Below are positions 1 to 39,864 of a DNA stretch of 39,864 nt, one piece after another. The stretch is from positions 1 to 39,864 of the forward strand of contig CAMDBU010000039.1 in assembly GCA_945889495.1 (NCBI GenBank), given 5' to 3'. The DNA comes from Syntrophobacter sp. SbD2. GTDB taxonomy: Bacteria > Desulfobacterota > Binatia > UBA9968. The notes below the pieces were generated by a model that ran no database searches, was not told the origin of the DNA, and saw nothing but the letters and a program-made list of their open reading frames with translations. The position numbers and the translations under genes are program-made. Within the stretch, counting starts at the first letter, position 1; each line of letters begins with the position of its first letter.

Positions 1-119
1 GGAAGACCTTGATGATCGCTGAGATGCGTTTCAGAAAACTCGATGCACCCCAGCTAGTCGACAACGTCGCTCGTGGACAGAAGTATGCCAACGGTCAGGA
101 GGTTCGGGTCGCCGCCTAA
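1..119 (+). CDS. IS256-type transposase, C-terminal fragment
   Basis: An open frame enters from the left edge (first complete codon at position 3) and ends with a TAA at 117-119, giving about 38 residues. The segment FRKLDAPQLVDNVARGQKYA resembles the C-terminal end of IS256/mutator transposases, where a W/F-R-x-L-D/N-x-P/H-x-L block is followed by a G-x-x-F/Y-x-D/N-G motif. The catalytic DDE residues lie outside the window. The match rests on remembered family pattern, not a search. The stop codon is followed within about 30 bases by a plausible IS end. Confidence 0.6.
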   Translation, partial: KTLMIAEMRFRKLDAPQLVDNVARGQKYANGQEVRVAA

Positions 120-150
120 AACTTTTTACACTCGATTTGACAACGGCTCC
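1..150 (+). mobile_element. right end of an IS256-family insertion sequence (partial)
   Basis: The transposase tail is followed by a sequence whose reverse complement begins GGAGCCGTTGTCAAATCG, at about 133-150. IS256-type inverted repeats commonly contain a GAG-n-TTGTCAAA core, so the element probably ends near 150. The other end and the target duplication are outside the window. It adjoins the point where the neighbouring binding-protein gene loses its family sequence. Confidence 0.5.
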
Positions 151-924
151 AGCGCCGACGTTGCCCGCCACCATCATAAGAACTGCCTCAGCCCGCCCCT
201 TGCCTGCGGCTCGGAATGCGGTCTCAATATCCTTGGGACCTAGTACGTCTAGGTATTGAAGCTTCACTTTCAACGCCTTTGCGGCGAGATCCACCTCTCT
301 TAAGATTTGTGCGTTGTCTGGGTCGGTCGAAGTACCGAAGACCGCCACACGGGAGAGCCGAGGAACCACTTCTTTCAGTAGCTCCAGTCGTTTCCCGCTT
401 AGCTCCGGGGCTAAGGTTGACAGACCAGTAATGTTACCGCCAGGCCGCGCAAGACTGGCGACGAACCCGCTTCCAACAGGATCGCCAACCTGCGTCATCA
501 CAATGGGGATCGTGACAGTTGCCTCCTTGGCGGCACGGGCTGCTGGCGCACCAGCTGTGACAATGATGTCTACCTTGAGGCGCACTAGCTCGGCCGCGAG
601 CGCGGGCAGGCGATCGACTTTCCCCTCATGATGTCGCCACTCAATGATAATGTTTTTGCCCTCGACGTAGCCAAGCTCACGCAGTCCCTGCCGGAATGCC
701 TTGAGGCGGGACGATTGAGTAGAAATATCGCCTAGGAATCCTATCCGGGGAATTTTCGTTGGCTGCTGCGCCTTGGCCCCCTCGCAGAGCGTGAGCGCAA
801 CGACGATTGCATAAAGCCCCAACCATTTTGGATTTTTGATCCTTCGGCAAGACTCTGGACAGGTTTTGGATTTTGGATTGTTGGATCCAAAACGACGAAT
901 TGTCGCTAAAGGTGTCTTTGTCAT
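150..924 (-). pseudogene. TrpX-like ABC transporter substrate-binding protein, 3' end cut by an IS
   Basis: The translated part (about 258 residues) has a hydrophobic export segment ending LCEGAKAQQ. It continues with features of the ABC_sub_bind (TrpX/YtfQ-like) family: PRIGFLGDIS, RQGLRELGYVEGKNI, and a GDPVGSGFVASLARPGGNIT block. After AEAVLMMVAGNV the family sequence stops and the frame runs into IS-derived DNA, so roughly the last 70-80 residues of a normal protein of about 330 are gone. No permease or ATPase gene is adjacent. The frame's start at 924 is doubtful because residues about 13-33 are encoded by an intergenic-type repeat (828-895). The original start may be lost or lie nearer the hydrophobic segment. 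Confidence 0.75.
828..895. repeat. TTTTGGATTTTGGATTG-type repeat with embedded CCTGTCC..GAAGGATC segment
   Basis: This stretch is homologous to 32108-32172. On the minus strand both copies share a GATCC(A/G)ACAATCCAAAA block, then CCTGT(C/A)C, then GAAG, then an AATCCAAAAT block. Here the copy lies inside the 5' end of the disrupted binding-protein frame and is read through without a stop. Confidence 0.6.
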
Positions 925-990
925 CTCTCAGTCTCCCCAATCTAAAAGCCGCCCCGCGGACGGCAACCTAAAAATTAAACTTTCTTCTGT

Positions 991-1075
991 CATTCCGGCG
1001 TAGGCCGGAATCCAGGTTTTCTGTGGCCTTGGAATGAAAACGAAGATGGATGCCGGCCTGCGCCGGCATGACTGG
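991..1075. repeat. palindromic repeat, CATTCCGGCGTAGGCCGGAATCC type
   Basis: The unit has two short palindromes: CATTCCGGCGTAGGCCGGAA at 991-1010 and GATGCCGGCCTGCGCCGGCA at about 1049-1069. Together they form a REP-like pair. A related pair in opposite arrangement is at 29308-29417. It sits in the 238-base gap between the disrupted binding-protein gene and the next one, where I see no gene. Confidence 0.75.
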
Positions 1076-1162
1076 TCTTCTCTTCGCCTGAAGACAAAGG
1101 ATTTCAACCATCCCCGAGTGGGGCATTTAATATCTGTCGCCTCACTCCTCACCCTTCACTCT

Positions 1163-2149
1163 TTACTTCTTCAACAGCTGCTTGATGAAACCGGAAGCTT
1201 CCATCTCCTGGACAAAACTCGCGTCGACAAAACTCTTCGGATCGGCGGCCGCGGCTTTGGGATTCTTCGGCGCCATGTCATCGAGCAGCGTTTTAATGCC
1301 GACGGGATCGGCGTAGGGAACATCCAGGAGCACGGCGCTGTGATTGCGATATGTGCGCTCCAAACCGTCGGGGTCGCTCAACCGTGTGTACTTGGCGATG
1401 GCCGCCTTGGCTGCTTCCTTGTCGGCGCGCACCAGATAAAGCGCTTCGGTGATCGCCCGGACGAAGCGAGCCACCATGGGCCGGCGCGCTTTGATGGTCG
1501 CTTCACGGGTGACCACGCCGTTGACGTGGAGGGGAATTTTCAAAGTCGCCAGGTTGACCAGATCGCGGAAGCCCAAGCGCTCGGCTTCTTTGATGAACGG
1601 TTCGTCCAAGATCGTGAACTGGGTGATGCCTCGTGCGATCGAAGCCAAGCGCTCAGGATTGCCGCCGACCGAAACGATCTTCACATCCCTCTCCGGTTCG
1701 ATGCCAAGCCGTCTGAGCGCCAAGCGCAACCCCATCTCGGTAATACTGCCGGCGCGGTTGACCGAGCCGGACTTGCCTTTGAGTTGCTCCACCGATGTGA
1801 CACTCGGCGCGCTAATGATGTGATCGATGAAGGTCGGCACGATCGACAGCAGCATCACCACATCGGCGCCGCCCAGGCGCGGGTTAACGACGTTGGGCGC
1901 GGAGGTGACGACCATGTCCAAATCCCCCGCCACCAACGCCTGCATCGCCGGCGGCCCCGCGCCAAAAAAAATCGCCTCGGGGATCAAACCCTGCTTGGCG
2001 AAGAGACCTTTCTCCAGCGCCACCCACAGCGGCGTATGCGCCGCCGCCACCGCCGCCCAACCGACCCGGACTTTTTCCTGGGCGGCGCAGAGTTGAAAGT
2101 TTAGCAGCAAGATCGACAGTGTCAGTACAGTTCGCAGTACCGTCGGCAT
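1163..2149 (-). CDS. NMT1/TauA-like ABC transporter substrate-binding protein
   Basis: The 328-residue product is a periplasmic solute-binding protein of the NMT1/SsuA/TauA type, which includes taurine, sulfonate, nitrate and thiamine-precursor binders. It has an N-terminal signal peptide (TVLTLSILLLNFQLCAAQ). The mature start includes TPLWVALEKGLFAKQGL, the family motif in which a bound ligand faces the first lobe, and GAGPPAMQALVAGDLDMV follows. I chose ATG 2149 over an ATG ten codons upstream because AGGAGGTG lies about seven bases before it. The ligand cannot be told from sequence. A related gene lies just upstream, and no permease or ATPase is nearby, so it may use a distant transporter. 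Confidence 0.85.
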   Translation of the reverse strand: MPTVLRTVLTLSILLLNFQLCAAQEKVRVGWAAVAAAHTPLWVALEKGLFAKQGLIPEAIFFGAGPPAMQALVAGDLDMVVTSAPNVVNPRLGGADVVMLLSIVPTFIDHIISAPSVTSVEQLKGKSGSVNRAGSITEMGLRLALRRLGIEPERDVKIVSVGGNPERLASIARGITQFTILDEPFIKEAERLGFRDLVNLATLKIPLHVNGVVTREATIKARRPMVARFVRAITEALYLVRADKEAAKAAIAKYTRLSDPDGLERTYRNHSAVLLDVPYADPVGIKTLLDDMAPKNPKAAAADPKSFVDASFVQEMEASGFIKQLLKK

Positions 2150-2176
2150 GGAACACCTCCTGGAACTTAAGAATAT

Positions 2177-2248
2177 CACCGCAGAGACGCGGAGGACGTG
2201 GAGAAACTCGTTTGTCCGAACCTCAGCGACCTCCGCGCCTCAGCGGTG
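2177..2248. repeat. long imperfect hairpin, CACCGCAGAGACGCGGAGG type
   Basis: The left arm CACCGCAGAGACGCGGAGG and right arm CCTCCGCGCCT(C)AGCGGTG can pair across about 30 bases. It belongs to the same family as 10758-10831, 12127-12199 and 14726-14810. It lies between the two NMT1-type genes, upstream of the ribosome site at 2154-2160. Confidence 0.8.
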
Positions 2249-2270
2249 AATGACTCTTCTCCGAATCCAA

Positions 2271-3284
2271 TTACTTCACGGCACCGAGCTTCTGGAAGAA
2301 CCCAGCCTTCTCCAGCGCCTCGACGAAAGAGTTGTCGTAAAAATCGCGCGGGTTGGCCTTGGCCGCCGCCGGGTATTCTTTCTCGTCGAGATAGCTGAAC
2401 CAGGTGGTCAATTGCTCGGGGCGCAGCGCCAGGTGGGTGACGAAGTAGGGCGCGTAGAAATCGTAGGTATCGTCGATGGTCTTGAGGTCTTCGGTCTGGG
2501 TGAACTTGCCGATGGCGCGTTTGGCCGCCGCCGGATCGTTCTTGGTGCGCGCCACGCCTTCGGCGATGCCTTTCAAGAATGCCGAGATGGTGTTGGGGTT
2601 TTGTTTAATAAACGTTTCGGTGAAGCCGTAGGCCAAGGGCAAGCCGGGGATGTTCGCCTTGGCGATGTCGACCAACATGTTGAGGCCGGCGTCCCTGGCT
2701 TTCAATGTCGTCGGCGCCGACAACGCGCCGCCCGCCGCCTTGCCGCTGGAGATCGCCGTCAGTACCGCCGGCACGCTCTGCATGTAGATCAGTTTGTAAT
2801 CGACGTCGAAGTTGAGCCCCTGGCGCTTGAGCGCTTCGCGGGTGGCGATTTCAAGGACAGAACGCGGCGTGGTGCCGGCCAGTGTCTTACCCTTGAGCTG
2901 CTGAACGTTGGTTATCTCTTTGGCCGCCCAGAGTTGGAAGACCAACTGCGACATGGAGCTACCGACCAATTTGATCTTGGCGCCCTGCAATGAAGCGTTG
3001 ACCAAATCCCCCGCCGCCACCGACATATCGGCGGAGCCGGAAACCACCGACTGCACCGACAGCTGCGGGTTTAACTGCTGGAGTTTGACGTTGAGGCCGT
3101 ACTTCTTGAACAAGCCGCCGTCGCTGGCGACAAACAGCGGCGTGAACACCCCGCTCGCCTGCGGATAGGCAACGACGAGGTCGGATTTTTCTAGAGTCCC
3201 AACGGCGTCGCTGGCGGGATAAACTTGATTGGTTGCGAGAATGAGAATCGACAACTGTAAGAAGAACCAGCGCCAGAGTTTCAT
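2271..3284 (-). CDS. NMT1/TauA-like ABC transporter substrate-binding protein
   Basis: This 337-residue product is a second exported binding protein of the NMT1 type. The signal peptide is WRWFFLQLSILILATNQVYPA. Family features are SGVFTPLFVASDGGLFKKYG near the mature N-terminus and SVVSGSADMSVAAGDLVNAS, followed by KGKTLAGTTPRSVLEIATRE. ATG 3284 is preferred over an upstream start because GGAGGGAG lies about nine bases upstream. It resembles the next gene downstream in family and ending (both close with an SFVxExExAGF-like segment), suggesting an old duplication. It has no partner transporter genes, and the ligand is unknown. Confidence 0.85.
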   Translation of the reverse strand: MKLWRWFFLQLSILILATNQVYPASDAVGTLEKSDLVVAYPQASGVFTPLFVASDGGLFKKYGLNVKLQQLNPQLSVQSVVSGSADMSVAAGDLVNASLQGAKIKLVGSSMSQLVFQLWAAKEITNVQQLKGKTLAGTTPRSVLEIATREALKRQGLNFDVDYKLIYMQSVPAVLTAISSGKAAGGALSAPTTLKARDAGLNMLVDIAKANIPGLPLAYGFTETFIKQNPNTISAFLKGIAEGVARTKNDPAAAKRAIGKFTQTEDLKTIDDTYDFYAPYFVTHLALRPEQLTTWFSYLDEKEYPAAAKANPRDFYDNSFVEALEKAGFFQKLGAVK

Positions 3285-3356
3285 GATGTTGTCTCCCTCC
3301 CTTGGCTTACCCAACACTCCACTACTCCATCATTCCATCACCCCAACTCTGCTCTT

Positions 3357-3893
3357 CTACTTGGTGATCGCGTAGCAATACGAGTCACGCGGCTCCGGGC
3401 TCAGGTTGGGATGGAGCGACCAGCGATGGAGCGTGCCTTCACGCTGCATGCCGACCTTTTCCATCACCCGCGCCGAGGCCTTGTTGTCGATGTCGCACAC
3501 CGCCCAGACGCGGTAGATTTCTTTTTGCTTGAGCGCCCAGGCGATCAGCGCGTTGACCGCTTCGGTCATGTAGCCGCGTCCCCAAAATGCCCGCGCCAGG
3601 ACAAAGCCCAGCTCCCACTTCTCGGCGTTGACCCGCGCGATCATCATGCCGATTACCTGTTTGCTATCCTGGGTCTCGATCACCCAGTGAAAAGCCTTGC
3701 CGATGTCCCACGCCAGGGCGCACATGCGCATGTACTCGCGGGTCTCTTCGAGATTGCGATGGGCGCGCCAGCTGACGTATTTGGTGACTTCCGGATCGTT
3801 GGCGTACTGGCGAAATATCGCCTCGGCGTCCGAGAGTTTGGCTTTTCTGAGTCGTAAGCGTTCGGTTTTAAGTATCTTGGGTGGGTTTGTCAC
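3357..3893 (-). CDS. GNAT-family acetyltransferase, RimJ/RimL-like
   Basis: The 178-residue product fits the RimJ/RimL branch of GNAT N-acetyltransferases, which move acetyl from acetyl-CoA to an amine, often a protein N-terminus or a small molecule. The N-terminus TERLRLRKAKLSDAEAIF is typical, as is ELGFVLARAFWGRGYMTEAV, which holds the acetyl-CoA pyrophosphate-binding R-x-x-G-x-G/A region as FWGRGYMTEA. NKASARVMEKVGMQREGTL marks the C-terminal fold. The start is a GTG at 3893 with little ribosome-site support. It lies 73 bases downstream of the NMT1-type gene, so it may be co-transcribed. The substrate is unknown. Confidence 0.85.
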   Translation of the reverse strand: MTNPPKILKTERLRLRKAKLSDAEAIFRQYANDPEVTKYVSWRAHRNLEETREYMRMCALAWDIGKAFHWVIETQDSKQVIGMMIARVNAEKWELGFVLARAFWGRGYMTEAVNALIAWALKQKEIYRVWAVCDIDNKASARVMEKVGMQREGTLHRWSLHPNLSPEPRDSYCYAITK

Positions 3894-4108
3894 TCTAGGA
3901 AGGTCCAGCGCACATGATTTTCGACTTTAGGGTCACTGGGAAAAATATTCAAGAGATGGGCGCTTCGCCGGGGCGCGAAGCGCAGGCGTGAGGCATGAAA
4001 CACAGCCGCGAGCCATGAGGCGCGAGGTACGAGTAAGATTGAAGACAATCGGAGAATCCGGCTCAAGCCTCGTGCCTCGTGCCTCACACCTGACTCGCCA
4101 CGGGCGAG
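3894..4108. other. intergenic region with low-order inverted repeats
   Basis: I see no gene in these 215 bases. They hold GCGCTTCGCCGGGGCGCGAAGCGC, a palindrome at about 3959-3982, and a run built from GAGGC/CGAGG words (3990-4035). That run is echoed in inverse orientation by CCTCGTGCCTCGTGCCTCAC at 4070-4089. Transcripts from either side could fold here, but there is no clear U-tract terminator. Confidence 0.5.
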
Positions 4109-4717
4109 TCAGTGCTCGTAGGAATACTTCTCCTTGCAAACGACCTTCGCCTTGCGGCAGAAGAATTCCTTCACCTCGGGAATATACATGAAGCGGTCGT
4201 AGTCGTAGTTGGGACCGTAGCTGGAAAACAGCTCCTCGCCGACGGCGATATCGCGGAGCGCGATGAACTCGAAATAAGGCGGCTGGCAGAGCCTGCGGAT
4301 GGCGGAATTTTGCAGCTTGGTGTCGATGCCGTTGATCTGGCTCGGCGCGAAGTTGATCCGGCTGACGTTGGCGCCGTGATCCTTGGCATCGAGATAAACG
4401 TAGGGATGGGCTTGCTTGTGGGCGCATTCCAACAGCGCCGCCATGTAGTGGTTGCCCTGGGGATACTTGTCGGCGGGCATCAGCCGGCCGCCGAGTTCAC
4501 CGATCACCTCGCCCTTCTTGATCGCCACCTTGGCGTAAAGGCCGTTGCCGGCGCCGGGAATCTGCGACTTTTTGATCTCGGTGCGCTTGTCGAGCGCTTT
4601 GTTGATCTTGAGTAGGGGAAACTCTTCTTTTAATTTCTCCGCGCTCCAGAGCGGCGCCTGCAACCAAAGTGTCAGCCCAATGAGGGCGGCTATTCCGATT
4701 GAAAATAGTCTATCCAT
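4109..4717 (-). CDS. exported SET-domain protein
   Basis: The 202-residue product begins with a signal peptide (MDRLFSIGIAALIGLTLWLQ, likely cut near WSA-E). A compact SET domain follows: GAGNGLYA at 55-61, GEVIGELGG at 69-77, NVSRINFAP at 117-125 with QNS at 136-138, and GEELFSSYG at 160-168. These correspond to the SET-N GxGxxA, the central RFxNHS-like and the C-terminal GEEL-xx-YG blocks that bind S-adenosylmethionine and lysine in known SET methyltransferases. The central block is altered from the usual N-H-S-C. The C-terminus carries a Cys pair (FFCRKAKVVC). A predicted export signal on a SET protein is unusual, since S-adenosylmethionine is cytoplasmic. Start at 4717 is favoured because it leaves 28 bases after the upstream stop. 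Confidence 0.75.
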   Translation of the reverse strand: MDRLFSIGIAALIGLTLWLQAPLWSAEKLKEEFPLLKINKALDKRTEIKKSQIPGAGNGLYAKVAIKKGEVIGELGGRLMPADKYPQGNHYMAALLECAHKQAHPYVYLDAKDHGANVSRINFAPSQINGIDTKLQNSAIRRLCQPPYFEFIALRDIAVGEELFSSYGPNYDYDRFMYIPEVKEFFCRKAKVVCKEKYSYEH

Positions 4718-4745
4718 CGCGGTTCGCTTGTCACCCTTCCGTCGA

Positions 4746-5543
4746 TTACTTGAGATTGAAAATTCGCTTGGCATTGCCGGCCAGGATATTTGCTTTGTCG
4801 GCGTCGGTGATTTTGGCCGCTTTGATCTCTTCCAAGGACACGCAATGGTCGTAGCTCGCCGGATGGGAGTAGAACAGGCTACCGAACATCATCCGCTCCG
4901 AGCCCACCGCTTCGACGAAGTTTTTGACATAACCGGGGCCGCGCACATGGGCGGTGTCGAAGATAATATTTTTTGTCCGCTTGGCGATGTCCAAAGCGAG
5001 CTGGCTGTTGGTGTTGGTCGTCAAAGCGTCGAGCGATACAAAGGTCAGGTCGGGAAACTCCACGGCCAAGCGCTCCAGACGCCACACCGCTTCGAGATTG
5101 GACTCGGCGTTGGTGTGGACGAGCGGCACTAGGCCCAAGTCGCGGACTTTTTTGAGCAGCGGCCGCATCAGTTGATGGTCGACGGCGACACCCTGAAAGC
5201 GGCTATGCCAGACCACGCCGTCGAGGCCGAGCTCATGTTTCATGCGCTCCAGTTCGCCCAGCGAGCGCTCGCCGTGCAGCGGCTCGACGATGCCGCAGGC
5301 GATCGGGAAACGTTTGGGATCGCGCTTGCGGTAGGCGGCGACCTCGTCATTGGAACGCATGGTGTCCTTGATGCCGTCGGCTTGAATATAGCCCGTCGCG
5401 GCCAGAATCGCCGAGGCGGTGACGCCGTTGGCGTCCATGATGCGGATGCGGTTGGCGTAGTCGCGATCCTGCCAGCCGTCGCCTTCCTGCAAGCTGCCGC
5501 CGTTGAGCGCGCCCAGGTGATGGTGAATGTCGATGATTTCCAT
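4746..5543 (-). CDS. amidohydrolase-superfamily protein (Amidohydro_2) with degenerate metal site
   Basis: The 265-residue product is a TIM-barrel protein of the Amidohydro_2 group (ACMSD and 2-pyrone-4,6-dicarboxylate lactonase relatives). It opens with MEIIDIHHHLG, giving the H-x-H metal pair (H7, H9), and keeps H143 in LVHTNAE. Where relatives usually have a second His after strand six and an Asp in FGSD, this protein reads VSLDALTTN and FGSLFYSH, so these ligands appear to be missing. ATG 5543 has GGGGAGG about six bases upstream. The gene sits 13 bases after one SET-domain gene and 28 bases before the other, so the three are probably one transcript. It may be a catalyst with altered chemistry or a binding protein. 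Confidence 0.75.
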   Translation of the reverse strand: MEIIDIHHHLGALNGGSLQEGDGWQDRDYANRIRIMDANGVTASAILAATGYIQADGIKDTMRSNDEVAAYRKRDPKRFPIACGIVEPLHGERSLGELERMKHELGLDGVVWHSRFQGVAVDHQLMRPLLKKVRDLGLVPLVHTNAESNLEAVWRLERLAVEFPDLTFVSLDALTTNTNSQLALDIAKRTKNIIFDTAHVRGPGYVKNFVEAVGSERMMFGSLFYSHPASYDHCVSLEEIKAAKITDADKANILAGNAKRIFNLK

Positions 5544-5556
5544 TTTGCCTCCCCGG

Positions 5557-6171
5557 TTAGGGTTCGAAAGAATATTTTTCCCGGCAGTCGATCTTAGCCC
5601 GATTACAGAAGAACTCTTTGACCGCCGGCTCGTGCATGAACGCATCGTAGTGATAATGAGGTCCGTAGCTCGACCACAACTCCTCGCCCACCGCGATGTC
5701 GCGCAGCGCGACGAAGATTACGTAGGGATAGTTACAGATTTGCCGCAGTGCCGAATTCTGAAAGCCGGTGTCGACGCCATTGATGGTCTTGGGCGCGAAG
5801 TTGATCCGGCTAACATGGGCGCCAAAATGTTTGGCGTCGAGATACTTGTACGGCTTGGTCTCTTCCCAGGCGCATTCGGGGATCGAGGCGACGTAGTAAT
5901 TGCCCGCCGGATAATCCTCGTCACTGCGCAGCTGGCCGCCGAGCATGCCGATGACATCGCCCTGTTTGAGTGCGACAGCGGCGTACAAACCGTTGCCGCC
6001 GCCGGGAATCAGCGATGGCCGGATCTCGGTGCGCTGGTCGAGCCCCTCGTCGATTTTTAGGATCGGCACGAGCTTGGGCGGCTTGTCCTCCTGCGCCACG
6101 GCGGCGCCGGTCAATAACAGCAGGCTCAGGAATGCGACCCATCCTTTCAGCGGCGGGGAAAATAATCTCAT
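5557..6171 (-). CDS. exported SET-domain protein, paralogue of the gene at 4109-4717
   Basis: The 204-residue product has a clear signal peptide (WVAFLSLLLLTGAAVAQ, cut after AVA or AVAQ). SET motifs are GGGNGLYA at 57-64, GDVIGMLGG at 71-79, SRINFAP at 121-127 with QNSA at 138-141, and GEELWSSYG at 162-170. The ending FFCNRAKIDCREKYSFEP matches the paralogue's FFCRKAKVVCKEKYSYEH, including both cysteines. The two proteins align end to end, so they arose by duplication, with the amidohydrolase gene now between them. It is the first gene of the three-gene minus-strand unit. Whether it methylates anything outside the cytoplasm is unknown. Confidence 0.75.
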   Translation of the reverse strand: MRLFSPPLKGWVAFLSLLLLTGAAVAQEDKPPKLVPILKIDEGLDQRTEIRPSLIPGGGNGLYAAVALKQGDVIGMLGGQLRSDEDYPAGNYYVASIPECAWEETKPYKYLDAKHFGAHVSRINFAPKTINGVDTGFQNSALRQICNYPYVIFVALRDIAVGEELWSSYGPHYHYDAFMHEPAVKEFFCNRAKIDCREKYSFEP

Positions 6172-6228
6172 TGAACACTCTACGAATCATGCCGCCCGCG
6201 CGTTGTCAAATAATCCCGCGATCATACG

Positions 6229-6258
6229 TTGACAGTCGAGCTCATGGCGCGTTACAAG
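6229..6258 (+). promoter_or_regulatory. candidate sigma70-type promoter for the amidohydrolase at 6277
   Basis: TTGACA at 6229-6234 is followed after 18 bases by TACAAG at 6253-6258 (four of six matches to TATAAT). Transcription would begin just before the ribosome site GGAGG at 6268-6272, giving a very short leader. Found by eye only. Confidence 0.4.
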
Positions 6259-6276
6259 CGGGCTCACGGAGGATAT

Positions 6277-7350
6277 ATGCCGACAATCGATTCCGATGCC
6301 CATGTGGTCGAAAGCGAGCGCACTTGGGACTACATGGAAAAGTCCGATCAGAAATACCGGCCGGCGATCGTCAAGCCGCGCGGCAATAGCGCCGCCGAGT
6401 ATTGGTTCATCGACGGCAAGATTCGCGGCCTGCTGCGGGTGGTCATGACCGCCCAGGAAATGGACGAGGTCGCCCGGCGCACCGGCCGGGTCATGAACAC
6501 GCCCCAAGAAACCCGCGAGATGGAAAACGTCCCGGCGCGGCTCAAACATATGGACCAGCTCGGCATCGACGTTCAGGTGCTTTACCCGACCATGTTCATC
6601 GAACGGATCACCGACAAGCCGGCCTGGGAGGTCGCCATCTGCCGCGGCTACAACCGCTGGCTCGCCGATATTCACCAGCAAGGTCAAGGGCGGCTGCGCT
6701 GGATCTGCGTCCTGCCGCTGCTCGACGTCGGCGCGGCGGTGGAAGAGTTGAAGTTTTGCAAACAGCATGGCGCCGTCGGCGTCTTCATGCGCGGCATCGA
6801 GGGCAACCGCATGATCACCGATCCGTATTTTTACCCGCTCTACGACGCCATGAGCCAGCACGACATAGCGGTGGGCGTCCATGTCGGCAACGGCTGCCCG
6901 CAAAACCTCGACATGGTGTCGCAGTACAACGGCGGCGGCAGCTTTTGGAAGTTTCGCATCCCGGTGATCGGCGCCTTTCACTCGGTGATCATGAGCGAGA
7001 TCCCCAAGCAGTTCCCCAAGCTGCGCTTTCACTGGGCCGAGGCGGCCGCCAATTGGGTGCCCTACGTGGTGAAAGACTTGCAGCGCCGCTGGGCGACGCA
7101 AAAAAAAGACTTGCCCGACAACCCGCTCAAGGAATATCGCCAATATGTCTCCTGCCAGACCGACGACGATGTCGACTACGTGATCAAGTATGCCGGCGAA
7201 GACAATATCACCATCGGTACTGACTACGGCCACAACGACCAATCCACCGAAGTCGAAGCGCTGGGTAATTTGAAAAAGACCGGCATGATCAACGATCGCC
7301 AGTACGCCAAGATCTGCTACGACAATCCGAAGGCGTTGTTCGCTCTGTAG
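6277..7350 (+). CDS. amidohydrolase family protein (Amidohydro_2)
   Basis: The 357-residue product is a metal-dependent TIM-barrel hydrolase or decarboxylase related to ACMSD. The N-terminus PTIDSDAHVVE carries the first metal-binding residues (H9, with E12). Further likely ligands are H202 in VGVHVGNG, H252 in RFHWAEAAANWVPYV and D316 in ITIGTDYGHND. These sites are better kept than in the amidohydrolase at 4746-5543. ATG 6277 is chosen because CGGAGGATAT precedes it, and an upstream in-frame start at 6229 falls in the putative promoter. A TctC-type binding protein follows 67 bases downstream on the same strand, suggesting uptake of a carboxylated compound and its processing, but no substrate can be named. 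Confidence 0.85.
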   Translation: MPTIDSDAHVVESERTWDYMEKSDQKYRPAIVKPRGNSAAEYWFIDGKIRGLLRVVMTAQEMDEVARRTGRVMNTPQETREMENVPARLKHMDQLGIDVQVLYPTMFIERITDKPAWEVAICRGYNRWLADIHQQGQGRLRWICVLPLLDVGAAVEELKFCKQHGAVGVFMRGIEGNRMITDPYFYPLYDAMSQHDIAVGVHVGNGCPQNLDMVSQYNGGGSFWKFRIPVIGAFHSVIMSEIPKQFPKLRFHWAEAAANWVPYVVKDLQRRWATQKKDLPDNPLKEYRQYVSCQTDDDVDYVIKYAGEDNITIGTDYGHNDQSTEVEALGNLKKTGMINDRQYAKICYDNPKALFAL

Positions 7351-7417
7351 AGATCAAGTGGGGAAAGCTCGATAGGTTGGACCGTCACCTCAGGATGACA
7401 GCCCATGGAGGATAGCG

Positions 7418-8389
7418 ATGAACCCGAAGTGGTTGTCAGTTTTCGCCGCCGTCGGCTTGATTAGTTTTGGCTTAACGCAATCCAGCTTCGCCGCCGACTA
7501 CCCGACCAAGACCATTCAGATCGTCAACCCATTTCCGCCTGGCGCGCTCACCGACACCATCGCCCGGCTGATCGCCGACAAACTATCGACCAGCTTGGGC
7601 CAGTCGACCATTGTGGTCAATAAAACCGGCGGCGGCGGCGCCATCGGCTACAAAGCGGTCAAAGACGCGCCCGCCGACGGTTACACTTTGCTGATCACGC
7701 CGCCGCCGCTGGTGCTGATCCCGCTGGCGCGGAAAAATATCGGCTTCGCGCTGAGCGACTTCACGCCGCTCAACCTGGTCGGCACCACGCCGTCGGCGAT
7801 GATCGTCAAAGCCGACGCGCCTTGGCAAAGCGTTGAGCAGCTGATCGTCGACGCCAAGAAAAAGCCCGGCACGTTTACCTTCGGCAGCCCCGGCGCCGGC
7901 ACCATGGGCCACTTCACCTTGGAACTGTTCAAACGAGAAACCGGCGTCGACATGATCCATGTGCCGATGGGTGGCGAAGGGCCGGTGGCCACTGCGGTGT
8001 TGGGCGGCAATCTGCACACCAGCATCATCGCGCTCGGCACGGCGCGGCCACATCTCGAGTCGGGCGGCTTGAGAGTCCTGGCCACCACTGGCGGCAAACG
8101 CTCGAAAGAATTTCCCGACGTACCGACCATGATCGAAAAGGGCTTCCCAACCATTGAGGCCAGTCCCTGGTTCGTTTTTTTCGTCCGCAACGGCACGCCC
8201 AAAGAGATCGCCGCCAAACTCGCCCGGGCGATCCGCGACGCGGTGCAGGATAAAGAACTCGCCGGCAAGATCGAGAAAGGCGTGGTCGAGATCGAAAACC
8301 GCGGCCCGGAAGAGAGCGCGAAAATCCTCGCCGCCTTCAATAAGAAATGGACCGATGTCGCGAAGAGCGCGAAGATCGTCGCGGAATAA
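7418..8389 (+). CDS. tripartite tricarboxylate transporter family receptor (TctC/Bug)
   Basis: The 323-residue product is an exported binding protein of the TctC/Bug family, which captures carboxylates and aromatic acids. It has a signal peptide (AAVGLISFGLTQSSFAAD), then YPTKTIQIVNPFPPGALTDT, the loop that binds a ligand carboxylate in this family. VVVNKTGGGGAIGYKAVKDAPADGYTLL is the next hallmark. ATG 7418 follows GGAGGAT. No TctA or TctB membrane subunit lies nearby, as is common for this much-expanded family. It follows the amidohydrolase gene in the same direction. Confidence 0.92.
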   Translation: MNPKWLSVFAAVGLISFGLTQSSFAADYPTKTIQIVNPFPPGALTDTIARLIADKLSTSLGQSTIVVNKTGGGGAIGYKAVKDAPADGYTLLITPPPLVLIPLARKNIGFALSDFTPLNLVGTTPSAMIVKADAPWQSVEQLIVDAKKKPGTFTFGSPGAGTMGHFTLELFKRETGVDMIHVPMGGEGPVATAVLGGNLHTSIIALGTARPHLESGGLRVLATTGGKRSKEFPDVPTMIEKGFPTIEASPWFVFFVRNGTPKEIAAKLARAIRDAVQDKELAGKIEKGVVEIENRGPEESAKILAAFNKKWTDVAKSAKIVAE

Positions 8390-8482
8390 TTTACTTTACG
8401 GGTAACCTGCGGTGAATAAACGATTGCCGCACCGGCTTATCGGTTAGCCGGCATGGCGATGGGAAGCTGAAGGCGCGGGCGT

Positions 8483-8677
8483 CTATTCAGCTTTCAACTG
8501 ATCGGCGGGGTCAACGTCCATGGACGGAGCTTGGACCGGTTGCCGGGAGTTCACAGTGGTGCGGCGTCGCTGCTGATTTTCCTGCGCCTTGACGGCGTTC
8601 AATCTTTGGCGAAACCAGGTCTGCTCCGGCCATTGCCAGTTTTGCCCGCCCTGGGACATGGTAGTTGGCTGTTTCAT
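8483..8677 (-). CDS. small hypothetical protein
   Basis: This 64-residue frame starts at ATG 8677 with AAGGGGAATAGG upstream as a possible ribosome site. The product is polar and Gln/Arg-rich (WPEQTWFRQRLNAVKAQ, then QQRRRTT). It has no membrane segment, signal peptide or cysteine. I recognise no family, and it could be a chance frame. It lies alone between the TctC gene and the glycosyltransferase. The DNA from 8705 to 8821 shows nothing recognisable. Confidence 0.35.
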   Translation of the reverse strand: MKQPTTMSQGGQNWQWPEQTWFRQRLNAVKAQENQQRRRTTVNSRQPVQAPSMDVDPADQLKAE

Positions 8678-8821
8678 GGCAATCCTATTCCCCTTGCGGA
8701 GCAATCGACAGACCAGCAGAAAGATTACACCTCAGTGGTAATTGCTGGAGCGTTGATCCCTCTCTAACGATGAACGGAGCGCGAAGAGAGAGCGCTTTTG
8801 GCGCAGCGGGGAGTGCCTAAT

Positions 8822-10012
8822 TTACATTTCTGCGCAGTCCTCCCCGAGCTTCACGCGCTGCCCAGCGCGCAGTTGCGCAAGCGGATAGCGCGTGCCGCGC
8901 CAGTCGATGCCGTTATGGGTGAGACAGCGCCAAGCAGCGTTAGCCATCATAGCCGCGATCATGGCGAACCCAACCGGCGCCAATAGCAAGCTCAATCGGC
9001 CGCGCCATCCCTCCGTGGCGCCGTAAAAACTAAACAGCCCCAGTAACGCCAACACGGCGATGGCCACCCAGAGCACCAATGGCCGGCTTTGGCTAAATCC
9101 AATCGCTACCGAGAGCGCCGGCGCCGCGGCCAAAGCCAACAGGCCGGCCACTTGAATCAGCGTCACCCACCAGCGGTAGCTGGCGCTGGCGCCGAAAAGA
9201 TTTTTCTCCAAGCCTTTGAACATCGCCGCCAGCGATGGATACCACGCGACTGTCAGCTGCTGCCGGGCGATGGCGAAGAACGACCGGCCGCCGGCGCGCT
9301 TGATCATCAGGCCTAGGCCGACATCGTCGCAAGGTTCGAGGCGCAGCCAAGAAAAGCCCGGCGTGCGCGCCAAGGCGGTACGGCGCACCAAATTGAAAGC
9401 GCCGACACCGACAAACGCCTTGCTCTGCGGCTGGTTGATGCCCGCCGCTCTCGTACCAATCATGAATAGCAAGGTAAACCCATGCACAGCGACGTCGAGC
9501 CATAGATTCCGCTGCACCGCCAAGGGCGCCAAGGCTAGGTGATCGATGCGCCGATCGACGGCGAAACCCACAGCCCGGCTGAGCGTCGCCGGAGCGAAGT
9601 GAACATCGGCATCGGTAAACAACAGCCAGTCACCGGCCGCGACCTCGACGCCGCGCGCCAGCGCATGGACTTTGCCCAACCAGCCCTCCGGCAAGGCCGT
9701 CACATGCAGAGCGCGCACACGCCGGTCACTGGCGGCCAAGCGATCGACGATCTCGCCGGTGCCGTCGGTGGAACGGTCATCGATGAGAATGATTTCGAAA
9801 TCGGGATAATCTTGCGCCAACAAGGACGCCACCGCGCTCTCGATATGATCGGCCTCGTTGCAGGCGGGAATGACAACGCTCAAACGCGGCCAGGTTCGCG
9901 GCGCGGTGAATTGCAGATCATGGAATTGCGGCACGCGATAAGCGGCCCAGAACAAATAACCCAAGCCGGCGATCCACAGGCCGCACAAGCTGAGCAGGGT
10001 GAATTCCAACAA
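8822..10012 (-). CDS. membrane glycosyltransferase family 2, HpnB/CrtQ-like
   Basis: The 396-residue protein has an N-terminal membrane segment (about 3-25). A GT-A catalytic domain follows: LSVVIPACNEADHIESAVAS at 44-63, LIDDRSTDGT at 76-85, and FTDADVHF at 132-139 holding the metal-binding D-x-D. GWLGKVHALARG at 110-121 is typical of the HpnB/CrtQ-like branch. Three or so hydrophobic segments occupy residues about 285-365, and the tail HNGIDWRGTRYPL is common in this branch. It probably adds a sugar to a lipid or carotenoid/hopanoid-type acceptor at the inner membrane, but the acceptor is not shown by the sequence. The maf gene lies 14 bases upstream, so the two are likely co-transcribed. 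Confidence 0.85.
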   Translation of the reverse strand: MLEFTLLSLCGLWIAGLGYLFWAAYRVPQFHDLQFTAPRTWPRLSVVIPACNEADHIESAVASLLAQDYPDFEIILIDDRSTDGTGEIVDRLAASDRRVRALHVTALPEGWLGKVHALARGVEVAAGDWLLFTDADVHFAPATLSRAVGFAVDRRIDHLALAPLAVQRNLWLDVAVHGFTLLFMIGTRAAGINQPQSKAFVGVGAFNLVRRTALARTPGFSWLRLEPCDDVGLGLMIKRAGGRSFFAIARQQLTVAWYPSLAAMFKGLEKNLFGASASYRWWVTLIQVAGLLALAAAPALSVAIGFSQSRPLVLWVAIAVLALLGLFSFYGATEGWRGRLSLLLAPVGFAMIAAMMANAAWRCLTHNGIDWRGTRYPLAQLRAGQRVKLGEDCAEM

Positions 10013-10026
10013 CGGGCGGTCAATCC

Positions 10027-10653
10027 TTAGGCGAACTGGCGCCAGTTGAGAAAATTTTTCGCGCCGTAGAGCTGCTCGATGTCCACCGGCAGTTCAATAT
10101 CGCGCCGGCGCAAATAGTCGGCGATGGGGCGCAGCGGCATACCGACGGCGGCGAGGAAATCGCCGTCGATCCGATCAATCAACTGGCTCCCCTGCCCCTG
10201 GATCGAATAGGCGCCGGCTTTGTCCATGGACTCGTCGCAGGCGAGATAATCGTCGATGGACTGCTCGTCGAATCGGCGCATATCGACGGACACCTGCGCC
10301 ATCATCTGCAATCCCGGGCCACCGTCGTCGATAATCGCCACGCTGGTATAAATCACATGGGTCTGGCCCGACAACAGGCGCAATATTCGCCGCGCATCGG
10401 CGCCATCCACCGGCTTGCCGATCTTGGCGCCGCCGAGAAAAATCATCGTGTCGCTGCCAATGACGATAGCGTCGGCATGATCCACCGCCACCGAGCGCGC
10501 CTTGCCGACCGCGAAGGCCAGAACTTCATCGGCGATGTTTAAGTGCGACGAGACGGTTTCGTCGAAATCCGGCGCGATAACCTCGAAGGGCAATCCCAGC
10601 AAGCCAAGAATTTCCCGCCGCCGCGGCGAAGTGGATGCGAGAATCAGGCGCAT
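10027..10653 (-). CDS. maf: Maf-family nucleoside triphosphate pyrophosphatase
   Basis: The 208-residue product opens with MRLILASTSPRRREILGLLG, the S-x-SPRR signature of Maf/YhdE house-cleaning enzymes. These hydrolyse dTTP, UTP or modified pyrimidine triphosphates to monophosphates and pyrophosphate. DFDETV, VIGSDTMIFLGG and the KAGAYSIQGQGSQLIDRIDG block complete the family pattern, including the acidic catalytic residue in GSDT. Length is normal. It sits 14 bases ahead of the glycosyltransferase gene. Whether it is of the dTTP/UTP or m7GTP subtype cannot be decided by eye. Confidence 0.93.
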   Translation of the reverse strand: MRLILASTSPRRREILGLLGLPFEVIAPDFDETVSSHLNIADEVLAFAVGKARSVAVDHADAIVIGSDTMIFLGGAKIGKPVDGADARRILRLLSGQTHVIYTSVAIIDDGGPGLQMMAQVSVDMRRFDEQSIDDYLACDESMDKAGAYSIQGQGSQLIDRIDGDFLAAVGMPLRPIADYLRRRDIELPVDIEQLYGAKNFLNWRQFA

Positions 10654-10757
10654 GAATGGGTTGTGAGGATTACGGTGTTGTCTATCCGGATCTGCATCAG
10701 GTTTCGGGGTTGCTGCGCCGAATCGAAATAGTTGATCTGTTCACGACGGGAAAAGTC

Positions 10758-10831
10758 ACCACAGAGAGCACAGAGTACACAGAGAAAAACTAATTCCGAA
10801 ACCTCTGTGATCTCTGTGCCCTCTGTGGTGA
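10758..10831. repeat. long inverted repeat, CACCACAGAG..CTCTGTGGTG
   Basis: CACCACAGAGAGCACAGAG pairs with CTCTGTGCCCTCTGTGGTG to form a near-perfect hairpin with a central spacer. It fills much of the 218-base gap between the dihydrouridine synthase gene and maf. The rest of that gap (10654-10757) shows no gene. Confidence 0.85.
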
Positions 10832-10871
10832 GATTCCTTTTCTTCTCTGGCTGGCAGACGACCGGTTAGGC

Positions 10872-12035
10872 CTATAGCGTGGTCGCAACTGCCGGCGTCG
10901 ACTCCGGCGCGATCATCGGCGCGCCACTCTCGCCGTCGCGCCAGGCTTGGTAATCGCGCAGCGTCTGAATCACATCCTCGGTGCCATTGACGCGCACCAT
11001 CTTGGTGCGCAGTTCGGCGGCGCCGCGGAATTCCCGACAGTACCAGATCAAATGCTTGCGCATGCCAACGAAATTGCGCTCCTGGACATAGGTTTCGAAG
11101 TGGCGCGAGTGCTCGACGATGACTCGAAAGCGCTCGGCCATGTCCACCGGTGCGCTTGCCGTCGGCGGCACGCCAGCGCGCAGGGACTGTTTCAACAGTT
11201 CCTTAGCTTGGAAGATCCACGGATTGCCCTCGGCGGCGCGGCCGAGCAAGACACCGTCGACGCCGCACTGGCGCACGCGCCGGTAAACATCGTTCATGTC
11301 GCGCAGATCGCCGTTGCCCAGGATCAACGTGCCGGTCGGCTTGGCGATCTCGACCGCGCGCGCGATGGCGTCCCAATCGGCGTCGCCTTTGTAGCCCTGC
11401 TTGAGGGTGCGCCCATGGATCGAGATCGCCACCGGCTTTTCCGCCAGCAGGTTGGCGATCCAGTCTTCGACGACGATCTGATCGTAGCCGATGCGGGTTT
11501 TCACCGACAGCGGGATCGACCGGCGCGCCGGCGGGCTCTCCCAGCCGCTGCGCTGCCGGTTGGAGCTCTTGACCGTCTCGCGCAGCTTCTGGCGCAAACG
11601 CAAATCTTCTAAGGTCTGCCCAGCGACCCAATCTTCGATGCCGCGGCGCGTCTGGCGAATGATCTCGCGCGCCAACTCCGGCGTGCGGATCAACGCCGCG
11701 CCGCTACCCGAGGCGGCGACGTTCTTGGCCGGGCAGCCCATATTGATGTCGAGGCCGTCGAAGCCGAGCTCGCACACCACGTGGGCGGCTTGGTAGAACA
11801 GCTCCGGCTTACTGCCGTAGATCTGCGCAATGATCGGCCGCTCGATTTCAGAATAAGTGAAGTCGCGGATCAATGTTTGTGGCGCGTGAATCGCCGCGTC
11901 GACGTTGGTGAACTCGGTGACCGTGATGTCCGGCCCGCCATGCTTAGCGGCGATCCAGCGAAACGACGCATCGGTAACGCCATCCATGGGCGACAAGCCG
12001 ACGATCGGCTTGGGTATGTCATGCCAGAAACTCAT
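10872..12035 (-). CDS. tRNA-dihydrouridine synthase (Dus family)
   Basis: The 387-residue flavoprotein reduces uridines to dihydrouridine in tRNA. The start PIVGLSPMDGVTDASFRW and GLDINMGCPAKNVAASGSGA carry the family pattern, with catalytic Cys101. The FMN-contacting SVKTRIGYD (K179, R181), SIHGRT and ILGNGDL follow. A segment of roughly 36 residues (about 137-172, AGQTLEDLRLRQKL to PPARRS) lies between the GCP helix and the SVKTR strand, where short family members have only a few residues. The C-terminal RNA-binding helical domain is present. The exact subfamily (DusA, B or C) is not assigned. Confidence 0.9.
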   Translation of the reverse strand: MSFWHDIPKPIVGLSPMDGVTDASFRWIAAKHGGPDITVTEFTNVDAAIHAPQTLIRDFTYSEIERPIIAQIYGSKPELFYQAAHVVCELGFDGLDINMGCPAKNVAASGSGAALIRTPELAREIIRQTRRGIEDWVAGQTLEDLRLRQKLRETVKSSNRQRSGWESPPARRSIPLSVKTRIGYDQIVVEDWIANLLAEKPVAISIHGRTLKQGYKGDADWDAIARAVEIAKPTGTLILGNGDLRDMNDVYRRVRQCGVDGVLLGRAAEGNPWIFQAKELLKQSLRAGVPPTASAPVDMAERFRVIVEHSRHFETYVQERNFVGMRKHLIWYCREFRGAAELRTKMVRVNGTEDVIQTLRDYQAWRDGESGAPMIAPESTPAVATTL

Positions 12036-12126
12036 GATGATTGCCGGCTAGTTTGACATCGCGCCGCGGCAAAATCCACTGGCGAAGTAATCCGACACAT
12101 GGTGGAACGGGTCGAAAAGATTTTTT

Positions 12127-12199
12127 CACCACAGAGGGCACAGAGAACACAGAGAATTAATTTTCCGAACACTCTGTGATCTCTGTGTGCTCTGTGGTG
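12127..12199. repeat. long inverted repeat, CACCACAGAG..CTCTGTGGTG
   Basis: This is a close copy of 10758-10831: CACCACAGAGGGCACAGAG on the left and CTCTGTGTGCTCTGTGGTG on the right, around an AT-rich centre. The two copies flank the dihydrouridine synthase gene. Confidence 0.85.
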
Positions 12200-12226
12200 A
12201 ACAATCCGCTCCGATCCTGCTCCCAA

Positions 12227-12502
12227 CTACTTTCGCTTCAAGATCTCGTCCAACTGCTTGCGGTCGTCGTCGAGAATTTTTTCCGGGGGCGGTTTAGTTG
12301 GCGGCTTCTCGCTTTTCTCTTTCGCCCGGCTCGCCCGCGCCGGCGCTCTCTCTGGCGCTTTGCCCTTGGAAAACAGGCCGGCGACGCTATCCCAATAGAG
12401 CCATAGAATGAAGGCGACAAACCAGATGGTCAGCGGCACGAAGATGTAAATCAGCGCCGTTTTGAGCCAGCTCTTTTTCTTCGCCTTCTTTTTTGCCGCC
12501 AT
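12227..12502 (-). CDS. small single-pass membrane protein, unknown function
   Basis: The 91-residue product has a lysine-rich start (MAAKKKAKKKSW) and one hydrophobic segment (about 14-35: TALIYIFVPLTIWFVAFILW). A Pro/Ala/Lys-rich linker leads to a charged, probably helical tail ending LDEILKRK. The basic N-terminus predicts a cytoplasmic N-end by the positive-inside rule unless the lysine-rich tail competes. I recognise no family. It lies 28 bases after the glpX start side gene, in the same direction, and could be the last gene of that unit. Confidence 0.6.
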   Translation of the reverse strand: MAAKKKAKKKSWLKTALIYIFVPLTIWFVAFILWLYWDSVAGLFSKGKAPERAPARASRAKEKSEKPPTKPPPEKILDDDRKQLDEILKRK

Positions 12503-12530
12503 GTTTCGTCAGCGCTAGCGCAGCGGCGCT

Positions 12531-13481
12531 CTAATAGCTCGGCTTGTGGTCGAAGTAATGGGTAGCATCGATGACCCGGATGGTTTTGGTCTTCGAGCGC
12601 ATCACCACCGACTGGGTGGTGGCGCCGCCGGCGAAGAAATGCACGCCGCGCAGATAATCGCCGTCGGTGACGCCGGTGGCGGCGAACATGACATCGCCGG
12701 CGGCCAACTCGGTGATGGAGAATTTTTTCTTGATATCGCTGACGCCCATCTTTTTGGCGCGCTCGATCTCTTCGTTGTTGCGCGGCGCCAGCCGGCCTTG
12801 GAACTCGCCGTCGACGCAGCGCAGCGCTGCCGCCGCCAACACCCCTTCCGGCGCACCGCCAATACCGAGTAATAAATCAATGCCGGTCTCCGCCTTGGTG
12901 GTGGCGATCGCCGCCGCGACATCGCCGTCGCCGATCAAGCGAATGCGCGCGCCGGCTTTGCGCACTTCCTGGATGATCGCTTCATGGCGCGGCCGGAGTA
13001 AAATAATTACCGTCAGATCTTCGACCTTACAGCGCTTGGCTTCGGCCAGTGCGTGTAAATTTTGCGTCGGTGTCTTGTCGATATCGACCACGCCTTTGCC
13101 GATGGGGCCGCAGGCGATCTTGTGCATGTAGGTGTCGGGACAATGGAGCAGGTTGCCGCCGTCGCCCATGGCGAGGACCGCCAAGGCGTTAGGGCCGCCA
13201 GTGGCGCAGATCGTCGTGCCTTCCAAGGGGTCGAGGGCGATGTCGACCTTGGGACCGCCAGAGCCAACCTTCTCACCGATATAAAGCATCGGCGCTTCGT
13301 CGCGCTCGCCTTCGCCGATGACAATGGTGCCGTCAATGCCTAAGCCATCGAAGGCCTTGCGCATGGCGTCCACCGCCGCCTGGTCGGCGGCCTTTTCATC
13401 GCCCCGTCCGGTCAAGCGCGCGCAATTGAGCGCCGCCGCTTCGGTCACCCGCACCGCTTCAAGAGCTAGATTTCGGTCCAT
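12531..13481 (-). CDS. glpX: class II fructose-1,6-bisphosphatase (GlpX)
   Basis: The 316-residue enzyme removes the 1-phosphate of fructose-1,6-bisphosphate in gluconeogenesis, using divalent metal. Metal-binding motifs are IGEGERDEAP (E57, E59, D61) and LDPLEGT (83-89), both typical of GlpX. A third is LLGIGGAPEGVLAA (the GGxPEG block). Length matches the family. Its start overlaps the end of the phosphoglycerate-mutase-like gene by 16 bases, so the two are co-transcribed and probably translationally coupled. Confidence 0.95.
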   Translation of the reverse strand: MDRNLALEAVRVTEAAALNCARLTGRGDEKAADQAAVDAMRKAFDGLGIDGTIVIGEGERDEAPMLYIGEKVGSGGPKVDIALDPLEGTTICATGGPNALAVLAMGDGGNLLHCPDTYMHKIACGPIGKGVVDIDKTPTQNLHALAEAKRCKVEDLTVIILLRPRHEAIIQEVRKAGARIRLIGDGDVAAAIATTKAETGIDLLLGIGGAPEGVLAAAALRCVDGEFQGRLAPRNNEEIERAKKMGVSDIKKKFSITELAAGDVMFAATGVTDGDYLRGVHFFAGGATTQSVVMRSKTKTIRVIDATHYFDHKPSY

Positions 13482-14686
13482 GTTTTTCTCCCTTCGATCA
13501 ACGACTCCATCAGTCGGTAAGCCTGTTCCGCGACCACGCCGGTTTTCAGCGCGTCGGCTTCGTTGTAACCCACGTTACCGTTATCGCGCTCGTCCTGCGG
13601 CGAGTACAACACGAACGGCACCGGATCGGAAACGTGAGTTTTGAGCGCGCAGGCGGTGGGATGATCGGGCATGAGTAGAATCCGATAATCCTTACGGTGG
13701 GCCATGCCCTTCAGCACCGTGCCGACAACTTTCTCGTCGAAATCTTCCAGCGCCTGAACTTTCAATTTGGCGTCACCCATATGACCGGCCTCGTCGGTGG
13801 CCTCGACGTGGATGAACACCAGATCGTTTTTCTCCAAGGAGCGCACGCCGTACTCGCCCTTGCCAACATAATTGGTATCGACGAAACCAGTAATGCCCGG
13901 CACGTCGATGCGTTCGAGTCCGGCATAAACGCCCAGGCCGTGAATGATGTCCACCGCCGAAATCACTCCGCCGGTGATACCGAACCGTTCGGTCAACGGC
14001 GGCAACTGCGGCGCCCGCCCCTGGCCCCAAAGCCAGATGGTCGTCGCTTGGCGTTTGCCGTCAGCCTTGCGCTTTAGATTGACCGGATGTTGCGCCAATA
14101 GAGTTTGCGACGTCGACATCAATTTAAGCAAGCGCTCGGCTCCCTCGCCCTTCGGCAGATAGCCGGCGCTCTTTTGATCGGTGATGTCGTGCGGCGGCGT
14201 GGTTTCCATCTTTTCCAAACCGTCACGCCAAACCATCAAGTGGCGGTAACTGACGCCGGGAAAAAACTCGATGCCGTCGCCGCCCAAGTCGCGGTGCAGG
14301 TCGCGGATAATCTCGGCCGCTTCTTCGGTGGAGATATGGCCCGAAGTAAAATCTTCCATGATGGCATCGGCACCGCTGCCGGCGACAGTCACCAGATTGC
14401 AGCGAAAGGCGATGTCCTTGGGCCCCAGCGCCACGCCCATGCTGGCGGCCTCCAAGGGCGAGCGTCCGGTATGATAGACCGCTGGGTCGTAACCCATGAT
14501 GCTCATATTACCGACATCGCTCCCGGGCGGAAAACCTTTAGGAATCACATGAGCGATGCCGTAAACGCCATGTCGCGCCAGCCAGTCCATGTTGGGCGTG
14601 CGCGCCGCCTGCAACGGCGTCCGGTTGCCCAACGACTCGATCGGATAGTCGGCCATGCCGTCGCCTTGAAGAATGATGTATTTCAT
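13466..14686 (-). CDS. phosphoglycerate-mutase-like protein (ApgM family); possible homoserine kinase
   Basis: The 406-residue product belongs to the alkaline-phosphatase-fold group of cofactor-independent phosphoglycerate mutases of archaeal type. It shows MKYIILQGDGMADYPI with the first metal Asp, then RTPLQAARTPNMDWLA, and PGSDVGNMSIMGYDP with the candidate nucleophile Ser56. Near the C-terminus MPDHPTAC and HVSDPVPF are the usual metal-binding stretch. One subgroup of this family, modelled as a proposed homoserine kinase (TIGR02535), is found beside homoserine dehydrogenase in genomes without ThrB. Here the next gene upstream in the same direction is homoserine dehydrogenase. The alternative, plain phosphoglycerate mutase, fits the adjacent glpX. 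I favour the homoserine role modestly. Confidence 0.85.
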   Translation of the reverse strand: MKYIILQGDGMADYPIESLGNRTPLQAARTPNMDWLARHGVYGIAHVIPKGFPPGSDVGNMSIMGYDPAVYHTGRSPLEAASMGVALGPKDIAFRCNLVTVAGSGADAIMEDFTSGHISTEEAAEIIRDLHRDLGGDGIEFFPGVSYRHLMVWRDGLEKMETTPPHDITDQKSAGYLPKGEGAERLLKLMSTSQTLLAQHPVNLKRKADGKRQATTIWLWGQGRAPQLPPLTERFGITGGVISAVDIIHGLGVYAGLERIDVPGITGFVDTNYVGKGEYGVRSLEKNDLVFIHVEATDEAGHMGDAKLKVQALEDFDEKVVGTVLKGMAHRKDYRILLMPDHPTACALKTHVSDPVPFVLYSPQDERDNGNVGYNEADALKTGVVAEQAYRLMESLIEGRKTWTEI

Positions 14687-14725
14687 TCGCTTAAACCGCC
14701 TTAACGATTTGTATTAAGAATTACT

Positions 14726-14810
14726 CACCGCGGAGGCGCGGAGATCGCAGAGTTCGGAAAATGATTTGCCCGTAAATTCTTTTCTCTGCGCCCTCGGCGT
14801 CTCTGCGGTG
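14726..14810. repeat. long imperfect hairpin, CACCGCGGAGGCGCGGAG type
   Basis: CACCGCGGAGGCGCGGAG at 14726-14743 pairs with CTCTGCG(CCC)TCGGCGTCTCTGCGGTG near 14784-14810. It is a G/C-shifted version of the CACCACAGAG family and fills the gap between hom and the mutase-like gene. Confidence 0.8.
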
Positions 14811-14825
14811 CCATCTCCGATGACT

Positions 14826-16220
14826 TTAATTTGAACTCCAGATCGGAAACCACACCGGCTCAACCAATATGTAGTCGCGATTGCGGATCGAGTCCAGCGC
14901 CCGGCGCATCTGCCGCAACGTGGTTCGTTCCAGAGTCATGACAAAGGGCAGCACGTCGCCGGACTTTTGTTTGAGTTTGTAACTCTGCATCAAGCCGCGC
15001 AATTCATCTTCGACATGGCGCAGTTGCCAGATCTCGGAGATATTCACGCCCATGCGGCCAAAAGTCTTGCCGATATCGCCGACGATGCCGGCGCGGTCCT
15101 TGACCACGAAGCGGACATAGAACGGCACGTCGATCTCGTCTTCACGCTGCAATTTGAGCGTCCCCGGCGGGACCAGACTGGGCAAGCCGCTGAACTTGCG
15201 CGTGCCGCGCGCCAACTCGCAGACGTCACCCAGCACCGCCACCGCCGTCGGCCCGCCGCCGGCGCCCGGACCGACCAGAACGTAATCGCAATCCCGCCCA
15301 CCGCGTCCGCCACTGCTGCTGGTGCCGGCAAAGCAGATGGCGTTGGTGGCGCCGTCGACGCCGGCGAGAAAGTTTTCCCCGGACACCAAAGCCGGCGAGA
15401 CAAATACTTGCACCGCGGCGCCGCGCCGGCGCGCCACGGCAAGTTGTTTAATCGTGCTGGCGCCGATCCGCTGGGCGTAGCGGAAGTCCACGGCCTGAAT
15501 TTCTTCGATGCCTTTGCGCCAAATCTTTCCCGGTTCGATCTGCAAGCCGAAAGCGACCATGCTGAGCAAGAGCAATTTAGCTTCGGCGTCGCTGCCGTTG
15601 ACGTCGGAGGCCGGATTGGTCTCGGCGTAGCCTTTTTGCTGCGCCTCGGCCAGCGCTTCAGCGTAAGGTTTGCCGCTCTTTTCCATCTGCGAGAGAATAT
15701 AGTTGCAGGTGCCGTTGACGATGCCGAACACCGCCTCGGGCTGCTCGACGGCGAAGCTTTCGCTGAGCGAGCGGATCACCGGAATGCCGCCGCCAACACA
15801 GGCTTCGAAGCGTAGCTGTTGGCCGGAGCTTTTCGCCGCGGACCAGATCTCTTTGCCATAGCGCGCCAACACCGCCTTGTCGGAAGTCACCACCGACTTA
15901 CCGTTGCGGAAAGCGCGCAGGATGTAGTCGCGGAACTGCGGCAGCTGTTTGGCCGCTTGAAAGCCCAAGGCTTCAATGACGATGTCGACGCCGGGATGAT
16001 CGAGCACTTCCTCGGGCCGGCTGGTAAATAGCGCCTTGCGCTTGCCGAACCATTTCTTGCCCTGGGGACTCCGCGTGTAAATCTTGCGCAGCTCCAATTC
16101 GACGTCGCTACCCACCTGACCTTTGAGATCGTGGAATAAAATGTCCTGAATCGCCTCGCCGACCACCCCGGAACCGAGCAGCCCGATGCCGACCTTGCGC
16201 CGTGAATTCACTGTTGCCAT
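14826..16220 (-). CDS. hom: homoserine dehydrogenase
   Basis: The 464-residue enzyme reduces aspartate-4-semialdehyde to homoserine with NAD(P)H, the branch step to threonine and methionine. The Rossmann motif VGIGLLGSGVVGEAI is at 10-24. The catalytic domain has VIRSLSES, GIVNGTCNYILSQM and GYAETNPASDVNGSDAEAKL, which holds the substrate-binding Glu and the catalytic Lys. A C-terminal ACT domain (about 370-455, beginning PFYVRFVVKDRAGIVGDIGK) suggests feedback control by threonine. Length is slightly above the common 430-440. It lies between the aminotransferase and the mutase-like gene, all in one direction. Confidence 0.95.
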   Translation of the reverse strand: MATVNSRRKVGIGLLGSGVVGEAIQDILFHDLKGQVGSDVELELRKIYTRSPQGKKWFGKRKALFTSRPEEVLDHPGVDIVIEALGFQAAKQLPQFRDYILRAFRNGKSVVTSDKAVLARYGKEIWSAAKSSGQQLRFEACVGGGIPVIRSLSESFAVEQPEAVFGIVNGTCNYILSQMEKSGKPYAEALAEAQQKGYAETNPASDVNGSDAEAKLLLLSMVAFGLQIEPGKIWRKGIEEIQAVDFRYAQRIGASTIKQLAVARRRGAAVQVFVSPALVSGENFLAGVDGATNAICFAGTSSSGGRGGRDCDYVLVGPGAGGGPTAVAVLGDVCELARGTRKFSGLPSLVPPGTLKLQREDEIDVPFYVRFVVKDRAGIVGDIGKTFGRMGVNISEIWQLRHVEDELRGLMQSYKLKQKSGDVLPFVMTLERTTLRQMRRALDSIRNRDYILVEPVWFPIWSSN

Positions 16221-16265
16221 AAATTACGAGTCTGGAGTTTTGAATGTTTCAAGATTTCGGAATTA

Positions 16266-16342
16266 TCTCTCGCAAAGACGCAAAGCTCGCAAAGTTCAGA
16301 AATTGTCTTAATTTACTTTGCGGCTTTGCGCCTTTGCGGGAG
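16266..16342. repeat. long imperfect hairpin, CTCGCAAAGACGCAAAG type
   Basis: CTCGCAAAGACGCAAAGCTCGCAAAG pairs with CTTTGCGGCTTTGCGCCTTTGCGGGAG across about 20 bases. This is a second family of intergenic hairpin, with half-copies at 27253-27285, 28636-28692 and 29443-29470. Confidence 0.8.
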
Positions 16343-16366
16343 TAATCTCTTATCCGATAGGGAAAA

Positions 16367-17545
16367 CTAGTCGAGCAGTTTACCCAGCGCCTTTTTGATC
16401 TTGCGCACCGCCTGCTTAGTGCGGTGCTCGTTTTCGATCAGCGCGAAGCGCACATGCTCATCGCCATACTGGCCGAAGCCGATGCCCGGCGACACCGCGA
16501 CCTGGGCTTCCTGTAGCAAGTACTTAGCGAACTCCACCGAGCCCATTTTCTTCGCCGGCTCGGGGATCTCGGCCCAGACAAACATTGTCCCCTTGGGGCG
16601 TGGGATATGCCAGCCGGCGCGGTCGAGACCGTCGAGCAAGGCATCGCGCCGCTTCTGATACATGGAGCAAATCTCCTCGACGCAGTCCTGCGGCCCGTCG
16701 AGCGCTTGGATCGCGGCGATCTGGATCGGCTGGAAAATCCCGTAGTCGAGATAGCTCTTGATCCGCGCCAGGGCGTGGACGATCTCTTTGTTGCCGACGC
16801 AGAAGCCGACCCGCCAGCCCGGCATGTTGTAGCTCTTCGAGAGCGAGAAAAACTCCACGCCGACATCCTTGGCGCCTGCCGCCTGAAGAAAGCTCGGCGC
16901 CTTGTAACCGTCGAAGGTCAGATCGGCGTAGGCGAGATCGTGGACGACCAGGAATTCATGCTCCTTGGCCGCCTTGACGACTTTCTCGAAAAAGTCGAGC
17001 TCGACCACTTGAGTCGTCGGATTATGCGGGAAGCTGATGATCAGCATCTTGGGCTTGGGCCAGGTCTGGCGAATCGCCTCGTCGAGATGGGCGAAAAACT
17101 CTTCGCTGGTGGTAAGCGGAATGCAACGCAGATCGCCGCCGGCCAGGACCACCGAATACTGATGGATCGGATAGGTCGGGCTCGGACAGAGCACCACATC
17201 GCCGGGATCGATAGTCGCCCAGGCGAGGTGGGACAAGCCCTCCTTGGCGCCGATGGTGACGATCGCCTCGCTGTCGGGATCGATGTCAACGCCGTAACGG
17301 CGCTTGTACCATTTCGCGATCGCCACCCGCAGCTTATAAATGCCGCGCGACACCGAGTAGCGGTGATTGGCCGGCTTGGAGGCGGCTTCGATGAGCTTGG
17401 CCACCACATGCGGCGGCGTCGGCAAATCCGGATTGCCCATGCCAAAGTCGACGATATCCTCACCCCGATGCCGCGCCTCCATCTTCATGCCATCGATGAT
17501 GCTGAAGACATAGGGCGGCAGCCGCTTGATCCGCTGAAATTCCAC
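16367..17545 (-). CDS. alaC: class I aminotransferase, AlaC/YfdZ-like
   Basis: The 392-residue pyridoxal-phosphate enzyme has [20 protein letters not shown] and [16 protein letters not shown] at its N-terminus. [17 protein letters not shown] and [15 protein letters not shown] follow, and the lysine that binds the cofactor is K237 in [16 protein letters not shown]. This set matches the AlaC (YfdZ) glutamate-pyruvate transaminase branch rather than aspartate transaminase. A position just upstream of hom in the same direction is shared with several Geobacter-like genomes, so a role in the aspartate family or in alanine synthesis is plausible. Specificity is inferred. Confidence 0.88.
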
Positions 17546-17705
17546 GAACCGTCACCTCTTTTTGAAATGGAGAATCAAAGACTTTATGGTTATAAGGCAT
17601 CGCTCCGTTGGGTGCAAATGGCGCATTGGCGAAACGCACGCCAGCGCCCATTTGAGCTTTTGCCAACACCGCTGTTTATGCTACCATTGGGGCGAAAGTG
17701 AGTTG

Positions 17706-18281
17706 ATGAAAACCATCGATATGTCCGGACAAGCTGCGCGCCGATATTTTACCATCGACGAATACCACCGCATGGGCGAAGCGGGGATTCTCAATGAACA
17801 TGATCGCGTCGAACTGATCGAAGGTGAGATTCTAAGAATGAGCCCAATTGGAAGCCGCCATGCCGCATGCGTCAATCGATTGATCCGACAACTCACCAAC
17901 CTAATTGGCGACCGCGCGATTGTCAGCCCGCAAAATCCAATTGTGCTGAGCGATCTTTCTGAACCCGAGCCGGACGTTGTCATCCTTCGCAGCCAGGCGG
18001 ATTTTTATGCTAAAGCTCTTCCCAGCGCCACCGACGCTCTATTGATCATCGAGGTCGCGGATAGCTCCATCACCTATGATCGCGAAGTGAAGCTCCCGAC
18101 CTACGCCAGCTCAGGTATCCCGGAGTTTTGGATTGTCGATTTGGCAGCCGAGAGTATTGAGGTCTACACCTCACCGCGCCACGGCGTCTATCAAAACTTG
18201 CAGTCATTCCAGCGCGGCGCTTCGATCACGCCGCTCAACTTTTCCGATTTAGCGATTAGCGTTACCAGTATTCTTGGCTGA
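17706..18281 (+). CDS. Uma2-family (DUF820) putative endonuclease
   Basis: The 191-residue product has the DUF820/Uma2 fold related to PD-(D/E)XK nucleases: YFTIDEYHRMGEAGIL, DRVELIEGEILRMSPIGSRH, then EPEPDVVIL, LLIIEVADSS and YDREVKLPTYASSGIPEFWI. The EPDVV Asp, the IIEV Glu and the EVKLPTYA Lys would form the active site. Its biological target is unknown; the family is often found as isolated genes. The ATG at 17706 is preferred because family homology begins close after it; upstream in-frame sequence is unlike the family. It is divergent from the aminotransferase gene. Confidence 0.85.
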   Translation: MKTIDMSGQAARRYFTIDEYHRMGEAGILNEHDRVELIEGEILRMSPIGSRHAACVNRLIRQLTNLIGDRAIVSPQNPIVLSDLSEPEPDVVILRSQADFYAKALPSATDALLIIEVADSSITYDREVKLPTYASSGIPEFWIVDLAAESIEVYTSPRHGVYQNLQSFQRGASITPLNFSDLAISVTSILG

Positions 18282-18343
18282 GCACCGCCCGATCCGTGGC
18301 AACGGGCGAGAAATGATTTGTCACCCCTGCCTCCGATCGGATC

Positions 18344-18369
18344 GTTGGGTTACGCTGCGCTAACCCAAC
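18344..18369. repeat. GTTGGGTTA..TAACCCAAC inverted repeat
   Basis: Perfect 9-base arms (18344-18352 and 18361-18369) surround CGCTGCGC. It lies in the gap between convergent genes (Uma2 and recG), but neither strand shows a U-tract, so I call it a repeat and not a terminator. A short GGCAACT direct repeat follows at about 18379-18405. Confidence 0.6.
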
Positions 18370-18411
18370 CTACGGAACTGGCAACTGGGAACCGGCAACT
18401 AGCAACTGCTC

Positions 18412-20624
18412 TTACCCCACCACGCCCAACTGCAAGCGCTTACCCCAGCGGTGTTTGAGAATCTCGCGCAGGCCAGCGGATTCTTTGCTCTTGAGCTGCG
18501 GATCTTTTTCCAACCATGTCAGGGCTTCTTTTCGCGCGGTGGCGAGAAGCTCGGTATCCCGGGTCAAACTTGCCAAGCGAAAATCGGCCAAGCCCGATTG
18601 CCGGGTGCCCAAGAGTTCGCCGGGACCGCGCAGTTTCAGATCGGCTTCGGCGATTTTGAAGCCGTCAGTTTCCTTGGCCATGACGCGCAAACGCTCGGCG
18701 GCCACCGCGCTGGCGGTGCCGTGATTGACCAGTAAACAAAATCCCGGCGCGTTACCGCGCCCGACCCGGCCGCGCAGCTGATGGAGCTGGGACAAGCCGA
18801 AGCGCTCGGCGTGCTCGATCACCATCACGGTGGCGTTGGCAATATCGATACCGACTTCGATGACCGTGGTAGCGACGAGAATGCCCAACTTGCCGTCGCG
18901 AAAGTCGCGCATGGTCTCATCCCGCTCGACGGTCTTCATGCGTCCATGGACCAGGCCGACGCCGAACTCTTTGAATAAAGTCTGGCCCATCTTCTCGGCC
19001 ATCTGGGTGGCGTCTTTGACCTGTTGCAGTTGTTCCGACGGTTCCACTAGCGGCAGAACGACGAAGGCCTGATGGCCTTTGCGCAGTTCATCGAGCACCA
19101 GCGAGTAAACTTGCTTGCGCTCACGCTCGTTGAACACTTTGGTTTGCACCGGCGTCCGCCCCGGCGGCATCTCGTCGACGAAGGACACTTCCATGTCGCC
19201 GTACAGCACCATGGCCAGGCTGCGCGGGATCGGCGTCGCGCTCATGAGCAACATGTGAGGCTCGTGAGTAGTCGACGACAGCGCCTCTTTGCCGGCGACC
19301 AACTGACGCAGCGACAAACGCTGGGCGACGCCGAAGCGATGCTGCTCGTCGACCACGCCGAGCCCCATGCGCGGCGCGTGGATATCCTCTTGAATCAGCG
19401 CATGAGTGCCGACGACAAATTGCACTTCGCCGCTCTCGATACGCGGCAACAGTTCACGGCGCTCCTTGGCCGGCGTCGCCGCGGTCAACAAGGCGGCGCG
19501 AATTCCCAATGACTCGGCGTAACCCGACAGGCCGCGAAAATGTTGCTCGGCCAATATCTCCGTCGGCGCCATCCAAAGCACCTGGTAGCCTTGCTCGATG
19601 ATGCGCAGCGACGCCAGCCACGCCACCATGGTTTTACCCGAGCCGACATCGCCTTGCACCAACCGCTGCATCGGCTGGCTGCCCGCCATATCGGCGGCGA
19701 TCTCGCGATAAACTCGCCGCTGGGCGTCGGTTAGTTTAAACGGCAACAGCTCGCCCATGCGCTTGAGCAGCGTATTGCCCGAAGCGCCCACCGGCTGAGC
19801 CCGGCTCTCGGTGCGCGCCCGTTTGCGCAGCCCCAAACCCAATTGCATGAAAAACAGTTCGTCGAAAATCACGCTGCGGTGCGCCGGCGAACTGGCGTCG
19901 TTGAGCGCCTCGACATCGCTGTCGAGGGACGGCTCGTGCAGCTTGGCCAAGGCATCGGCGATGGAGATCAAATTCATCCGGCCGGCGATACTTGGCGGCA
20001 AACCGGGTGGCAGATAAACTTTGAATTGCTCCAGCGCCTGGGCGGTGAGTTTGCGCATGAACGACATCGGTATGCCGCCAGGACGCAGGTAGACCGGCAA
20101 AATCCGCGCGTGGTCGCTCTCCTCGCCCGGCTCCAACACTTCGAAATCGGGATGGACGATGCGCAGCCGCCCCTGGCTCCCTAGCTCAACCTTGCCATGC
20201 ACGAGCAACTGCTGCCCTTGTGCGAGACCGTTGGCCAAGTAGCTCGGCGCCCGGTACCACATGAGATCGATCGCGCCGCTGTCATCGCGCAGCACCGCGG
20301 TGAGCATCTGGCTCTGCCGGCGCGGGTTGAAGCGGTTTTGCAGCATCGCCAGCTGGCCGGTGAAGCTCTCCTCCTGGCCAACCTTGGCTTGATTGATTTT
20401 TTTTAATTGGCGCCGGTCTTCGTAACGAAACGGCAAGTGATAGAGGATATCTTCGACGGTGCCGAGGCCGGCGGCTTCGAGCTGCTCGGCGCGCTTGGGA
20501 CCGACCCCCTTGAGCGCCTGTACCGGCGTCGCCAGGGCGCGCAGGCATTGGCGCACCGTGGGATTTGACTTGGTTGGACTGAGCGCGAGTTTTTGAACCT
20601 TAGCCGCCGGCTTCATGGACGCCA

Positions 20625-20625
<1 letters not shown>
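18412..20625 (-). CDS. recG: ATP-dependent DNA helicase RecG
   Basis: The 737-residue helicase remodels stalled forks and branched DNA. Domains in order: a helix-hairpin-helix-like ALKGVGPKRAEQLEAAGL (37-54), the wedge/OB region (about 85-170), then the helicase core. The core has Walker A GDVGSGKT (325-332), WMAPTEILAEQHF, VVDEQHRFGVAQR (DEQH box) and MSATPIPRSLAMVLYGDM. The helicase C lobe carries LVATTVIEVGIDIANATVM and QLRGRVGRG. The start may be GTG 20625, which overlaps the carB stop (TAGTG), or ATG 20616. The N-terminal lead of about 30 residues is longer than in E. coli RecG. It is the last gene of the pyrimidine transcript, or has its own promoter. Confidence 0.96.
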
Positions 20626-23864
<3,239 letters not shown>

Positions 23865-23869
23865 GGCTG

Positions 23870-25033
23870 CTAGGAACCTCGGTGCTGCGCCATCAGATCG
23901 GTGAAGCGTTTGAATAAATAGTTGGCGTCGTGCGGGCCGGGCGACGACTCGGGATGATACTGCACGGAAAAAATCGGCAGCTCGCGGTGGGCCAGCCCTT
24001 CCACCGTGTTGTCGTTCAAGTTCACATGGGTTAACTGCGCCGCGCCGATCAGCGAATCGGTGTCGACGGCGAAGCCATGATTTTGCGAAGTGATCTCGAC
24101 CTTGCGCGTGGTCAGATCCATCACCGGTTGGTTGCCGCCGTGGTGGCCAAACTTGAGTTTGTAGGTCTTGCCGCCCAGGGCCAAGCCCAAAATCTGATGG
24201 CCGAGACAAATGCCGAAGATCGGCTTTTTACCGATCAATTGCTGGACGTTTTCCTTGGCGTAGGGCACCGCGTCGGGATCGCCCGGACCGTTGGAAAGAA
24301 AAATCCCGTCCGGCTTGAGCGCCAACACAGCGCTCGCCGGCGTCGACGCCGGCACTACGCGCACCTGGCAGCCCGACTCGGCCAAGTTGCGCAGGATGTT
24401 GTACTTGATGCCAAAGTCGTAGGCGACGACGAAATATTTCGGCGCCGTGAAGCTGCCCTTGCGGCTACGCTTGGCGGCGCTCGTGCCGTCGCGCTGTTTG
24501 TAGCCGCCGGTTAACTGCCACATGCCCTGGTTCCAATCGTAGGCCTCGGTGCAAGTGACGTTCTTGACCAAGTCTTGGCCGACCAACCCGGGCGCGGCCT
24601 TGGCTTTGGCCACCGCCTCTTCAGCACTCGCCGCGGTGGTCGTGATCACGCCGTCTTGGGCGCCATGATCGCGCAGATGGTGCACCAGGGCGCGGGTGTC
24701 GATACCCTGGATGCCGACGATGCCGTGGGCGGCCATGTACTCGTGCAGCGGCTGGCTGGCGCGCCAGTTGCTCGGTTGCGCGGTGTAGTCTTTAACGATG
24801 AAGCCGCGCATGAACGGCCGGCGCGCTTCGATATCTTCCGGATTGACACCGACGTTGCCGATCTGCGGATAGGTCATCGCTACCAATTGGCCTTCATATG
24901 ATGGGTCGGTGAGAATCTCCTGATAGCCGGTCATGCTGGTGTTGAACACCACTTCGCCGACCGCGTCGCCGTCGGCGCCGAAGCCTAAACCGTGAAAAAC
25001 CTGGCCGTCCGCTAGTGCTAAAATCGCTTTCAT
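23870..25033 (-). CDS. carA: carbamoyl-phosphate synthase small subunit (glutaminase)
   Basis: The 387-residue subunit releases ammonia from glutamine for CarB. The N-terminal domain has [20 protein letters not shown] and [19 protein letters not shown]. The class I glutaminase triad is Cys276 in [16 protein letters not shown], His360 and Glu362 in [13 protein letters not shown]. Length is normal. It lies between the pyrB fusion, 228 bases upstream, and carB, five bases downstream. The upstream gap contains repeats and no further PyrR-binding motif that I could see. Confidence 0.97.
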
Positions 25034-25134
25034 TCAATTAACCTAATCGATTCACTGCGCCTAATCTTGCTGTCCGTTGCGGAAATCATATCCGCTGCCG
25101 TCTCAACCTATGTCGCGATGCTGGAATCGCCCAT

Positions 25135-25248
25135 GGTTGTCATCCCGAGCAAAGCGAGGGATCTCGTCTTGGCTGCTACCTTCGAAGTCGAGATTCCTCG
25201 GCGGAGTCTATCCTGAGCGAAGCCGAAGGGCCTCGCAATGACAGATGC
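25135..25248. repeat. composite repeat with CCTGAGCGAAGCCGAAGG segment
   Basis: The block runs from TGTCATCCCGAGCAAAGCGAGGGATCT to CCTCGCAATGACAG, an outer inverted pair (TGTCAT / ATGACA). Inside it lie GTCTATCCTGAGCGAAGCCGAAGG and an ATTCCTCGGCGGAG segment. It resembles the layout at 29308-29417. It fills most of the carA upstream gap of 228 bases. Confidence 0.65.
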
Positions 25249-25261
25249 GCCTAGTCGACCA

Positions 25262-27211
25262 TTACTGACTCGCCGATTTCTCCCGGCTCGCTGCCACGGT
25301 ATTCGTATTCACCGCCGGATTGACGATCGAATAAATCACCACCCGGTCGCTCTCCTGGCGCTCCTCGCCGCGCAGCCGCACGCGCACCCGATCCTTCTCC
25401 GAGCTGGGAATATTTTTCCCGACATAGTTGGGCTTCACCGGCACCTCGCGGTGGCCGCGGTCGACCAACACCGCCAAACGCACCGAACGCGGCCGGCCGG
25501 AGCGAAAGATAATGCTCAGAGCGCTCTTCACCGTCCGTCCGGTATAAATCACATCGTCGACCAACACCACTTCGCGATCCTTCAAGCTCAACGGTCCGAG
25601 ATCGGGATCGGCGGCGCTGCTGCGGCGCAGCTCATCGCCGGAGCCGTATATTTCGATCTCGCCGAGCTCGGGTCGCCGTTTGCGCCGCGCTTCAATAGCC
25701 GCGGCGATGCGCTGGGCCAATTGCGAGCCGACGCTGCGCACGCCGAGGATCAACAAGCGGTCCGGGTCGCGGCAGTCGTTGAGAATCTGCTCGCTCATCG
25801 CTGCCAACGCGCTGTCGATCTCCTCCTCGCCCATGAGCACGCGCTGGCCGCTGGTCTTAGTTGGCTCGTAGCCCAGCTCTTCGGCCTCCTTGATCGAGTC
25901 GAACAGCGCCAGCTCACCCCGGCCCCACCAGTCACGAATCGTCGCGCTCTGCGCGATGTCGAAGGACGAGTAGCGCTTGGCCGCCCGGTTGCCGACGTAA
26001 TCAACCTTGAAACGGTGGTCGCAATAGTCGCAGCCCAGGATCAGCGCGCCGATATGGTCGGCGAAGTAAATTCGGAAGCGCCGCTCGGTGGACCGCGGTT
26101 CTTGGATGGTTATGCAATTGGCGTTGCGGCACTTGGGGCCGATGGGCTCCGGGCTGCGATAGGCGCGGCTGGCCTGCTTGGCGCCATGCCGCTGGGTACG
26201 ATTGGCACGGCTCAAAAATTCCAACAGCGCCATGCGCACCGGCACGCCGTAGGCGGCCTGCTTGAAGTAAATCCCGCGCCGGTCCTTGTCCAGTTCCGGC
26301 GACAATTCATCCACCCGCGGCAGCGGATGCATCACCACGGTATTTTGAAACCGTTTTTCCTGGAGAAACTCCGGGCCGATGGTCGGATAACTGGCGTTGG
26401 CGCCGCCATCCTTCATGCGCTCTTTCTGCTTGCGGGTCATGTAGAAGGCATCGTAGCGCAGGCCGGTGGCCAGGCTGCTCAACTGCGATTGAATGACTTT
26501 GTCGACTTGGGTGTAGAGCGCCAGTTGGTGCGGCTGCTTGGGCGTCAGATACAACGCGTCGGTTTCGGTGACCACCGAATTCAAATCCCCCGACGCCACC
26601 GGTGCGAAGGAATAGTCATATTCTCGCTCCAACCGCTCGATGACATACTGCGGCAGCTCCATGCCGCCCGCCGCCAGGGTTACAACATTGGCGCCGAAAC
26701 GCGCCAGCGCATAAACCAGCGAATGAATCGTCCGGCCATTTTTCAAATCGCCGCAGACCACCACCGTCAAGCCTTTGAGGCCGCCCTTTTCCTGGCGCAG
26801 CGTGTAGAGATCGCACAGCGTCTGGGTCGGGTGCTCATGGCCACCGTCACCGGCATTGATCACCGGCACATCGGCATGCTCGGCCATCGCCTGCACCGCG
26901 CCGTCCCAGTTGTGGCGCACGACCAAGACATCGGCGTAGCTCGACACCACCTTGGCGGTATCGGCGACGGTCTCGCCCTTTGCGGTGGACGACGCCTTCA
27001 TGTCCGAACAAGAAATCACCGAACCGCCAAGCCGCTGCATCGCCGACTCGAATGACAGCCGCGTGCGCGTGCTCGGCTCGTAGAACAGCGTCGCCATGAT
27101 CTGCCCCGCGCCGACCTTGGCCGCGCGCAGCTTCGCGACATCGTCGGCCAAGGTGAAGATCTCCTCGATCTCGTCGTTGGTCAGGTCGGCTATGGAAATC
27201 AGGCTGCGCAT
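25262..27211 (-). CDS. pyrB: aspartate transcarbamoylase fused to a PyrI-like zinc domain and a PyrR-like domain
   Basis: This 649-residue protein has three parts in one uninterrupted frame. Residues 1-335 are a full aspartate transcarbamoylase: STRTR at 47-51, KGE at 78-80, HPTQ at 127-130, and HPLPR at 295-299, all catalytic or substrate-binding. Residues about 359-402 match the zinc-binding end of PyrI: CRNANCITIQEP then CDYC, i.e. Cys361, 366, 394 and 397 in a C-x4-C-x27-C-x2-C layout (E. coli PyrI is C-x4-C-x23-C-x2-C). The nucleotide-binding half of PyrI is absent. After a linker, residues about 455-649 match PyrR: LLILGVRSVGSQLAQRI, the phosphoribosyltransferase signature VVLVDDVIYTGRTVKSAL (548-565) and VLVDRGHREVPVKPNYVGKN. 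The usual PyrR YRDD motif is replaced by YGSGDELRR. Separate pyrR, carA and carB genes flank it. The fusion may be a self-sensing transcarbamoylase; its function beyond the first domain is inference. Confidence 0.92.
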   Translation of the reverse strand: MRSLISIADLTNDEIEEIFTLADDVAKLRAAKVGAGQIMATLFYEPSTRTRLSFESAMQRLGGSVISCSDMKASSTAKGETVADTAKVVSSYADVLVVRHNWDGAVQAMAEHADVPVINAGDGGHEHPTQTLCDLYTLRQEKGGLKGLTVVVCGDLKNGRTIHSLVYALARFGANVVTLAAGGMELPQYVIERLEREYDYSFAPVASGDLNSVVTETDALYLTPKQPHQLALYTQVDKVIQSQLSSLATGLRYDAFYMTRKQKERMKDGGANASYPTIGPEFLQEKRFQNTVVMHPLPRVDELSPELDKDRRGIYFKQAAYGVPVRMALLEFLSRANRTQRHGAKQASRAYRSPEPIGPKCRNANCITIQEPRSTERRFRIYFADHIGALILGCDYCDHRFKVDYVGNRAAKRYSSFDIAQSATIRDWWGRGELALFDSIKEAEELGYEPTKTSGQRVLMGEEEIDSALAAMSEQILNDCRDPDRLLILGVRSVGSQLAQRIAAAIEARRKRRPELGEIEIYGSGDELRRSSAADPDLGPLSLKDREVVLVDDVIYTGRTVKSALSIIFRSGRPRSVRLAVLVDRGHREVPVKPNYVGKNIPSSEKDRVRVRLRGEERQESDRVVIYSIVNPAVNTNTVAASREKSASQ

Positions 27212-27252
27212 TTCAGTTTATCGTGCAGATACCGAAATCGGATTCGGATTTA

Positions 27253-27335
27253 TCTCCCGCAAAGGCGCAAAGACGCCAAGTTCGGAATAATATTTTACAG
27301 TTTATGTTCCGATCGCCCTGAGCTTTGTCGAAGGG
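27253..27335. repeat. half CTCCCGCAAAGGCGCAAAG repeat plus CCCTGAGCTTTGTCGAAGGG
   Basis: CTCCCGCAAAGGCGCAAAG at about 27254-27272 is one arm of the 16266-16342 hairpin family. CCCTGAGCTTTGTCGAAGGG at about 27316-27335 is a stand-alone copy of the CCTGAGC-n-GTCGAAGG sequence. Both lie in the 129-base gap between pyrR and the pyrB fusion. Confidence 0.65.
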
Positions 27336-27340
27336 TGCGG

Positions 27341-27901
27341 TTAAATACTCCGATTCTTTTCTTGCCAGTTGGTCAGCACCACTTGATCGACCCCATCTGC
27401 TTCATCGAGCAATACGTTAACCCGCTGGCCGTCGAGGACTTCGATATTTTTGCCGACGATATCGGCACGGATCGGCAGCTCGCGGTCGCCGCGATCGATC
27501 AGCGCCGCGACGAGAATTCGCTTTGGCTGGCCCAAACGCTCCACTGCCTCCATCGCCGCGCGAATCGTCCGGCCGCGGAAAATCACATCGTCGACCAACA
27601 CCACGGTCCGGTCATCCACCGCCACCTGCACCTCGAACGCCCCTACCGCCGGCAGCGACTGCTCCTGCAACTTGTCGTCGCGATAGGGCGTCACGTCGAT
27701 CACGCCCACCGCCGGCGCGGTCTTGGCGATCTCCTCGATCTTGCGCGCCAGCCGACGCGCCAAATGAACACCGCGCGAACGGATGCCGATCAAAGCCAAC
27801 TCGCCCGGCGCGCTCGCCTTCTCGACGATCTCGTGCGCCATCCGGCTGACCATCCGGCCGATGTCGTCCCGTTCGAGTAAAGTTTTTTTCTCTTCAGCCA
27901 T
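27341..27901 (-). CDS. pyrR: PyrR pyrimidine attenuation regulator / uracil phosphoribosyltransferase
   Basis: The 186-residue product is a stand-alone PyrR, an RNA-binding regulator that senses UMP/UTP and often has uracil phosphoribosyltransferase activity. It keeps LALIGIRSRGVHLARRL (35-51), YRDD (73-76), VVLVDDVIFRGRT (100-112) and IDRGDRELPIRADIVGKN (135-152). I chose ATG 27901 because the longer frame's first eight codons are encoded by the terminator hairpin. The start codon directly follows a run of seven T. It is the first gene of the pyrimidine unit, followed by the pyrB fusion, carA and carB, and its own leader carries a candidate PyrR target. Confidence 0.93.
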   Translation of the reverse strand: MAEEKKTLLERDDIGRMVSRMAHEIVEKASAPGELALIGIRSRGVHLARRLARKIEEIAKTAPAVGVIDVTPYRDDKLQEQSLPAVGAFEVQVAVDDRTVVLVDDVIFRGRTIRAAMEAVERLGQPKRILVAALIDRGDRELPIRADIVGKNIEVLDGQRVNVLLDEADGVDQVVLTNWQEKNRSI

Positions 27902-27938
27902 AAAAAAAGACCCGCCCGGCGTCACCGAGTGGGTCTTT
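27902..27938 (-). terminator. intrinsic terminator (attenuator) abutting the pyrR start codon
   Basis: On the minus strand AAAGACCC (27938-27931) pairs with GGGTCTTT (27913-27906), with an inner CGG/CCG pairing. The stem is followed by a T-tract at 27908-27902 that ends at the ATG. Termination here would stop the transcript before any gene. The ribosome site would have to lie in the 3' stem (GGCGGG), so folding could also block translation. Confidence 0.8.
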
Positions 27939-27983
27939 GCGCGTAGCGATTGTGTGAATTAAGTTCCGTCATGATGCCCTTTG

Positions 27984-28001
27984 CCGACCTCACAGGATCG
28001 G
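27984..28001 (-). promoter_or_regulatory. PyrR-binding RNA loop in the pyr leader
   Basis: The transcribed strand reads CCGATCCTGTGAGGTCGG: CCGA and TCGG pair as a stem around TCCTGTGAGG. The known Bacillus PyrR-binding loop consensus is ARUCCNGNGAGGYU. This site matches it except the first and last base. It lies about 15 bases after the predicted transcription start and 46 bases before the terminator stem. I found no clear antiterminator pairing with the terminator's 5' arm. Confidence 0.75.
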
Positions 28002-28018
28002 ATTAAAAGGTATGGATT

Positions 28019-28047
28019 TTTCTAACTTGCGCCGACCTCATTGTCAA
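28019..28047 (-). promoter_or_regulatory. sigma70-type promoter of the pyr operon
   Basis: TTGACA (28047-28042) is followed after exactly 17 bases by TAGAAA (28024-28019), four of six matches to TATAAT. The predicted start near 28012 gives a leader of about 110 bases, containing the PyrR loop and the terminator. It lies between the metallophosphoesterase stop and pyrR. Confidence 0.7.
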
Positions 28048-28058
28048 TGAATCCATTC

Positions 28059-28553
28059 CTAAATTCTCAACTCAACTAGTCTTCCACTAATCCTATCACC
28101 GTCGAGGTTGAGTCTGCATACCGAGACCGGCAACTTGAATCTCCTCGGCCCGGCGCTGCCGGGATTCAAAAATATCACCTCATCCCGCTTCAGGATACTC
28201 GGCTTATGGGAATGGCCGCTGATGACGACTCGAATACCAGCATCACGAGGATCGATTTCTAATTCGTTGACGTTATGGATCACGTAGAACTTGGTACCAT
28301 TGATCTGGAGATTGAGTATGTCCGGCAGCATCTTCGCCCACGGATCGCGGTCGTTGTTGCCGCGGATCGCACACACCGGCGCGATCGAACCGAGCGACTC
28401 CAGCACCGCCGGCTTGCCGATATCGCCGCCGTGGATAATCAGCTCGACGCCCTTCAGCGCTGCCAACGCTTCTGGCCTGACCAGGCCATGGGTGTCGGAG
28501 ATCACGCCGATAATGCCCTTCTTGATCTCGATCGGTTTGCGGTGAACGACCAT
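28059..28553 (-). CDS. YfcE/MJ0936-type metallophosphoesterase
   Basis: The 164-residue product is a small calcineurin-like phosphoesterase. Metal and active-site motifs are ISDTHG (18-23), HGGDIG (41-46), RGNND (64-68), and SGHSHKP with NPGSAGPRR in the C-terminal half, the standard order for YfcE-type phosphodiesterases. Family members hydrolyse phosphodiesters such as bis-p-nitrophenyl phosphate in vitro; the natural substrate is generally unknown. The pyr promoter begins 12 bases downstream of its stop. The start codon's ribosome site is weak. Confidence 0.9.
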   Translation of the reverse strand: MVVHRKPIEIKKGIIGVISDTHGLVRPEALAALKGVELIIHGGDIGKPAVLESLGSIAPVCAIRGNNDRDPWAKMLPDILNLQINGTKFYVIHNVNELEIDPRDAGIRVVISGHSHKPSILKRDEVIFLNPGSAGPRRFKLPVSVCRLNLDGDRISGRLVELRI

Positions 28554-28635
28554 TACCAGCTTGATTTAGCTTGATTCCACCTCGCGCGCAATTCTATATT
28601 GGTCCTGCGACAAGGGAGCGGTAAGAATTCGGATT

Positions 28636-28692
28636 ATCTCCCGCAAAGCATGTCCTGAGCGCAGTCGAAGGGGCGCTAAGGCGCAAAGGGTA
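28636..28692. repeat. CTCCCGCAAAG repeat interrupted by a CCTGAGC..GTCGAAGG insert
   Basis: CTCCCGCAAAG at about 28638-28648 is followed by CATGTCCTGAGCGCAGTCGAAG, and then by GGCGCTAAGGCGCAAAGG. Removing the middle restores the CTCCCGCAAAGGCGC..AAAGG pattern seen at 27253, so the middle looks like an insertion into the older repeat. Confidence 0.65.
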
Positions 28693-28742
28693 ATCGGAAA
28701 ATAAATAAACCCGCGTCACCCAGAAATTTGGCCGGAGGCTCT

Positions 28743-29246
28743 ATGTTTCCTCATCTACAAACTTTTAACTTACAAAAATGGATCGACGACAACCGTGGCG
28801 ATTGGGGCCAGCGCCGGGTGATTTGGCAGGACTCGGACTTTATCGCGTTCGTCACGCGCGGGCCGAACCGGCGCAAGGATTATCATATCAATCCCGGCGA
28901 CGAGATATTTTATCAGTTGGAAGGTGAGCTTAACTTGCACTACTTGAAGGATGACAAGCATGAGCTGGCGGTGCTCAAGGCCGGCGATATCTTTCTCATG
29001 CCGAAGAACACGCCGCACTCACCGCGCCGCGCCGACGGCTCATGGACCTATGTGGTGGAGAAGACCCGGTCAAAGGAAGAGACCGACCGGTTTATCTGGC
29101 CCTGCGAGAAGTGCGGCACCAATCTTTACGCCACCGACGTCCGTTTCGACGATCCCGGCGACGCGGTCAACAAAGCCACCGCGGCGCTCAAAGCCGATCC
29201 GAAACTGGCGACCTGCAAGAAATGCGGGGCGGTGCTTGAGTTGTGA
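28743..29246 (+). CDS. nbaC: 3-hydroxyanthranilate 3,4-dioxygenase
   Basis: The 167-residue cupin enzyme opens the ring of 3-hydroxyanthranilate to 2-amino-3-carboxymuconate semialdehyde, a step in tryptophan breakdown via kynurenine and in nitrobenzoate breakdown. Iron ligands are H48, E54 (in DYHINPGDEIFYQLEG) and H92 (in PKNTPHSPRR). Bacterial enzymes also have a rubredoxin-like Cys pair set, seen here as CEKC (121-124) and CKKC (158-161). ATG 28743 is chosen because GCCGGAGG precedes it. No other kynurenine-pathway gene is adjacent, though two amidohydrolases in this window are in the superfamily of the next enzyme (ACMSD). Confidence 0.92.
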   Translation: MFPHLQTFNLQKWIDDNRGDWGQRRVIWQDSDFIAFVTRGPNRRKDYHINPGDEIFYQLEGELNLHYLKDDKHELAVLKAGDIFLMPKNTPHSPRRADGSWTYVVEKTRSKEETDRFIWPCEKCGTNLYATDVRFDDPGDAVNKATAALKADPKLATCKKCGAVLEL

Positions 29247-29307
29247 GTTTCAACCTCAGCGAGTGCAGCTGATTCACTTACTACGCGTTGAAGCAATGCG
29301 AAGATTC

Positions 29308-29417
29308 GTCATGCCGGGCCTTCGACCAGGCTCAGGATAGACTCCAGGCCGGCATCCATCTTCACTCTCGCGCGACTCCCAAGAAGCCCTGGATTCCGGC
29401 CTGCGCCGGAATGACGG
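29308..29417. repeat. palindromic repeat pair with nested CTTCGACCAGGCTCAGG insert
   Basis: The pair runs from CGTCATGCCGG through CTCCAGGCCGGCATCC to GGATTCCGGCCTGCGCCGGAATGACGG and is related to 991-1075 in opposite arrangement. Between its first CCGG and the CTCCAGG lies GGCCTTCGACCAGGCTCAGGATAG, a copy of the short CCTGAGC-n-TCGAAGG sequence. Confidence 0.7.
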
Positions 29418-29442
29418 AATAATGAGTAGCTCAGTATTCCAA

Positions 29443-29470
29443 ACTTTGCGCCTTTGCCCCTTTGCGGGAG
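29443..29470. repeat. half CTTTGCGCCTTTGC..GCGGGAG repeat
   Basis: ACTTTGCGCCTTTGCCCCTT followed by TGCGGGAG is the right arm of the 16266-16342 hairpin family, 11 bases downstream of the molybdenum-hydroxylase stop. Confidence 0.65.
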
Positions 29471-29480
29471 AATTATCCGA

Positions 29481-31775
29481 TTATCCCTTCGCCTGAATCG
29501 CCCGCCAAATTTTCGGCGGCGTCAGCGGCAGGTCTTGTATGCGCACGCCGACGGCGCGCGACACCGCGTTGGCGATGGCCGAGGCCACTGGCAGTAAGCC
29601 GCCCTCACCTATCCCTTTAGATCCGAACGGACCCGGGCCGTTGCCGTTTTCAATTAGAATTGTGTGCAAGCCCGCCGGCAGGTCCTGGAACGTCGGCACC
29701 CGGTAGTCGACCATGTTGCCGTTGAGCAGCTGGCCGTCTTCGTAGATCATCTCTTCCATCAGCGTGTGGCCGATGCCGAACATCACCGCGCCTTCGTCCT
29801 GACCGACGCACTGCTCGGGGTTGATCGCCTTGCCGGCGTCGCAGGCCGACACGTAATTGAGCAATTCCACCCGCCCTGTTTCCGGATCGACTTCGACCTC
29901 GGCGCCGCCCCAACCGACTTCCCAAAATGTCGTCGTCGAGCCAAGCACGGCTTTGGCGCTGCGTTTGTCTTTGTAGAGACCTTTGCCGATGATTTCTCCA
30001 GCTTTGCTGCCGAAAAAATCGACGATCACTTTGCTAAACGACAAGCTCTGCCCGGACTGGGTGCAGACCTGGCCGTCTTTCAATGTCAGCGTGTCGGCTT
30101 TTTCTTTCAATACTTTCGCCGCGCATTGGAGCAATTGCTTCTTCGCATCCTGCGAAGCGCGCTGCACCGCCGTGCCCATGACCACGGTCGAGCTGCTGGC
30201 GCTGGTGGAAATGTCATAGGGCGTGACATCGGTGTCCAACTGGGCGACGCCGATCTGATCCATCGGCATGGCCAACTCTTCGGCGACGATCTGGCTCAGC
30301 GCCGTGCGCGGCCCCTGACCGGCTTCGACCGTGCCGGTGAGCAGCATGACGCTGCCGTCGGACGACATCTTCACCGTGGCGCCGGCGACTTTATACGTGC
30401 CGCCGGCGTCCTTGATGCAACAGCTGAGCCCCTTGGCGCGATTGGGCTTATCGCTTTTCTCGGTCCACTTGATGGCGTCGGCGACCTTGCGCAGCCCCTC
30501 TTCCAAGTCGCAATCCACCGGCGTGTCGCCTTTGGTATACAAGTCGCCCTTCTTGAGCAGGTTCTTGACGCGAAACTCCAATGGGTCGAGGCCCAATCGG
30601 TCGGCGATCATATCCATCTGCGACTCGTAGGCCCAGGTCACTTGCAAGGCGCCGAAGCCGCGGAAGGCGCCCGCCGGCACGGTGTTGCTGTAAACACCGT
30701 GAGCTTCTACTTTGGCGTAGGGAATTTTGTACGGTCCCAAGGCCCGGTAGCCGGCCTTTTGCGTCACTCGCGGCCCGGCGTCAGCATAGGCGCCGGTGTC
30801 CATGTAGACTTGGCAGTCGCGCGCGATCAGTTTGCCGTCCTTGGTCACGCCGGTTTTCACCGTCACCCGCGCCGGATGGCGCGTCACGGTCTTGAAGCTC
30901 TCGTTGATCGACAGTTGCAACTTCACCGGCCGCCGGGTCATCCACGACAAAGCCGCGGAGATCGGCTCGGCTTTGACATAAAGCTTGCCGCCGTAACCGC
31001 CGCCGACATAGGGCACGATGACACGGATACGGTTGCACGGCAGTTTGAAGATTCCCGACAGATGATCGCGCAAGGTGAACGGGTCTTGGCAAGACGCCCA
31101 CACGGTAAGCTTCTCGCCGTCGTAGTAAGCGACGTTGTTGTGCGCTTCAAGCGAGAAGTGCTGGACCTTTTGAAAACGAAAGGTGTCCTCGAAAATATGA
31201 TCGGCCTTGGCGAAACCTTTTTCCGCTTCTTCGCGGGCGAAGGTCAAGTAATAGCAAATATTGCTGCCGCTAAAGCGCTCCGGCGCGCCATAGGTCGAAC
31301 CGCGCAACTCGGCGCGCGCCACCCCGCCCTCATGCACTTGCACTGCGCCGGGGGCCAATGCTTCTTCGAGGTTGGTGACCTTGGGCAGCTCGTCGTATTC
31401 GACTTCGAATAGCTCCAGCGCCGCCTCGGCGATCTCCGGCGTATCGGCCAACACCGCCGCCACCGGATCACCAACGTAACGGACTTTGTCAGTGGCGACG
31501 ATGGACTGGTCTTTATAGGTCGCGCCATACTTGAAGTTAAAACCCTGGATGTCGTCGCGCGTCAAGGTCGCGATCACACCCGGCAGTTCTTTAACTTTCG
31601 AGGCGTCTACTTTGACCAGACGCGCATGGGCCACCGGGCTGCGCAGTATTCGCGCATGGGCCATGCCCGGGAGCTGGATATCGCTGGTGTAGATCGCCTT
31701 GCCGCTAACCTTTTCGACGGCGTCGACGCGGCGCGCGTTGGTGCCGACGACTTTTAGATCTTGAATGGTCTTCAT
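29481..31775 (-). CDS. molybdopterin-binding large subunit of the xanthine dehydrogenase family
   Basis: The 764-residue subunit carries the molybdenum cofactor in xanthine dehydrogenase, aldehyde oxidase and 4-hydroxybenzoyl-CoA reductase type enzymes, which hydroxylate or dehydroxylate a carbon using water. Motifs are RRVDAVEKVSGKAIYTSDI near the start, VPYVGGGYGGKLYVKAE, GAFRGFGALQVTWAYESQMD, and a GAxxGQGPRTALSQI-like stretch (VEAGQGPRTALS). The catalytic Glu lies in GSKGIGEGGLLPVASAIANA. ATG 31775 is chosen over an upstream start that would be in the terminator hairpin. Neither the FeS nor the FAD subunit gene lies next to it, so its electron partners must be elsewhere. The substrate is unknown. 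Confidence 0.9.
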   Translation of the reverse strand: MKTIQDLKVVGTNARRVDAVEKVSGKAIYTSDIQLPGMAHARILRSPVAHARLVKVDASKVKELPGVIATLTRDDIQGFNFKYGATYKDQSIVATDKVRYVGDPVAAVLADTPEIAEAALELFEVEYDELPKVTNLEEALAPGAVQVHEGGVARAELRGSTYGAPERFSGSNICYYLTFAREEAEKGFAKADHIFEDTFRFQKVQHFSLEAHNNVAYYDGEKLTVWASCQDPFTLRDHLSGIFKLPCNRIRVIVPYVGGGYGGKLYVKAEPISAALSWMTRRPVKLQLSINESFKTVTRHPARVTVKTGVTKDGKLIARDCQVYMDTGAYADAGPRVTQKAGYRALGPYKIPYAKVEAHGVYSNTVPAGAFRGFGALQVTWAYESQMDMIADRLGLDPLEFRVKNLLKKGDLYTKGDTPVDCDLEEGLRKVADAIKWTEKSDKPNRAKGLSCCIKDAGGTYKVAGATVKMSSDGSVMLLTGTVEAGQGPRTALSQIVAEELAMPMDQIGVAQLDTDVTPYDISTSASSSTVVMGTAVQRASQDAKKQLLQCAAKVLKEKADTLTLKDGQVCTQSGQSLSFSKVIVDFFGSKAGEIIGKGLYKDKRSAKAVLGSTTTFWEVGWGGAEVEVDPETGRVELLNYVSACDAGKAINPEQCVGQDEGAVMFGIGHTLMEEMIYEDGQLLNGNMVDYRVPTFQDLPAGLHTILIENGNGPGPFGSKGIGEGGLLPVASAIANAVSRAVGVRIQDLPLTPPKIWRAIQAKG

Positions 31776-31792
31776 GATATGAGCCGGAAATG

Positions 31793-31824
31793 AAAAAGGC
31801 CACGGTGATTTTGTCACTGTGGCC
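31793..31824 (-). terminator. intrinsic terminator upstream of the molybdenum-hydroxylase gene
   Basis: On the minus strand GGCCACAGTGA, a 5-base loop and TCACCGTGGCC form an 11-base stem with one mismatch, followed by TTTTT at 31797-31793. It would end transcripts from the 48-residue zinc-ribbon gene at 31948-32094. Confidence 0.75.
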
Positions 31825-31865
31825 GAAAGCCTTAGTTATGAATTGCTGAAAAGACTCGGTCGGAG

Positions 31866-31940
31866 TCCTTCGACAAGCTCAGGACGAACGGAGTGGCAGT
31901 CGCGCGAGTTCATCCGTTCATGCTGAGCTGATCGAAGCGG
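31866..31940. repeat. inverted pair of CTTCGACAAGCTCAGGACGAACGG
   Basis: CCTTCGACAAGCTCAGGACGAACGG at about 31867-31891 pairs with CCGTTCATGCTGAGCTGATCGAAG at about 31915-31938, giving a long hairpin. It lies downstream of the zinc-ribbon gene, before the terminator at 31793-31824. Confidence 0.7.
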
Positions 31941-31947
31941 ATTCCGG

Positions 31948-32094
31948 CTACTTACGAATCTTCGGACTGTCTTTTTCCGGGAAATATTTATCGCAAAAGG
32001 GACAATGAAAGTTCATTCCCGATCCCAGCATATGCGGGTTGACGACGAAAATTTTCTTACAATCTGGACAAGTGATTTCTACGGCCTGACCCAT
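31948..32094 (-). CDS. 48-residue zinc-ribbon protein
   Basis: The frame reads MGQAVEITCPDCKKIFVVNP, then HMLGSGMNFHCPFCDKYF, ending with a basic tail. Two CPxC knuckles (C9-C12 and C31-C34) make a classic zinc ribbon. AGGGAG lies about eight bases before the ATG at 32094. It is too short for most gene callers but has a start, ribosome site, intact motif and a terminator downstream. It sits between the UbiD gene and the molybdenum-hydroxylase subunit, all on one strand, so a role in regulating or assembling that neighbourhood is possible. No family assignment is certain. Confidence 0.7.
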   Translation of the reverse strand: MGQAVEITCPDCKKIFVVNPHMLGSGMNFHCPFCDKYFPEKDSPKIRK

Positions 32095-32107
32095 GGTTAA
32101 CTCTCCC

Positions 32108-32172
32108 TATTTTGGATTTTGAATTTGCGATACTTCGACTTCGCTCAGTACAGGTTTTGGATTGTCGGATCG
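32108..32172. repeat. TTTTGGATTTTG-type repeat with embedded CTTCGACTTCGCTCAGTACAGG
   Basis: This is homologous to 828-895. TTTTGGATTTTGAATTTGCGAT is followed by ACTTCGACTTCGCTCAGTACAGG and then TTTTGGATTGTCGGATCGG. The middle is a variant of the CCTGAGC-n-GTCGAAGG sequence. Confidence 0.6.
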
Positions 32173-32213
32173 GATCAACTCGCGATTGCCGCAGTGCGAG
32201 CATTTAGCTTTTG

Positions 32214-32306
32214 TGTCCTTTGCGTTCTTTGCGGCCAATCCCTGATCCAGTCGGGGCCGGAATTACCGGCCCCGACTTTGTGACCTTTGTGCTCTTTGTG
32301 GTTAAA
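32214..32306. repeat. TTTGCGTTCTTTGCGG repeat with perfect GTCGGGGCCGG hairpin
   Basis: The outer arms CCTTTGCGTTCTTTGCGG and CCTTTGTGCTCTTTGTGG are direct copies flanking a perfect 11-base palindrome: GTCGGGGCCGG (32250-32260), AATTA, CCGGCCCCGAC (32266-32276). It lies about 40 bases downstream of the ubiD stop. No T-tract follows the hairpin on the minus strand. Confidence 0.6.
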
Positions 32307-32318
32307 TCTCCGAATCCC

Positions 32319-33764
32319 TTAAGCCCAGTAGGTCGTGCGGTCCATCGGGATATGCTGCAACACTTCGCCGGGCACGTAGTCTTCCAACTTGATCCGCGCC
32401 ATCGCCTCGTCGGGGCATTTCGACACCGGCGAGAACGGCCGGTCGGTCGGTTTGGTTGCATCGACGATCATTCCTGAAGTCTTGATCTCGTCGCGCAGCG
32501 ACGGGTCCAAGAAGTTGCCGCGGAACAGCGGCTTCAAGATATTCACTTGAAGATGCGGCTGCACCCGCGTCGCGATCGCCCAGAGAATGTCGGTGGGATT
32601 GAACACGTCGATGTCGTCGTCGAAGACGAAAACATTCTTGGTGTGGTCGAAGGTCAAAGCAGCGGCGGCGGCGCGGCCCGGATCGCCTTCGGATAATTTC
32701 TTCATCGAGATAAAAACATTATAGTGCGCGTGGCGGCCTTGCTTACACACCGCGGTGACGCCGGGAACGGCTTCGCGGCAGCGCCGCAAGTAGGCGCCTT
32801 CGCGCGGCAGATCCATCCATGGCTTGTCGCCTTCCGGCGTGATCACCGACTGGTACATGGCGCCGTTACGATAATTGATGGCGCGTACTTCGTACTCCAC
32901 GCAGGTGGTGTAACGTTGCGGTCCGAGGTAGCCCGGCGCTTCGCCAAACGGACCTTCCACCACCCGGCCGCCGGGTTTCAACACGCCTTCGATCACGACC
33001 TCGGCATCGGCCGGAATCAACAGATCGTCGCCAAACGTCTCTGAAGCCACCAAGCGCAACGGTTCGCCGAGATAACCGCCAATCACATCGTATTCGCTGA
33101 CCTGAAACGGCCCGCTATAACAAGCGCCCATATGGAACGCCGGATGATGGCCAAGCACCGTCGCCACCGGCATTTCCATGTTGTTATCTTCGTAGTCTTT
33201 GAAAATTTTCCATAGATGGCGCGGCGAAGCGTAAAGCGCGGTGGAGTTCTTCGACTTCACTTCCATGCGATGGTAGGACAAATTGTAGATGCCTGACGTG
33301 CGATCCTTGGTGACGGTCGACAAAACGATATACGGTCCGCCGTCCATCTCATGATGACGCATGATCGGAATCTCGTAGAGGTCGACTTTATCGCCGACCA
33401 TGGTGTTCTGTTTGACCGGCGCGTCCTTGCGGCTGATGATCGTCGGCGGCACCCGATGCTCTTCCATCTCAAGGCACTTATCGGCCATCTCGGGACGCGT
33501 GGAGTTGCGCGGCATGCCCAGGGCGATCTGGGTTTTGCCCTGGGAGATTTCGCAGTTCATGGTCAGCTTGATCGGGCCAACTTTGCCATTCAAGTTGAGC
33601 GGGTTGTCGAAAATAATGATCGGAAAGCGCTTCTGCGCGCCGAGATGTTTGATGATCGCGGTCACGTCGTAGTTCGCCGGGTTAACTTCCTTGGTGATAT
33701 GAATCACCTCGCCCGGCAGTTGCCGCTCACAATCGGCAATAAATGTCCGTAAATCCTTCGCCAT
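32319..33764 (-). CDS. UbiD-family decarboxylase
   Basis: The 481-residue product belongs to the UbiD family, which uses prenylated FMN to decarboxylate or carboxylate unsaturated and aromatic acids. The conserved Arg is likely R166 in GIYNLSYHRMEV. The acidic residues are E259 in VVIEGVL and E275 in EGPFGEAPGYLGPQR, which fits the known Arg-Glu-Glu/Asp triad. The N-terminus is typical of the many UbiD paralogues of uncultured bacteria. No ubiX gene, which would supply the cofactor, is in the window. GAGGAGG precedes ATG 33764. Substrate unknown; involvement in aromatic breakdown is inferred from nearby dioxygenase and molybdenum-hydroxylase genes. Confidence 0.9.
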   Translation of the reverse strand: MAKDLRTFIADCERQLPGEVIHITKEVNPANYDVTAIIKHLGAQKRFPIIIFDNPLNLNGKVGPIKLTMNCEISQGKTQIALGMPRNSTRPEMADKCLEMEEHRVPPTIISRKDAPVKQNTMVGDKVDLYEIPIMRHHEMDGGPYIVLSTVTKDRTSGIYNLSYHRMEVKSKNSTALYASPRHLWKIFKDYEDNNMEMPVATVLGHHPAFHMGACYSGPFQVSEYDVIGGYLGEPLRLVASETFGDDLLIPADAEVVIEGVLKPGGRVVEGPFGEAPGYLGPQRYTTCVEYEVRAINYRNGAMYQSVITPEGDKPWMDLPREGAYLRRCREAVPGVTAVCKQGRHAHYNVFISMKKLSEGDPGRAAAAALTFDHTKNVFVFDDDIDVFNPTDILWAIATRVQPHLQVNILKPLFRGNFLDPSLRDEIKTSGMIVDATKPTDRPFSPVSKCPDEAMARIKLEDYVPGEVLQHIPMDRTTYWA

Positions 33765-33804
33765 GTAGGCCTCCTCACTAAGTTATGAAATTATTTATGC
33801 AAAA

Positions 33805-33833
33805 GATTTATCGGATGGCCCCGGCATTGTCAA
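33805..33833 (-). promoter_or_regulatory. possible promoter for ubiD-family gene
   Basis: TTGACA (33833-33828) with a 17-base spacer and TAAATC (33810-33805), a weak -10 with three of six matches. It is 41 bases upstream of the start codon. Found by eye. Confidence 0.35.
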
Positions 33834-33880
33834 ATCTTGGGGCCTATGGCGAGCGCCACGGCGAGAGTTAGTTTGGCCGA

Positions 33881-34408
33881 CTAATTACAGCCCGCGCGCA
33901 AAATATAGTGAGGATTTTGTGGATGCCAGATCATCGCGGTGTCGGCGATGTCATGGGCCACAGTTTCACGCAAGTTTTTCGCCGCCTGCCAAGCGCGCTC
34001 GTCCCAATCCGGCTGCCGTTCGGGAAATCGATCGATGGCTGGCTGTCCAAGGAGAGTCAATAACCAGCGTGAGCCGTTGATCAGCTGGCCATCGGCGAAC
34101 TTACCGGAAAGCCGCCGCTCGACGGCAACCGCGATGCGATAGATCGGCAGAATATCCTGGACGCGCACCGGCAAGGTGCAAAAGCTGCGCTTCGCCGACT
34201 CGAAAGTTACCCGATAGCTAGGACTAATAGTCGCATGGCCGGTCCAGATCCACTCAAGCTCGCGCTCCAGCGATCGGCAGATCTCCAGCTCGCGCCCGGC
34301 AAAACGCGGCGCGCAGTCGAGATTGCGGGAATAAAGCGAGTCAGCCGCTGCCGGCGCGGCGAAGCATAGCAGCACCATCGTCAGGCAAGCGAATGCGCGG
34401 ATCGCCAT
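33881..34408 (-). CDS. exported protein of unknown function
   Basis: The 175-residue product has a signal peptide (FACLTMVLLCFAAPAAAD, cut near AAA-D). The mature part has four cysteines (in NLDCAPRF, LEICRSLE, RSFCTLP and RAGC) that could form two disulphides. Residues LEREL-EWIWTGHATISPSYR are distinctive but I know no family for them. It lies 12 bases downstream of purU on the same strand, so it is probably co-transcribed, although no functional link is evident. Confidence 0.75.
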   Translation of the reverse strand: MAIRAFACLTMVLLCFAAPAAADSLYSRNLDCAPRFAGRELEICRSLERELEWIWTGHATISPSYRVTFESAKRSFCTLPVRVQDILPIYRIAVAVERRLSGKFADGQLINGSRWLLTLLGQPAIDRFPERQPDWDERAWQAAKNLRETVAHDIADTAMIWHPQNPHYILRAGCN

Positions 34409-34420
34409 CGGATCGCCCCT

Positions 34421-35257
34421 CTATTCGAACACCACCGTGCGATTGCCGTGCAGAAACACCCGCTCGTCGAGCATCAAACGCACGGCGCGCGCCAGGGCGA
34501 TCTTTTCCGCGTCCCGGCCCGCCTGCACCATCGCCGCGGCGGTGTAGGTGTGGTTCACAGGGATGATGTTCTGGGCGATGATCGGTCCGGTGTCGAGATC
34601 GTCGGTGACGATATGGGCGGTGGCGCCGATGATTTTAACGCCGCGCTCATAGGCCTGATGATAGGGCTTGGCGCCGATGAACGCCGGTAGGAACGAATGA
34701 TGAATATTGATCACCCGGTTGCGGTAGTGGGCGACGAAGCTGGGCGTGAGGATGCGCATGTATTTTGCCAGCACCAGATATTCCGGCGCGTAGCCGTCGA
34801 TGACTTCCAGCACCCGGCGCTCATGCTCGGCGCGATCGAGATCCTTGTGGCTGACGCAATGAAACGGAATGCCGAAGGGCTTCACCAGATCGCCCAGGGT
34901 CTCATGGTTGGCCACCACCGCCTTGATCTGCGCCGGCAGCTCGCCGGAGTAATGGCGGATCAACAGATCGCCCAGGCAGTGCGCCTCGGTGGTGGCGAGA
35001 ATGACGATCGGCTGGCGCTCCGCCTCGACCAATTTGACCACCGAATCCGCCGGCAGAATCTGCTGGAGATAGGAAACCACTCGATCCGGTGCGGTCGGCC
35101 CCTCGAAGGCGGTGCGCATGAAGAAATGCTTGGCGTCGAGATCGACGAATTCCTGATTGCTGAGAATGTTGTAACCGGCATTGAACAACACTCCGGTGAT
35201 CTTATGAACCAGCCCCGGCTCATCCGGGCAATCGATGCGTAAAATATGTGGCGGCAC
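34421..35257 (-). CDS. purU: formyltetrahydrofolate deformylase
   Basis: The 278-residue enzyme hydrolyses 10-formyltetrahydrofolate to formate and tetrahydrofolate, supplying formate for PurT or balancing one-carbon units. An N-terminal ACT domain (about 5-80, DEPGLVHKITGVLFNAGYNI) precedes a formyltransferase-fold domain with the catalytic set N184, H186 in RVINIHHSFLPAFIGAKPYH and D222 in DDLDTGPIIAQ. I chose GTG 35257 because PurU proteins begin only a few residues before this block and AGGGAG lies eight bases upstream; the open frame extends 72 codons further without homology. The 240 bases between it and the cyclase gene hold no gene I can see. Confidence 0.92.
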   Translation of the reverse strand: MPPHILRIDCPDEPGLVHKITGVLFNAGYNILSNQEFVDLDAKHFFMRTAFEGPTAPDRVVSYLQQILPADSVVKLVEAERQPIVILATTEAHCLGDLLIRHYSGELPAQIKAVVANHETLGDLVKPFGIPFHCVSHKDLDRAEHERRVLEVIDGYAPEYLVLAKYMRILTPSFVAHYRNRVINIHHSFLPAFIGAKPYHQAYERGVKIIGATAHIVTDDLDTGPIIAQNIIPVNHTYTAAAMVQAGRDAEKIALARAVRLMLDERVFLHGNRTVVFE

Positions 35258-35497
35258 GTGGAACGCTCCCTTGGCGATAATAATATCACGAGAGTATTGC
35301 ACGCTGGGGTTGATAGTTAAACGCCCGCCGCCGAAGCGCGAGTTGATCTCGCGCGCGGTATGAAGCGCGCGCCCGACCGGTCGCCGTCGAACTTCCCGTC
35401 GCGGCCATAGCCGACGGCCGGCAGCGCTTGGCGGGATCGAGACCGGCTCAATCGCCCACCTGAAACCGACCATGGGTAATTTGACCAGAGTGATTCT

Positions 35498-37012
35498 TCA
35501 AGCTGGGTGATGGTGGCCAATCTTATAGACATGCAGCTTTTCGCTGACCCCCTTAACCAGCGCCTCAGCCGCAACCACGTCATGCGCCTTGAGAGCGTCG
35601 CAGACGCCGGGTGAATCGAATACATCGGCGGTGATATAGACCTCATTGGCCTCGGCGAGGGCTTGCACCCGCGCCGCGATATTTACATTTTGGCCAAAGT
35701 AATCGATGCGCTCGTTGACCGTCACCGCCATCGAGTGGCCCCGGTGGATGCCTACTTTGAGAATCAATTCCTGCGAAATGGTGCGATTAAATTGGTTAAG
35801 CGCGTCGATCATCTCCAGGGCGGCGCTGGTGGCATCCGCCGGATTGTCGAACACCGCCATCACCGCATCGCCGATGGTTTTCACGATCGCGCCGTTGCGC
35901 TCGCGGATCACGCGGCTGAGCGCATCGAAGTGCTGGCGCACGAGAAAATAGGCTTTGGCGTCGCCAATCTGCTCGTACATGGCGGTGGAGCCCTTTAGAT
36001 CGGTGAACAAGAACGTAATATCCTTGATCGACAGTGTTTCGTCCGCGCTGATCACCTCCGAGCGGAATAGGTCGCGGAAGGTCTGCGTCGTCAGGAGTTT
36101 CTTGCCGCTCAAGCCCGGCCGCAAGACCAGCACGGGTATCGGCAATTGCCCCGGATGAAAAATCCACAATGCGCTGCGGTGATCCTGGCGATTGTCCAAT
36201 TCGATCGTCAACCTGCCGCTGGGTAGTTCACGCGCCAGATCGAAGCCAAATTGCACCGGCTGATTTTCCGCGGTGTAACGGGTCAGGCTGCGCGGCTGCA
36301 TCCGTAGATCGTCGGACTGGAATTTTCCGTCAACCAGCCGGATTGGGATCACGCTCGGCTGGTCGTTCTGCTCATCGGTCATCGACAGCTGCAGGCAAGC
36401 CCGGCCGTCGGTAACCCGCAGATCGCCTGGCGGGAGTTCAAACTCAGCGGTCACATTCTCGCCGGGCTGCACATAGCGTAAATCTTTCGTGATGTGCATA
36501 ATTAGATCGCGCCACGAAGGCAACGCCGGCACCGGAGAGAGCACGTCTTTACTCAGACGGTAATTGAAGTATAGATCTTCCACGCTCAGCAATTCCGGAT
36601 GATGGTATTGGATGTCGCGCACCAGCGGCGAGATCGAAAAGGCGACTTGGATATAATCGTCCAGCGCATAATCGTCCTCCGCCGCGCAGGTCGGGCAGCG
36701 ATAATGGGGACGCAACTGGCTCATGCTGTGCATGCTGTCGACGACATAGCCGCAGTGCGGGCAGACCACATGCCAGTCCATCTCAAACAGCCCAACTTTG
36801 GCCGCGTGCAGGAAGATATCCAACCCCTCGGCTTCGGCGATGGCGCGCTCGGCGGCGAACTGCACCGGATTGACACGGAACAGATCGAAATCAGCGGCCG
36901 AGCGGATGAAGGTTTCAAACTTGGACATCACGCGCGGACTCCAGGGACGCGCCTGTTCCAATTGCGCTAGTTGCGCGTCAAGTTGCGCTTCATTGATTTT
37001 GCTATCGGCCAT
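35498..37012 (-). CDS. class III adenylate/guanylate cyclase with N-terminal zinc ribbon (DUF5939-like)
   Basis: The 504-residue product ends in a class III nucleotide cyclase domain (about 328-500). FLFTDLKGSTAMY has the first metal Asp (D338) and GDAVMAVF the second (D382). GQNVNIAARVQ contains N444 and R448, which stabilise the transition state. The N-terminal about 300 residues match the DUF5939 type found joined to cyclases, with a zinc ribbon made by C84, C87, C106 and C109 (CPHC and CPTC). There is no membrane segment, so it is cytoplasmic. The signal sensed is unknown. It lies between purU and the imuAB cassette on the same strand. Confidence 0.85.
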   Translation of the reverse strand: MADSKINEAQLDAQLAQLEQARPWSPRVMSKFETFIRSAADFDLFRVNPVQFAAERAIAEAEGLDIFLHAAKVGLFEMDWHVVCPHCGYVVDSMHSMSQLRPHYRCPTCAAEDDYALDDYIQVAFSISPLVRDIQYHHPELLSVEDLYFNYRLSKDVLSPVPALPSWRDLIMHITKDLRYVQPGENVTAEFELPPGDLRVTDGRACLQLSMTDEQNDQPSVIPIRLVDGKFQSDDLRMQPRSLTRYTAENQPVQFGFDLARELPSGRLTIELDNRQDHRSALWIFHPGQLPIPVLVLRPGLSGKKLLTTQTFRDLFRSEVISADETLSIKDITFLFTDLKGSTAMYEQIGDAKAYFLVRQHFDALSRVIRERNGAIVKTIGDAVMAVFDNPADATSAALEMIDALNQFNRTISQELILKVGIHRGHSMAVTVNERIDYFGQNVNIAARVQALAEANEVYITADVFDSPGVCDALKAHDVVAAEALVKGVSEKLHVYKIGHHHPA

Positions 37013-37161
37013 GGTCAGGTTTCCTTTCAGTTACCTCTGTAAGCGATGATCCCTGGTAAATCAAATCGTCATCGATGCGACTCGACATGACATGACGGCA
37101 GCGGCAAACCAAGTCGTCGGCTCCATGACGATTTGAACGGCTTGAACGTTTTGAACTGCCC

Positions 37162-38664
37162 TCATTCAATCGCGCCTTGCAGAAACCAGCGCCGCCGCAC
37201 CCGGTCATAGTAGAGCCACAGCAAATCGCCGCCGCGGGTTTCAGCGTAGTAATATTCGCGTTGGATATCTCGGTTCCACCAGCCGCCGGCGAAGACATAG
37301 GGGCCGGTGAGTTTGTCGATGTTGCCATGCTTGGGGCCCAAGACGAGCCAGCCGTCTTCGTGGCTGTGATAGGGTCCGCCGGCGAGGCCGAGCGGCTTCT
37401 GGTTCACGCGGCGGATCAGAGTTTTTGCCGCGCTGTCATTTACCAGCGGCAGCTTGACCTGAGTTAGCGGCTCCCAGGTAAATCGCGCTTCGGGCAAGTG
37501 GCCGTCGGTGAGTTTGGCCGAGACCACGGCGGCGTCGCCAAACTCGGCGCGCAAGCGCGCCAGGGCACGGTTGGCGGCATCGAGGTCTCTGCTCGGTTTT
37601 TCATTGAACAAGCGCAGCTGCTCGCTGGTGGCGGCGCAGGCTTCGGCCTGCAACTCAATCTCAATGGCACCGGCGGCGAGCTGGAGCGTTTCCAAGCGCA
37701 AGCGCACGAGGTCGAGAATCTGCACCGCATCGAGGGTCGGCAGCGCCGGCCGCAGCGACTCTTTGAAATAGTCGCCGTGATCGATCAGCAACGACAACCA
37801 GAGCGCGACCAGCGCTTGATGGCGCGCGGCCAGAGTGACGAGCAACGGATGGAGCAGTTGCTTGATCAGAAACAGCAGCCGCGTGCTGTCGCTCTCGGCG
37901 TCGTCGAGAATAATTTTCTCGCGCGCCGGCTCCGCCAGCACAGTCGGCGCCAGCGGCGCCCATAATTCGCCGGCGGCCATGCGGTGCAGGCGGTGAGCTT
38001 GTTTGCCGAAGCGCTCACGCAGCCCGCCCGGCGGCAGGGATAACAACTCACCAACGGTTTTTATGCCGAGCTTGAACAAGGCATCGCGAAACTTGGGTTC
38101 GATCTGCAAACGGTTGAGCGGCACCGCGCTGGCCGCCAGCTGTTCCTCGGCGGCGTCGCGAAAGATCGTGATCCCTGCTTTGGTCTTAGCGACGGCATAA
38201 CTGCCGAAGCGGCTGAAGCCGACGGCGAGATTGGCGGTGAAGCCCTGGGCCGAGAGATCCTGCTGCATGGCGCTGGCCCACTGCTTGGGCGAAGTGTAGA
38301 GACGCTGCAGGCCGCTGCCGTTCAACCAAAAGACACCCGACTCCCGCGCCGCCGGCTCGACCTCGGGGGTAAAGCGCATGAGCCGTGCGGTCAATTCGCC
38401 GAGCGCCTTTTCACTTTCATCCGGAGACACTTCGCCGGCGCGCAGTGACGACGCCAGTGAAAACGCCGCGGCGTAGCGCAGGCCGGGCAAGACGCCCTGC
38501 TGGCGCGCGCTGTCATTGACCCAGAGCACCAGTCCTTGCGGCTTGTCCTCGGCCACCACCGCCGCCGGATGGCCGGCCCAGTCAGGATGACGCCGGAGCA
38601 AGAGCTGTAAGGGGAACGCCGGCAGATCAACACAGGCCAGCCGGCCCGCTGTAGATGTCTTCAT
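37162..38664 (-). CDS. imuB: ImuB-like Y-family polymerase homologue
   Basis: The 500-residue product is a DNA polymerase Y-family relative of the ImuB type, a part of the damage-tolerance mutasome with ImuA and DnaE2 that lacks catalytic activity itself. RLACVDLPAFPLQLLLRRHP is at the N-terminus, FWLNGSGLQRLY lies where active polymerases have acidic residues (N here), and FKLGIKTVGELLSLPPGGL is the helix-hairpin-helix thumb region. The C-terminus GGWWNRDIQREYYYAETRGG is the usual ImuB tail. ATG 38664 overlaps the upstream imuA gene by 38 bases. No dnaE2 gene is visible here. Confidence 0.88.
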   Translation of the reverse strand: MKTSTAGRLACVDLPAFPLQLLLRRHPDWAGHPAAVVAEDKPQGLVLWVNDSARQQGVLPGLRYAAAFSLASSLRAGEVSPDESEKALGELTARLMRFTPEVEPAARESGVFWLNGSGLQRLYTSPKQWASAMQQDLSAQGFTANLAVGFSRFGSYAVAKTKAGITIFRDAAEEQLAASAVPLNRLQIEPKFRDALFKLGIKTVGELLSLPPGGLRERFGKQAHRLHRMAAGELWAPLAPTVLAEPAREKIILDDAESDSTRLLFLIKQLLHPLLVTLAARHQALVALWLSLLIDHGDYFKESLRPALPTLDAVQILDLVRLRLETLQLAAGAIEIELQAEACAATSEQLRLFNEKPSRDLDAANRALARLRAEFGDAAVVSAKLTDGHLPEARFTWEPLTQVKLPLVNDSAAKTLIRRVNQKPLGLAGGPYHSHEDGWLVLGPKHGNIDKLTGPYVFAGGWWNRDIQREYYYAETRGGDLLWLYYDRVRRRWFLQGAIE

Positions 38665-39226
38665 AATTCCAGGTCGGCCCGCGCCGCTTGTCCTTGAGCA
38701 CGCGCAACGCGCAAGCGAAGCGATTGCCCTCGACGCGCTTTTTCTCGGCATGGACGCGCAGCGAAACTAGAGAACCGAGGGAAAACGCGCCGTGATTTTT
38801 TTCCGTCAAACAAATCAGCGCACTGTGATGATGATGCGCCAGGCCGGTCAAGCGCGTCTGCAGCGGCATCGGAATATCGGCGCCGCCAAGATCGAGGACG
38901 ACGATAGCGAAACCGCCGGAGCGCAGCAGTTTCTCGCCGGCGCGGGCGATGGCGTCGGCGCGCGCCAAGCGAATAACCACCAGCGCCGCCAAATCGATGC
39001 CGCCTTGAGCGGCATCCGGCGGATAAAAAGAACTGTCCGCCAAAGTCACCCAGCCCACCGGCTCGCCGCGCGCCTGCGCCTGGCCAATCAAAGTAAACGT
39101 CAACGTCAACGCCGCCGAAGCCGCCCCGCCAGAGATCTCGACGAAGCGCCCGGCAACCTCGTCAATCGTCCACGGCGCCAGCGGAATAGCCGGACGAATT
39201 TTTTGCGCGGAAGAAAACGAAACCAT
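38627..39226 (-). CDS. imuA: ImuA-like RecA-fold protein
   Basis: The 199-residue product resembles ImuA (SulA/RecA-like), the partner of ImuB in induced mutagenesis. EISGGAASAALTLTFTLIGQ occupies the place of a RecA Walker A loop but has no Lys-Ser/Thr, so ATP binding is unlikely. VLDLGGADIPMPLQTRL lies where Walker B would be. ATG 39226 is chosen as start; a TTG at 39271 is the alternative and neither has a clear ribosome site. The gene overlaps imuB by 38 bases. I found no LexA operator upstream by eye. An IS21-type element lies about 210 bases upstream. Confidence 0.78.
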   Translation of the reverse strand: MVSFSSAQKIRPAIPLAPWTIDEVAGRFVEISGGAASAALTLTFTLIGQAQARGEPVGWVTLADSSFYPPDAAQGGIDLAALVVIRLARADAIARAGEKLLRSGGFAIVVLDLGGADIPMPLQTRLTGLAHHHHSALICLTEKNHGAFSLGSLVSLRVHAEKKRVEGNRFACALRVLKDKRRGPTWNYEDIYSGPAGLC

Positions 39227-39476
39227 AGGGATGGAACTTAGCAAAAGTTGACCGCATCCGAGCGGACACAATGAACGGAGATCGGCTATAGCTTAAAACG
39301 AAAGGATCGAGCGACGATGGGAAACTAACGTCGCGTTGGCAGAATGGAGAAAATGCTAGAAAGGGGAAATTTTCTTAACGCTTCAGTGAGAAGTTCCGGC
39401 CGTCGCGCCCTTCTCAACCGGATGGTTAGCCATTTTTTGTTGGCGATAAGGCTTTTACTGGGTATTTCGCACCAAA

Positions 39477-39545
39477 CCGGCCGGTCATTTCGCAGCAGTC
39501 CGGCCGGCTGTTTCGCTCGATTCCGGCCGGTCGTTTCGGAGCATT
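39477..39545 (+). repeat. three 23-bp tandem repeats in the IS21 end
   Basis: The three units each begin CCGGCCGG and contain TTTCG: 39477-39499, 39500-39522 and 39523-39545. A partial fourth follows at 39546 and a degenerate one at 39461-39476. Multiple terminal repeats are a known trait of IS21-family ends, where they bind the transposase. Confidence 0.85.
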
Positions 39546-39641
39546 CCGGCCCCCCTCTGCAGGGGTTGAGTCGATGAGTTAAGCGACGCTGGGTAACCCG
39601 GCTGTTACACTCCCGCCTTTAACTTGAAGGAGGGGTTGTTG

Positions 39642-39864
39642 ATGGCCAAAGCGAGGTTATCCATGCGTAAGATTAAAGAAGTTCTCCGTTTAAAATATGA
39701 TTGCGCTGTGAGCGGACATCGGATCGCGCACAGCTGTAAGATCAGCCGCAGCACCGTAGCCGATTATCTTGAGCGGTTCGAGAAGGCGGCGGGCCTGAGT
39801 TGGCCGCTGCCCGAAGCGCTTAGCGATGAGGAGCTGGATAAAAAGCTATTCCCGCCCGGGACCA
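39642..39864 (+). CDS. istA: IS21-family transposase IstA, N-terminal part (runs off the window)
   Basis: The first 74 residues are present. MRKIKEVLRLKYDCAVSG, then KISRSTVADYLERFEKAAGL, form the helix-turn-helix start typical of IstA. WPLPEALSDEELDKKLFPP is a hallmark of this subgroup. AAGGAGG precedes ATG 39642. The DDE catalytic domain and the istB gene lie outside the window. Confidence 0.88.
   Translation, partial: MAKARLSMRKIKEVLRLKYDCAVSGHRIAHSCKISRSTVADYLERFEKAAGLSWPLPEALSDEELDKKLFPPGT

Follow-up and report, generated by a model that had tools for sequence, protein, structure and literature searches.

The window, by which we mean the whole stretch of 39,864 nucleotides analysed from Syntrophobacter sp. 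SbD2 (contig CAMDBU010000039.1), contains a gene that joins an aspartate transcarbamoylase (PyrB), a PyrI-type zinc domain, a linker and a PyrR-like domain in one polypeptide, located between a stand-alone pyrR and the carA and carB genes. The features of the locus are as follows:

25262..27211, minus strand: complete fused frame of 649 aa, with PyrB, the PyrI-type zinc domain, the Ada-like linker and the PyrR-like domain in that order
26213..27211, minus strand: aspartate transcarbamoylase catalytic part, residues 1-333, from Pfam and NCBIfam models and an active-site alignment
26000..26134, minus strand: PyrI_C zinc domain, residues 360-404, from a PF02748 match, with the four cysteines C361, C366, C394 and C397
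25847..25999, minus strand: linker, residues 405-455, which a profile comparison likens to a metal-less zinc domain of Ada type
25331..25846, minus strand: PyrR-like domain, residues 456-627, from a PyrR family model, an alignment and a structure model
27341..27925, minus strand: stand-alone pyrR, 193.9 bits with NCBIfam PyrR, basic helix and YRDD kept
27900..28013, minus strand: likely PyrR-binding RNA element (RF00515), ending at the likely pyrR start codon
23870..25033, minus strand: carA, recognised by sequence, downstream in the same operon
20625..24209, minus strand: carB frame, with the true start inside, recognised by sequence, downstream in the same operon

The initial annotation had proposed a single 649-codon frame at this position, without naming its strand, and its reading of the parts was borne out by our domain search. 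The N-terminal part is a complete aspartate transcarbamoylase, matching OTCace_N (E=1.9e-50) and OTCace (E=5.1e-19) and scoring 290.8 bits with the equivalog model TIGR00670 (asp_carb_tr), above its cut-off of 236.95. PF02748 (PyrI_C) matched residues 360-404 modestly, with 25.5 bits for a cut-off of 23.4; the same domain scored 29.8 bits when the window's own genome was searched, and scores reach 39.5 bits in relatives of the window's class. The four cysteines show exactly the C-x4-C-x27-C-x2-C spacing that had been described. The C-terminal part matched Pribosyltran (E=2.8e-17) and, over residues 456-627, the NCBIfam PyrR model PRK05205.1-5, with 151 bits for a cut-off of 138; with the remaining NCBIfam PyrR models, the fused protein scored under each model's cut-off. 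As had also been claimed, the nucleotide-binding half of PyrI is missing: PF01948 matched neither the fused protein nor anything in its own genome (0/1, 95.6% complete), in a search that recovered this domain from 7 of 14 control genomes, indicating that the fused protein is not a PyrI.

From six sequences we built a profile (A2) that spans the zinc domain and the linker, and ran it over 148 genomes of the window's class. It matched 68 genomes, 67 of them in families f1, f5 and f77, and had no match in 80/148; the 68th match (G251, family f66) covers the zinc part only, with the contig ending there. Of the 25 genomes from the family to which the window belongs, 20 were positive, and one of the five without a match is 93% complete. 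PyrB, linker and PyrR-like domain occupy a single frame in 65 of the 68 positive genomes, the exceptions being a gene split over two contig ends (G121, loci L045/L046), a gene whose PyrR part contains a stretch of undetermined bases (G191, L112) and G251 (L140), in which the contig breaks off within the zinc domain. Two of the 65 are themselves broken or misassembled: in G268 (L086) the catalytic part is spread over two frames, and in G187 (L099) the frame changes within the PyrR part. Some more of the 65 are cut by contig ends; several fused frames are interior to contigs of hundreds of kilobases. We therefore reject a read-through, assembly or frame error, the first two of which the annotation had considered: the parts are not separate in other genomes, and genomes from three families of the class carry the fusion without interruption. 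Five relatives show 65-77% identity to the whole fused protein. Five relatives with named records are labelled as Deltaproteobacteria (four) or Proteobacteria (one) bacterium, with groundwater given for two of them. The fusion is real and conserved.

In a sample of 395 genomes of the phylum, PyrI_C produced 18 matches, 17 of them above the cut-off. Ten are from the window's class, nine lying in frames of 641-738 residues and one in the split gene of G121. Frames of the size of a separate PyrI (169-196 residues) were found in five of the 395 genomes (G026, G102, G447, G464 and G518; L143-L147), and the last match is a sub-threshold one in a broken frame. The other two are PyrB-zinc proteins from other classes of the phylum, G003 (L047, 480 residues) and G035 (L048, 426 residues), which resemble the fused protein in having PyrB followed by PyrI_C, but stop before the PyrR part; G003 carries the linker in addition. 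From their sequences, PyrB, PyrB-zinc, PyrB-zinc-linker and the full fusion look like successive steps, or intermediate architectures.

We compared the phylogenies of fused and stand-alone PyrR domains in a tree of 138 rows, in which the PyrR of G056 is present twice. The fused PyrR-like domains form one clade (100/100, and 100% of 200 bootstrap trees) and stand-alone PyrR a separate group (97/86, 95%), so a recent tandem duplication of the adjoining pyrR is unsupported as the source of the fused domain. Families f1, f77 and f5 are each coherent within both groups (f1 among the fused rows, 86/96), with f77 placed beside f5 in the fused clade and beside f1 in the stand-alone group. This topology, whose root is not fixed, fits one old fusion with mostly vertical inheritance. 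In 12 chosen pairs of relatives, dN/dS values were 0.07-0.24 for the PyrR part and 0.05-0.19 for PyrB, and 0.02-0.33 (one pair undefined) and 0-0.43 for the zinc part and the linker, values from short stretches and from synonymous distances near 1 being unreliable. Judged by these ratios, the fused PyrR-like domain is under purifying selection.

Fourteen positions that, by E. coli numbering, we take to form the active site of PyrB (S52, T53, R54, T55, S80, K84, R105, H134, Q137, R167, R229, Q231, L267 and P268) are kept in 63-65 of 65 fused proteins, the remainder being gaps, and are thus invariant wherever aligned. The best sequence matches of the catalytic part in the PDB were 2rgw and 1ml4, followed by further chains including 1q95. 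We also observed about 30 extra residues in the catalytic part (window 26453-26542, residues 224-253), directly before DAFYMTRKQ and after a similar DALYLTPKQ, and adjoining the presumed position of the loop that shifts during the E. coli transition; this stretch occurs in G003 as well, and in a shorter version in G035.

Each zinc-domain cysteine is present in 64-65 of the 65 fused proteins aligned, and solved PyrI regulatory chains have the same four, spaced x4, x23 and x2 in the printed alignments. N363, which is N in 62/65 fused proteins, is matched in the alignment by residue 111 of the regulatory chain in 1d09, which we take to be that of E. coli; N365, the next Asn in the motif, is less conserved (44/65). 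From the motif spacing, and assuming the E. coli numbering of R105, the counterpart of c-Glu109 is D103, which is D in 60/65 and E in 4/65 fused proteins. In aspartate transcarbamoylase, r-Asn111 contacts c-Glu109, and the change Asn111Ala abolishes homotropic and heterotropic effects, according to PMC6056424. The retention of both N363 and D103 is as expected if the zinc domain still docks on the catalytic chain.

The linker of about 50 residues between the zinc and PyrR domains is conserved in fused proteins, with G407, W428, L434, F437, K441, A443, E444 and E445 each present in 64-65/65. In a profile comparison in local mode with Ada-type zinc domains, chosen by their cysteine motif from related genomes of the class, it gave a probability of 91 and a score of 33.1, against control scores of at best 13.1 among 100 column shuffles and 10.4 with the reversed profile; forced global alignment gave a probability of only 18.6. 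PF02805 (Ada_Zn_binding) did not reach its cut-off of 23 in the linkers, the best score, 13.9 bits, coming from the G003 piece alone, and cysteines are absent from the window's linker, indicating a metal-less relative of Ada rather than a member of that family. We thus describe the linker as resembling an Ada-type zinc domain, probably through a distant relationship only.

The structure predicted for residues 334-649 from eleven sequences had a mean pLDDT of 77.6 and compared with PyrR structures at Z values of 22-24 (top Z 24.2, rmsd 1.6 over 161 residues), the next family, HGPRT, being at about 16. The closer structural alignment is limited to the PyrR part, model residues 120-299, and says little about the zinc domain and the linker. 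For the full-length protein, predicted from six sequences, the mean pLDDT was 46.6, and this poor model was set aside.

To locate kept and lost residues, 63 complete fused and 65 stand-alone domains were aligned with B. subtilis PyrR, whose numbering is used here. Three fused rows with an incomplete PyrR part (L086, L095 and L099) were dropped before the residue counts and the tree, and the stand-alone G056 (L049) is outside the 65; the stand-alone L124, whose two matches lie in one broken frame, entered the counts and is outside the tree. Positions 15, 19, 22 and 27, all basic in B. subtilis PyrR and taken here to be RNA-side contacts, are basic at none (33 rows) or one (30) of the four in the fused domains, but at three (15) or four (50) in the stand-alone ones. 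In the window's fused domain they are S, A, E and D, and the basic RNA-side helix is thus lost; R15 remains in 18/63 and R19 in 5/63 fused rows, and position 27 is acidic in 58/63 of them versus 0/65 stand-alone rows. PyrR has a basic concave RNA surface, as described in PMC7430163. One could envisage that the fused domain still binds pyr mRNA, the enzyme being its own RNA regulator, with the likely RF00515 element lying upstream and with R141 (61/63, versus 52/65 in stand-alone rows) and K152 (58/63 versus 44/65) mostly kept. Given that no fused row has more than one basic residue at the four positions, and given the acidic position 27, we consider this highly unlikely.

The Y/F-R-D-D motif at 72-75, a loop to which we attribute a catalytic role in PyrR, is intact in all 65 stand-alone domains and in none of the 63 fused ones. 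This loss makes it very improbable that the protein is a bifunctional enzyme, combining transcarbamoylase with uracil phosphoribosyltransferase salvage, despite the fact that the PyrR family models are named uracil phosphoribosyltransferases and that the predicted structure agrees with their fold; moreover, the adjoining stand-alone PyrR would already cover salvage.

That adjoining gene is a regular companion of the fusion, with an ordinary pyrR directly upstream of the fused gene in 62 of 66 loci counted. In the window, 27925 is its first possible start, the ATG at 27899-27901 being likelier. RF00515 matched in front of it at full length, with 49.6 bits and E=5e-4, without reaching the gathering score of 54. 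Since the same RNA scan returned an irrelevant plant microRNA family with E=2.6e-4 in a hairpin elsewhere in the window, this E-value alone proves little, and position and relatives weigh more. RF00515 exceeded its gathering score before pyrR in three of 12 loci (L041, L081 and L085) and, in a search with a looser threshold that took in five loci and left out L084, L088, L090 and L091, scored 44.8-53.7 bits in all five (L042, L043, L044, L080 and L082); in f5/f77 loci, 3/5 gave 37-46 bits. On these sequence matches, it is plausible that the stand-alone PyrR has an adjacent RNA target. The initial annotation had offered uracil salvage or RNA binding as alternatives to sensing, and both are weakened, by the missing YRDD loop and basic RNA-side helix and also by this ordinary PyrR with its likely RNA target in the same operon.

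Downstream of the fused gene, carA was found in 17/20 f1 loci and 1/40 f5 loci, and pyrC in 31/40 f5 loci and 2/6 f77 loci; neither was recognised in three f1, eight f5 and four f77 loci, by short motifs that may miss some. A small gene, of metallophosphoesterase type by its sequence, lies before pyrR at 28059-28553 (minus strand), and also in L041, L042, L043 and L044. A candidate dispersed repeat after the fused gene, at 25215-25231, was discarded, having one exact copy in the genome.

Conversely, the phosphate (PRPP) loop residues D105, D106, G111 and T113 are present in 63/63 fused domains, and in 64-65 of the 65 stand-alone ones, with a single gap, in L124. The window's loop has the normal form, Y-T-G-R-T at 109-113. 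R112 is kept in 15/63 fused rows and replaced by W in 45/63, comprising all of f5 and f77, whose loop reads N-S/T-G-W-T, and the ligand may have shifted there. Within the 140-156 block, which we presume to be the base side of PyrR, with uracil contacts, H140 is found in 60/63 fused versus 1/65 stand-alone rows, Y149 in 63/63 versus 31/65 and P155 in 63/63 versus 4/65; outside it, Y178 is found in 60/63 versus 0/65. Because the stand-alone proteins, which are presumably PyrRs all the same, themselves depart from the B. subtilis block, its retention in the fused domains is no proof of a UMP pocket. These stand-alone proteins mostly lack the B. subtilis H140 and P155, yet have the basic helix and YRDD, and may not respond to ligands as textbook PyrR does.

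This pattern of kept and lost residues points to a sensor, rather than to a second enzyme or an RNA binder. A purely structural role is likewise compatible with the missing catalytic residues, and the PyrR-like domain might be only an oligomerisation or stability module, pairing trimers or tethering enzymes of the operon and sensing nothing. The loss of the RNA-side residues, and the existence of G003 and G035, which indicate that the PyrR part is dispensable in other classes, would agree with such a module; a scaffold, however, needs none of D105, D106, G111, T113, Y149 and P155, each of which is invariant in the fused domains, and we regard this explanation as unlikely. It is distinctly unlikely, in turn, that PRPP or a purine nucleotide, and not UMP/UTP, is the ligand sensed, with an abundance of precursors activating the enzyme. 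Few parts of the domain are better kept than the phosphate loop, and the frequent change of R112 to W is compatible with a different ligand; against this, H140, R141, Y149, K152 and P155 are retained on the base side, as presumed uracil contacts, and the window's own loop is normal. In PyrR, binding of UMP/UTP and of purine nucleotides is opposed, and purine nucleotides oppose RNA binding, as reported in PMC7430163, which would lend some weight to a purine ligand.

We are therefore inclined, somewhat more than not, to interpret the fused protein as an aspartate transcarbamoylase under feedback control, with an allosteric sensor domain derived from PyrR in place of the nucleotide-binding half of PyrI, the sensor's ligand probably being UMP/UTP. 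The initial suggestion, that nucleotide sensing may have passed to the PyrR-like domain, is supported by the residues kept and lost; we infer all three of the sensor's ligand, its assembly and its sign. The zinc domain would dock on the catalytic trimer as in E. coli, and the PyrR-like domains would pair, bridging two trimers the way PyrI dimers do. UMP/UTP in the PyrR-like pocket would push the enzyme to a less active state, an effect that PRPP or a purine nucleotide might counteract. The adjoining ordinary PyrR would sense the same signal on the mRNA, so that a single operon would employ one sensor fold in two places, on RNA and on the enzyme. Because the zinc domain comes after the nucleotide domain in PyrI and before the sensor here, signal transmission cannot be identical in both. 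The most complete version could go either way: a second, independently evolved allosteric aspartate transcarbamoylase, in which PyrR-derived dimers bridge two trimers and serve as a UMP/UTP sensor that neither binds RNA nor catalyses, attached through the zinc adaptor of PyrI, with the operon's ordinary PyrR reading the same signal for the mRNA.

Aspartate transcarbamoylase starts pyrimidine synthesis and is the textbook allosteric enzyme; to our knowledge, the dedicated nucleotide sensor in known descriptions of the bacterial enzyme is PyrI. In Thermotoga maritima, catalytic and regulatory parts reportedly form a fused polypeptide (attributed to Chen et al., 1998), in which PyrI is presumably whole; the T. 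maritima control genome was matched by both PyrI models. The window's protein likewise has catalytic and regulatory parts in one chain, but only the zinc half of PyrI, plus the PyrR-like domain, and it scored 95.8 bits with PRK13376, the model for the T. maritima-type fusion, for a cut-off of 800. Compared with E. coli aspartate transcarbamoylase and PyrI, as described in PMC4581275, the catalytic chain is of the same broad family, and the PyrI-type zinc domain, its four cysteines and the Asn contacting the catalytic chain are shared; unlike there, we found a single polypeptide without the PyrI nucleotide domain, and with a PyrR-like domain instead, placed after and not before the zinc domain. 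With PyrR, an attenuator and uracil phosphoribosyltransferase, the C-terminal part has in common the fold, the phosphate loop and the 140-156 block, and differs in being fused to a pathway enzyme and in its lost YRDD and RNA-side residues. No description of an aspartate transcarbamoylase-PyrR fusion was found in the open-access literature, most subscription journals lying outside this scope.

The fusion, carried by a group of environmental bacteria that are uncultured, suggests a different way to build a feedback-controlled textbook enzyme. If the PyrI zinc adaptor was kept and the sensor swapped, the adaptor would be a reusable socket, and a transcription-attenuation protein would be convertible into an allosteric domain. 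PyrB-zinc, PyrB-zinc-linker and full-fusion proteins would then represent natural intermediates for how allostery is acquired.

Elsewhere in the window, we observed hairpin-forming stretches at 10751-10836, 12109-12217 and 16261-16347. The plant microRNA family matches all three weakly and cannot be the explanation. Two of the three have a common 38-base repeat around CTCTGTGATCTCTGTG.
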